DNA of 64,000 nucleotides from the NCBI GenBank assembly GCA_900175165.2, contig FWWN02000246.1:1-64000 (forward strand), written 5' to 3'. The position numbers were made by a program, and so were the translations under genes. The stretch is from Rhizomucor pusillus (lineage: Eukaryota > Mucoromycota > Mucoromycetes > Mucorales > Lichtheimiaceae). The notes beneath the pieces were generated by a model. That model was not told the origin of the DNA. It did no database searches and saw only the letters and a program-made list of their open reading frames with translations. This document shows, piece by piece, positions 1 to 64,000 of the stretch (the first letter of the stretch is position 1; each line of letters starts with the position of its first letter).

Positions 1-360
1 TTCCATGTCAACATGAAGCGCAGTAGGTTCTTGGAGAAGGAGACACTCACGACCAGAATTAATAAAGCATGCAATCGTATAAGTTTGAGTGATTTCGAAG
101 GGTTTGTCTCGCACTCTCATAAATGCTTAGATAAATGTCGCAACAGAGAGCACTTGTGATGTGGGTGTCACAATAAGTCGATGGCATACGACAGATTGAT
201 AGGATACACATTTAAACACACATTGAGAAAATGAGTAACAGGTATTCAGTAAGTGTCATTCTTTTCCTATAATATGTTCTTAATGCTCACCATCTGAACT
301 ATGCACCGCGGCTTGCATGCAGTTGGCCGGAGGAGCTCGGCATGGCTTTGTCACATTTCT

Positions 361-3300
361 AGACAGGTTTGTGAAATGCGTCAATATCAAACTTCGGCTA
401 CGCGACAACTAATGTCGTTTATTAGCGTCCTGCTTAGCTTCGCAAATCCGCCAAATGCATCTGCAAAAACGCGACTTTATTTTTCGGAAATACAGTACAT
501 CAAGAACTGTGTGAATCGAAATTGGAACACTTCCGTCAGCGGCAGCGACAAGCAAGTTGTAAAGCAGAGTTTACAGAGAGTTCTGCACATTGCATCCCCG
601 TTAACGAGGTAACATTGTTGAAAAAGCTAGATAAGGCTGATGAGTGACTTACGGGCGTTTGTAAAAATAAAAGGTTTCAAATCACTTCCTCGTTGTATGC
701 TATCTTAGATGCCGAGTTTCCGGACAAATGGCCCGACTTTGTGAGCAACATTGTGCAGTATCTGCAAGCAGACGATAGCAATCCTTTCTACACCGGTATC
801 CTTGCTCTCAGAAAGCTGATCAGAGTCTACCAGTAAGACATCATTGTTATCAGACGTTGAACTGGGCTCTTCAGGTCTTTGAATTATTGTCGACTAGATG
901 GAGATCTCGAGATAACTTGTCACCACTACCCAAGATTATCAATGAGGCGTTTCCAACATTGCAGACGATCGCATCCCGACCTATTCAAATGGACGCCATG
1001 TAAGTCGCGGACATGTTGAAAATTGTGTTTAACTCTATGCTCGGCTGAAATATCCAAATTTTTCCCTGTCAGTTTGAATTAGCAGAATGCCTTCAGGAGA
1101 CATTTTCGCTAATCCAACGGGGGACATTGTTCATACAAGCTGCAGAGAAACCCGTTGATCCATCTTGTTTACCGAGTAGTTTGGCAGAGCGTGAAGCACA
1201 TCCACTTTGCAAACTTAAAAAATGGGTTATCCATTGCCTCAATCGATTGTTTGGTAAATATGGTAATCTAGCGCTGTTACCGCGTAACGAGACGAGATAC
1301 AAATCATTGCCAAGAACTTTGTCACCACCTTCGCACCGAATATCCTGCGCGCGTACTTGTCGCAGATCGAGCACTGGATCAACAAGCAAGTATGGCTCTC
1401 GCAGAGGACATTGGCTTTGATTGCTCAATTCCTTGACGATAGTATCAAACACAAGACGACCTGGCAACTGGTTAAACCGCACACGGAGGCGCTGGTCTCG
1501 CAGTTTATCTTTCCATTGCTTTGCTTCTCGCAAGAGGAATATCATCTTTGGAAAAATGATCCTGTGGACTATGTGCACAAACGACTTGACCCTGTGGACG
1601 ACAATTTTACCGCTGAAGGAAGTGCCATCAATCTGTTGCAAGACTTGGCACACAATCGCAGAAAGTATACATTCATGGGTATCCTGAATTTTGTCAACCA
1701 GGTGTTGAACCAGTACCTCGAGACTCCAAAAACACAGAAAACTGCGAGCCAGAAAGACGGCGCGCTTCGCATGGTCGGCTGCTTGTTGCACGAGATCCTA
1801 CGCAAGAAATCTCCTGTATCGTCAATGATGAAGACATTTTTTGTCAACCATGTGTTTCCAGAATTTACCAGCGATTTTCCGTTTCTGCGTGCAAGGGTAA
1901 TAATAAGCTACAAACATCTTGCGAGATCACGGGTAGGTTCGGCAGCCTCGAATTTGCAAACGAAGCGGTAAATATTGGTCCAGGATTTTTTCCAACGCAT
2001 TTTTTCCTTATCTTTATACTGTTGATGCAGAACTCGGGTAATTTGTACGGAAACCTACTGCAGTGCTTGCAAGATCAAGAGCCGCCGGTGCGTGTCCAAG
2101 CAGCGCTGGGGCTGCAGTCAATCCTATGTCACGAAAGCGGTAAATAACACATCTACACTACCGACAATTTTGTGTAAAAAAAGCTAACAAAGCATGTGCA
2201 TAGTAAGAGACGCAATCAGCAGCAACAACGTTCCGGTTATCATGCAAGAATTTCTCAACTTGACAAACGTAATTGATGCGGATATCCTATCGAACGTAAT
2301 ACAAAAATTCATCGAGATCATTGCGCTCCAAGTAACCCCGTTCGCTGTCGAAATCGCCACTCAACTGAGAAATACACTGTCACGCCTATTGCAAAACCTT
2401 ACAAACCAACAGCAGCAGGAAGCGGAAAGCAACAGCGATGAAGAAGAAAAATCAGCAAAAATATTAGCGGTCATGGGTATCATGCGAAGTATCAATTCAC
2501 TCATCCTCGGCCTAAAATCGTCGTCAGAGACTCTGGCGCACGTTCAGCGTTTACTTTTACCGGTATTCCTCAGCATACTGGAAAACCGCATCGTCGACCT
2601 ATGCTCTGAGCTTATTGAAATGGTGGATACATGTATCGGGACGATGCAGCGCGTTGAGCCAAACATGTGGAAAGTCTATGAGCTGCTTGGTGTGACGTCC
2701 GACATTGCAGTTGACTACATGCCCGAATTGACAGCCTTGCTGGGGCACTACATCGAGTTAGGCAGTTAGATATTCTGCTCGCGTGAGGATTACAAACGGA
2801 TAGCCTACGGAATTGTTGAAACTGTTCTCAAGAAAGATTTTGCCACCGATAAAGACCGAACGTGCGCGTGCAGACTCATCCAATACGTCCTCCTTACATG
2901 TCGCGGCAGCGTCGACCAGGCAAGTAACAAGAGTGTGCCGGGGGCGGGGCGCGGAAATTTGTAAAGCAGTTAGATAACAACAAAACAAGCAGTATGTGGA
3001 GCCGTTTCTTGACTTGGCTTTCCAGTACATATTTACAGGATCCATGAAAACCGTTGAGTTCAAGGCGCAATGTCTAGAAGTGGTCGTGGCATGCCTGTAC
3101 TACAATCCGAAAATAACGTTAAAGTTCTTGGATCAGAACCACCGGACTTAAGGATTCTTTACAACGTGGTTCAGTGCGCTGGAAAAGTTTAGCAGGTACT
3201 TATCTGGCAATGTACGTAGAAATGCGGCAGCGTACTAACACAACAGTCATTTGGTACACTAGAATGCAGGACAAGAAACTAGTTATCCTGGCACTGTGCG

Positions 3301-4022
3301 AGGTACTCGAGTTGCCCGCAGCGGATATCCCAGAGTCAGTCGAGGCTGGATGGCCGCAGATACTGGACTGTATCGTTTCAGTTTTCCGAATTCTGCCGGA
3401 TGCTCTTCATCGTAATAGTCATTATGTGTACCTGGTAATAGCAATTATTACCTAACAGCTATTATGATGTTAGACCGGCAAGAACTGGAGTCGTGGTATC
3501 ACGACATCAAAGAGGGAAGAGGAATACCAGACGATATTGAAGAAACAGACGACGACGAAGCGGTTACCGACGAACTCAGTCGCAAAGCAGTTTTGGAACT
3601 GACAACGACGACGGTGATGGAGACATCCACGATTCTGACAACGAGTATCTGGAATTCCTTGTTGAGCAAGAAGCTAGCAATAATAGCAGCGAGGGATATG
3701 GACACGAAGGCGGAAAATTGGGAGAGGAAGACGAACAAGAAGATGAAGATTTGGAAGAAGAGTTGACAACAATAAGTGTGTTGAAGGATTTTGATCCTTA
3801 CGTTAGGTTCCTGTCTACATTTAACGGTAGGTACAAGATAAAAAGTTGGATATTCGCCGGTGATATGCTAAGTAAAACTCATAAAAATTGCTGCAGCTCT
3901 GCGAAAAAAAAAACGCGCCCGAGTCTTACAATGTTTTAACAAGCAGCTTTAACGGGGAAGTTCAAAGTCATTTGATAGATGTGCTCTCCATCGGTGAAGC
4001 ACACACGCTTGGAAGTGCTTGA
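361..4022 (+). pseudogene. Broken importin-7/8-like (Nmd5/Sxm1 type) karyopherin gene
   Basis: Conceptual pieces in order match the importin-7/8 branch of beta-karyopherins, nuclear import receptors built of HEAT repeats. Visible blocks include EFPDKWPDFV (about 720), AEKPVDPSCLP and WVIHCLNRLFGKYG (1140-1265), a run from about 1357 with HWINKQVWLSQRTL and KDGALRMVGCLLHEIL, an acidic loop plus HEAT block (2194-2766), and an acidic tail ending at TGA 4020-4022. The frame is damaged: TAG at 2767-2769, TAA at 3149-3151 inside a conserved block, a one-base slip near 3598 in the acidic loop, a slip near 1295, and an exon join near 1000 that only works with one base added. Near 1890-1920 the expected intron is too short. 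Both ends of the family are recognisable, so this is a recent full-length copy decaying in place, or a locus with several assembly errors. The first exon is not clear. Bases 1-360 show no supportable gene. Confidence 0.75.
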
Positions 4023-6242
4023 GTATACCTTTATAGCTTGTTTTGTTTTACATATTCCAAACGTACATCAGTCTTTTACGACAAAAAGGAAACCAAAAAA
4101 AGCTGATTTATATATACCATGTACGAGTGCTTTAGCGGTCGCTACGCTCCTTGCACTTGGCTCGCTGCGCTCGTTTCCCGTAACCGAAAAGACTTCAGTG
4201 GAATTCGCATTAAATAATAACCTCACTTGGCCTTCATAAACCCCCATTCTCCGGCAGTTTTGCGTCCACTTCGCTACTGCAAGCAAAGCGCAGTCGAATT
4301 TCGGTTCTTCAGACCTGCGCTCGCGGGAATGCACACTTGAGCTATTATATTTCTCTGTTCTATTTAATATCTTCATTCATCACCGGCCTAGTGGAACAGA
4401 TTAAAGTTCCTGGTTATATTGCACGAAGCATTGCTCAGTCTCTTGAAGAATACAAAAGCTTAATTCACCAAAGTCAACTCTATGCTAGATCAAAGTATGA
4501 GATGCCCTGGCGCTCTTGCGTCGCGATGCGCTTCGCGCAAAGACACCAATGATTTCGAAAATACACATGTTGCTTTATTTACCTCTTTACCTGCAGAACA
4601 TGGTGGGGCAAAGATACTGGGGACTTCCGGAATACAAACCTTAATTCATGGATTGAACATTTTAAATCCTCATTTATACATTCCATTACTCATTCCGAGA
4701 TAGTACAACATGTTTCCACCCTAAAAGACGTATACATTTAGCTGCTTATTCAATGTAGACTGTTTTCCGCTCAAAGAGTTTGCTTTCATCATTCTGCTCC
4801 TGGTTGTCGGCAAGCTCTGGATATAGTGCATATACAAAATCGAGTTCTTTACAAAAATGGGTATCTGTACTGCCTGCCATACTGCAAAAGTGAGCATTAC
4901 ATACTTTCCTAGTCCCTATCACGTCCATCGAAGGGCAGAATGCGTATCGACTTTTTCGTATCCGATCAGTATAAAATGGATACCGCCGAATGAAATCCAC
5001 GTTCTTTTCCCATTGCTGCATTTCCCACCGGTAATGAAGGACCATCAATAATGACGTTAGCCTGAAAGAACTTTGATGCAGTCACGACAGGCATTATAAC
5101 ATTTTTTCTTTTTTTTTTATGCATTCCGAGATTGTCAACATCGTTTACATCAGATCCAGGCTTGCCCATCTGAAGTACATATCTTCTTTAAACTTCATGC
5201 ATACCGTTGTTAAATGCTGGCTTTTTGTGCAACTGTATAATTCAATGGTGTTAGCTTGGATGCATTAGTGCGCTGCGTATTTTTCTATAGAGAAGACTCT
5301 GATCAGGTTATATGTATGTTTTTCTGATAAGCTCCCTGACAGGTTGAGGTACGAAACTTCGCAGACGGCCTTCAGACGTAATAACCTGTACATCACTGAA
5401 GTCATATTACGTGAGAGCATATGATCATGAGCGCATAGGCAAAATATATAAAAAGATGAAGCATTTGTGTTTGTTGTCCTTTGTCTCTGCTTCGTTTTTC
5501 GCTGCATCCCGTAAGCTTTCTGTATGTCTACTTATTGGGACTACTTGAGCTCACTCTACTTATTACAGCTGTCCCCTAGTAGCCTCTGTCTTGACCCCTG
5601 GTGCATTTACTTATCACATTTTTGCTTAACATTACTCTTGCTTGTCGTTTACGGTGAATTGCTTCAAGGTCAAACGCCCAATATCGACTAAACAGTTCTA
5701 ATCAGTTGGTTTCTTATAGCCCAGGATGTATCATTTCATACGAACGGGGCAGCTCTTCCACTAAATGCCGCCTTCGGGCGTAAGTCCTGATTTTTTTGAA
5801 TCACCCCCACCACCTGTCAAACTGTGAGTCTTCCTATTGTCCTTGTATATGACAAAAATACTTTTTGTGGGAGGTCCCCAGTGAATCCCGGGAATGCTTT
5901 TTGCGTAAGTAATATATATGATTGTTCAGTTGGATACAAACTGTGTACTTAAAGTCTGTTGTTTTCTCGATATCCTTCCTTCTTCATTTCTTTCCGGTGC
6001 ATCATATTTGCTCCTGATTGTATTGTTATCTTTATAAATTAACTTCGTCAATTCTCTTATATTATAAAGATAATATCTCAAATTACTTGCTGTTGCAAAT
6101 GTAAAAGTATTCAATGGCTATATTTACATTACCAATGCCGTTTATGTTACATGTTAGAAAGGGGTGTGCATATATCGGGTAAAGAAAAAAATGGAGCAGA
6201 AGAGAGGCAGGGTGCGGAACGAACACTATTAATATATCACCA
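4023..6242. other. Gene-free stretch with repeat relic and short decayed frames
   Basis: About 2.2 kb between the broken importin and the end of the GW-repeat gene. Short open frames exist (for example on the minus strand at 4746-5048 and 4966-5169), but none shows a recognisable domain, splice-supported continuation or convincing start. The only structured element seen is the dispersed repeat copy at 4138-4330. The segment looks like decayed sequence. Confidence 0.5.
4138..4330 (+). repeat. Dispersed repeat, copy A
   Basis: This stretch shares a diverged block with 39478-39660 in the same orientation. Shared words include CTTCAT(A/T)AACC followed by CCATTCTCCGGC, then TCCRCTTCGCTACTGCAAGCA. 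Between these the two copies differ by substitutions and small indels. No terminal inverted repeats, target-site duplications or coding domain could be recognised, so the element class is unknown. Confidence 0.6.
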
Positions 6243-9200
6243 TTAGTTGTTTGTAAGGCATGCATCGGACAAATGATCATTCGATCCGCAGTAGCGGCAG
6301 GCAAGCTATCAAATATAAAATGCTGCTAAGAAAACCAGTTTTGGCGTGGACGACATTTTAACAACTTACCCTGCAATCGGCACTTGCGTGACCAGATTTT
6401 CCGCAGTTTGCACACTTTAACGTAGCTCTACGACTAAAATACGGCTTGCGTTGCTGCTGGTGCATTTCTTCGCGATAACCCGCAAACAGATCCTGGTTGC
6501 CGAAACCTGCAGTGACTCCACCCTTGTGAGACGTCGACTTTAATTGGTTCTCGAGAGTGTTGATTCTTGCTTCAAGCGACAAGATGTAGCGACGAGCCTC
6601 TTCTAGTTCCGTTTGCTTGCGTGCCTCGAATAGCTGCAACATTTGTGATTCGCGCTCGCGGGACAGCTGAAGCAATTCGGTGTATCTGGTCGATTGCATG
6701 GCCATTTCTTGCTGCGTCGTAACCAATGTCTGCAGCAGTTTGATATTCTCTCGCTGCAGTTCTTCAATAACCTTGACGATACTCTCGCGGTCCATCTCGA
6801 GGATCTTTTGAGGAGAAAGTGCTTGATCCTGTGCGATCTGAACAAGCGAGGCGGCTGAAGGAGTTGTCTCGGATTTGTTGAGACCAGGCGGCATCGAAGG
6901 AGAAGCAGACTGAGGCATCAAGGGTAGTTGTTGCTGCTGCTGGAGCAAAGACGGTTGTTGGAGATTTGGAGGTGGAGTTTGCGGTTGCAGTTGCTGTTGC
7001 TGTTGTTGCAGCAAATCTTTTAGAGAAAAGTTGACAACCTCTGTTGATTCTTCGGTCTGTTTCTCTTTAGCATTCCATCCACCAACGGTGCTGCTGTTCC
7101 AATCCTTTTCCGTATTTGCAGTCCAGTTGTGCCCATCCATAGGCACGCTGCTCGTGGTCTTAATAGGAGAGCCCCATCCTCTGTCGCTTGTAGGTGTGGT
7201 GCTACCCCAACTGCTGTTGCCCATTGCATTGCTCGAACGAGCTCTGGCTTCCTTGCCTACGTTTTCCCAGCGATCAACGGATTTCGAGGACTGGCTATTC
7301 CAGTTGTCTACTTCTGGCGTTTTCTGAGCTCGATAGTTATCCTTGGTTTCGCCCCATCCATCCGATGCTACAGCAGAAGCAGCAGGTTGCGCGTTCCAAT
7401 CATTGCTTGCCTTGTTCTTCAAGTTAGACTCAACCCAACCGGATGCATTGTTAGAAGAAGGAGCTGCACCCCAGCCATCTACGCCTGCATTGGCAGCGGG
7501 TTCCGCACCCCATCCTCCAAGGTCATCATTCTGCGCAGGTTTTGTGTTCCAGCCTCGACCTTCGTCATTGGTCCAGCTATCCGATGTAGTAAACTCTTGC
7601 TTGCTTGGCGAAGATCCCCAGCCGTCAACGGCTTGTTTCTTTTGAGCCCATCCATCGCTGACAGCCGCTTCATCCTTCTTGGCACCTAGTTCAGATCCCC
7701 AACCAGTTGCTTTGTCTTGGTTGCTAGGTGCAGAGTCCCAGCTTTCAGCTGGAGCAGATTCTGTAGCCGCAGTGTTCCAGCCATCAACGGTAGTTTTTTG
7801 AGAAGAGTCCCAGCTTGAAATATTGTTTGGAGTATCCCATCCAGCAGAAGACGATGTAGTCTTTACCGGTGTAGCTCCCCATCCATCGACAGTTGGGGCA
7901 GCAGCCGGTGCTCCCCAACCATCGGCATCAGATTTAGTTTCTTGTTTCTTGTTTGCAGCGACAGTGTTCCAGCCATCGGCGGCCGCAGTCTTCACTTTTT
8001 CTTCTTTCTTGGGTGCTTCCCATCCATCACCAGCTTTGGCTTCTTCGCCCTTCTTGTTAGATGCTGCTGCTACTGTATTCCAGCCATCAGCTTTAGGTTC
8101 TTCCTTTTTGCCAGATGCAACCGTGGTCCAGCCATCGGAGGGTGCTTTAGTTTCTTCCTTTTTAGCAGCTGCTGTTGCAGCAACTGTGTTCCAACTATCT
8201 GAACCGTTCGTAGTCTCTTCCTTTTTGCTCACTGCCACGGTGTTCCAACCATCCTTTTTTGGCTGTTCTTCCTTCTTGACGACAGATGCCGCTGAGCATA
8301 TTATGTTAGCACAGCGAGCTTAAAGCTAATTAAGAAATGTGTGTAAGACTCACCTTCTTTCACCGCAGGAGCAGGAGTTGATGCAGCATTACCGTTCTTG
8401 CTAGGTATCGTCTGCCATCCATCTGAGGATGCTTGCTTGGCAGTTTGCTTAGGCTTGGGCAGCTCCACAGGTTCCTTAGGAGGCAGCGTCGCGGCGATCT
8501 TTGAAGCCAACGATGGTTGTTTTACCGGTTCAACGGCCTTTGCTTTGGGTGGCTCTGCCTTCTTAGTTACGGCTGGCTTGGGGGATACAGCGGTCTTTGC
8601 GGTAGTCTTTGGAGCAGGTACAGACTTGGTATTGGTAGGGGTTGGAGTGGACGCTTTGGCAGCGGCGACAGTCTCTTTTTCTTTAGCAGGACTGGACATA
8701 TTCTTAATGACCAATGTAGGTGGAGCTTTAGGTGTTACCGTAGACTTGCTTTCAACTGGCTTTGCTGCTTCTGAAGCCTTTGTTGAAGCCGCAGATTTGG
8801 CAGCACTGGCGGCAGCGTCCGAGACGGTAGATGTAGACGGTGTTGGCGAAGCACTTGTTGTTTCTGAACCGCTAGCCTTTTTCTTCTTTTTGCTCTTCTT
8901 CTTCTTGCCCGACCCTTCCTCATCCTTTTCGTCCACATCGACGCCAAAAGATTTCAGCAAGTCTCGTTGCCGTTGTCGCGCTTGTATTTCACCTTGGATC
9001 CTTTTAATTTCAGTCATAAATAGTCTGCCAAGGACTCCTGCCAGTTCCGTTCGTCCTGTCACGACACCTTCTTCGAAATCATCAATCAAGTATTGGCGTT
9101 CCTCGACAAGTTCTTCGTGTTCTTCAAGGAATTGCTGGATAACGGTATCGATGGCTACTGTCTCTGCATTCTCGCCTTCCTGCATCAATGCCTCGGCCAC

Positions 9201-10643
9201 GATCAATCCGAATTTGGCAAACAGCGTTTCTGGGAATATCTTTTGGGTGACCTGAGCTCCAAAGTGCTGCCGGAGACCAGCGTATCCGTTGGCAACTCGC
9301 TTAATCTGTTTCTTGACAGTTTTAGAGCCGCTGATCTTTTCCAGTCGAGAGCGCACGTTCTTTTGATTTTCGTCCTTGTAGGCTTTCTTGAGCTTGGCGA
9401 TATCCTCCAAGTACTCGTTGATCTTGCCTTCAATGTCTCGTTGCACTGTCTCCACGTTGACAAGCACATCGGAAGTTGGATGCAGGTCTTTGAGTGACGT
9501 CGACAGCATTCTACATTGTTCCAGATGCATTTCATTCTTCTCCCCTGACGCGAGCATGCGATCGGCCATTTTTTCGATCGTGGATATGACGAGCACCCAG
9601 AGTTTCTTGACGAGTTCGTGGATGGCTTTGAGTCGCGGGAGTGCGAATTCTTTCAAGAATTGTTGAGTGTGAACTGCAAGCTGATCAAAGTATGTTTCGA
9701 AAGCTTTGTCCACAGTTTCGATATCAACCGCAGCCTTATTCTTTTTGTATTGCTCTCCCAGTACTGCCCAATAGTCGTCAAAGGACTGGATCTTTTGTCG
9801 CTCGACAAAATCATCGATCGTCTTTTGGCATCCACTGCCCATCAGTGTCGCGCGTTCTTTATCCAAAACTTGTAGCGATTTCAAAAATTCTGTAAGATGC
9901 TGCCAGGCTTTGGTAATTGCCACTTCGACTTGTGCCATGAGCCCCTTTCGAATCTTCTCCATCTTTTCGTTGAAAATATCGCGATCCACTTCAAGGTCGT
10001 TTGGCGATTTCCATTCTGGTCGAATGTGATCACACGTGGCCTCCTTGTACGAGAGCAGAATATCACCTGTCAGGTTCTTGAGCAGATGAAAGTTTTTGGC
10101 TGGCAGCACTATATGTTGGCGCTCGCTGACAAGTGGTTCTAGCAAACGAGCTGGATCCTTTGGGCCATCCTCGTCGAAAAGAACTGGATCGTATGGATCA
10201 AAGTGTACAGGACGCAAAACAACAGGCAACGTGACAACCCTGCTGGGTTGCTCTATCCATCGTTGACATCTGTTTACTATTCCGTCAATGAGCGTGTTGC
10301 TGTTGTTGTTGTTATCGTGACAAAGCGCGGCTGCCGGGTCTTCCAGCATCTTTTTGAATGGCTCGAAAAGATCTCCCGATCGCTGCTCGATTGCGGGACT
10401 CTTTTCAGCAACAGGAAGTTTCAGTCGGTAGCGACCTGCTTGTAAAATATTGAGCGACTTTGCTGCATTGCCTTCTGGTTGCTGCTTTGTGTTGTAGGCG
10501 AAATGCTTCTTGTACACAAATTGAGCCCACTCGCGACAAAAGTAGCAACGTGTCTCGGCATCGCAGGCACGGAAGCGAGAAAGCTCTTTGGAAATAGTAT
10601 TGTGCTCGATTTTTATGGCATCGATCGGCGCGTCTGTGGTCAT
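6243..10643 (-). CDS. Large GW/WG-repeat protein with tandem CCHC zinc knuckles
   Basis: Three exons read in frame: 10643-8354, 8291-6370 and 6305-6243 (1424 residues). Both introns have GT donors (GTGAGT, GTAAGT) and AG acceptors. The order is: an N-terminal half predicted helical with coiled-coil character (roughly residues 1-600), a Lys-rich patch, a Ser/Ala/Pro/Lys linker, then about 30 Trp residues in DGWNTV, DGWGA and SGW contexts. Roughly 20 of these are GW or WG. A Gln/Pro-rich stretch, a coiled coil and two CX2CX4HX4C knuckles follow (CANCGKSGHASADC, and CRYCGSNDHLSDAC in the last exon). GW/WG clusters are the known hallmark of Argonaute-binding proteins (AGO hooks, as in GW182 and Tas3), and CCHC knuckles usually bind single-stranded nucleic acid. 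A role in small-RNA silencing or mRNP assembly is inference. I do not recognise the N-terminal half. The start was set at 10643 (MTTDAP); an upstream in-frame ATG at 10727 would add 28 residues. Confidence 0.85.
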
Positions 10644-11074
10644 TATATGGCAGGAGAAGGGACAGGGCTGGTAAGAAGGAAAAGCTGTCGACCAACACGC
10701 TGTGTTTTCAAAATTTGCGCCAGACACAGGACTCCGTCCCTGTCACCACCTTCCATTGTATTGATAGTATATCTGATCGGTCCTTGGAAACCCTCATTAA
10801 CTACAAATATCTGCCTGGCAACGCTGCCCTTACTTTATTGACAAGGTACTCCATATATCAGATGCTACTACTGTCAAGTAATATAAATAAGTCTATTAAT
10901 AACGGCTTGATATCTGTATCAGTCGATCAATAAAAACACTTTACATAGAACAGCTACTAAGTAACCCTTTTCACTTGTATTGCTCCAGCAATAAACCATT
11001 ACAAAAAGTGCAAGAAGTAGATTATTTGTTGATAAAGCACTCAAACGTGGAACTTTTACAAAGATGTGCTGGGT
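10644..11074. other. Intergenic spacer, nothing recognised
   Basis: This A/T-rich spacer lies between the start of the GW-repeat gene and the end of the next minus-strand gene. It would hold the promoter of the former and the 3' UTR of the latter. No gene, RNA or repeat was recognised. Confidence 0.5.
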
Positions 11075-11407
11075 TTAAACTAACATTACTTTTTCGTTAT
11101 TGTTATGACTTTGGTGATAGTAAGCTGGTGGAGGTGACTGCAGAGTTACGGCGGATGATGAGTTGCTGTGTGGCAGGACGAGCGTATGTTGAGAATGCGA
11201 TGCTTTTAAGCGCTGTTCGGTCTGTATTATTTGATCCATCTCTGCTGTGCTGCGGATAATGACAAAATCTCGTTCAGCTTCTTCCTGGTTGACTTTGGGG
11301 CGTTTGCAAAGTGCAATGTAGACGACAGTGAGCAAAGGACATAGCAGCAGTACAGCCAGTAAGATAATAAGCACTCGATCGAGGACTGTTAATGCCACTC
11401 CGGACAT
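11075..11407 (-). CDS. Small single-pass membrane protein, unidentified
   Basis: An open frame of 110 residues from ATG at 11407 (MSGVALTVLD). Residues about 10-33 (VLIILLAVLLLCPLLTVVYI) form one strong membrane helix. It is followed by a basic flank (CKRPKV), a short acidic stretch and a Ser/His/Asn-rich tail containing a PPPAYY sequence. That sequence resembles the PPxY motif bound by WW domains of Nedd4/Rsp5 ligases. No signal-peptide cleavage site is obvious, so a tail-out anchor is likely. It lies just downstream of OST5 on the same strand (228 bases). I do not recognise a family. The hydrophobic helix and compositional bias make it more than a random frame, but expression is unproven. 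Confidence 0.5.
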   Translation of the reverse strand: MSGVALTVLDRVLIILLAVLLLCPLLTVVYIALCKRPKVNQEEAERDFVIIRSTAEMDQIIQTEQRLKASHSQHTLVLPHSNSSSAVTLQSPPPAYYHQSHNNNEKVMLV

Positions 11408-11634
11408 TGTATCAAAAGTGGCATGTGATAAACAAGGAAGGGACTGAAGAGAACAAGAAGAATTGAGTAAATATCGTCTCTTAGTACATATACACGCCAT
11501 GCTGATGCTCCCTATCGTTGTTCCCTTTAGGCGACAGGTCACCTCAACTCCTTTTGACCCTTTTCTCGTCTCTCGTTTGCTCCTGGGGGGGGGAATATCG
11601 TGCATGTATTGTCGAACAAACAAGTAAAAGGAAT

Positions 11635-12011
11635 TTACAAATAGACACCGACAGCTAGAGATGTAAAGATTGTACCAAATCCTAGAAAGAGGGAAGCTAC
11701 AATGGATGCTTGTAGTTGCTTGAATAACGATGTGTTGCGGCTTTGGCTATATATCGTTCAAAGTATGAGTAACATGGTAATCATAATACACACGAAAATC
11801 TCTCTACACTTACACGACAAACATGCCTCCTGCAAAGAGACCAATAGAAAGGAAGATAAAAGCCAATGAAGGGTACAGCGATGGTGGAAGCGGTGACTTG
11901 AAAGGTGATGCTGCTACCCAGTCGTCCTAAACCGTGGAGATGTATTGTTAGCTGATTTGCGTTACGCCCACTCTCCTCGATTCAGTGCTTGTCACGTACG
12001 TGAGCTGTCAT
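11635..12011 (-). CDS. OST5: Oligosaccharyltransferase subunit Ost5/TMEM258
   Basis: A 78-residue protein built from three exons: 12011-12000 (only four codons, MTAH), 11926-11814 and 11746-11635. Introns are GTACGT...TTTAG and GTAAGT...ATATAG. The product has two membrane helices (LAFIFLSIGLFAGGMFVV, and VASLFLGFGTIFTSLAVGVYL at the C-terminus) preceded by SPLPPSLYP. This matches the Ost5/TMEM258 pattern of SP...P...P before helix 1 and a glycine-rich second helix, and the length equals the family norm of about 80. Ost5 is a small subunit of the ER complex that transfers the dolichol-linked glycan to Asn in nascent proteins. The gene is divergent from MIM1, with start codons 132 bases apart. 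No single frame is long enough for it to show in a simple open-frame scan. Confidence 0.85.
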
Positions 12012-12143
12012 GGGTATACGGTCGTGTGGTGAGGAGAGGGCCAAGGTTGAAGGTCCGTGTAACTTTTCGCATCGGTCGGGCGAACTTTTGGATAATCAAT
12101 CCCTTTGTGTCACTTATACACGGACTCTTTGCTTTCACAGAGT

Positions 12144-12524
12144 ATGGCAGACGCAGCAGACGTGGTGGTTGTCAAAGAATCAAGCACGGCCGTTGTGCGA
12201 CGCGAGCCGTGGTACCGCAATCCAACCCTCCTGTGGATCCTCCGTTCAGCAGCCGTCAACCTCGTGCTTCCATTCTTCAACGGCGTCATGCTCGGGTTTG
12301 GTGAGATCTTGGCGAATGAGCTCGTCTTCAAGTTTGGCTGGTTCGGCTTCTCGCGCGTATCACCCAGCGTTGCGCTTGGCTTGAACCCGGGCATTCCACC
12401 AAGTGGCACAGCAGACTACAAGAAGGCTCTGCAAGCGGATATCCGTCAACGACAAGAGCAGCAGAAGCAACAAGATACCATTACCACCTCCGAGTCTTGG
12501 TCAAGATCCACCAGTGAGCTTTAG
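12144..12524 (+). CDS. MIM1: Mitochondrial outer-membrane import factor Mim1/Tom13
   Basis: A single-exon gene of 126 residues starting at MADAADVVVV. The conserved core, residues about 22-62, reads PWYRNPTLLWILRSAAVNL then VLPFFNGVMLGFGEILANEL. This is the signature membrane segment of Mim1, with its GxxxG-like helix packing motif (GVMLGFGE). Mim1 with Mim2 forms the MIM complex, which inserts alpha-helical outer-membrane proteins and TOM subunits; the family is restricted to fungi. The C-terminal 40 residues are Gln/Ser-rich and not conserved. It shares a very short divergent promoter with OST5. Downstream, 12525-12884 has no gene. Confidence 0.9.
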   Translation: MADAADVVVVKESSTAVVRREPWYRNPTLLWILRSAAVNLVLPFFNGVMLGFGEILANELVFKFGWFGFSRVSPSVALGLNPGIPPSGTADYKKALQADIRQRQEQQKQQDTITTSESWSRSTSEL

Positions 12525-12884
12525 AAGATATACATTAGATCTGTCTTTATATTCTTTTTTGTGTATTCGCACCTCAATGCCCACGTTCTTTTTTATGCAA
12601 CAACGCAGTTGAAAGATACAGTGTACAAAGAACATGCTGTCTAACTGTAAAATGCAGCGCCTTATTACGACGGCTTAAACATCTATATATCATTTCAACC
12701 ATATGCAATGCGCATACTCGCCTTATACATTGAAAATGTAGTGTGAACTTCTTTTATTACGGAAAAGTTTGAACCGTTGCCAAGAACGCTTAAACAGCAT
12801 CGAAAATCGGTCGTACACGCACAGCAACGAATAGAAAGCGGAAATTGAAGGCCTCCACCATTCCTCTTCCTGGAACAGATCCAC
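12525..12884. other. Intergenic spacer, nothing recognised
   Basis: This spacer holds the 3' end of MIM1 and the 5' region of the NKAP gene, both on the plus strand. I saw no gene, RNA or repeat in it. Confidence 0.5.
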
Positions 12885-14175
<1,291 letters not shown>

Positions 14176-14228
14176 AATGACACCAACACCGATATCTAAA
14201 CCGCCATCAAACTTTAATGATAATCACT

Positions 14229-16017
14229 TTATAAACACTTTCTTTGTACGATGGATGCACCGTGCTCATCGTATTCCTGTCGAGAAATCCAAAGTTGATG
14301 AAATGTACCGAGAGACGAGACAATCGAACCTCCCAGCCAGCTGCTGCATTTTCGTTCAATTTGGTTGCCAGCTGCGTGGATTTTGACCTTGCTCTAATTC
14401 CCGATATAATCCATAAATAAACGGTATTCACCAATTATTGCCACATAAAAACAACTTACTCCTGGTGCAAGCACAGGCAATTCATAGTTGAGACGTTCGG
14501 TGAAGCCAGGGAACAAGGTGTTGCCACCTGTGACCACAATGTTGTTGAATAGTAACGGACGAAGATCAATGTCGCAATTTCTTATGCTGTTGAAAATAAG
14601 CTGATGCATTCCTTGGGTTTGGCTGATCTGCGACTGTTGCAGGGTAGCGATGGGGGTCTCAGGGTTTGTGGGCTAATATACGTGTTTAGGTAAATATATA
14701 TCTAATGAGAACCAAGTTACGACATGCTGTACCTTGCGCAGGAACTGTGCTGGTTGGAACAATGATTCGGTGATACGATATCGCTCCACACCGAACAGGT
14801 TATTATATCCGTCTGGGAATTCAAATGGCTTTTGTGGCCGTGATCCAATGATGCTTTAAAAAGAGAAAGCCTTTCAGTAACAGCTCCTGATCTTGACAGA
14901 AAATATACCATTCAATCCTACCCTTCATCAAAAGTCATCTCTGCAACTTGGCACACAGATTCCTTAAATTCATGAATGACGCGCTGCAAAAAAGATAGTT
15001 AACATTAGTTGATACAGGATAGGTGAAGGAAGTATACCATGATTTCAAAGTCATCGTAGGTCTTTGTTGTGTTTGGTCGATTAGAAAGTTGTACTTGAGG
15101 TGGCTGTCCGCTTTCCACTGGTTTTTTGCTGGCGACTTTGTACTGTGGTGTCACGTCCAAGTGTACATCGTTTTTGAGATAATCCAAAATTTGAGCAGAT
15201 ACCACGTCGCCAGCAAGAGGGTTATGCAATTCACCCTTCTGCAGCACATAGCCATCATAGACAGGTACTGCACTTGTTACACCGCCTCCAGAGTCCAGCA
15301 CTAGAGCTGTCGCACGACCAACCGAGAATCTATATAGCGTGAAACGAGGTTCAGTTTTGCCACGTCGCATATTTTCCCAAATAATCAATAACAACTAACG
15401 CAGTCATCACAGCATCTTTGGCAAGGTAAAATGCAGGGAATGAAAACTTTTCAAACGCCAACTCGACAGCCTTTTCGCGGTTCTCAGTCGTGTTCCATGC
15501 TGGTTCAGTAAGTAGCAACGGGTGCTGTGCAGGATCAACGCGAAGCATATCCCGAAAAGTTGCATTCCAAATCTGTTCTACTGCGTCCCAATCGTTCACT
15601 ACAAATGTTGCCGTATATATTAATATTTGTGATCTCTATTATCTTTCTGCCGTGGTGGTGGAGAAGACTTGCCTAGACCGTCTGTCATTGGGTTGCGCAC
15701 CTCCATATTTTCCCGCCAGGTATGCACCTTGCTGTCGCCAATAAAGTACTTGCTTCTCTGCGCATTCGCTTCGCTCATTGTCACATCACCGTCGCTGCTG
15801 GCTGGCGCTGGATCTGTGTCCGGTTCGTCAATGTAGCCATACGATGTAGGGAACATGGCTCGCGGCGTGTCTTCGCCGGCGTAACCAGCGCGCGTTGAAG
15901 TAGTGCCCATGTCAACCACGAGCGCATTGACTTCGTCTACAGAACCAGAGCGTGAGAAAATAACTCTTGTTCTTTTATGATCTCTAACAATAGCTTACCT
16001 CCTCCATAAGTCACCAT
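14229..16017 (-). CDS. ARP4: Actin-related protein 4 (Arp4/BAF53 family)
   Basis: Eight exons join in frame to 444 residues: 16017-15999, 15936-15673, 15598-15400, 15329-15038, 14983-14922, 14853-14733, 14672-14460 and 14393-14229. Actin-fold landmarks are [20 protein letters not shown] (phosphate loop 1), LVLDSGGG (phosphate loop 2), [15 protein letters not shown] (adenosine loop) and a C-terminus with [20 protein letters not shown]. The acidic insert after the first strands and the [10 protein letters not shown] segment are typical of Arp4, a nuclear subunit of the NuA4, SWR1 and INO80 chromatin complexes. The second intron has a GC donor (CTAG|GCAAGT); without it the DGLVNDWD join is out of frame. 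It is divergent from the broken frame at 16120. Confidence 0.93.
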
Positions 16018-16119
16018 GATCGCTGTGTGTCGTCGTATTCGCGCAGGAGGAAAGAAGCCTTTCAAATTTTCAAGGCCAGTCGAGGGCAATGAACTCCAAC
16101 CCCGCCAGCCGCGTCGAAT

Positions 16120-17136
16120 GTGGAAAGGTCAAACCAAACGCGTTTCGACTCCTTACAACTCGGCAATGTTACTACACGTTTTGCTGAAGAAAATCGAACA
16201 GTCGCCGACAAAGAAGCAGCGCTTGGAAAATTAATCAGCTCAGGTGAACGATCGCAGCCAAATGAGCAAAATATGGCAAACATTTGCGACGACGATGATA
16301 CAGTGTCCGCTTTGGATCCCAACAATCGCGACATCTTAAATGTGGTCGAAGAGTTGGGAAATGTGGAAGAAAAGCTTCCTGACGAGCTAGGAGCAATTCT
16401 CTGCTCTACTCCAGCAGGTAACGCATCTATGATCCTATCGCTGACGTGCACATACTGAATGATTGTAGATATTGGTATAGCTAGTAACAACTCTGCTGAA
16501 AATCAGCATACCCATGAAGACAGCGGAAGGGACAAGTATTCAAAGAGTTATAAGGGTAAATTTATATCTAGCAACTATCTGGCGCTGGGCCGTCCCTGAA
16601 ATGCGGCGTATATCTCGGCGCTTTCGCATTATGCGGATTCCCGGTTCTTCACGTTGGGTTGGGAATTGGTTTAAAGGCTTCCCTTTGAGATCCTGTGGAT
16701 ATCACATTTTATCAGAACTGGAAAGACCAGAGCGGATATCGGCAGTATATTTTACTCAAAGCTTCTTTTATGGATGTCAACAACCGGTGCTCCTTAGAAG
16801 CAGTGACTAACACTAGAACACTGCCACGAAGGGGAATGACCGCGGATTATTAGAAACTGCAAAGCGAATTCCCAAGCTTGCGCGTCACCGACTCTCCGTT
16901 TATAAGGGACGACAGCGTTAATGGAGTTTGCTAGTGCAGCAAGCATGGTCGATAAAGAATTATCCGATATATCAAGGTCTATCGCAATGATCATCGGTCA
17001 AGCTGCCTCACGGATCCATGTTCCACGCGTGTTCATCGTGCTCACGGCCAACAACCACCTATATTTCGAAGCATTTGATCTTGTGGAAGACAGCCTGTAT
17101 GTCCGACGACGGCACGAATGCCAACTTGTGCAATAA
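16120..17136 (+). pseudogene. Unidentified reading frame interrupted by stops and shifts
   Basis: An open first exon (MERSNQTRFD to about 16420, acidic) has a good GTAACG...TTGTAG intron to DIGIASNNSAENQHTHEDSG. Coding character then continues but hops frames: SSNYLALGRP stops at a TGA, and NAAYISALSHYADSRFF resumes in the same frame. DITFYQNWKDQSGYRQYILL follows in another frame with an internal TAG after GMTADY. A one-base shift at about 16918 leads to EFASAASMVDKELSDIS and a clean end at 17136. The pieces read as one protein with at least two nonsense codons and two shifts. I do not recognise the family. It could instead be an intron-rich gene that I cannot splice correctly. It is divergent from ARP4. 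Confidence 0.45.
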
Positions 17137-17285
17137 TACCCACGTCGATCTTGATACACAATAGGGGGGATATTTTATATGTTCAAGACAGGAAGAATAC
17201 ATACAAAGTATTTACAATAGAAGTGTAAAGAGAAAGTAAAACAAAAAAGAACAAGTCAAAAAAGGAAACAAGGCGAGAGAGTTTT

Positions 17286-20200
17286 TCAACGTTTCAATCC
17301 AAGAACCAAATCCATTACGACCTCTGGCGGTTTACGGTTGTAGCAACTGCATACATGCGCTAAAAGTGGAACATCGCTTTCGTCGATCCTACGTATGGTC
17401 AGTATACATATATATGTAATCCAATGCAAGATTCAAAAACTTACTCCATCTGCTTAAACAGCAGTTCGGGGTCATCCAGATAGAGCCTTTCATGTAAAAT
17501 AAGGCTCTTGAGGTATACAAGTTGCAGTCCATCCTCAAATGTCTCGAGGAGCTAAACATCTGGTCAATGAATGAAACATGGATATTTTTCGGTAGCAGTA
17601 TCTCCATCTTACTTTATCTGCGTCTGCTCCGTCTTCGTTTTGCTTCTTCATATCCATCAACAACTTTCGAACCATGCTGGACATTTTTACATCTTGTTCC
17701 TCCAGTTTACTGGATTCATGAAGATCTCCATCTTCGTTGTCTCCCAGCGGAAAATACTGATGCAAAGCGTAGCAGCGGCTATACAAAAAGGTCATCAGTC
17801 AGCTCGAAGAAGTGTATATATTTTATAAAATGCCCTCCACCACTAACCTTATATTGGTATCAATGATAAGACCGGTGGCTATATTGACAGAATCCGAGAG
17901 AGCAAATTGGTGCAACATTTTTTCCAGGTCACTCTTTAGCTGATTGATAAAGAGGGTATTTGGCGCTCCCATGAGTACAAAGTCTGATTTGTAAGTGTCA
18001 CAGTACGTGGCCATCAGTGATCTGCCATAAGACTTCGCGTACAACTTGTGTGCTGGTTCTACAGGCTCACTCTCGTCGTTGCTTAGTCGTGATATGTCTG
18101 GAGTCATGCGACACACCGTTGACCTAAGGTCAGGTTAGATTACATAACATGCATATCAGTGAATAATATAAGCTTACTTTAACATTGGAACCGGATAAGC
18201 GTCCGAGGGTATCTTAATGTTAAGATCACCGTGTGTTTCAGGGAGAAGCATAGCCGAAGCTGCCGCTGCCGTTGCTTCATCTGCTTGTTCAACCCGCTCG
18301 TGCATGGCATCATCTGCTGACCACTGTCCACCAGGAGTCATGTTCGGTGTGCTACTGGATGACGTCGATGTGGACCTGTCAGCCAGCGATTCGGGACTCT
18401 CGGATGGTTGATATTCGTCGGTACTTTGCTGCTGCGTTTTCGGTATGGCGATTGATTCAACGTCTGTCGCAGATCCCATAAGCTGCCTTGCAATTCTATC
18501 CTCTAATCTAGTGACAAAAATATCTTCTACAGCGCGTTCTTTCGCAAATATATTTCCAGGCATAACTGGTCCTGCGACGGTTTCGATGTTTTCGTAGACT
18601 TCGTTGCACCGTATCAGATAAGTCAACACAAACAGGATGCGACGAACGAGGGATGGGCGTTCACCGACGACGATTGTTCTTGTGACTCGGGTACAAGTAC
18701 CGACATATCCGTATAGATCACTTGCCAAATTAAAATGACACATTGGAGGTTAATTCATTCATGTCCCTGTTTCTGACATCATATGACCTTGTCAAACCTC
18801 AGCTGAGCCCAAAGCGGGTCATAATTGCCGTGTTGATACAGTGTCGTCTATGGAGACCGATGGTGAGCGATACGTTGTGACACAGATAAAGAAAATTTCA
18901 GTAAAGTATTCTAACCATATCCTCTTCTGGAGGTGCCACAGTATGTACCCAAGATAAATGGTACATTAAAACCGCAGTTATACACGTTGAAACGATAAAG
19001 TGGTGGGCTTTGTTGTCGAATTCATCAATAAGCGAAATAAGCTCGCGTACAAGTGCTTGCGCGTATTCCGCTTTGCGCTGAGGAAACGTGCACATGTTCA
19101 ACCACAAGGGCCTCTGCATATTAGATTGTGAGCACAACAATCTATCCCTACGTGCAAGCATTTGGTATATCTCACCTGAATCCGAGGCACTCTATATAGG
19201 TCATAAAATGCTCGCTTGAAATCAGATATACCATCCAGAAGAGTCGAATCATATTGAAACAAACTGTATGACGGAAAGCCCCTAGATCGTCGGGACTAGA
19301 TGGAGTTCGCGTTAAGAGACGAGTGCTGTGATCGCTTTTCTATCCTTCTTTTACGTGCCTGATGATGCAATGATGTGATTGATGAGCTTCCCCGGAAATG
19401 ATTCGAGAGAGTTTGTGATAGTATGGATTGCAAATGATGTAGATGGTTTTCAATGAGTTGAAAATGTGAGAATATAAAATCAAATAGCGTTTGATCTTTC
19501 TCATCGACGGTGATGATGATCGCAAGCGCATATTTCGTGTTCCTGGAGTAGCTTCGTATTGACTATGCATTGCTCACAAAGTTAGCAATAAACACCAACG
19601 TGGCAAAGCTCAAAAACATTGCAATTTATTACCGTCGTTGTGCTAGCGCTATCCAAGCTACCAGGCTCGGTGAAGAGCGGGGTGGTGGGAAGAGGCATTG
19701 GTCGGAAGAACCCATTTTCTATGCTTGTTTGGCTGAACCGGCATGATCTTTTGGACCGCAATGGATGGTAAGTGGGTGGCGATGCCTGATAAGGAGATTG
19801 GCGACACCTCTCATCGTCACTTGACAGTTCCGATACATTATCATCCAGTTGCACGGATAAGCTGGATGCTGAGCGGCGGGTGTGCTCGTTCGCATATGGT
19901 GCCCCAACAGGCGAAGAGGCGGTGGACCAATCACTATTCACCGATGAAAATGAAGTTCTTCGGGTAGCGTCCGTATCACGCGGATTGATTGTAAACACTT
20001 TAGAAAGCACAATCTGAGGCTCCTTGTCACGTTTGCAGTGCACTTTAGTGTTCATCCCCTTATATGCCAGAGGCGCTGTGCCAAATATCATGTCGCCAAG
20101 GAGATCCTGTCGGCGACTTGCCTGATTAAGAATAATCAGAACCATCGAGCGCTTTTCAACTTGTTCCATGTCAGTTGTACCTGACGTTGCGTCGAATGCT

Positions 20201-20653
20201 GAAAGGAGCTGTGATACTCATGATGAGACATGGGTCGGTTGGCAACAATAGGCGTTCGTCCATCATTTCTCCGATCCATAGCTCGCCCGCCGTTGGGTCT
20301 CGTGTAAAAACCCTGGCTTCCGTTCCACGAACGCGCCAATTCGCCCCGAGCTGCACCTCGGACAGGTGACAAAGACACGTCCTGACTGGAATCATACAGA
20401 ACGGATTTGTAAGTATCGCCAACATCCTGGCAGATCAAGATCCGAAGCTGGTCTTCTCCAAGGGATGCGGGTGACCATCTGAAACAGCATTGTAAGGTAC
20501 ATTACTACTTGACCCATGCGTCAAATATACGAACGATTCAGGTTCCAGTAACGATTTTGTATGGTTGTCGTCGTAATCTTTAAAAGCGGACTTTGTCCGG
20601 AACAGTCGCTGGAGCATGCTATTTGGTGGGATTACGTTCTCTTTGACCCACAC
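17286..20653 (-). CDS. Folliculin-interacting protein (FNIP/Lst4 family)
   Basis: A multi-exon gene ending at TGA 17286-17288. Exon pieces in order: MLQRLFRTKSAFKDYDD (start ATG 20617, or 20653 for a longer form); LICQDVGDTYKSVLYDSSQD; LGDMIFGTAPLAYKGMNTKV with QIVLSKVFTI; a Ser-rich linker; VGERPSLVRRILFVLTYLIR with CNEVYENIE; SYGRSLMATYCDTYKSDFVL; and DSVNIATGLIIDTNI. The QD..VL.DSS strand and the MxFGxxxxxYKG..K(V/I)H block are signatures of the FNIP longin/DENN fold. The later blocks match its central and C-terminal regions. FNIP/Lst4 partners with folliculin/Lst7 as a GTPase-activating complex for Rag GTPases at the vacuole, feeding amino-acid status to TORC1. Domain order is complete, so the gene looks intact, but I did not fix every internal exon border. 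The spacer 20654-20995 to the carrier gene holds nothing recognised. Confidence 0.85.
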
Positions 20654-20995
20654 GCAACCAGGCGTGGTGGCTGCTTACAAAAGGTACGAAAGGCTAGTTT
20701 GGTCTGAAAGGGAAAGCAAGCAAAAAGCAAGGGGAACAAGGGATCGTTTTTCAAGCAAGTGTGCTTCAGGTTCATTTCAAACGCCGTCTTTGGCAAGCTG
20801 TAATCGGGCGGGTATTTGAACATGCAGCGCATGAGCAGAAAAGGAACCAGTCATCGAATGTAAAAAAAGAGTGGCTATTGTACATTGCAATAAAAGAATA
20901 GAAACATACACGCGGCGAGTAGAGAGTGTATACACATTGGAAGCGGTTAATGGGTATAAATGAGTGTACAAGTCTATGGTGATGCTTCTTGTCAC

Positions 20996-22314
20996 CTAGT
21001 CTATGTCCAAAATGCGTTTCATGCGGTCGTACACGGCAAAGCTCACAGCGCCCATTGGCGCCACCTTCAAGTAGCCAATGCTTAGACCAACGTAAAATCC
21101 CTTGAAACCTTTGGTTCGATATATATCCTTGGCAGTCTCCGCAAAACTGACAAACTTCTCAGGGCTTAACAAACCTCCAACTTGCATACGCCGACGAATG
21201 ACCTGAAACAAACAAAAGAATACAAGTCTTAAAGATGAGGATAAACTAAACATATGCTGTTCCTATAAATACCTCCAAGGGGTAGCTGCTTGTTTGAGCT
21301 ACCAATCCTGCGATTCCTCCACAAGCTAATTCAGCCCATGTCTTCAACGGCGGTTTCTTTGCGAAGCGTCGCTGAGCAGGCGTCAGCTCCTTTGCATTCG
21401 GATCAAAATCCAGCGGCTTCCGTGTCCATTGCGTCACTGCAGGGTTGTATCGACAATAACGGGTTACCAGATGATACGTCCAAAAGGAAACACCTGCGTA
21501 AGGAACCATTCCAGCCACCGTCGGTAAGAAACCACGGTAAAAGTTCAAGTAGCTCCAATTCACTCCCCATTGCCGGCCAGCGGCAGGTTCGTTGTAAACT
21601 TGCTTAAATGTCGTCCACAGTCTTGGTCTGCCTTTTCCTTCCTGTTGTACCTCGTATGCCATCCGTACTCGCAGCAGATCCAAAGGATATGTAAACATGA
21701 CGGACGTTACACCTGCTAACGAACCCGCTGCAAACTGACGAGCAGCTGACTCTCTTTGCTTCGTAGGCATCAGAATCTAATGCAATTGTGTGAGTGAACT
21801 GTCTTGACTATCGAAAAGAATGAAACATACCGCCCGGTATTGTTCGTAAGCAACAAACTTGATCGCAGCGTAAGGAAATATACGGATTAAGGTCGCAGAG
21901 TGGCCCTGGAAAAGTCCAAGTAGGCCAGTATGTTTTACAATGTCTCTTCCTGCCTTGAAAACACCAGAAAATGTGCCTGTATACGCGGGCAAGGGTGAGC
22001 GACGTCGCTGCATAGAGGTTTCTGGCGTTCGAGTACTTTACCGGCATATTTATCGAATACGGGATTCCGCGCCTGAAAAAGGATCTTTACACGATCCAAG
22101 GGAGCAATGACAGTTTTGGCCTGGGAAAATGGTTAGTTCAACGGTGCGCAATGCAAGTGAACGCAATGCTAATATAGCTTACCAAGCAACCGGCAACACC
22201 TCCGGCTATACCTGATCGCACGACATAGTCCAGATTCTGTGCCTGCTTCAAAGTCTCAGTCTGGGACTTCACGGTTGCTGATTGCTGCAGCGCAGGCGGC
22301 GAGGACGATTGCAT
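20996..22314 (-). CDS. LEU5: Mitochondrial carrier, Leu5/SLC25A16-42 type (coenzyme A)
   Basis: Five exons give 355 residues in frame: 22314-22183, 22120-22042, 21976-21831, 21776-21273 and 21202-20996. Three mitochondrial-carrier repeats are seen, with signatures [10 protein letters not shown] (repeat 1), [13 protein letters not shown] (repeat 2) and [13 protein letters not shown] (repeat 3), each followed by G(F/L)xG(F/L)..G. The long loop between repeats 2 and 3, and the [20 protein letters not shown] block, fit the Leu5/Graves-disease-carrier group. That group takes up coenzyme A or its precursors across the inner mitochondrial membrane. The start was chosen at [11 protein letters not shown] because the upstream frame has only a GTG. 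Substrate assignment rests on family resemblance. Confidence 0.9.
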
Positions 22315-23051
22315 GGAGACGTCAAACACGAAAAACTTTAACGCCTGCGAAAACAGTCTTTGTGGGAAAAACTGGTCCCCGCTCTTTTTCCATCACATGC
22401 TGCCCGAAAATGAGATAAGAATTCGGAGTCAAGGCTACTTTTTGCTCAACGAATAGCACGATCGCTGTCAAAGCGGCATAGTATGCTGCTATATGTAAAG
22501 GCAAATAGCTATGATCGACGCATTATCGTTACAAAGAATTTATTGTAGGAAAAATGGATATTTAAATCCTGTGGCTGATCAGTTCATTGTTGTTATTGCA
22601 AAATGCGCGAGACGCAAAGCAGTACGTGCGTTGGTGATCTGTTATGGGCACAAACACTGGTTATTGATTCGGAAAGGTCCAGCTGTATGTATATTTATAG
22701 GAAGCATTATTGATATGGATCGACCAGTATGTCCAAACACTGGTCGTAGTAAAGGAACACGTTCCGCTTCAAAGGGGCACAAAGCGGGAAAATAAGGGGG
22801 CGCCAAAACTCATCTTTGTAAAGAAAGGCGACAGGCTGCGAACAGGAGGGGAAGAGACCTCGGGGAGGAGGGGTTGGTAAAGGGGCATCTTATTTCGTTT
22901 TGCAGCAGCAGTTAACAAGCAAGCTTTCCCTTCCTTCTATTTTCTCTCTTTCTTTCTCTCTTTCTTTTTCTTCTAATAAATCCTGCCCAACCCCCACCTT
23001 TACACTGCCTTTTAGGCTTCTTATAATCATTCCTTATTAATTTCTGTGACC
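22315..23051. other. Divergent promoter region with pyrimidine tract
   Basis: This 737-base region lies between the start codons of the divergent LEU5-like and chitin synthase genes. A strong CT-rich tract (about 22935-22990) precedes the chitin synthase ATG on the plus strand, as expected for a fungal promoter or transcription-start region. No gene was recognised. Confidence 0.5.
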
Positions 23052-26000
23052 ATGAATAATACTTGCAATGATTTGACAGAAATATGCAACTTGACAGAGG
23101 AAGCGATAGTCAGCACACTTCGATCTCGATTTCTGGAGAACAAAATTTATACACGTATACGTAATTCGACGCTTGTATACATCAACCCTTATCAAGACGT
23201 TTCCGATTCACAGCAGGAGCTCTCTGAACGCTATCTATCTGAATACAAAGAAACATCAACTGCTATACACAGGTCCCCGCAGCAGCTTGATCCGCATATC
23301 TTCCAGCATGTAAACCAGGCGTATTTTCATCTACGACGAACGGGTAATGATCAATCTATTGTTTTCAGGTAAGCTTCAACAGACTAAATTATTTATCACG
23401 AGTATTTATCGAAAATATCAATCTGCAATAACTCCTCAGGGGTGCTACTGCTAGTGGCAAGACGCAAATGCGGCAGGCGGCTTTGTTACATTTAATGACG
23501 TTAAGCAGCAGCAATAACAAAAAGATAGAGCGCGTGCAGGATCTTGTGCAGCGTGCCTACCGAGTTCTCGAGCTGTTTGGAAATTGCAGAGCAACGGCCA
23601 ACACGAATGCATCCAGATTCGGCAGCTTTGTCGAGTTGCAGTTCAACGAAAGAGGTCGAATGATTGGTGCTAAATTTCTCGACTATACTCTCGATCGATC
23701 CCGTGTTACTCAACCGCAAGCCTCTGAAGAGACGAATTACAATGTACTTTACAAAATAGCACAGCAGCAGCAAACATCGCCTTTTCTATACAATAGAGAA
23801 GCTGCTGCACGTACCGCCGCTGACGAGGATCAGGACTTGATGGATCTCAAGTCAGATATGAAAGCGCTTGGAATAGGCAAAGCAACGTGGCAGGAGCTTG
23901 TAAACATTCTCACAGCCATTCTGCGCATCGGAAACATCCAGTTTAGCACGCGACAGCAAGATGTCATCGTCAAGAACCCGAACGAGCTCGAAGCAATTGC
24001 TCAGCTACTCGGTGTTGAGCCAAGAGATATCGAAAACGTGCTTACATACCAGACCAAGTTAGTACAGCGAGAAATGGCAACGGTCGTCCTGACAGCCGAA
24101 CAAGCAGGGGTTCAAAGGGATCAATTAGCGCAGACCCTATATACTCTTTTGTTCAGTTGGATTGTCGAAGCAATCAACCGAAAACTATGCAAATCAACTT
24201 TCCAGAATTTCATAGGCCTTCTCGACTTTCCAGGCACTAGCTCTGCACAGTCCTTTGACCAGTTTTGTGTCCATTTTGCCAACGAGAAACTGCAGCAGTT
24301 CATGTTATCGCATCAATTCCAGTACAATGCCGGGGTCTACGCCGAGAAACCTGTTGATCGCGATCCAGTAACGTTTTCCTTTGCTTCGGGATTACAGATT
24401 ACCTCAAAACTTGCAGCGTGCACGACTGCTGAGCAGATAGAGGCGCAACTGAGCGAATGCAAACAGGATCCGGCACTCACGATCAAACGCTCTGGCACGT
24501 TCTGCGTCCAGCATTTTTCGGGACCGGTTGCCTACAATGTACAAGAGATCGCGTCCAAAAATGCAGAAACCCTGAACGCTGACTATGTCGCGCTGTTCAA
24601 AAGCGATAACTGTACGAACGAGCTTGCTAAGCAGCTTTTTTCACAAAAGGTTGTGAGCGAGTCCCAGACAAAATGTGGCACAATAGTATCCGCGCAGCAG
24701 TCATCTAAACCTCACAGGTCACCTTCAATGCGCAAAAAGAATAAACGGGAGAGCACGCCGAAGCAACAAATACAGACACGATTTGGCCAGGTCGCCGATG
24801 CTATTGACGAGCTTATCACCACCTTGCAAGAAACTCAGCTGTGGTGGGTTGTATGCTTACGACCAAACGATCTCAATCTGCCAAAATCATGCGATGCAAA
24901 AAAGCTTGCTGGTCAGGTTCAAATGTATCAACTAGTGGATTTGGCACTGCGTGCAAGACATGAATATCTCGTACGCATATCCATCGATGAGTTTTGTGAA
25001 AGATACAAGGAATTGATTGAAGAGACGAGTATCAGCGACTACGGCGGTCAGGTCTCTCCAAGCGATCAGTGCCATGCTTTAATGGGTGTATTTAATTGGA
25101 ATGTTCGTATGATGGTGATTGGATACGATCATGTAAGTCTTTCTAGATTTAAGCTGAATTTTACCCTAAATATTGACATATATACTTTATTTTTCACTTT
25201 CTTTCAGGTTTACCTTGACAGTAATGCTTGGACAATACTTGAAAACCAATTACGATCGGCAGAAAAGCAAGAGCAACGAAAGGCTCGCTCCGCTGCGCGT
25301 GGAATCGCATTTGGTAAGATAGTTTTAGATGGCATTGCGTCTGCGTACTGATCAAGCTGTATATACAGACAACGATGATAACAACAATCCACCAATGAGC
25401 CCATACGACGTTGCCGCGTCTGTCATTGATGGATCCGTATTTTCAGACGAACACGGACGAACACATTGTTACACAGACACAACGACGTCCGTGCGCACGT
25501 CTTCCCAGCTTGCAAGCGATGATACCATAAAGATCCCAAAGGAGAAAACTGTCAAAACTAAAAAGCAGCGTCCAACGGCCGCGCGTGCATTTTGGGTCAC
25601 ACTGACCTGGATATCGACCTGGTGGATTCCAGGCTTTGTACTTGGCTGCATTGGTGGCATGCGTCGAGCAGACATCCGGATGGCATGGCGTGAAAAATTC
25701 ACACTATGCGTATTGATTTTTCTTTTATGTGCAGCCATGATCTGGTTCATCTGTTTCTTTGGACAGCTGCTGTGTCCACATGAGGATCTCTACTCACACT
25801 CTGAGCTTCAAGCGAGAAACAACAAGGATAATGCATACATTGCCATCCGCGGCGAAGTATTCGACCTGACTTCGTTTGCACCGCGCCATTGGGCACCCGA
25901 AGTCATACCATCCAGTGCTCTGTTCCAGTACGCTGGTCAGGATGTCAGTGGACTCTTCCCTGTGCAAGTATCGGCGCTGTGCGACGGTAACAATGCGCCA

Positions 26001-28427
26001 ATTCCGCCAGAGTTGACCTTGGAGACACACATCGATATCGTTGATTCCAATGCCAAGTACCACGACTTTAGATACTTTCAAGATGACTACCGAGCCGACT
26101 GGTACTTTGAGCAAATGATGTCGCTGCGGAGGAATTACAGATTGGGATTCATGGGCTACGATATGGACGATATCAAAAATCAGGCACTTAACCCGGTCCA
26201 GCTTGGCGGTATCAGTACTGAACGTCGATGGGCAGTGCTCCACGGCAACGTGTATGATTTGACATCCTACATGCTCGGTGGCGTCCAATTGCATCCTCGC
26301 GGCGAACCGGCAATGCCTCCCAGCAACGACACTGCAGGCGCGGATTTCATCGATAATTCTATCACAGAACTGTTTCGACAACTAGCCGGCACCGATGTCA
26401 CTGCCCACTTTGATGCTCTTCCCATGGATCCCGACAAACGCTCTCGTCAGCTGACTTGCTTGCGCAACTTGTTTTTTGTTGGCAAAGTGGATAATCGTCG
26501 TTCATTGAAATGCTTATTCTCGGAATATTTACTCTTGATCATTACTGCATTTCTGTGTAGCGTGATCCTGTTCAAGTTCCTAGCTGCATTATGTTTGGTG
26601 CCGGCGAAAGCACAGGATGAAGAGTTTGATAAATTCATTGTATGCCAAGTGCCGTGCTACACTGAAGGCGAGGAATCCTTGCGCAAGACGATCGATTCCG
26701 TGGCTGCATTGAAATACGACGATAAGCGCAAACTGCTCTTCCTCGTTGCAGATGGCATGGTGGTCGGCAGCGGCAACGATCGCTCAACTCCACGCATTGT
26801 CTTGGATATCCTCGGCGTTGACCCTTCCATTGATCCTGAACCGGTTTCGTTCCTTTCGCTTGGTCCGGGCCAAAAGCAGCACAACATGGCCAAGGTTTAC
26901 TCTGGACTATACGAGCATGCGGGCCACGTAGTCCCCTACATTGTGGTTGTCAAAGTAGGCACACCCAACGAGCGACAAAAATCTGGTAACCGTGGCAAGC
27001 GAGACTCTCAGATGGTCTTAATGCGGTTCCTTAACAAGGTTCACTACGACGCTCCCATGACACCGCTCGAGCTAGTGATATACCACGAGCTGAAAAATGT
27101 CATTGGTGTCCATCCTAGTTTCTACGAGTTTGTGCTCATGGTCGACGCGGACACGGAGGTCATGCCTGATGCGTTGAACCACATGGTGGCCCGCTTTGTC
27201 CAAGATCCAAAGATTATCGGTCTCTGCGGTGAAACAATGTTGTCAAACGAGAAGGATACCTGGGTGACGATGATCCAAGTATACGAATATTACATTTCGC
27301 ACTACCTCTCAAAAGCATTTGAATCGCTGTTTGGATCTGTTACTTGTCTGCCTGGATGTTTCTGCATGTATCGCATCCGCTCAACAACCAACAGGCCGCT
27401 TCTGGTATCCCACGCTGTCATCAACGACTATGCAGAAAACAACGTGGACACGCTGCATAAAAAGAACCTTTTGCATCTCGGCGAAGACCGGTATCTAACC
27501 ACACTCATTCTCAAGCATTTCCCCACATACAAGACAAAGTTCACACCGGATGTTGCCTGCATGACAAATGCACCCGATAGATGGCCCGTTCTCTTGTCTC
27601 AGCGTCGACGATGGATTAATTCAACAGTGCATAACCTTGGAGAACTCATGTTCCTACCGGAACTTTGTGGATTTTGCTGTTTTTCAATGCGGTTCGTCGT
27701 TATGCTTGATCTGTTAAGTACATTGGTGATGCCGGCCGTGGTGTGCTACCTTGTCTATCTGCTGTACCAACTCAGTACAAGCACAAGCCAAGTGCCGCTT
27801 ATTTCTATAATTACGCTTGCCGGCGTGTACGGATTGCAAGCTATTATTTTCATTCTACGGCGCAAGGCAAGTATATATATATACATCCTTCCATGTTTTG
27901 CAATGTACTAACCCGCTTCACTGGACTGATAGTGGGAGCACATCGGATGGATGATTGTATATATTCTGGCCATCCCAGTGTTTTCGTTCCTTGTGCCTCT
28001 CTACGCATTCTGGCACTTTGACGACTTTTCATGGGGCAACACACGCATTGTACTCGGCGACCGCGGACAAAAGAAAGCGGTCGGCCCCGAAGAAGGCGAA
28101 TTTGATCCGCACTCCATCCCTACAAAACGGTGGGCTGAGCACGAGCGAGATATGTGGGAGCACTCGAATGCCGACGACGAAAAAGTGTTCCGATCTCCCA
28201 GACACTATGCTTCTTCAAAGTATCTCAGCACTGTCGGCAACATCCAGCTCCCTACTGAATCAGAAATTGCGCGGGAAATCGAACGTATCTTGCAGGAGGC
28301 CGAGCTTTCGCATTTGACCAAGAAGCAAGTACGCGATCAGCTGTCAGATATTTTCCAAATCGACATGAATTACAAGCGAGCCTTTATCAACAAATGCATC
28401 GAGTCGTGTCTACAAATGTATAAATAA
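23052..28427 (+). CDS. Chitin synthase with N-terminal myosin motor-like domain (class V/VII)
   Basis: Five exons give 1702 residues in frame: 23052-23368, 23440-25132, 25208-25313, 25369-27866 and 27933-28427. Residues 1 to about 700 are a myosin head: P-loop GATASGKT at 107-114, switch I-like NTNASRFG, and a switch II region reading LLDFPGTSS. Two membrane helices (about 776-838), a cytochrome b5-like fold (GEVFDLTSFAPRHW, about 866) and a third helix follow. Then comes the family 2 glycosyltransferase domain with VDADTEV, GETMLSNEKDTW, CLPGCFCMYR, GEDRYLTT and QRRRW (about 1449), terminal helices, and a DEK-C-like tail (last 60 residues). The enzyme polymerises UDP-GlcNAc into chitin at hyphal tips. 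The last intron has a GC donor (AAG|GCAAGT), needed to join FILRRK to WEHIGWM. The CT-rich leader is noted separately. Confidence 0.95.
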
Positions 28428-28429
28428 AA

Positions 28430-29217
28430 TGTGTAACCATCAGCCGAAAAGAAATAGAATAATAAGTCCTGTATCACGGCAGACCGAAACAAAAAAGAAC
28501 ATTCCTTCTGCAGTTTAGTCCAACTTGTGTCGTTCGATCCTGTCAGCAGCAGCAAAGTCCGGTCATTGATAACTATTTTGTCAGGTCGATGCTTTGTAAA
28601 GCCTGCCAATATCCTGCACGAAACCCTCTTTGATTACCGTGCGCCGTCAGTGTCTGAAGGTCACTAACCTGAAAGATCTCATAAGCTACTACAGAGAAAG
28701 TTATTGATCTTCAGGAAATGAGTTTGGTTCGGCCGTTGAGTTTCAACCTCACATACTGATTGTCCAGGAGCGTAATAGGTTGCAGCATGTCGCAGAAATC
28801 TGCCTGATTCTTAAGAATCTTTTAATGCTTGGTATGTAGGCATTCATTGAGCGGCTGCTTTAATCCTAAAGGTCTCTAGGATCCATTTCATCGGAAGAGG
28901 GATAGATGAAGTAGTGCCGGACCTTCGCAATCATGGAGGGATAGAAAACAAGTACCTGCGACCTAATGGACGCATGCGTCCCAATTGGATGCTCGTATAC
29001 TTTGAAAGAATTGGTTGTTGGGATCCGACGGAAGATCATCCAATCGAATCATTGCAATCTCTTTGAGTCGGTTGTAAACTTTTACTCTGATATGCTTCTT
29101 TATTGGCAAGTGGCATATACACATACACTCAACCAATTCTGAAATACATTGCAGATTACAAGTATTGTAGCAAAATCTTGCATGACCAGTGGTCAGAAAT
29201 AAAAGTACTTTAATCAA
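28430..29217 (-). other. Possible unidentified or decayed minus-strand gene
   Basis: Protein-like stretches lie on the minus strand: RLKEIAMIRLDDLPSDPNNQ (about 29080-29000), NQADFCDMLQPITLLDNQYV (about 28800), FSVVAYEIFQ with a GTTAGT donor (about 28670), and LAGFTKHRPDKIVINDRTLL followed by LLTGSNDTSWTKLQKECSFL (28610-28490). Some joins have plausible splice sites, others are interrupted by stops. I could not build a continuous model or recognise a family. It lies tail-to-tail with the chitin synthase gene and touches the 3' end of the beta-barrel gene on the same strand. It may be an intron-rich real gene or a relic. Confidence 0.3.
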
Positions 29218-30394
29218 CCCAATACCATTCGATCTCGATACGGCCCGTATCCAAGGATGCCAGCTCCATGAACGCAGCAGGCGAGAGATCCTGAAAGATT
29301 ATTGTGTACGTTAGTTTATCTTTTTTTCTAATGCACACAATCTCAGCGAATACTTACAATGCTTCCTTTCTCGCAACTAGGGCACTGTATGCATCATATA
29401 TAAATTTAGGTATTAATCATGAGGAAATTATTTTGGGGTTACGTTGCACTACACTTACGGTATCAGTGATCTTGACTTTGACAGTGCCGTTGGGACCCTT
29501 AATTTGGACATGGCGGCCACAGTTGGGGTTATTGTTAGGGTTAGCGCCGTTCTCCATCTGGATATAGTTCATTGCAGCAATGTAGTCTTCCGCACTGTTG
29601 GTAATACCGCACGAACCAAGACCGGGAGTGTACCAAGTACCATCGCCGCTGAATTCGTAACTTCCACTGCTACCACTGGAAGAGTCAGAAGTCGGCTCAG
29701 CCTTCTTTGAGGTCGTGGTCGTGGTTGTGGTCTTAGTGGTAGTGGTAGTGGTCGTCGTTGTGGTGGGCTTGGGAGTGTGTGTCGTCGTAGTGGTCGTTGT
29801 AGTCGTGGTCTTTGAGGCGCGCTCGGCAGCAGCTTTGGACGAAGATGCAGCGGCAGCAGCAGCGGCCTTTGATGAAGACGCAGCAGCGGCAGCCTTTGAG
29901 GACGAGGCAGCGGCAGCAGCCTTGGACGAGGAAGCAGCAGCAGCGGCCTTTGATGAAGACGCAGCAGCGGCAGCCTTTGAGGACGAGGCAGCGGCAGCAG
30001 CAGCCTTGGACGACGAAGCAGCAGCGGCGGCAGCCTTTGATGAAGACGCAGCAGCGGCAGCCTTTGAGGACGAGGCAGCGGCAGCAGCAGCCTTGGACGA
30101 CGAAGCAGCAGCGGCGGCAGCCTTGGATGAAGATGCGGCAGCGGCAGCAGCAGCCTTGGACGACGAAGCGGCGGCAGCAGCGGCCTTGGAGGATGAAGCA
30201 GCGGTGGCGGCAGACTTGGATGCAGAAGCAGCAGCGGCAATGGACTTGTGCTTATTATCGCTGTTGTCGTTGTAATGGTGGCAACGCTTCTGAAGATGCG
30301 CGACAGTGAAAGATTCTGGGAGGGGCATGGCATTGACAAGCGTAGCCATGAACGCTGCCATCACAATGGCAAACAGGAAGTGAACTTGCTTCAT
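29210..30394 (-). CDS. Secreted RlpA-like/expansin-like double-psi beta-barrel protein
   Basis: Three exons give 347 residues in frame: 30394-29459, 29384-29358 and 29290-29210. A signal peptide (MKQVHFLFAIVMAAFMATLV then NA) is followed by a long low-complexity linker of AAAAASSSKA units, a poly-Thr stretch with HTPKPTTT, and a Ser/Gly-rich hinge. The C-terminal domain carries SGDGTWYTPGLGSCGITN, NPNCGRHVQI, VKITDTCPSCEKGSIDLSPA and FMELASLDTGRIEIEWYWVD. This is the RlpA-like double-psi beta-barrel pattern with its GxGxxT(W/Y)Y start and CP.C...DLSP block. Such fungal proteins are extracellular, often wall-associated and expansin- or cerato-platanin-related; enzymatic activity is not implied. 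The Thr/Ser linker should be heavily O-glycosylated. A TATA box lies about 95 bases upstream. Confidence 0.92.
29830..30230. repeat. Coding minisatellite (Ala/Ser/Lys linker)
   Basis: Tandem imperfect units of about 27-36 bases on the plus strand (for example GCAGCAGCGGCAGCCTTTGA with GAAGACGCA) encode AAAAASSSK units in the beta-barrel protein on the minus strand. Higher-order duplications are visible, since blocks of several units recur nearly unchanged. Such arrays change length by slippage or unequal exchange. Confidence 0.85.
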
Positions 30395-31478
30395 TTATAA
30401 TGAAAGGAACGGGGATCGGGCAGGCCGATGTATGGGGAAGAAATAAAGTAATAGATTTTTCATCTTACAATCTCAAGAAGCTGGTTTTATACTCGTCGGG
30501 TTCAATTAAGCTTGTACGACATTTATGAGTTTTCTCTTGATTCTGCAAACAGATTCCACCCTGAAAAACAGAGCGCTTGGTGACGTGCTGTCTCGCTCAC
30601 TGGTCGGTCTGGAACTGCATGCTTTCTCAGGAAAACATTACTTTAATGAAAATCCTGCTCGAAGCATCAATTCGCAATTTGCCTTTTATCCCTTTTTGTC
30701 GGGCGGGCTTTCTACCGTTCTGCGTCGGGACGTTGTCAGCAACGTTGCACTGCACCCTGAGCGCACAGTCCGGACATGCATCCTAAAAAGCAGACTTTAC
30801 TTTTCTCAGTCGCCCCATTATTTTTATTGCTTTTACCAATGGCAAGCTCCATTAAAGGATAGTCATTAACCATTAGTTAATTTTGGATAAACCTAAATTG
30901 CTTGGGATAACATGACACAACATATGTAGTTGAAAAATATGGCCTTGCACTTTATGATACGATGCATCTACTACTTTTAGAGAGCAGGTTGATAGCTGGC
31001 TTAACAGAGATGCTATCGCAACCACATTCTAATTATATTTAGACGTCCGGGACATGAACATTCAAGACTGATCCTTGGTTTATTTCTGATTTAGTTGTTT
31101 CATATTTAGCATTGACGAATCGATATTCAATGTCTGGTAGTTTTGTAGAATAGATGCAAAGAGAAAGCAGAAAAAGGAGATTGCAAAATGGTTGCAGTTA
31201 TCCAAGATTTCGGAATTACACTTAGCTGAACAATGAATCTAAGACTTCTACAGATTCCAAGTTGATTGTAGAAGTTGCTATCCCATACCAAATAACAGGC
31301 AAGTAAAATCATTAGCTTCTCTCTATAGATGATTGAGGTTTAACGTACACCGTAAATCAGCTTGTTCACCTGTCAAAAATTACAGAAAACTGCAAGATGA
31401 CAGCTCCATTCTGGGTATGCAACTTGTGATCTGGGGATTGCCAATTGCAAGATATGAGAGGATGGTTGTATCTTTATT
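30395..31478. other. Intergenic region, no gene recognised
   Basis: This 1.1-kb region lies upstream of the beta-barrel gene and downstream of DOA10. It contains the TATA box noted separately and A/T-rich sequence. A plus-strand open frame at 30525-30869 shows no domain or conserved motif and is not called. Confidence 0.5.
30485..30491 (-). promoter_or_regulatory. TATA box of the beta-barrel gene
   Basis: TATAAAA on the minus strand, about 90 bases upstream of the ATG at 30394. This is consistent with a strongly or conditionally expressed secreted protein gene. Confidence 0.55.
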
Positions 31479-34400
31479 TTAATGACTGTTCTCTTCATAG
31501 TTGTGCAGTGACCGGCCCACCAAATAGTTATCTTCTCGAACAGACTGGGCCCATCTTTGCCCGATTTTGGCACTGTATCTTAACATGAGCAACGCTGACA
31601 TTGCAGTAGAAAAGGCAGGATATACGGTTTGGAATATCCTGATTTGAAGGCCGGGGTTGTTGACAGCTAAAAGAGAATTTCGTGAGTATTGATTCAGAGG
31701 ATGTTAGCATTTGACATAGACAATTACCTAGCCAACGGATATTCAGAACAGCAATAACAAACGGCACGAAGATGGCTGCAAATAGGATGGATAGCATAGG
31801 CAGCACACGTTGGGAGGTTACTTGCCACAGATTGGCGTTGCGGATTTCCGCAAGAGGTATCTAAGTAATACAAGCAACGTCAGCCTGCATTGAAACAATA
31901 ATTATGTTTTGTTTGTGACGCCAAATATGTAATTTACCGGACTAAATCTTGTCAGCCACGTGTTGTTTGGAGCTATGCGTGCAAGTCCGTGTGCAATGCT
32001 CATCAAGGCGCAACCTTGCGCCCAAATTGGGGCAAGCTGAATCGTTGGAGCGTCTTCACCGAGTTTGCGGTTCGGAAGGATCATGTAAAGCTCTGCAGTG
32101 AGTCCGTACAGTAGTGGCATAACCACACCAAACATTGCCAGCACATATACCAATCGAACCATCTATTATTACCGAGATATTAGACATTATGTTGTACAGA
32201 GAAATATATACCTAGAACGAACCCAGTCAAGTATGGATGCCAGATGCATACGCAATTTCGATATTTTGGCCGTTACACCTGGTTGGAAATACACGTCCTT
32301 TGTGATTCGGTAACATTGGATGGCCATGTGCACCGCAAGTAATAAGGTAAGACCGCCAATTAGGAACGAATACATATCGTGCACTTGCACCGTCGACCGG
32401 AACACAACTCGGAAAATAGCTCGGCCGACTAGAACCGGGGCAGCTAGAGCTGCACTGACGACTAAGGAGAAAGATATCCACATGAGGAACAGGAAAATGA
32501 TGACTCGCTGTTTGAAGTGCGGTGGTGTATACACGATCGTTGTGTTCGTCACGTCGTCTCCTGGGTTGCTCGTTGCAGGGTGACCGAGACGCCGTTCTTC
32601 CGGATCAAGTATCTCGTGGGTGATTGGATCAACGGGGACGAGCATTCTCCTTCCCGGAACGAAGGGAACGCTGTCGTGCTTTGGAGCTCGGACCAATTGA
32701 CCGTCTTGTTGGTATATCATATCCTCCCCTTCGCAGAGTCGGTTAGAAAACATGGCGGACAGCCGAATTCTCCAATTTTTGTAGATGCAGCTACACTCTT
32801 CTTCGCTGTGCCTGCCTCCAAACAAGTATGAAGTAAGACGAAGTTTCCGGCTTAGACATTTCATCCAAGCTAGCGCCAGCTGTTTTATGACTTTGCTTGG
32901 TTTAAAATAGTTTGCCAATGTAGGTATTGCAATGTGGACAAACAAAAAGTCAATCGGTATCGTAGATAACGGCGAGCTAGAAATGTAGTAACTAGTCAGA
33001 TGAACGAAAAGAGCAGTTTTGTATCATTGGACCTACTGAAAATTCCAGCGCAATGGTAGAAGATCCGCCGCCAAATGATTAAGACACCATGTAATGCCTC
33101 CAATGCCAGCTACGATCACAACAGCATAGAGGATGGCACTTGCGCCGATTTTTTGTAGTTGCGTAAGGGCAGGTCTCTCCACAATTTCCTTGATCGGATG
33201 GAATTGTGGATCGTTCGGATCGCGTATAAACCACATCACCCCAGGACGGACAATGTCTCGGCATATCGTGACCAGCACGGCGAACACAAACATGACGGCC
33301 GTTCCAAAGAACCAATGCATGAAGATACTGGCGGCTGGATGCGACTGAAAATACTCGAGCCGATCATTGACCGTTGTGCTCTGGAAACAAGACAGCGAGA
33401 TGAAATCCAACAGTATACCACAGGCCAGCGGAAATAAGAAAAGCTCGATGGCTACAAACATGCCGACTTTAAGTATTATTCCTTGTTGGCGAATTGCTTG
33501 CCTCAGTGTCCCTCCAAATGTCGCGTAGGCCGTGCGCGCTCTCGAGACGAACCAAGAAGATATCACGATGATCACGATATATCCAATAATTATGCATAAA
33601 AATCGGTCGAGACCCGATCGTCCAAATGCTAACTGCTCGTATCTCGTCAGCGCAAGTTGCTGTAATGGTTGTATTTTGCGGATGTACATATGTTGCATAT
33701 TTCGAATATAGGCTTGAAGTATCTGATCAGCCTGCGATAAAATATCGGTTCCTGTCCGAAGATTCTGCTGGCTAGAAGTCGAAAGTGCGTTTTTCATGTT
33801 CTCTGGGACAGCAACGTAGCTGGCTAGAAATGTATCATACAACATGCGAATCCGCGGGATAATATAAGTCGAGCATATATTCAGTACCATGTCCAGCGCT
33901 GCATCGACCAAAGAAACAGTCTTTTCCAGAGGGAACCGGAATATTTCAATCGGTCGAGACTAGAAAATCTATCGTTAGCCCGAAAACGTATCGGTTCACT
34001 CAATCCTTCCACGACTTACCAAAATAAAGACGATACCAATAATGTAAGGCATCCAGACCGTAGCACCTAGGCAAAGAGCAACCAAAAGACAGAAAAGCAC
34101 AGAATTTGATGCAAGAAGTAACATGTCGCCCCGCATGCCTATGACTTCCATGACTCCATCGAGATCGTCCCCGATATTTTCTTCCTCGTTCTCGTTTTCA
34201 GGACCGTTTTCCAAAGCGGCAAGTTGCGGCGGCGGCAAAGGCTGTGGATTCTGTGCAGCATTCTCGATTAAAGTAGGCTCGGGAAGCAATGCTCTGTTGT
34301 TGCGACCCAGTAACGGCGCGTTGGGTGGCTCTCCTCTCCTCAGATTTGCACCGGTCTCGTTTTCCTCGTCTTCCGAAGTCCATTCCGAGTCATCCTGGTT

Positions 34401-35821
34401 TCGTCCTGAAAATACGTTCTGTTGATCTTCCGCATTGTCATGTATTCCAGTATTTTCGGCCTGCATCCATTCCTGTCCTGTATCGTCGATGCGGTCGTCA
34501 CGATCAATTGCAGCATCTTCGTTGTTCGCATTTTCTGGATTCGGCGGTAAATTCGCCGCTCCTTCTTCTTGATCATCCAGCCCGAGCTCTGCGGGTATAT
34601 TCTGGATAATCCATTCACGTAAAAGAAAGGCTGCTACAAGTGCAATGGCGACGATACATGTAATGACTTGCCCTTCAAAGCAATCCGATAAGAGCTGCCT
34701 ATGGATTGTCTTAATGTACATGCTATCGAGCTTTGGAAAACATGCACTTACTTTAGACTTATCCGCGAGGATATTGATGCTGACTTGGCCAGGAATTTAA
34801 AGTACAGGGAGAAGAGTGAGCTGTTTGCATTGATGGTATCGTTGTTGAGGACTGCATTGGAAAAAGGCGTAGGAGATGGAGTCTCGCCAAGTGTGGACGA
34901 TGCAAGTGCAATGGATGATACGGGTGATGCCTCCGGGTATACGGGTGTCTGTTCAATAATTGATGGTGCTGAAATATTGCTAGCTTGCTGGAATGCGCTG
35001 GGCTGCCTGAGCCGACCAAGATATTGTGATAAATTCTCTGCACTCCAAAAATAAAACCGCCATGTCCACACTGTAAAGTACGGAAGTATCACGAGCCACA
35101 CGATGGATACGAGAGTTGCCCGAGCTGCGATACATATTCCACTGACTATACGCTTCCGTAATTGTCTTACAAACAACATTGCTGGTAACGTTTCCGGCAT
35201 GTCTGCGCTGTAGACTATACATCGCATCCAATCAACAAGGCTGCTCACTGTAGCTTGCAGCGCGTTTTTCTCGTTTACCTGGTGTGAATGAAAAAGGATG
35301 CTCGCACAGCTCACAGTATCTAGTACGGCACCGTTCAGTATTATATGCAGGTGAACGCCAAATCTATCGACTTACTGCTTGCGACTATGCGACAGCCACT
35401 CGGTCAAGCTGCATAAACGGACGAGAAACGGTGACAGTAGGCATATATGATCAGTTGCTCGTGTGCCGTATGCAACCTTGACTTGCACTACTTACCAGTC
35501 TTGGTGTACGTAGCGTATACTACCCGAGCATTTACACGGGTGAAATAGAGGTTGATCGGGTGTTGCGCCACTGCGACAGACTCGACATATTTCTGCTATG
35601 CAAATTGCGTCGTGAGCCTCGAGGACTGGATAACTGTGAGAAAAGTAGAATGAAGCATGCCTGAATCATCGTCCATGATGACCGCAGGTTGATTTCGTGT
35701 GGAAGAAGTGGAAAGTAGTTCCGAGAGTGCTAACGATGGTGGTGCTCGATAGTGTGGAGTCCGATGCCTTACCCCTAAACATTTAATGATATTCTGCCCA
35801 CCCTTCATTTGCCGCTTCCAT
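31479..35821 (-). CDS. DOA10: ER membrane RING-CH E3 ubiquitin ligase Doa10/MARCH6
   Basis: A multi-exon gene. The N-terminus carries a RING-CH (C4HC3) domain spread over exons: [42 protein letters not shown] and [11 protein letters not shown] (35600-35290). Many membrane helices follow, an acidic cytosolic loop (about 34200-34600), and the [20 protein letters not shown] block typical of the TEB4/Doa10 domain (about 33230-33160). The C-terminus is [19 protein letters not shown] with stop at 31479. Doa10/MARCH6 ubiquitinates misfolded ER, nuclear-envelope and cytosolic degron proteins for proteasomal degradation. The first coding exon is tentative: ATG 35821 with 20 bases joins in phase to the exon beginning at 35633, but its donor (GTGGGC) is weak. 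Not all internal borders were fixed. No lesion was seen. Confidence 0.88.
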
Positions 35822-36066
35822 CTTTGTTGTATTCTGGAAAATACTCGATTTGCCAACTTTCTGTGAGGTTTCTTATGCTTTTATTCTCTTCCAAACTAGA
35901 AGATGATATACTCGTCCTTTAGGTGCTATAGAATTCTAGCCGAATGCAGGGTTTTCAACTTTCGCTTTGTCCATGAAAGTAGAGTTGAATGTTATTAAAG
36001 GTTTGATGCAATGGTATACATGTACTTGAATGCTAAAGAGTAATGTAAATATAGTTTTCTTTTTCC

Positions 36067-37356
36067 CTAACTCGCCAGCGAGCACAAATCCTCCAAGACT
36101 TTGAGCACATGTTCCCTTGGTGAGTTTGGAATAAACTAAACACTGAGAATTAATGGATGATCAACGCCGGTCCGAAACTGTTAATTTTACCTTGAGTTTT
36201 CCTTCATGAGTCACAAATACGACCGGCAGTCCTATTCTGATCAATACCAAAGATGATAGCTTTAAACGCATGGTGTTGTAAATATGTTCGTGAATCGCTT
36301 CCATCATGGTTAATTTGCTTGCTCGCACGCTATCAACATCAGTTGTTAGTATCTTTACATTAATCGGGTATATGCCAAGTCAGTTTGAAAAAAAAAAAAA
36401 GAAACGTACATGCCATAAACATTCATCAGATCCTCTGTCCGTATATCAATGCAAATATCAGAAATAGTTTGGATTTGGGGTACAGTGAAGACCAGACCCA
36501 GTTTCTGATAACGGTAAGTTTGAGTGTGGGCCATTTGGACACGCTGTGATTCGCTTGCCGGCATATCAAATAAATGAGAGCACCACCATTCGACCATGGA
36601 TTCTAACTTCGTGCCTGGGATATGTAAAGGCAATGCCGTGCAATCAAAAGCTTTTTGAAACCATGCGACCACTTCGGATACGACGTAAGGCGATGCTTTG
36701 AAAAGGAAAAGGGGATAGGAACAGAATGACTCGTCTGCAAGAATGAATTAATATACAACAACATTGGAACGTTATCTTTTGATTCTTTCTTACGTCCTAT
36801 ATCAGATGACTGTGATGGAATAAGATAAATGCTTTCCGAGCGTGCAGTCTTGTTCACTATAAATATCATTAATGAATATCACGGCCAGCGTAATTCAAAA
36901 GACGAATGGCGTACCAGTCAAAGAGATCGATATCTCGATAGCCGGGTGGTTATCTACTTTACAGTGTTAAAACAAGCGTATACAGATAATGCATGTATGC
37001 ATCCACTTGCAATAATCCCATTCTCTGACAGGCAACGGTTCCAAAGATAGATCGTGCAACTGTCCTTTGATATCGCTCGCTCTCGAACCAGTGGGTGTTG
37101 TTGTATCTGGCGGCAAGTTGTCAGGATCTGTCGTCTTGAGACGTAAGCCGTTGCAGAGTGCGCGAGCTAGCTGGATTGCATATTTATTGAGTGCTCGTTG
37201 ATCGTGGCGGAAATTATACAGAGGTGTGCATCGGTATGCGTTGAAGGTTTTGTTTACAAGCGATGCTATTGTAGCCGATCAGATCCTGCAATGAAGTTCT
37301 GCAAGTTTTGCTCATGTACCTAAATCATCAGCTGGTGCCTGACGGCGAATCGACAT
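36067..37356 (-). CDS. Centromere protein CENP-L homologue
   Basis: Exon 1 (37356-37320, MSIRRQAPADDL) joins in phase to exon 2 (from 37265), giving SLVNKTFNAYRCTPLYNF. Later pieces are HPAIEISISLTGTPF, YPLFLFKASPYVV, VVAWFQKAFDCTALPLHIPG, MVEWWCSHLFD, LGLVFTVPQIQTISDICIDI and HEHIYNTMRLKL. The last exon is FIPNSPREHVLKVLEDLCSL with stop TAG at 36067. The YR.(S/T)PLY.F start, the WFQK.FDC motif and the order of later blocks match metazoan CENP-L. CENP-L pairs with CENP-N in the constitutive centromere network that reads CENP-A nucleosomes. Middle exon borders near 36700-37040 were not fully resolved. The spacer to the DOA10 start (35822-36066) holds nothing recognised. Confidence 0.82.
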
Positions 37357-37998
37357 TAACGAAAGCGTGGCGAGAGGCGGTCACACACAGACATCGAAAA
37401 TTGAAGCATTTTCATACACTGAGATTGACAGAAATGGCCTGCATATATATTACATGACAAGAGGATATCAATGCAATCGAATGTGATTCGACAGAGACAG
37501 GCAACAAAGCAGAATCATGAAGAAGAGAGAATTTCAGCATATTATTGCGATCAGTCCGGTAATTATTGCCTTCAGATTCTCTGCAGACAAGTACTACATA
37601 GCAGCGGCCTAATCTCATCAAAACGCTGCAGAGATAAGCAACATCACTTGTATACGATAACCTTCTATCTTTTATTTCTCTGGGTACAATGGTCGTCAAG
37701 AAAGTAGTTCTTTCCTTCGACATTAATAATGTCCATTTACATCCATTTCCAGGTTATCACTCGTGTCAGCAATGGCTGCCACGTTGCTTCTTGGTTTTCC
37801 AGCGGACCGGCACTCAGATGATATTGTGAGGAGACTGGATCGGATAACACCGCGCTCAACAAGAACAAGGTAGCAGAGCGTGAAGAAAATGTCTGGACCG
37901 AGAAGCGGCGCGAACCGATAGCTGGGTGCTTGCTCCGCGACGAGAATGAATGTTACACCAGCAGCAGTAGTTTTCATGGGGAGATTCAGACGCGCGCT
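37357..37998. other. Spacer with unassigned open frames
   Basis: This lies between the CENP-L and F-box genes, both on the minus strand. Minus-strand frames at 37723-37977 (hydrophobic, no motif) and 37412-37723 are open, but no splice link, domain or start context supports them. They may be 3' UTR of the F-box gene or promoter of the CENP-L gene. Confidence 0.4.
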
Positions 37999-38604
37999 TT
38001 AGGTCAGCTCGTACTCGCTACAAAACCATTGTTGACCGACTTGGCAGCGCGTAATTCGTACAAAATTTCCCTCGTTGGATTCTAGCTCGATGTTGCCTTC
38101 AAAGTAGCCTTCTTTCCGCGCCAGCTTTACAGCGGTGTTGGGTGGGGCCTTAATGGCATGAATGGACCTCTTGTAAACGATACCGTTGTGTGCAAGGACG
38201 ATTGCAACCATAATGTAGTCCGTACTGCCTTGTGATTGGTGCACCCAGTTCGTACCGTTCGCTTGGTACGGCATGAATTCAAAGTAATTATCGTGTATTT
38301 CGGAAAGATCCAAACGCTCCACATACAAGGCATAAACTGTGTCCGTTGGCGAACTGGAAGGCGTACACTTGACATGTTTGGATGTGAATGCGACCTGCGT
38401 CAAAGGTTTGCCGATCGCGATAGGTGGTTGATATCCGCAGCCACTGAGGCACACATACACTTGGCGGTCGCGGAAGATGGGATGTTGTAATAGTATCTGA
38501 TCGACGTAGGGTGTTTCTTTGCGCTGAAGTTGGATGAGCTTGTGAACAGGCAGCCGGTTTAGGATGGTTATGATAATCTCTGGAGGCAACTTGGTGCCTA
38601 TCAT
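37999..38604 (-). CDS. F-box protein, substrate unknown
   Basis: A single-exon frame of 201 residues starting MIGTKLPPEIIITILNRLPV. Residues 5-45 form an F-box (LPPEIIITILNRLPVHKLIQ then LQR...), which normally binds Skp1 in an SCF ubiquitin ligase. The remainder is rich in beta-strand-like sequence (YVCLSGCGYQPPIAIGKPLT, DTVYALYVERLDLSEI, FVRITRCQVGQQWFCSEYEL). It may be a ligand- or substrate-binding lobe of a kind I do not recognise; it resembles small sugar-binding F-box proteins only in overall size. It ends cleanly at 37999. No intron is needed. The assembly gap lies about 200 bases upstream. Confidence 0.75.
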   Translation of the reverse strand: MIGTKLPPEIIITILNRLPVHKLIQLQRKETPYVDQILLQHPIFRDRQVYVCLSGCGYQPPIAIGKPLTQVAFTSKHVKCTPSSSPTDTVYALYVERLDLSEIHDNYFEFMPYQANGTNWVHQSQGSTDYIMVAIVLAHNGIVYKRSIHAIKAPPNTAVKLARKEGYFEGNIELESNEGNFVRITRCQVGQQWFCSEYELT

Positions 38605-38807
38605 TGTGGGTAATTAAATGTCTCGTGGCGAGGGGTGGGGAAGAGAAAAGGTGGGGTGCGAAAGAAAAAGATAACACGTTTTGTAATAAATATTCGGCGT
38701 CAAATTTCGGGTGCCTGGTCTCGGTGGAAAGCTCCTTACCGGTCTGTCGGAAACTTGCTTCCGACATCCAATTGGGCTGTTTGTTGCCACCTTTGTATGA
38801 AAAAAAA

Positions 38808-38853
38808 NNNNNNNNNNNNNNNNNNNNNNNNNNNNNNNNNNNNNNNNNNNNNN
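38808..38853. other. Assembly gap (46 N) inside a poly-A run
   Basis: Forty-six N are flanked on both sides by A7 runs, so the gap appears to fall within a homopolymer or A-rich simple repeat that the assembler could not size. Confidence 0.95.
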
Positions 38854-41800
38854 AAAAAAACGTGAGTCGCCTTATTGCGGGTTTTTATGCAAGCAACTTT
38901 CGGGACCGTTAAAAATAGCCGTCTCTTGACATCGAGACCATGCAGAGACACGATCTGGGCTCAACTTTGGACCCTATCCAAATAATGTTTAATTCAGCCA
39001 TGGAGATGATCGGCGTATCTTCCAAATGAGCCAGTACAATGTTCGAAGAACAATTGGGCCACCATTCTGATGATACATATATCAGAAGAAGTACTTTTGA
39101 GCACTAAATTATCGGAAACCGGATAGCAGTTTGGAGTGCTTCTGCCTCACCGATCCGATCGACGGCCCCATACAATAATCAAAGAGCAGCAATCTCTCAC
39201 GAAAATCATTTACAAAAAAGTCTGTATGTCTCTATAAGCTGTAATTCCTTCAGCAGAAACATTGCCAAAAGTCAAAGCATAAGCAAAGGTTTACCTTGAT
39301 GAAGGAAGGACACATTTTGGAATAAAACGGCAGTTTTAAGTATTGGGGCCGGGATAAATAATTCCCTTACATCAAAACGGAATCTAAGCTTTATATCAAG
39401 GATATTCAAAGGATTCGTGAAGGCGAAACCTCCGATATTGTTTACATCGTCTAAGCATCTTTTATTAAGCCTGACAAGCGCCTTTATGCTTCTTGCACTC
39501 GTGCGCTTGGTTCGCTAAAGCTTATGATTGATCCAAGTCTGTAGAATAAACCCGCTTGACCTTCATTAACCTCCATTCTCCGGCGAGTTGGTCCGCTTCG
39601 CTACTGCAAGCACAGCGTCCTCGAGTTGTGGTTTATGCAGATTGACGCTCGCAAACGATTGCTTAATGAATTAAATGTTACTTGCTAGCCAAGGTGGAAA
39701 CATTCCTTACTTCCTCTCCCGTACCACTCCCATAAACCTCCATTCAAAATGCATCTTCTTTTTCTTACGTTTACATGCATTCCTTTCCATTGATGGTCTA
39801 TTCAGATATCGCTCCAATAGGATGATTGTGGTTGAAAGTCTTCGATGCAATCCCATAAGATGTTTCATCTTTAATGTTCTACCTATTTCCAGTCTCCAGG
39901 ACTAATCTCAACTTTCGCCTAGCTGCGGCTGCGTGAATGGCTGTTTCGATACCGTGATTATCTGCACCAAGTCCAAACCGGAACTAGCATAATCAATGTT
40001 TGTTGAAAATGTGTAATCGAATCAATAACTCTCTACCCCTCACTAACTTTTTTGGATCTACACCATTTATATCATATGCTGGTTTGCACATCCGGTAGTT
40101 TTTATATGCAGGAGCTGGCACAAACTTTGCTCATGTGAATTCTTAATTGCCTACGCTTGAATCCTTCGTCGCCAGAGACGCAACTTTGTCTTGTAAACAA
40201 CCGTTATTGCCTATACCAGCTCTTATTCGCTTATTGCAATCGTTGACCAATCAAGAAAAGAAAGGCTCGGGAACCGATAGTACACATAGCAGAAGCTTCC
40301 GATCACAGGAAGATTTTTGACAAGATCACTAAACAATGTACCGAGCTGACAAGTGGTGTGTTTTTCTGTGTTGAAGTGCGGTACAAAAGGTAAGTCAGAT
40401 GAGCCGGCTAATGTAAAGGACGACAGAGCGAAGTAGGGATAGAACAAGGAAGAAAAAAAAATACGAGAAACATGCATAATGTTCTGGCTCTGCTGGCGCA
40501 ATGCGACGGATACAGGCGTATTTTTTTCTTCCATTCGCTCGGGCCGAACTCCATGTCGCGACAAGCAATAATTAAGTCTATTTTACGTTCGTAGACGGCA
40601 TCGAGCTTCTTCCTCTCGTTGAACTGCAGAGATCTTCTGCCAGTGAGGGCAGAAAGAAATATATCTGTAATTTCGTTTATTCAAAATATCTGTCCAATCG
40701 GGAGGCTATCATGCACAACTATCAGTCAACTCAAATGGAAAGCTCTTCTTTGGCAACCGATACCATCTTTCGTAAATAGGAAATTCTGCTTCCTTTAGAG
40801 CCTTGCGGAACTGTTCTCGCCGAAAGGAGTTGAATGCGAAGGATTTCGCTCATGACAAAGACAAGTGGACGAAAGTACTAGTCCTTGGTAGGTACTCGTA
40901 GTATATGTGCAAGTTCCAACTGTGTTTCTGGATTCGAGGTCTCACGCCTGGGAGTCATTTGCTTAGTGGATCAAAGAAGCTACATGTGTGTCTAGGGTTT
41001 TACGCAACCCCGTTGAAACATACCTTGGTCGTGACGACATGCTAGAATATGAATACTTCAAGTTTGCGCTTTCCCATTTTTTATTAAAAGACTGAACAAG
41101 GAGGAACAAAGAGCCATGATCGACCGTCTGTTTAGGTGACAATATCAAGTGGATCAATACCGAGAAAGGACAAAGAGTTACATGAACACACAGGAGACAA
41201 GACACTGTTCTTGACTACACCTTTATTTTCAATTAAAAACGATGGTAGAGTTTTAGCATTTAAACCGTCTGTGTTTCCCATGCCTTCTTCACTTATCCTT
41301 TCTGTTAATCGGTTTTTCATGAAGGCGACGGAATGAACTCCAAGTCATTTTTATTATTGCTGATTAAATTAGAGAAAAATGTCTGCCTCATCTATAATTC
41401 ACGTATATATCGGCACAAACATTTGTACCCGCGTTAAAGAATTACTATCTTGTTAGCCATCCTATCACACATGTGGGAGGATTTGTAAGAAATTGTAGGT
41501 CGATTTGTACGTGTTCTGTACGCAATCGGCAAGTGTCTGAACAGAGCTAAGGAAGATGAAGGCGACTAGCATAGAAAGGATGATCGTAAGGAGCTGGAGA
41601 TGCATGGCTTTTAAGATGTGGTAGCTGAATATTTGTAGGTATTGCTATTTAAGTACTTTACATCAAACTTCTGATTCGTTGGGTTTAAGGTAAACCAACT
41701 AGAACTCCATGATATTTATAAGGACATCGAGATTTGCATCTCGGCAAAGAATCGCTAGGAGAAGAAATACAGACGCCTGTTGCTGCAGTCGAGGATCCGT

Positions 41801-42094
41801 ATCAGTATAATAGTCATCATTGTATCAAAGCAGACAATGAATATATGCCTCCGAAATGATCTTCCAAACAAAGCAGCCGGTACAGTGTTTACAAAATTCA
41901 TATCTCTGGATGTACCTTGACATATACTTCAAGTGATTTTCGAGAAGGTGCGCGGAGGAGGACAGGCCCGTGATAAGCAAAAGGCAGTTTGCACGGGCAC
42001 CCACGAGCTGATTTTTCTCTTCTTCCCTGCTCCACGTTGTACAGCTTTGGAGTTTGGCAAAGGTCCTTACGACAACAGAAAGCGCCCTGCCTCC
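38854..42094. other. Gene-poor stretch
   Basis: About 3.2 kb have no supportable gene. Open frames are short (113 residues or fewer) and lack domains. The stretch contains the second copy of the dispersed repeat (39478-39660). Together with the adjacent gap, this suggests decayed mobile-element territory. The nearest gene downstream starts at 42095. Confidence 0.55.
39478..39660 (+). repeat. Dispersed repeat, copy B
   Basis: A diverged copy, in the same orientation, of the sequence at 4138-4330. It shares CCTCCATTCTCCGGC and CCGCTTCGCTACTGCAAGCA with copy A. No coding capacity or terminal repeats were recognised. Confidence 0.6.
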
Positions 42095-43419
42095 ATGGCC
42101 AAGGAAACGACGCAGCCCAAGGCTGTCAACATCATTCGGCCAACTCACAGCTTTACGCCTGGCAAAGCATCGAGGGCATCCTCTGTCCATTCAGTAGCTA
42201 GCTACACCAGTGCACCACCTACTACGACTACAACAACTCGTAAACCTAGAGTCTCAAGCCGGATCCACGATGGCTCTAAACCTATCATCAACATTTACCA
42301 TCCTCCCTCGCAACAACCTTCTTCACACCCGCAAAGACGTAAACTTTCACCACCACCTCCTTCTTCGCCGATACCACCACCACAACCTCCAGCAAACTCT
42401 AGACCGCACTTTGAAATATACAAACCGAGGTTGCCCGTTGCAGGTTTACAACGGCCTTCTCGGCGTCCGTCAAACAGTAGCAGCAGCAGCGATGGATACA
42501 GAGCGCGTTCAGTACTCATGCCTATCGCCAAACCCGTCAACTGGCCGCCACACTCCTCTACACCCACTTCGAGTTCGATGCCGTTGTTGATGCCAGAAAA
42601 TGTCAAAGTAGACGAACCGATGTTTCCGAGTGATGAAACTGATGATGACCAGGACGACGAGGAAGAAGAAAACGATGACAGTTTTGAGGAAGACGATAAC
42701 CAACATGAAGATGACGAGGATGCTTCAGATAGCGATGATCCTGTAGTGAACGAGGCCAGAGTAAACCGCAAGGTAAGTTGGAACTTGGAATGAACTCGAG
42801 AATATTTTCCTAATCGGATCTCTCTAGATTGCAGATCTTGAAATATCCAACCAATCTTTGCTAGCGGTAAACGCAATGCTGGAGGCCACGGTGCGCAAGC
42901 AAGCATCACAGGTAGCTAAATTAAAGAAGCAAATATCGAGGTAAAACAGGCACAAAAGAAAATGTAGTTAAGATCTTACTGCTCACGGTTGTCCAAAGTG
43001 ATCCTCAAGAGGTAGTGGTAGCACCGGTCTTGCTAGCGGACGCGACAAAAGAGCAGGTACATGACTTTAAATAGTTAGCATAATCCTCTATGATTGCTTA
43101 CACGCAACTCGTATCTAGTTGACAGACGAGGATGATTGGGAAAAGGACGAGGCTTTTGTTCGATTATGTCGCATGACTGAGAAAATGATTGAACAAGGGC
43201 GAGCGGCTCTCAACTTTGAATTTAAGGGTCAAGGCAGGGTGCTAGCCCAGTACCAAGAGCAAGGTAAGCAAACATGGATTTGAATATGGCAAGGCTGGTC
43301 AAGACTAAACTGCTCCTTTAGATTCTAGTGGAGAGGAAGAAGATGAAGACGACGATACATTTTCAGAGAGCAACAACAACAATAACAACAATACCCAGAA
43401 CCTTGACGGTTCGTCCTAG
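42095..43419 (+). CDS. Unidentified nuclear-type protein, Pro/Ser-rich and acidic, coiled coil
   Basis: Five exons give 357 residues in frame: 42095-42772, 42828-42940, 43010-43056, 43126-43263 and 43322-43419. The start is MAKETTQPKAVNIIRP; the frame is open upstream, but this ATG has the better context. The N-terminal 190 residues are Pro/Ser/Arg-rich and disordered. A highly acidic stretch (about 195-225) follows, then a short coiled coil (LEISNQSLLAVNAMLEATVR, KQASQVAKLKKQISR). A conserved-looking DEDDWEKDEAFVRLCRMTEK, with GQGRVLAQY, precedes a Glu/Asp/Asn tail. The SLLA(V/I)N...LE pattern occurs in fungal proteins of unknown function. No enzymatic motif is visible. The composition suggests a nuclear scaffold or regulator; this is inference. 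Confidence 0.75.
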
Positions 43420-43595
43420 AGAAGAAAAAACCAACGACTTTTTGCATAACATTCCCACCACAAACAAAACCCAAGACCACCCCACTGCACTTGTTTTTAT
43501 ACATATTCAATATATATATTTATTCACACAAGATCAAGTTGAAAAAGAAAAAGACAGATAGGATAGCAAGCCATATCGTTGTGGAGCCAGGTTTT

Positions 43596-43921
43596 TCAGT
43601 GTTGCAGGTGTTCCTCAATGATATGCGCTGTTTTCATGGCATTCTCACGCTCTTGAGGATCATTCATGCGTTCTTTTCGTGCTTGCTGTTCCAAGCGGTC
43701 CATTTCGCGCTGGGGTCGTTTATTGAGTTATCTGTATACGATTATTTCTTGGCTTGAACAGCAATGCTTACCCATCCAGCCTGCCCTGTTTCACCTGTCT
43801 CGGATGGAGCTTCTGTGTAGGCTGCTTGGCCGAGTGGGTCAAATTCAGTCGAGGATGCATTTGCATGTCTCTGTTCCTCCTCGGGAACGTCTTGGATAGT
43901 AACACGGTGTTTAGTGGACAT
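43596..43921 (-). CDS. Small unidentified protein
   Basis: Two exons (43921-43772 and 43709-43596) give 87 residues. The join is W|REMDRLEQQARKERM, in phase 0 across a GTAAGC...CCCCAG intron. The N-terminus (MSTKHRVTIQDVPEEEQRHA) and middle are polar and probably disordered. The C-terminal 35 residues form a charged helix (RLEQQARKERMNDPQERENA, MKTAHIIEEHLQH). I do not recognise a family. It lies tail-to-tail with the gene ending at 43419, and NAF1 ends 104 bases behind it on the same strand. Confidence 0.65.
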
Positions 43922-44025
43922 TAATAGACAGAGCAAGTGTGTGTGTGTGAACAAGAAAGAAATAAATGCACAAGGGTTTTATGGTATGCAAAAGTACAAA
44001 TATGAAAAATGATGTCACTACAGGC

Positions 44026-45578
44026 CTACTTTGAGGATTTGAACAATGAAGCGAGGAAGTTTTGCACGGCAACAGGTATTGAGGGTGATGATGACTGTGC
44101 TTCTTGTTGTCCTGGCGCTTGTGCTTCTGCTTTCTGCTGCTGCTGCTGCTGCTGCTGCTGTTGTTGTTGTTTTTGCTCTTGCATCAATGGAGGCTCTGAT
44201 GAAGCAAATGGATCATCGCTGGAGGAAAAAATTCTCGTGAGCATTTACTGCGTTAGAGTTATTTCTGTCTTAAAACCTACAAGTCTTCATCATAGCTGAC
44301 CATCTGTCTGCCAGATGATTGCGCTTGCGACTGCGTATTTTTGCTCGCGTCGTAAGCTGCCAAAGCAGCGTCGAAATCATCATCATCTTTTGGCGGAAGC
44401 GGTGCACGTCGAAGTCGCTGTTGGCGAGGCTGCTGCTGTTGTCTGTTGCTTTTTGCTGTGCTTCGCTTTAGCATTTGTCGATAACTGAGCTCTTCCTCGT
44501 CGTCTGAGAACTCGCGCTCGTGTTCTTCTACTTCTTCATCAAAGGCATTGCTTGCATCGGTGTATTTCATTTTCTTCAACTCCTCGACTTGCACCAACGC
44601 TGACTTGTTGTACGATGGTACGTAAAATACACGAGATCCAACTTTTGCCCGCTCTCGATCGATTTCTTCGGCAGTGTTGAACCGCACAGAGTAGAATGGT
44701 CGACTTACTGGGCCAAACGTTTCAAACACCTAGAATTTACCACCGTCAACGTGATGATTCAGGATAGGGCATCGTAGATTCTTTACCTCGCCCATAATTT
44801 CTCGATCTTCGTACGTAAACAGACTTTCACTATCAAGCACAAAAGCTGCTTCAGACATGCTTTGTACTACAATGACATTCTCCAGGATTTCATAGATATT
44901 GCCGATGAAAACGAGTTCCGTGGTTGGCAAAATTTCAAAATTGGGCTTTTCGATGACAAAATCCGTAATTTCGTGGGCGGTTTTTGGTATAGCGTTGAGA
45001 TCCATTTTCCCGTTCTCGTCATCATCGTAATAATCATCATCGTAGCCGCCTTCCTGCTTGCTGATTCATAGATATTTTCAATGAATATTTTTTTTCTCAT
45101 GCATTAACTCGTAAAATTGCTCCCTCACTTTTTATCATCATCATTCTGATCATCCTCGCTTTCATCACTCTCGTCTTCACTGCTGGATGACAAGTCACTG
45201 CTCTCGTAACCATCTTGCTCGTTTTCGCCCTTGATAGCCTTATCGAGTAGATCCTGAGGAAAAACTGGTTAGCCATGTACGAAATGAAAGGAAACAAAGA
45301 TCCCAGCTGCGTACCTCTGATGACTTGTCTTTTGATTTCTCCTCCATATGGGTATCTGTTTTCTCGGATGCCTAAAGTCACTCAGTATCCCAAAGCATAA
45401 CGATAAACTCTTGCGTGTGTATTACCTCGGGTACGATCGACATCTCCTGCTTGATCTCGTTGTTCAAAACTGTGGCGTGCTGCTGGACGACGGTCTGTGC
45501 CGAGTCAGTCTGCATATTTGAATCATTCTGGGTCACTGCTGCCAACGCCACTGCGACATCGTCAGGGATCTGTGACAT
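44026..45578 (-). CDS. NAF1: H/ACA snoRNP assembly factor Naf1
   Basis: Six exons give 421 residues in frame: 45578-45426, 45371-45315, 45253-45129, 45060-44787, 44729-44281 and 44233-44026. After an acidic N-terminus, the Gar1-like beta-barrel core spans about residues 150-240: ILPTTELVFIGNIYEILENV, IVVQSMSEAAFVLDSESLFT, FETFGPVSRPFYSVRF and VGSRVFYVPSY. This matches Naf1, which holds Cbf5/dyskerin-Nop10-Nhp2 on nascent H/ACA RNAs before exchange with Gar1. A charged tail and poly-Gln run (12 Q) end the protein. The gene is divergent from mL54, with 130 bases between start codons. That pairing links snoRNP and mitoribosome production. Confidence 0.92.
44134..44169. repeat. CAG/CAA trinucleotide run in NAF1
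   Basis: Nine CTG then three TTG triplets on the plus strand encode 12 consecutive Gln in Naf1 on the minus strand. The CAG part is uninterrupted and so prone to length change. Confidence 0.9.
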
Positions 45579-45708
45579 GACACAAAGTTAAAAGTGAAAA
45601 TAATGCGAAAGGGAAATGCGGTCGGAGGGGCCAGGAAGTTTTGAGGCTTATTCCAGAAAGTTGACAGGCCTCCTCCGCCCTGCTCGCATTCTTTATAGAG
45701 ACCCACAA

Positions 45709-46127
45709 ATGCTGTTAGCGCGATCTCTGCTTGCTTCTACGAAACGACCCTCCTTCATTCGCTCATTTGCATACACAGCTGCATCGAGAAATGTACAGGG
45801 TATGAACCGGATTCACAGCAGGTGTTATTGTAAGGAAACTTATATCCGCTTATGACAGATTCCGGTAGCAGCAGCGTTGCACCGGCACCACAGCGACAAC
45901 CATCATCGGTACCCAAAGGAACAGTGTTAAAAGGCATCAATTATTTGAAGGACGGCAAAGACCCGGTCGCTCTGGACGACAACGAATACCCTGACTGGCT
46001 CTGGGATTTGTTGGACGAGAAGAAACAGAAACAAAAGACCTCCAAACCTAGCAACCGGCAGTACCACCGAAAACAGAACCGAGAAACTATCCGCGCACAG
46101 AACTTTATGAAGAACAAGAAGACATAA
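45709..46127 (+). CDS. Mitochondrial ribosomal protein mL54 (yeast MRPL37)
   Basis: Two exons (45709-45799 and 45859-46127) give 119 residues. Exon 1 encodes a classic mitochondrial presequence, [20 protein letters not shown] then AYTAASRNV. It joins through a GTATGA...GACAG intron to DSGSSSVAP. The mature part has [20 protein letters not shown] then [11 protein letters not shown], the family hallmark of mL54, a large-subunit protein of the mitoribosome. An ATG at 45852, inside the intron, would give a 91-residue form lacking the presequence if the intron were retained. The longer form was chosen because a mitoribosomal protein needs import. Length fits the family (about 105-140). Confidence 0.9.
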
Positions 46128-46348
46128 TTGTGGTTGTATATTATATTTGTGGTAATAGACAAGCGAGACCAAAACGATTGCCAGAAAGAAAGAAATATAT
46201 ATATAGATGTAAAACGAGGTCATCAATTGACACACGCTGGACTGGTGGGACATTTTACCATCTATGTTCTTTTTGGAAGGAACTCTGGGCATCTATATGC
46301 ATTAAACGATTAATATCTTGGTCGTTGCATGCACAGTATCTGCAAGAG

Positions 46349-49300
46349 CTACTCACATGCCATCGATCCCGCTAGAGTGAATATCGAAGGTTGAGACATT
46401 GTGCTTGAATTCTTGAATGCAGCGTATCGATCCACAGAATCTAAGCCGTGTAAACCTGGTTACTACAAATCTGAAGTTCATCTACAGTTATCTACTTACC
46501 CGACATATTGTTGTTGTTTGGCACACCGGTCATCTGCGGTTGCAAATAGCCTGTAGGTTGTCCCTGCAATGGGCTCTGAGTAAACATGTTGCTGTTCGGT
46601 GTAGAGAACTGGACACCGGTACGCTGAGGGCTTAGCGGGGCGACAGTGCTGTCCAGAGGTGATCCAAATGGATTATCCGGTGCTTTTTGTAACAGAGTTT
46701 TGAGTACATAGTTAACTTTGTGCATCGTTTAAAATACTTACTAGCTGACTGCCAGTTGCGGATACCTGTCGGCTGAACACTGACTCCCATTTGAGAAGTG
46801 TTGACCAAGCTTGCTCTTTGATTTGGTGCAGGCACAAGCGGCTGCGGTAGGATGGAGGACAGCGGTACTTGGCTCATTGTCATGGGTTGCTGGTATCCTG
46901 TGGCCACGGCGCCTTGCCAGGACGGCTGCTGCTGCCGTTGGTACATGGAAAATGGTTGCTGTTGCGGGGGTTGCTGCTGGAAATCAGTCATTTGAGCTTG
47001 CATAGGGACATGAGGTTGCTGCTGGAAGCCAGTGACTTGAGCAAATTGTTGTTGCTGCTGGGGTGCTTGGAATCCGGTTATTTGTGCCTGGATGGGCATC
47101 TGCTGCCATTGCGGCGGCTGTTGCTGGTGCATAAATTGCTGGCCCGTTGCTTGCATCATCTGCTGCTGAGGGAAAGCGTACTGAGGACTCATCGTGTTTG
47201 ATGGAGGTTGTGAATATGTTTGAGTCTGTGGAGCAGCAGCAGTAACAGCGAAATTATCCATTTGAGCACCTGTTTGCATAGGTATTTGCTGCTGCTGTTG
47301 TTGCAGCATTTGCAAAGATGGTTGCTGCACTTGAACGGATCCAGTTGGCTGACCTTGTAATTGTCCAGTCGATGGCTGTGGTTGAGACTGATTGGTACCT
47401 GTCTGCTGCTGCCAGTGACTCAAGGTAGGATCGGCTGTATGCTTCAAAGTGGACACGGGTCGTTGTCTAGGAGGTATTGGAACTTGTGCCTGAGGCGGCT
47501 GCTGCTGTTGTTGTTGTTGAGGAGGAGGAGGAACAGGTGCTGGAGGAACTGCTGGTGGAGCAGGCGGAGCAGGAGGAGGAGGTGTCACTGTAGCAGGCTG
47601 GGAAACACCGGTTGGGGCAGCCTGCACGGGCTGAAGTGGTGATTGCGGTTGCTTTGCGACGTTTGTGGATGGTAGTCGCTTGGCTTCCTCGCGTGGAGTC
47701 CATGCATCATCGTCAAATCCAATAAGGTTATCTGGTGGTGCTGCACCCTTCGTAGGCGCTTTGTCAGAAGAAGGTGTATCTGCAGTGAACTGTGTGCCGA
47801 TAAACTCGAGTAAATCAGGATGGATCTCTTTCGGAGCAGATTTGGATGGTTTCGGTCTTGCTGCTTTGGGAGCTTCTTGTCCGTTCCATTCACGATATAA
47901 TCTTCGTGCTAATTCTTCATCGCTTTCTAAATGCGCCTGTTGTTTCGATGGACCTCCTTTTGTCTGCTGCTCCTCGGCTTGTTCATCTTCATTGTCCGAT
48001 GGAGGTTCTGGCTTCTCATTTTCTATGTACCGTTCTATCCGTTGCACATGTTTCTCTTTGACTCCGAGCGTTTTCATACGCTTGTGAGTGAGATTTGGTA
48101 TATCGCTATCATCCAGCTTATCGGCTTTGAAGGCTGACGCATAGATGAGTGCAGCTTCCATTGGTATACCGATCATCATAAACCAGTCGAACCAATCCCA
48201 GTTGGGATTCACCTTCTTTTCCTGCTTGGCAGGTTTAGATGTTGATGGACCGGCAGCTGCCGCACCTGCCTGCGGACGAGGAGGCATAGGTGGAGTTGGT
48301 TCATCGTCAGGAATGGCGCCTGAAGCATTGGTAACTTTTCGTCCGAGGTGATTTTCGACCCATTGTACGTCTTCCAAACTCATCTTCTCCACCGGGACGT
48401 CGATTTTGACGCCATTTGTCTTGTGCAGACGGAATTTGCCGTCATAAAATGTCAAAAATTGTGCATCGACCTTGAACGCGCCGCTTCGGTCAGTCCAGGT
48501 TCGTACCCTGGTCATGTCAGGTTCTTAAATCGAGGAGTTACTATTTTGTACTGGATATATTTTCAGTTAGCACCTTACTAGGTAGATCCTGGTTACTGGC
48601 CGACACACTTTGAGATCTTGAAAGGCCGCTTGCACGAGCATCTGCAAAAGGAAATATTCAGCATATGTACGTTATAGACGAGAATCGAACTGTATGTACT
48701 AACCAGAACCTTGTTCAGGCAAAGTTGCAGTCCGTTGCAAGTTCTAGACAGATGAGCATGAAATTTCGATTGATGAAAATGTTTTAAAACTTACTGTTGA
48801 TCGGCGTCGTTCTGCCTCGGCACGCTTCCGGTTCTCTTCCTCAATCTGCCGCTGGCGCGTAAGCTCTGCTCGGCGGGCTGCCTCTTGCAACTTTCTTCTA
48901 CGCTCTTCTTCCTCGCGTCTCTGTGCCTCTTCCTGACGTCGTCGCTCTTCTTCTTCGGCCTCTCTCTGACGACGCCGGCGTTCTTCCTCCTCAGCTTGTC
49001 GACGCCGCTCTTCTTCCTCTGCACGCTCCAGCAGTATTCTACGCTGCTTCTCTTCTTCTTCACGTTTTCTCTCGGCATCGTTGTCGTAATCCTCGTTAAG
49101 TAGGACGTACGATGATGGAACAATTCCTTGTCTACCGTCTGTCTTCTCAATCTGCCACCATCCATCATCCCGGACATGGTCGATAACCAAAACTTGTTCG
49201 TTTTCCTGAACATCAATCTCGTCCCCAGCTTCAGCTGTAAAATTATACGAAACAAATCCCCATCGGGGCTCACAGGCCGGCTCTGCTGCGGGGACTAGAC

Positions 49301-50436
49301 GAGGTGGCATTGCTGGTTGCTGCTCTCGCGTTTGATCGTAACGATCTGCTTCTTCGACGTGACTTTCTTGCGGAGACCTCACGTGCGTTGCTGCTCTTTG
49401 CGCGATATTTCTAGAATCAGTGATTTTGACAAGAATAGCCTTGGCCTCTGACTTTGATGCTGCCTGCAGATCGAGCGTGGACGGCCGAGGACCAGCAATT
49501 TCAATGTGGAGATTCTTGCCATCAAATAAATATTTTGTTACATCCAGAATAGAGTACTTTTGAACAGGCAATGTCTTGTCTGTTTCGCTGCCATAGCAAA
49601 TCATGCCATTTCCGATCAAAAGGTTTCCTTTGTTCTTTTTCTTCTTCTTTTTAGCAGGATCATAATCGTGCACCGTCCACGACTGTGCGTCGTCTGGTTC
49701 CACAGCTCTCGCTCCAGTCTGCAACAAGGCCAGCTTAGAGTCACGATCGACTGTTAGGAGAACGCCATTCGATTAGTACTTACCGCGTGAGCGTTTACAG
49801 GCGTGACGATAGGGGGTGTTACTATTGAAGGAGGTGTTGGTGTGCTTACAGGTGGCGATGCAGCGGCAGCTGCCGCTCCTGCTGCAACCTCCGGCTCTGG
49901 CTCCTCATACTGCGGCGAAGATACAGCATCCTCGTAGTGCTCTTCCTCTAAATCCTCCTGTGTCTGCTGCTGGCCAATAGCAGACATCTGTCCTTGTCCA
50001 TCAATGTCACGAACATAATTGCCCGGTGCCAGTCCAATCTCGCCAGTTTTTTCCATTTTAACGAGTAACCAGTCTGGATCGTCACGTTCGAGAACGAGCA
50101 TTGTATCTCCTTCGGCGAACGTGAGTTCCTCTTCGTGCTGTGCAGCGTAGTCGTATTCTGCTTCGACTCGACCGACGGGTTCGCACTATTATTGTTGTAA
50201 CTTATAAGCACGTTTGCAGTAGACGCTCGAAAGAGTAAAGTACTTGCTTCTGTAAGATAAGTTGCCGGGACGAGGCCAGTAAGTCCTGGCTCTCCGTTCA
50301 CTTTCAACTCTGCCCGCCACCAGTCGTCGTCTTCTTTCTCGACGACGTAGAGAATGTCGTCCTCATGGATCGTTATCTCGTCTGGAGTACGTGCTTCGTA
50401 GTCGTAAAGAGCTTTGCACACTTCCACGTACTTCAT
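46349..50436 (-). CDS. SLA1: Endocytic actin-patch scaffold Sla1
   Basis: Eight exons give 1224 residues in frame: 50436-50248, 50185-49784, 49718-48795, 48743-48704, 48641-48579, 48523-46742, 46682-46500 and 46440-46349. Three SH3 domains are present: CKALYDYEA...DDDWWRAEL; EYDYAAQHEEELTF...PDWLLVK; and FVSYNFTAEAGDEIDV...DDGWWQIE. Then come a long Glu/Arg coiled coil, the SHD1 domain (RTWTDRSGAFKVDAQFLTFY) that binds NPFxD sorting signals, an SHD2/SAM-like domain, and a Gln/Pro-rich tail with many Q(A/I/V/M/P)TG repeats (the LxxQxTG type phosphorylated by Ark/Prk kinases). Sla1 links cargo, clathrin and Las17/WASP at cortical endocytic sites. The first intron (50186-50247) has a GC donor (GAA|GCAAGT), the only choice that keeps SH3-2 in frame. 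It is divergent from PRP18. Confidence 0.94.
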
Positions 50437-50822
50437 TCTGAAATGTCCATCAAGCGAAGGCCAGCGATGGACGGGTTATTGTTGAGAAAGATAATATGCC
50501 TGTGCTTCGTACCACTTGAGCGGTAAATTGCAAGCAGGGTCGGAAGAGAGATCATCCGATCGTCAGTGCCTCGCAGGAGGCAGCATTTGTTGGCATAGCA
50601 TTTGGAGTAGCTAGACATATGCTTAGAAATCTTCAATGACACACGGGATACAATTGCATATTATATATTTTCAAGCAAATGTCTGTATTGATGGCCATTT
50701 CTTATGCAGAGAGTAACAGTATCAATAATGCGGGCAAATGCCGGCAGGTCCACAAAAACGTCGGGATTGGGATTTGAAGCTTCTCTTCTTTTTGCAGCAC
50801 ATACACGCACAAACCAGCAATC

Positions 50823-52312
50823 ATGGACTTCTTACAAAACGCAATCAATGCCGAGATATCAAAAAAGCGCAAAACTATTGAATCGCTGACAAATGGATCA
50901 GAAAAGAAAAAAAAATACGTCAATCGAGCTGAGCTTGAGCGCATTCGAGAAGAAGAATACCGAAAACAGGAGGAAGAACGAATCCGTAAAGAGGAGGAGG
51001 TATGAGATCTTTTCACAGCGTTAACTCGAGGTTACAATTCTCACAGACTTTTGTGAATTAACAGAGACGACGCAAACGTCAGCAAGAAGAGGTAACGATA
51101 TACACCGAGTAAACGATTGTTGAAAGCACTCACACACCAAATTTTACAGGAGGAACGACAAACAAAGGAGAAAGCACAGACAAAGGAAGAAAAGGAAGAT
51201 ACAGAAGCGGATCAAGTACGTAAGAATCATATTTAAGTTGTAGATTACAGCGTTAACTCTCGATATATGTAGGAAGAACAGATGGAAGCATTCAGTATAC
51301 CACGAGAAGAAGTTGTTCGACGTTTGCGTGCGAAAGGCCAACCGATCCGCTTATTCGCTGAAACCGATAAACAGTGCAGAATCCGTTTGCGTGCATTGGA
51401 ACTGATGGAGGAGCAGTCAGATGAGGTAAGCTGGACTCACTGGGAAAACTCAAGGTAGATGCTAACTAAAATGCAGGGTCAACGAAACGACTTTATGCGC
51501 AAACTGGAAGAAATGGAGGAAGGCATGCGGTTGGAAGTGCTAAAGCAGAAGGGAGGCGTAGTGGACGAAAAGAAATCGCAAAAGAAACGCAAGACAGATC
51601 TTGTGGTAGAAGATATCGATCTGAAACTCCTGCAGCTCGACATAGACAGGCTGTATATGCAGATCTACACATACATTGTTGTACGTATCAAAGAGTTTCG
51701 TGCTAGATGTACATTGCAGCATTTTACTAAATTTAGTGCTACAGCACACGATGGATGAGTGGGAAGAAGCAATGGATGCTCGACCGGCAGAAGAGAAGCA
51801 GAGTGGTCAAGGCAAGCGCGCGGCAGTCGTGCAGAAACAAGCCGCGGAACATATAAAGCCATTGTTGCGTCAGCTGAAGAAACGAGTAAGTGCTCAGAGT
51901 GTAGTGTATAGTCAAATGAAATTAGAATTGCTTAGTCTGGGCATTGTTACATTTAGACACTGGAGCCAGATATTCTTGCTCGTGTAGCCGAAATTACCCA
52001 CCATATGCAGAATAGGCGTTACCGGGATGCCCAGGATTCGTACCTCCAGCTGTCGATCGGAAATGCTCCTTGGCCTATTGGTGTGACCATGGTTGGGTAA
52101 GTGTTGTCTGGATGGACGTTCCTGCTGGACTAGGATTGCTCATTTTTCTGTGCAGCATTCACGAACGTTCTGCGCGAGAAAAGATTTTTTCCTCACAAGT
52201 GGCACACGTTTTGAACGATGAGACGTCTCGAAAGTGGATTCAGGCTGTGAAGCGTCTGATGACCTTTGCGCAAAGCAAATATCCACCTTACCATCTCAAC
52301 CAGATGGCGTAA
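50823..52312 (+). CDS. PRP18: Pre-mRNA splicing factor Prp18
   Basis: Eight exons give 354 residues in frame: 50823-50999, 51065-51091, 51150-51215, 51273-51425, 51477-51680, 51745-51885, 51957-52096 and 52156-52312. The N-terminus (MDFLQNAINAEISKKRK) leads into a Glu/Arg coiled coil. The PRP4-like motif is EEVVRRLRAKGQPIRLFAET. The C-terminal Prp18 five-helix domain includes YRDAQDSYLQLSIGNAPWPI with GVTMVGIHERSAREKI, the conserved loop that contacts the exon in the second catalytic step. It acts with Slu7 in 3' splice-site docking. Several exons encode only coiled-coil segments and one is just 27 bases. Downstream, 52313-52558 has no gene. Confidence 0.95.
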
Positions 52313-52558
52313 GAGAGCACAGATATTGTTATTGTTTGTTTTCTTAAAATAACAATAGTTTCCCAGCAGTAAAAGATGGAAAGGAAAACAAAGCGAAGAG
52401 GAGCAAATTAGATCGCCTCGGCGTTTTTTCCTGACGTTCTGTGCCTTCCTTTCAATTCCGTCTTTGGACCCCGCGAATTTTCTGTCCTTTCTTCGCCCTG
52501 ACCGCTTGCTAAGATGGTCAGTCGGTAGCATCTTTTGATTCCATTTCCATTATCCTCG

Positions 52559-52567
52559 TATAAAAAG
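52559..52567 (+). promoter_or_regulatory. TATA box of the signal-peptide membrane protein gene
   Basis: TATAAAAAG, about 70 bases upstream of the ATG at 52630 and preceded by CCTCG. This is good spacing for a TATA-type promoter with a short leader. Confidence 0.6.
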
Positions 52568-52629
52568 GAGTCCTCTCTTTATCTGCTTTTCAAGCCTTTT
52601 TGTTCTCCTTGCTTTTTACATGGCATGCT

Positions 52630-53550
52630 ATGACTCGATTCGCTTTTTGTAACATTCGCTGCGCTGTTGCTGCTGCTGTCCTCCTGCTAGCCACCATTTT
52701 CAGCAGCGTAGAAGCTAAACGTTGTAATCAGCCCCCCACAATAGCTCCCCCACAGTAAGCATCATCCTTCTATCCATTACACAAAAAATAGCAGTCCGTA
52801 TGATCCGAACTAGAAAGGAGTAACAACGCCGTATTGAATAATAACAGAAATCTCATACAGTTCAACAATCCTTCTTCTCCTTCTCATCATCTTCAGCAGT
52901 CCTACTTTCTCGGACAACCGTGTCACCTATCATCAACGCTTGACGAGCACGACAGCACGTGTGGACCCAATTTATACTGCTCAGCTTATACCTTGATTTG
53001 TCTACCACAGCGGGACATCGGTTCGCCGTGCCGTTCATCTATTCAGTGCCTATCTGGATCATGTGAACACTCGATGTGCGTCGCCAGCTCACGGCAGAAA
53101 CTGGTTCTAAGTAAACGGGACCACGGACAAAATTTCAGTACCGTCCACGATCACAGCACAGCATTCAACGTCATCCACTTAATAATCGTCATAGTTGGCA
53201 TTGCTGTAGCATCGATTGTCGGTATCCTTGCCTTTGTGCTGTTTCGAAAACGACGAAAGGCTAGCAACGAGCACGAAAAAGCTGCAACGCTATCTACTCT
53301 GCGCTTCGCTGCTTTCCAACAAGCATTTTTCAATTCTTCTTGCGCTGACGATATAAGGCCGGCCGAAGAAGTCAGGCTACGTACATCAGACCAAACGCCG
53401 CTTATGCAACAGCAACAGTTACAATGGCAATTACTGGAGCAGCAACGACGAAAAGCACCACCACCTTCACCTTCATCTCTTCCTTATCAACAACAACAGC
53501 AACCCCAGCAAGACATCATTGCACCGCCACCTCCTCCGTATCAACCTTGA
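52630..53550 (+). CDS. Type I membrane protein with Cys-rich ectodomain, unidentified
   Basis: Two exons (52630-52754 and 52818-53550) give 285 residues. The signal peptide is CAVAAAVLLLATIFSSVEA. The ectodomain holds a small Cys-rich module of about 55 residues (GQPCHLSSTLDEHDSTCGPN, LYCSAYTLICLP, GSPCRSSIQCLSGSCEHSMC). Its spacing resembles the Dickkopf/colipase-like or EB-type disulfide modules seen in fungal surface proteins. One membrane helix (VIHLIIVIVGIAVASIVGIL plus AFVLF) is followed by RKRRK and a cytosolic tail rich in Gln and Pro ending PPPPPYQP, with a PPPY-type motif. A surface receptor or adaptor is plausible; the function is unknown. The intron acceptor (GAAAG) was picked because it is the one that keeps frame. 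Confidence 0.8.
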
Positions 53551-54160
53551 CAACGTCATATGTTTTCAGTTTCTTTCGTTCTAATTTTCATATTTCTCCC
53601 TTACTTGCTCCTATTTGTACATATATTAACATGTTTTCTAAATACATACGAATGTATACACGAGATTGCAATGTTTACGACGCAGCTTCTTGACGTTGCA
53701 ACTTTGCAAGTCGGTCAGTGCAGATCAGATCTGCATGGATGTATGATCTGCAGGGCTTTTGTTGCATGCGACTACTGATAACAACCTCGCAAGAATACAG
53801 TATTTGAATGGTCACTGAGTGTACATACATAGTGCTTCGTCGTATCCGGTTTCTAAAAGCATGACCACTCTTCATGTTTGTTGCACTTTCAATGCAGTCA
53901 ATGATACATACAATTTGTTTTGCCTTTCAGCCCTCCCACACATGCACCATGCGCGTTAGATTTGTAGGAAATATATATTGTAACAGGCTAGTTTGAACTG
54001 TAAACATTGTCCTACAGTGTATGCTCCCATGTATAAACTGGCACCAAAAGGAATTTTCATGTGATCTGAATGTATGCCATTTTATCTCGTCGCACAAGAA
54101 ACGCTCTCTTCTTATTGCCGTCTCTCTTTCTCTCTTTCATCCTCTTTTCGCACGATAGCC
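53551..54160. other. Intergenic region, nothing recognised
   Basis: These 610 bases lie between the membrane-protein stop and the acyl-CoA dehydrogenase start. The end has a CT-rich tract (54121-54145) just before the ATG, a usual fungal promoter feature. No gene was recognised. Confidence 0.5.
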
Positions 54161-55537
54161 ATGTCGCGTCTCTTTTCCGTGTGCACTCGTCTGTTGCCAA
54201 CACAGCGCCGGGCGTTGTCGACCACGGCGACAGCCCGCGCAGGCATGTGTTTCCAGTTGACTGAAGAGCAAAAGTCTATCCAGGAGCTTGCTCGCAAGTT
54301 TGCCCTTGAAGAGATTATCCCCGTAGCTGCCGAACATGACAAGACGGGTGCTTACCCGAAAGGTATGTAACTGATAGCATGTGTGAAACGAGACCTCGAT
54401 TTTTTAATGTATTGGCTTTTAGAGATTATACGCAAGGCGTGGGAGCTAGGACTCGTCAACACGCACATTGCGCCCGAGTATGGCGGATCTGGCCTGGGTG
54501 TTTTGGACAGTGCCATCATTTCCGAGGAGCTGGCGTACGGGTGCACTGGCATCCAGACCGCCATCGAAGCCAACAACCTCGCGGAAGCACCGCTCGTTGT
54601 GGCTGGCAACGATGCGCAAAAGAAAAAGTACCTGGGCCGCATGACCGAGGAGCCATTGATGGCCTCATACGGCGTGACAGAGCCCGGTGCTGGCTCGGAC
54701 GTTGCTGGATTGCGCACGCAGGCGGTCAAAAAGGGCAACGAATGGATTTTGAACGGCCAAAAGATGTGGATCACCAATGCTGGCCACGCCAACTGGTTCT
54801 TTGTGCTGGCACGCACGGAAGCGAATGCACCCACCGGCAAGGCGTTCACTGGTTTCATTGTTGACGGAGACTCGCCAGGTATCCAGCGAGGCCGCAAAGA
54901 AATCAACATGGGACAGCGTGCCTCTGATACACGCGGTGTCACGTTTGAGGATGTCGTTGTGCCGGACGAAAATGTCCTTGGAAGCCCCGGCCAAGGTTTC
55001 AAGATCGCAATGAATGCATTTGATATCACTCGACCTTTGGTGGCTGCCGGAGCAGTTGGCTTGGCAAGACGCGCCATGGAGGAAGCAACAAAGTATTCCC
55101 TCGAACGCAAAACCATGGGCACAGAGATTTTCAACCACCAGGCAGTTGCATTTATGCTGGCTGATATGGCGTAAGTTTCAAAGTCCTGCAAGGTATAATA
55201 TTTTATTTACGATAACGATAATCGTAGCATCGGTATCGAGAGCGCGCGAATGATGGTATACAGAGCAGCTTACATGCGCGACCAGGGTCAAAAGAATACT
55301 TGGCATGCCAGCATTGCTAAAGCCCTGGCAAGCGAGGTTGCAAACAAGACAGCAGCTGACGCTGTGCAAATATTTGGAGGCAATGGATTCAATACGGAAT
55401 ATCCTGTGGAGAAACTTATGCGCGATGCAAAGATTTTCCAGATCTATGAAGGCACTTCACAAATTCAGCGGCTCATCATCTCCCGTGGGCTGGCAGACAT
55501 GGCTAAATCGGGCGCCAGTGTATTTGGAGGATTTTAG
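54161..55537 (+). CDS. Mitochondrial acyl-CoA dehydrogenase (medium-chain type)
   Basis: Three exons (54161-54362, 54423-55170 and 55228-55537) give 419 residues. The mitochondrial presequence is [20 protein letters not shown]. The full acyl-CoA dehydrogenase fold follows: FAD/substrate block [34 protein letters not shown], and the C-terminal helices with [18 protein letters not shown] [20 protein letters not shown]. The catalytic base lies in [14 protein letters not shown], where Glu aligns with the medium-chain enzyme's active-site Glu. It removes electrons from acyl-CoA to FAD in the first step of beta-oxidation, passing them to ETF. Medium-chain specificity is inferred from overall resemblance. 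Presence of a mitochondrial form is notable, since many yeasts use only peroxisomal oxidases. Confidence 0.94.
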
Positions 55538-55667
55538 CCTTGCAGCAGTAAACTGTCATAGTCCTCCACTTTTATTATCGGTCCTCTGTACCCTATCTGA
55601 ACACGGAAAAAAGCGAGCAACAAATGTCAGATAAACGTACATGTACACGTATATAAACCTCCTTTTT

Positions 55668-56995
55668 TCAATAGATTGCACTGCCATTATTTACCTTTTG
55701 TGCCATTACAATATACCAGGACATGTATGTTTGTCGTTGCTCAACTTCTTCTTGGAAATCTTTGATAGTCGCAGCCAGCTGCTTCTCTGTAATCAGTTTG
55801 TTTTGGACCCATTTTTGTCTCGATGATTGTATTACACGCTCCCAATGCTCAAGCAGCAAGCTTCCAACTGCACCGCCGTATCGTCCCACAGGGGTGTGTA
55901 TATGTTTGATCTGCATTCCTTTAAGTTGATTCATGGTTGCAATGCGGTTGGGTAGCGGGTTCTGCATCATTGTTGCTGTGGGTGATCCGGGTTGTTGGGG
56001 TATGTTGGAGGGCGTTTGATTGATTACTGTCATAATGAAAAGGTGAGCAAGGGGTATGCAGTGAAAGAATTCCGCGTCTGCTGCTGCTCGCTTACATTGC
56101 ATGATTGTGTTGGTGGCCGGACCGGCATCAAGCAGATCCGGATATGCTTCCACGCATTCAATGTATCCCCCTTTCTTCATGATCCGCGCAAGTTCGCTCA
56201 GCAGTGCATCCCAAGCCTCGTCGGGTATAATATCCACCATACATCGCATGAATATAAGGTCAAATGTGTTGTCTTCGTACGGTAGCGGCAGTTGCAGCAA
56301 GTCGACTCGTTGAAACACGACATTTCTGGCGGTGGCGCTGTTGACAATACCGTTATTTCATTTGCAGGCAGGTCATTTTCCTTTTGGAAAGTATGTCAAA
56401 AAAGAGGATCTGAGAATCCTTACTTGTTCGGGAAAATATTCTTGTCAATGTCTATGCCGGTGAAATGCGAGATTGGATACTGTGCAGCCATATCCTGGAT
56501 AAAATATATATCTCTCACTGATCAATGATCTTTGATAATATTTTGCATGGATGTTCATTGTGAAATACATACGTTCGTCCAAAAACCAGCGCCACAGCTA
56601 TCACGAAGGGAGGAGGAAATTTTTCTTAGTTTCCAATGGTCGTACGGCCCCTCCTCCGTGAGAGGAAGGGCAGCCCCCGTTGTTCCGCTTACCCGATATC
56701 CAAGACTTCGCTGCCTCCGCCTTTAAGCAGATCGTGAATTGGTGCCTGGTAATTACTGCAATACCCTTGCGTCAACTTCTTGTCCGTTCCTCGGCCATGC
56801 TTGCGCTCTTCCTTTCGTTTACCTATTCAATGCAAGCTTCAGGGCACTGTGCCGTACCCAATCGCGTTCAATGTCGGCTGCTGAGTTGGTCGAGGAATGC
56901 CTAGAAGTCTTGTCCTTGGCGCTCGATCGCCACTTGGACTTTATGAAATTTGCAAAGCTAGATGAGTTGTTGAGTTTTTGAGCATTGGAGACCAT
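55668..56995 (-). CDS. SAM-dependent methyltransferase, class I, substrate unknown
   Basis: Six exons give 310 residues in frame: 56995-56823, 56755-56693, 56597-56573, 56494-56424, 56337-56096 and 56026-55668. Motif I is EVLDIGCGAGFWT, split over two exons. The acidic end of beta-2 is FTGIDIDKNIFPN; motif II/III is LPLPYEDNTFDLIFMRCMVD; and ARIMKKGGYIECVEAYPDLL marks post-III. This is a methyltransferase-11/25-like Rossmann fold, related to fungal proteins of unknown substrate (Crg1/TMT1-like in outline). The last intron (56027-56095) is 69 bases without a stop, so its retention would insert 23 residues in frame. An N-terminal basic/serine segment precedes the fold. Confidence 0.85.
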
Positions 56996-57812
56996 GACAC
57001 ATTGGGTATATCAGAAGAAGGGGAGGATGTTCGAGAAAAAGAAAAAAAAGGAGTGAATTAAAAAAAGTAATGCGCAGTGGGTGCAATCCGACAACGAATG
57101 TTGCTGTGCTTGGACCACATGGGAACAGAGTTTGTGGGACATCGCTTGTTTGTCATTCCGAGTTTCGTTCCGTTAAGCAGACGTCCTATTTACCTTGAAA
57201 GCCTTCCATCTGATCCGGAGGAGCTATTCAATTGAGAGATATGTCAGAGGTGCCGCGTGTGAAAAAAGGTATAAATCAAAAGTTGAACTAAAAGTGTTGT
57301 CAAGTTATTGCAAGCAGTTGCATACATATTCGTAGAAAGAATCGCTGCATTGAAATGAAGTAACACATTACTGTATCAACAAATCAGGTTTCGGCAGCGA
57401 TGCAATTGCCACGAAAATAAGGTTGGGGCTCTACTTTAAACTAAATATCCCCCCTTGATAAGTTTTCACGATAATCAGCCGGTATTTAATGTTCGCAATA
57501 TAGGGTTGCCATAGCTTCATAGTTGTATCCAAGGTTATTGACTATCATTGAATGTATTGATATATGATGATCGAACAAGCTTTTGGTCTATAGCTGCCAT
57601 TCATAGTCCACGAGCTATTTAAGCTCACGAGGGCCTAATCTTTGTTCCAAGAGTCGGATCCGACAAAAATCCGATGTGTAGCCCGCGATCGGTGAAAACG
57701 CTGTGCCGAAAAGCCATTTCCAAATTGTTCGAACGGGATGCATCAACCCCGTCAATCTCTCCGTCTTTGGTCACTCTTCACTCTCTTTCACAAGATACAA
57801 TGCTAATGGTAA
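56996..57812. other. Divergent intergenic region, nothing recognised
   Basis: These 817 bases lie between the start codons of the methyltransferase and TAM41. An open frame at 57674-57811 runs into the TAM41 region out of frame. No gene or RNA was recognised. Confidence 0.5.
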
Positions 57813-59439
57813 ATGAATACTGCAATGCCTTGGAAGAACAGCCCAGGGCAGCGCTCACACACTCTATTGCAGACAAGTACCATGCGATCTACCAGGGGCC
57901 GGCTCCTCTCATGTCGAGCCTTTTACTCGACAGAGCCAGTCAGTAGCAGTACTTCGCCCCAACCTACCCAAGATCAGCTGCCCCCATCCCTGCAACATCC
58001 CAAGCCCGACTCAAAACGCTCTTCTTCTGCTTACAACAACTACTTTACGCCACGCACAGACGATCGGCAGGGTCCATTGTTTACGGAAGAGACACGACGC
58101 CGTCTAGAGCGATTAAGACAGTTCCAGTTTCATCCCACAAATATACCAGATTCTCCTGACTTTGGCACAAACCAGTACATCAGTATAGACGAAGAGCTGA
58201 AACAGCAGCTGAAGAGCATAGTTTCTCGTTTCAATGCACCTATCCGGTATGCGTTTGCATACGGCAGCGGCGTTTTCCGTCAATCTGGTTACGACACCAA
58301 CAAGAAACCTATGATGGACTTTATCTTCGGTGTCTCGCATCCTGGTCACTGGCATGCACTCAACATGCAACAGAATCCCCACCACTACTCTGGTCTGCGT
58401 TGGCTGGGTTCCAGCACAGTGTCAATGTTGCAGGAAAAGGTCGGCGCTGGTGTCTACTTTAATCCTTACGTCGAAATCGATGGCATGGTAAGCCTAAATT
58501 GCGGAGATACACGTGAAATGGGAAAATGTGTTATTCACCCCACAAAATAAATAATAGATGATCAAGTACGGCGTAGTGTCGATCGATGCGCTGTGCAAGG
58601 ATTTGGTGGACTGGAACAGTCTGTATCTAGCTGGTCGGATGCACAAACCTGTGAGTGTCTCGAACATGTCAAGAGAGAAAAAGTGGCGTCATATACTTAT
58701 TCGTGTGATGTATTTACAGGTCAAGATATTGAGAGACGATGCTCGCGTCCGATTGGCGAACCAGGTCAACCTCACAGAAGCTGTTCGGGTTGCGCTCTTG
58801 ACACTCCCGGAAAAGTTTAGTGCCGAGGAACTGTTTGAGCGGATTGCGGGCATTAGCTACGTTGGCGACTTTAGAATGATCGTCGGCGAGAACCCTAACA
58901 AAGTCCGCAACATTGTTTCTGCTCAAAAGAACCATTTCCATCGCTTGTATTTCGGATTGTTGGATGATTTGCCCAATGTTGCTATCCTCAACAATGACCA
59001 GTATCAAGTAAGTTTGCTGCAGCTGATATAGATTAAAGTAAGGTCGACTCTAACGAGATTTTGCAGCAAAACCAAAACCCACATTTCCGTGGATTGATGG
59101 TTCAGAAACTACCCAGCACTCTTTACAAGAAGGTAGTGAATGAGCACCATTTGCATTGTTTACGCACAAAGCAACCTTTCCCCGAAGATAAGATTGAACT
59201 GCATCAGCAAATCGCTGTTTCACCCGAGCTCAACAAGTACATTGACACATGTAAGTTGTTGGTCATTATGCATCCATGCTAGATAAAGTCACTTATGAAG
59301 GGTCACTTTAGCTCTCCGGAGTATTATCGCTGGACCTGCGCTAACGCAGAGCATCAAGGGTATTCTCACTGCTGGTCCTGTGAAGACTACTCGGTATGCA
59401 TTCGAGAAACTGCTCAAATGGCAACAAGCAAAAAAGTGA
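57813..59439 (+). CDS. TAM41: Mitochondrial CDP-diacylglycerol synthase Tam41
   Basis: Five exons give 455 residues in frame: 57813-58487, 58558-58650, 58720-59007, 59067-59250 and 59312-59439. A basic, Ser/Thr-rich presequence (MRSTRGRLLSCRAFYSTEP) is followed by a disordered linker. The nucleotidyltransferase core has YAFAYGSGVFRQSGYD and PMMDFIFGVSHPGHWHALNM (the GS and D.D-type acidic residues), then NPHHYSGLRWLG and GAGVYFNPYVEIDG. The C-terminal SLRSIIAGPALTQSIKGILT with AGPVKTTRYAFEKL is the family's amphipathic tail. Tam41 makes CDP-diacylglycerol on the matrix side of the inner membrane, the first committed step to cardiolipin. The start is the first ATG of the frame; a shorter form from an internal Met is possible. 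Confidence 0.93.
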
Positions 59440-59564
59440 GAGAGATATAAAGAACAACGAATACATCCCTTTGTACAGAATAACCAGCATACCCATCCAA
59501 ACCCGACCATCCCTCTTTTTTCATTTTTCGTTCTCTCCTGTGGAATAAAAAGAGTTTGTAGTCG

Positions 59565-60351
59565 ATGCCGACGGAAACTGTTTTTATTGAATCATTGCAC
59601 GATAAAGCGCGCATAGAGACCCGTGTTACTTACAGCCCTGATGTCCAAAATCAACCAGCCATTGTCATTGCCCATCCATATGGACCTCTAGGTACAACCA
59701 TATCATTAGTTGACACCCGATTACTCAAATGCTCACAATGCCACCTGCAAGGTGGAAACTTTGTGAACAACGTTGTAGTCACTTTGCACAAGTATTTCGC
59801 TGAGAAAGGATACGTCGCTGCAAGTCTCAACTTTCGGCAAGTTCTCTCTGCAAGCCATTTCCATGCGTGATTATCGCTGCTGACTCGATAATAATAATTA
59901 CAGCGGCTGCGGTAATTCTGAAAAGCGTACTAGCTGGACAGGCATGCCTGAACGCGGCGATTACCAGGGTGTTATGAACTATGTCATCGATCGCTTTCAA
60001 CCTTCGCGTCTTGTCATTGCAGGATACTCGTTTGGCAGCATGGTAGCATCATCGATGCCACCACCTGATCGTATCCCATACAGTTTCCTGCTTGTCAGCT
60101 ACCCATTGTCGGTGCAGTGGGCTCTCGCGACGTTCAAGTCGACTTATTTCACGCAGCAATTCACCCAAGTGCTTAGTAACGGCAAAGCACTGTTTATTTA
60201 CGGCGACAGGGATCAGTTTACGGGCGTGCGGTCATACAAGAAGTTGGTATTCAAAGAGCCGTCCAAATCGATCGTGATCCCCGGTGCAGACCATTTTTGG
60301 TTTGGATACGAAGATGAACTTCGGGCGGCGTTGGACGCACATTTTGAATGA
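59565..60351 (+). CDS. Alpha/beta hydrolase (KANL3/Tex30-like small hydrolase)
   Basis: Three exons (59565-59691, 59752-59836 and 59904-60351) give 219 residues. The hydrolase fold shows IVIAHPYGPLGGNFVNNVV (oxyanion region), a nucleophile elbow GYSFGS (Ser), IYGDRDQFTG (Asp) and GADHFWFG (His). All three catalytic residues are therefore present and correctly ordered. The family resembles small dienelactone-hydrolase-like or Tex30-like proteins; the substrate is unknown. The second intron (59837-59903) uses a GC donor (TTTCG|GCAAGT) that is required to join NFR to GCGNSEKR. It lies 125 bases after TAM41 on the same strand. Confidence 0.85.
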
Positions 60352-60522
60352 TGAAATTTGCGCAGAAACGATCCATGGACTCGCTGGGATTATGATTTCA
60401 TCATCATCTGAAACACGATACATCTAAACCCTTCGTCACCGCGAGCATTCCTCTTCAATTTTCCTCTCTTCTTCTCCCCCTTCTTGTGTCCCTAATATCT
60501 ACTTCTTGTATACATATAAACA

Positions 60523-60837
60523 ATGGATCCTGGAGAATCATACTTGAAACGTCTCAAGGGTGTGCCCAATCTGATAGACGAAGACCCCTCCATCATCTCT
60601 CCTTCGCAGCAAAAGAATTATCTGGACATGTCGTGGCAGGAATTCAACAATCTGTTGAAGGAACGAGCCGAGAAGCTCCAAAAGCAGCAGCAGCGGGAAG
60701 GTGGCAAGGAAAGCAGCAGCAAGCGACGGCAGCCATCCTTGCCAGAAAATGCAGCCATCAGTAATCAACGGGAACCTGAAGCAAACTGGGATTCTGGAAC
60801 AGGATACCAAGATGAAGACCATGTACCGCATCATTAG
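60523..60837 (+). CDS. Small hydrophilic protein, unidentified
   Basis: A single-exon frame of 104 residues, MDPGESYLKRLKGVPNLIDE onward. The N-terminal half (DPSIISPSQQKNYLDMSWQE, FNNLLKERAEKL) looks like a conserved helix pair. The rest is Gln/Lys/Ser-rich. No domain was recognised. A good ATG context (AAACAATGG) and a CT-rich upstream tract support it as a gene. It converges on the F-BAR gene, with only 40 bases between stop codons. Confidence 0.6.
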   Translation: MDPGESYLKRLKGVPNLIDEDPSIISPSQQKNYLDMSWQEFNNLLKERAEKLQKQQQREGGKESSSKRRQPSLPENAAISNQREPEANWDSGTGYQDEDHVPHH

Positions 60838-60877
60838 TTAGTTTGCATTTAATTTATAATATAATTTTCCTTTGTTT

Positions 60878-63738
60878 TTACAAAGACCCCATAAAGTTGC
60901 CGGGGACCAAACCTCTGGTATTTACAGCAGCATTGTTGACACTGTGGACGATCTGGGCGTCCCACCATCCGTCTCGTTTCTTCTCGATGACTGCAAGTAT
61001 ATCGTCTTTTGAAAAACTGATCTCCGAGTCGATCTGCATAAGTAGCAGGGAATTTCAGTTTGTCGCTATCGAAAAAAGAATCCTAAAGAGATCGTTACCT
61101 TGGCGCCATAGCTCCACTGCGCTTGGACTACAGAGCAATAAATTTAGCACCGTCAAGGAAATAGCGCACAGAGTCTAACTTACCGTATTCAATGACAGGA
61201 GTTCCATCTTCCAGTGCCAATGCCGAAGTATGTCTCAAAGAAGAGCCCTTTTTATAGTGGTTGCTGTAAGAAGAAGTGAAAGAAGGGGCTGGAGGGGTAT
61301 ATGGAGTAACAGGCGAGGGCGATGTGGCAGGTGAATGGTACGAGTCCTTCGTAGGTGAAGGCTCTTCCTTTTTGTGGTGACTAAAAATGGCGAGGGAAAA
61401 CCGGTTTCGATCCTTGGTAGGCGATGACTTTTTCAGAAACGGAAACATTGCTGTGTGCTTGGATTTCTTTTTGTTACGCGTTGAACCTTTGTTGTTATTG
61501 CCGGCGGTATCTTCAGATGTTGATTTTTGTACATCCACGTCAACTTTCAACTGTGGTCGCTCTCGCTGCTGCTGCTGCTGTTCTGGAATATATACTTGGG
61601 AGGATCGGCGATGGTTTCTGTCCACATTGTATTTTGGTTCCTGTGGATACATTAGATTTAGAGGTTCAGTGGTATTTGTTTTGGCATATGCATTAGTGTC
61701 TACTAGAGTTTCTACAACAGTCATCCTTGTTGTTAGCATCTTTCCATGATTCCTCCGAGACCGGTACTAACCCAATGCTGGAGGACGATCGCGTATGGAT
61801 GGTAAGCGACGCATTTTGGGCTGATACCCAACCGGTGTCGTTCTTTGCCCAGTATCGTGCTCTTGTGTTATTACTACTGGACCCTCAGGCTGAGCATTCC
61901 GTGGTAACGATGGTAACGCTTTGTAGAATGGAGACGGCGTTGCTTCCCGTTCGATTCTAATCTCTCTTGAGTTTCTTGGTACTTGGTGCTGAACGCGCTT
62001 GTACACTTACGTTCTAGACTGCTGGTCATATTTTCTGTCGAGCTGCGCTGGTGTAACACTGCGATCTTGCTTTACCATTTCCGGCTATTTTAGAGGTACT
62101 CAAGTTGAGTATCACAGACAGCATTGACACAGCTCGTAGAACAATAGATTCACGCAAAAATCTAACCTTTGCATTCGGGCGCGCGTTGGGTAGCAGTTTT
62201 AGCTGTTCGTTAACGGAACGAAGTTCTTCATCGACGACGGGTATATTAATCTCTCGCACAACCCTGGGAGCAGAATCTGGATCAGGGTCGAAGAATGGGT
62301 TGTATGTTGGTATTTCTGGAATAACATTTGGTCAGGGACAGCTCTCTCCACACACAAACATGCACTGAGTAATTAGGCAGGTGTTTCCATACCGGGGATT
62401 ACACATCCTGTACTTTTTGTTCGGATGAAATTGTCCATATCTGCGATGACGTTCATATTTTCAAGCGAGACGCGTATACGTTCACAGGACTTTGGAATCA
62501 CACGTGGATTACTAACTGCAATAAACACCGAACAACCTAGTTGTGGCACTTACGTGGTCGCCGATTGTATATACGTTGGACACCATATTTGTGTACCTGC
62601 TTTCGATGTTAATGGCCGAGGAATTGCAGGAAAATGGCGATCAGTTTGCTACTTACGCTAACAATGTTGCGCTCGTGTAATTAAGCCTCTTCTCTTCTAA
62701 TGACTGAAACGTGTCACACGCCTTTTTCCAATCTTCTATCCAGTTCTTTGACACCGATTCCAGAATTCCAACCGCTAATTTGTATTCTTGATCTGCAAGA
62801 AAACAGTGTGACCCAGATCAGTCGTGAAACCACGCTTCCTTTTCGCTCCAAACTTGCCTACTGCGGCCTTTTTCTGTTCCGCCTAAGAATAGCAACCGCA
62901 ATCCATGTTTAGTGTTTATTCACTAGCGTTGGCAAAGCATCCATTTTACCTCGGCTAATTCCTCGTCGCTGTATTCCCGCCTTCGTAATCGCTCGTAATT
63001 TTCGCACTCGCTGATGTATGCTTGTTGTGCCTGTATACATTTGTTCGCATGAGTGTGTACTTAAGGGCAACTGTACGGATGTAATATACGTACCCTCTTG
63101 ACATTTTCGAGACGCATATATCGCAGATTTTGGACTTGATCGATGGATTCCATTGTCTGATTCATACTTTACATTTAGAAAAAAGTGTGCGCTGATCCAA
63201 CCCGTTCACGTCGAAGTTATGTACCTTTTTCCGCAGCGTTTTCTGCTCTTTAATAAAATTCGCCAACGGTGTTTCCAACAAATGGTGCATTTGCTGCGCG
63301 AGATCGATGTGCGCTCGCGCCGCCGCTTCCATAGCGACGGGCAAACTGCCGAGGGTTTCAAAGATGGTACTCTGCGAATCCTCGGCTTCGTTCAGATGAA
63401 TTTGTGATAGTTTTAACAATCGCTCTCCGTATTCTTGCTCGATTTGTGCTCTAACGAGACGGGAGGTTGGTTTTTCGACTACTACGCTGCGTCACCGACG
63501 ACGCACCTTTTCTCGAACATTTTTAATATCGTCTCGCACGTCCGTTTCGATCGTTGCATTCGGTCCTGAATCGTACTCAGGGCACTGTTATCCTCGGCCT
63601 GCATAGTCTCCCGATCAGTCGAAAATAAGGTCACTGTTGCGATGTCGAGCATACCCAGAAATAGTCGGCCATGCGGAGCGGCGGCGGCGTCGTCGTCCCG
63701 CTGGTGTCTTCTTGCCAACCAGGGTCTGTGTGGACCAT
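60878..63738 (-). CDS. F-BAR and SH3 protein (Cdc15/Hof1/Imp2-type)
   Basis: A multi-exon gene. Exon 1 (63738-63655) ends MADYFW and joins in phase to exon 2 (63598-63507), AEDNSALSTIQDRMQRSKRT, then to AQIEQEYGERLLKLSQIHLN. This is the start of an F-BAR domain (FCH signature: DYFW, R...K.C, I.EEYG..L.KL). Helices continue through LEDPLANFIKEQK-like LLETPLANFIKEQKTLRKKV and AQQAYISECENYERLRRREY. A Ser/Pro-rich linker with basic patches follows (61130-62000). The end is an SH3 domain, SYGAK then IDSEISFSKDDILAVIEKKR, DGWWDAQ, GLVPGNFMGSL, with stop at 60878-60880. Family members bend or stabilise plasma membrane at the division site and cortical actin. Internal exon borders between 61740 and 63000 were not all fixed. 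Confidence 0.85.
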
Positions 63739-64000
63739 TGCTGTGGGGTGGTAGAGGAGAAGAAAGGGGGGAGGGAGAAAAGACTTTCTACTAATTTGGC
63801 AGCCTAGTGAAGGAAAAAAGTGATGAGGGACACACTCGGAAAGCTTGTGCGACCCGTGCTTGGCCGCTTAACCTTTGGAACTTTTCCTAAAATGACATAA
63901 TGCTTATCGAATAGCAGGACTAGCAGGAAAAGAAATGAAGAGAGGTAACTATGCTACGTAGCCGAGGTGGAATCGATAATATGGATCGGTAACAAATAGC
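63739..64000. other. Upstream region of the F-BAR gene, nothing recognised
   Basis: This is presumably the promoter and 5' leader of the minus-strand F-BAR gene. It is purine-rich at 63755-63785 on the plus strand (a CT-rich tract on the coding strand), close to the start codon. No other feature was recognised. Confidence 0.45.

Follow-up and report, generated by a model that had tools for sequence, protein, structure and literature searches.

The question raised by this locus is whether an early-diverging mould possesses a scaffold that docks Argonaute (Ago) through an array of GW/WG tryptophans, as the initial annotation had proposed. The gene was found on the minus strand at 6243..10643 of the window, the whole 64,000-nucleotide stretch of Rhizomucor pusillus DNA analysed here, and its earlier coordinates and content were upheld. 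Exon 1 (10643..8354) is followed by intron 1 (8292..8353, GTGAGT...CTCAG), exon 2 (8291..6370), intron 2 (6306..6369, GTAAGT...GATAG) and exon 3 with the stop codon (6305..6243), all on the minus strand, with canonical GT-AG introns and a single open frame across the joins. Relatives were also found; the gene is real and evolutionarily conserved in early-diverging moulds. The 1,424-aa protein begins with an N-terminal domain, continues with a GW-type array of 30 Trp and then a Q-rich stretch, and has a likely coiled coil ahead of its two CCHC knuckles.

The tryptophan (W) array occupies residues 743-1169 (7075..8417, minus strand), is split by intron 1 and holds 30 of the 36 Trp of the whole protein. 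Residues 741-1172 include 30 W, 42 G, 1 F and 1 Y. GW and WG dipeptides were observed 29 times, against a mean of 5.8 and a maximum of 15 in 10,000 shuffles, and 21 of the 30 W in the array adjoin a G. Moreover, across 686 W in 41 proteins, G was enriched 7.9 times at -1 and 4.7 times at +1, and D 5.2 times at -2. The description of about 30 Trp in DGW/GWG contexts with few other aromatics was thus borne out, whereas the linker that had been called acidic proved only mildly so (D+E 59, K+R 48, residues 741-1172). Judged from its composition, the array region is probably disordered.

The linker was compared in 12 pairs of relatives, some with a common member and each W counted from both sides, using an alignment matrix with no bonus for W. 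W showed the highest conservation, 88% of 408 observations, compared with 76% for K, 64% for G, 56% for S, 46% for Y (n=26) and 38% for F (n=74). Regarding spacing, a test of all W after residue 600, lone C-terminal ones included, put the gaps of 21 of 26 proteins among the most uneven 5% of random placements, an effect of single W lying well outside the cluster. In the main cluster, delimited by splitting at gaps of >60 residues in a test chosen after the all-W result was known, 24 of the 26 W-rich members were more evenly spaced than 95% of random placements, and 34 of 501 gaps were shorter than 8 residues versus 173.6 expected. The R. pusillus protein was evenly spaced in both tests. For human TNRC6, Ago sites are reported with W at least 10 residues apart (PMC9262622). 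On this evidence, the array is not due to chance. Family members differ widely in their count of W beyond residue 600 (0 to 30), as neutral low-complexity drift within a disordered linker might leave it, but this explanation is highly improbable and already disfavoured, since W is the best kept linker residue and evenly spaced, and no DNA tandem repeat above the TRF score threshold was found in 6200..10700. That W was kept while F and Y were not, together with the even spacing of W, suggests recognition by a receptor specific for W, as opposed to a role as generic aromatic stickers.

In the case of Argonaute as this receptor, the R. pusillus genome was found to match the Piwi domain twice and Dicer_dimer once, and to have RdRP matches on two contigs. 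Among 120 Agos, the Trp-site residues P590 (117/120), K660 (119/120), C691 (120/120) and P700 (120/120) were kept, and R688 was R in just 75/120. Both R. pusillus Agos retain P590, K660, C691 and P700 with V591 and F659 replaced; at position 688 one of them has R and the other K, and L650 is replaced in one. A structural survey describes the GW pockets as variable among fungal Agos (PMC12477606). The Pfam Ago_hook model (PF10427) had no match listed for the exon translations and none in the R. pusillus genome, and the control genomes were likewise without a match.

C-terminal to the array, a PPGL motif of the GYF-domain ligand type was located at residues 1231-1234 (6880..6891, minus strand) and is conserved in relatives. 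The earlier annotation had overlooked it. Among the 53 knuckle-bearing relatives of at least 800 aa, PPG[FILMV] was present in 50, against 1.8 expected from shuffling, and 47 carried it 90-260 residues ahead of the first knuckle (0.49 expected). The motif is more widely kept in the family than the W array, and by its sequence it points to GYF-domain partners of the GIGYF/Smy2 type. A single GYF match was found in the R. pusillus genome, its nearest solved domains being those of GIGYF1 and GIGYF2; the PPGL of TNRC6 is reported to bind the GIGYF2 GYF domain directly (PMC5467174). A likely coiled coil follows at about residues 1255-1335 (6577..6819, minus strand); its limits, set by eye, are approximate, it forms a conserved block in the family consensus, and its comparison with TRIM_CC (PF25600) gave E 0.016, below the model cut-off.

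Two CCHC knuckles had been described after the W array, and the pattern C-x2-C-x4-H-x4-C indeed occurs twice there. Knuckle 1 (residues 1390-1403; 6373..6414, minus strand) matched PF00098 (zf-CCHC) with E 0.0015, at 19.0 bits against a cut-off of 20.8 in the exon-2 piece, which contains this knuckle only. Knuckle 2 (residues 1407-1420; 6258..6299, minus strand) lies wholly in exon 3 and agrees with the family consensus CRYCGxxxHLSExC. PF00098 matched 9 of 22 relatives, with a best E of 3.4e-06. Lin-28 likewise has two adjacent CCHC knuckles, with weak profile similarity to those of the R. pusillus protein (E 0.0024), but this similarity is generic and no cold-shock domain was matched by Pfam. 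These knuckles bear on whether the protein could be a W-rich regulator outside RNA silencing, such as an adaptor in trafficking with a Smy2-like GYF protein as its partner. Smy2 is reported to act in COPII vesicle formation (PMC2239301), and the helical N-terminal domain shows no RNA signature in Pfam, both of which would suit such an adaptor. Nevertheless, we consider it improbable, as tandem CCHC knuckles, by the zf-CCHC and Lin-28 comparisons, are of nucleic-acid type and no trafficking family was matched convincingly.

The N-terminal domain itself spans residues 1-570 (8934..10643, minus strand). AlphaFold predicted residues 1-605 to be ordered (mean pLDDT 86.6), with a mixed alpha/beta fold to about residue 200 and long helices on to about 565; the long helical N-terminal half described earlier was therefore confirmed in the prediction, preceded by the mixed part. 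Searches of Pfam, NCBIfam and PDB gave no convincing match, in agreement with the claim of a large unrecognised domain, and no convincing homology of this half to a known non-RNA family emerged. In the conserved columns among relatives, C27, C36, C204 and H206 are invariant or nearly so and could possibly form a metal site.

Pfam has no model dedicated to this family, whose named relatives come from Mucorales, Umbelopsis, Calcarisporiella, Glomeromycotina and Coemansia; no Coemansia Ago was found among the best 120 of 2,685 matches, and none of the relatives was identified as lacking Ago. In the Ago-bearing genera Absidia, Cunninghamella, Hesseltinella, Gongronella, Glomus and Gigaspora, homologues carry 1-4 W beyond residue 600, and four Glomeromycotina-type members have both PPGL and knuckles with only 1-2 W. 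Thus, having Ago does not in itself require the array, which appears to have been added in particular lineages to an older core of PPGL and knuckles. An independent-pairs test of the W array against PPGL or knuckles was not significant, with 7 pairs, informative pairs being too few. As for the proposed "Ago-hook factor", the conservation, context and spacing of W fit Ago-hook arrays, but the W-poor homologues in Ago-bearing genera count against a strict Ago role. CNOT9 and PAN3 offer other W pockets that such arrays could bind. The same homologues, and the wider retention of PPGL and knuckles than of the array, would accord with a general mRNA-repression or granule scaffold operating without Argonaute, in which PPGL (as ligand of a GYF protein), the coiled coil and the knuckles are at work and the array either binds the W pockets of CCR4-NOT/PAN3 or supplies condensate stickers. 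This alternative is a serious one, though we rate it as rather doubtful. The even spacing and the retention of W but not F or Y oppose stickers, and several Ago Trp-site residues are kept; these points do not separate Ago from CNOT9.

With a W array, PPGL and two RNA-type knuckles, the protein may have evolved independently into an equivalent of GW182. The reading that we favour, at a confidence just short of even, is a multivalent RNA-silencing or mRNP scaffold that works like animal GW182 and is unrelated to it. In this scaffold, the array would dock one or more Argonautes via the Trp pockets of the PIWI domain, PPGL would recruit a GIGYF/Smy2-type GYF protein and so lead to translational repression, the coiled coil would oligomerise the scaffold, the knuckles would hold the target RNA, and the N-terminal domain would anchor it to a partner. 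The older core of domain, PPGL, coiled coil and knuckles would have been an mRNA-regulation adaptor, the Ago-docking array having expanded later in part of the Mucoromycota. A more far-reaching claim, which is conceivable but which we would not expect to hold, is that early-diverging fungi independently built a GW182 from an unrelated RNA-binding scaffold, in which PPGL connects to a GIGYF-type repressor and a W array docks several Argonautes, giving Mucoromycota a translational-repression arm of RNAi like that described for animals.

GW182 has a Q-rich stretch, as does the R. pusillus protein, and in both GW182/TNRC6 and this protein a multi-GW region, here the putative Ago-docking one, is followed C-terminally by PPGL. 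In contrast, the N-terminal domain, the likely coiled coil and the two CCHC knuckles set the R. pusillus protein apart, no sequence homology to GW182/TNRC6 was found, and for UBA, RRM and PAM2 no Pfam match was listed at E<=10 with the two exon translations, the HMMER filters dropping most matches above 0.1. Tas3, NRPE1 and SPT6L are Ago-hook proteins with reiterated GW/WG in a disordered region and have chromatin or transcription roles and other domains. The R. pusillus protein shares the reiterated GW/WG and the probable disorder, but none of their domains was matched in it by Pfam. Within fungi, Cryptococcus Gwo1 is reported as a GW182-like protein complexed with Ago1 at P-bodies (PMC6643885, PMC4778953); by this description, it resembles the present protein as a fungal GW-type protein of an RNAi-proficient host. 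No basidiomycete was among the named relatives found.

Mucor is described as a model of fungal RNAi, including epimutation and non-canonical RNAi, and the titles and abstract openings of the open-licence papers retrieved named no GW-type effector of its Argonautes. A conserved family that combines a W array with a GYF ligand and RNA knuckles supplies a concrete candidate for such an effector. If the protein docks Ago, animals and fungi would have convergently assembled a like scaffold of Ago hook, PPGL and RNA contact. The Ago-keeping lineages without the W array, or without array, PPGL and knuckles together, provide a natural experiment. In addition, a GFGNQDLF motif (residues 1359-1366; 6484..6507, minus strand) is also kept in the knuckle-less members.

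The gene at 10643..6243 on the minus strand contains two small canonical introns and encodes a product of 1,424 residues, and its coordinates and description in the initial annotation were upheld. A structured N-terminal domain (residues 1-570) is followed by a Lys/Ala/Pro/Ser/Thr stretch (residues 601-740) with 0 W, 0 F, and 0 Y, the array of 30 W (residues 743-1169), a Q-rich stretch, PPGL (residues 1231-1234), a likely coiled coil, and the GFGNQDLF motif, which starts at residue 1359. Two CCHC knuckles (residues 1390-1403 and 1407-1420) close the protein, and the second occupies its own exon. These parts and their conservation are direct observations. The linker, previously described as acidic, is merely mildly so, with 59 D+E against 48 K+R in residues 741-1172.

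The proposed search with residues 1-600 was productive and retrieved 60 proteins, while a profile search returned 69; combined, they gave 83 different proteins, including the window's own fragment. Named relatives belong to Mucorales, Umbelopsis, Calcarisporiella, Coemansia, and the Glomeromycotina genera Paraglomus, Glomus, and Gigaspora. This range reflects the rows with an organism name, many rows being nameless, and the family may be wider because the searches scored just the candidates with the most shared words. No convincing Pfam match was obtained for the N-terminal domain of the window protein and 22 relatives. The AlphaFold model of residues 1-605 was confident (pLDDT 86.6, pTM 0.77), and that of residues 1-238 alone was weaker (pLDDT 77.2). 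Fold searches with the domain returned just low-TM or generic helical-bundle matches, and residues 1-238 gave no match at E ≤ 0.001. C27, C36, C204, and H206 were invariant or near-invariant across the family and possibly form a metal site.

The array departs strongly from chance. GW or WG dipeptides occurred 29 times in residues 741-1172, whereas shuffling the segment 10,000 times produced 5.8 on average and never more than 15. The gaps between the 30 W had a median of 13, a minimum of 8, and a standard deviation of 5.4, against a mean of 13.5 under random placement, and none of 10,000 placements was equally even. Among the 68 members with a length of ≥800 aa, 26 carried ≥15 W downstream of residue 600. 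When all of these W were used, 21 of the 26 ranked within the most uneven 5% of random placements, as lone distant W spoiled the test; after the main cluster was delimited at gaps >60 residues, a choice made after that result, 24 of 26 fell within the most even 5%, and 34 of 501 gaps were shorter than 8 residues (173.6 expected). In flat-identity-matrix alignments of 12 pairs of relatives, no residue was conserved as often as W, at 88% (n=408), compared with 38% for F (n=74) and 46% for Y (n=26); the 408 observations exceed the independent events because certain members occur in more than one pair and residues were counted from both sides. Around 686 W from 41 proteins, G was enriched 7.9-fold at -1 and 4.7-fold at +1, D 5.2-fold at -2, and N 3.4-fold at +1. 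No DNA tandem repeat above the TRF threshold was found in the gene. Taken jointly, the dipeptide excess, even spacing, and W conservation suggest that selection acts on tryptophan itself and on a minimum W-W distance.

At least one CCHC knuckle was present in 53 of the 68 members and absent from 15. Of the 53 with a knuckle, 50 had PPG[FILMV] downstream of residue 600 and ahead of their first knuckle, where shuffling predicts 1.8; in 47 of the 53 it lay 90-260 residues ahead of the knuckle (0.49 expected); the three without it were the own-genome paralogue and two Phycomyces proteins. Two of the 15 knuckle-less members had the motif, one short (811 aa) and the other labelled partial. The paralogue (contig C299, locus L019:987-3995, + strand) is W-poor, 45% identical, and has GFGNQDLF and at least one knuckle, without a PPG-phi motif. 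Four Glomeromycotina-type members, one unnamed, contain PPGL and two knuckles, yet only 1-2 W; thus, PPGL and the knuckles look like an older core, the array having been gained or expanded later. In a trait table of 53 rows, PPG-phi and knuckles each occurred in 28 of 29 rows with at least 7 W, and in 11 and 13, respectively, of 24 rows with fewer, an association that is not independent of shared descent; an independent-pairs test of the array against PPGL/knuckles yielded 7 pairs, too few to reach significance. The family tree was built by a quick method, and several of its branches are long, including the query's own. Absidia, Cunninghamella, Gongronella, and Hesseltinella proteins are without array, PPGL, and knuckles, and end 23-81 residues past the start of the retained GFGNQDLF; because these are depositors' gene models, a last exon was possibly missed. 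GFGNQDLF (window 6484-6507) is conserved even in relatives without the other three features.

GW-array Argonaute hooks are already known from proteins whose frames are unrelated. The present frame, with PPGL and tandem knuckles, did not appear in searches of open-licence papers, and no Pfam model covers its N-terminal domain. Ago-binding W in TNRC6 lie at least 10 residues apart (PMC9262622), and TNRC6 PPGL binds GIGYF2, with AAGL weakening the binding and translational repression as the reported effect (PMC5467174). TNRC6 and the Rhizomucor protein have both ligand types in the same order, and the latter adds knuckles. On this basis, the most likely reading, which we hold at slightly under even chances, is a scaffold that would assemble Argonautes on an RNA and bring in the GYF repressor, the knuckles providing the RNA contact; we infer every contact. 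The PPGL-GYF step alone, an inferred contact likewise, is in our personal estimate quite probable. UBA, RRM, and PAM2, which GW182 has, were not found in the Rhizomucor protein, so membership in GW182 is not claimed.

The 24.45 Mb genome of the organism (353 contigs) gave two Piwi-domain matches, RdRP matches on two contigs, one Dicer_dimer match, and one GYF match, whose closest solved domains were GIGYF1 (E 4e-17) and GIGYF2 (E 5e-17). The sole GYF-domain protein found (L024:736-3135, + strand, contig C302) is Q-rich and carries SGWGS motifs itself.

The chief alternative is that this scaffold acts without Argonaute, and the W would then bind CNOT9 or PAN3 or form condensates; the sequence fits either. 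In both own Argonautes and almost all of the 120 listed, V591 and F659 of the Trp site were replaced. P590, K660, C691, and P700 were retained in both own proteins and in 117, 119, 120, and 120 of the 120, respectively; R688 was R in 75 and K in one own Argonaute. P590, K660, and R688 are Trp-site residues that have been mutated (PMC11336974), C691 and P700 belong to pocket 3 (PMC9262622), and fungal GW pockets are reported to be variable, with pocket 3 distinctly conserved in fungi (PMC12477606). Our counts agree with this last survey, which calls for caution about Argonaute docking.

Co-occurrence was read from the best 120 of 2,685 Argonaute hits, in which the own Argonaute was 87% identical to that of Dichotomocladium and 86% to that of Zychaea. 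Together with a lipase closest to 1TGL, these identities probably place the organism within the Lichtheimiaceae, near Rhizomucor. These 120 included W-rich Apophysomyces, Radiomyces, Zychaea, Phascolomyces, Phycomyces, Choanephora, Rhizopus, Mucor, Parasitella, Cokeromyces, Mycotypha, Benjaminiella, Sporodiniella, and Pilobolus; few-W Lichtheimia, Hesseltinella, Gongronella, Cunninghamella, Absidia, Glomus, and Gigaspora; and Umbelopsis (4-10 W). Outside them fell W-rich Thamnidium and Helicostylum, and W-poor Syncephalastrum, Fennellomyces, Backusella, Calcarisporiella, Paraglomus, and Coemansia. In this comparison the family was not seen in any genus shown to lack Argonaute, but several genera with Argonaute among the best 120 lack the array.

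The genome was also scanned for paired DGW codons lying near each other. Of the 29 matches, 5 were inside the gene and many of the others were simple GATGG repeats; two further DGW-cluster genes were conspicuous, so the product need not be the sole GW factor of the genome. One (L021:906-3575, + strand, contig C285 near 96463) is an 889-aa ORF with about 8 W in DGWG-type contexts and a PAM2-like stretch after them (PF07145, E 0.031, below cut-off), its GW cluster and PABP-ligand motif making another GW182-like combination. The other, a gene piece (L020:2529-3203, + strand, contig C198 near 135801-136166), has a dense GWG array and a RanBP2-type zinc ribbon match (PF00641, E 0.0029, below cut-off). 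Elsewhere in the window, pieces of a myosin-motor/chitin-synthase gene (Myosin_head, Cyt-b5, Chitin_synth_2) lie at 23468-27911 (+), and pieces of an SLA1-like endocytic adaptor (SHD1, PH_SLA1, SH3) at 46632-49727 (-).
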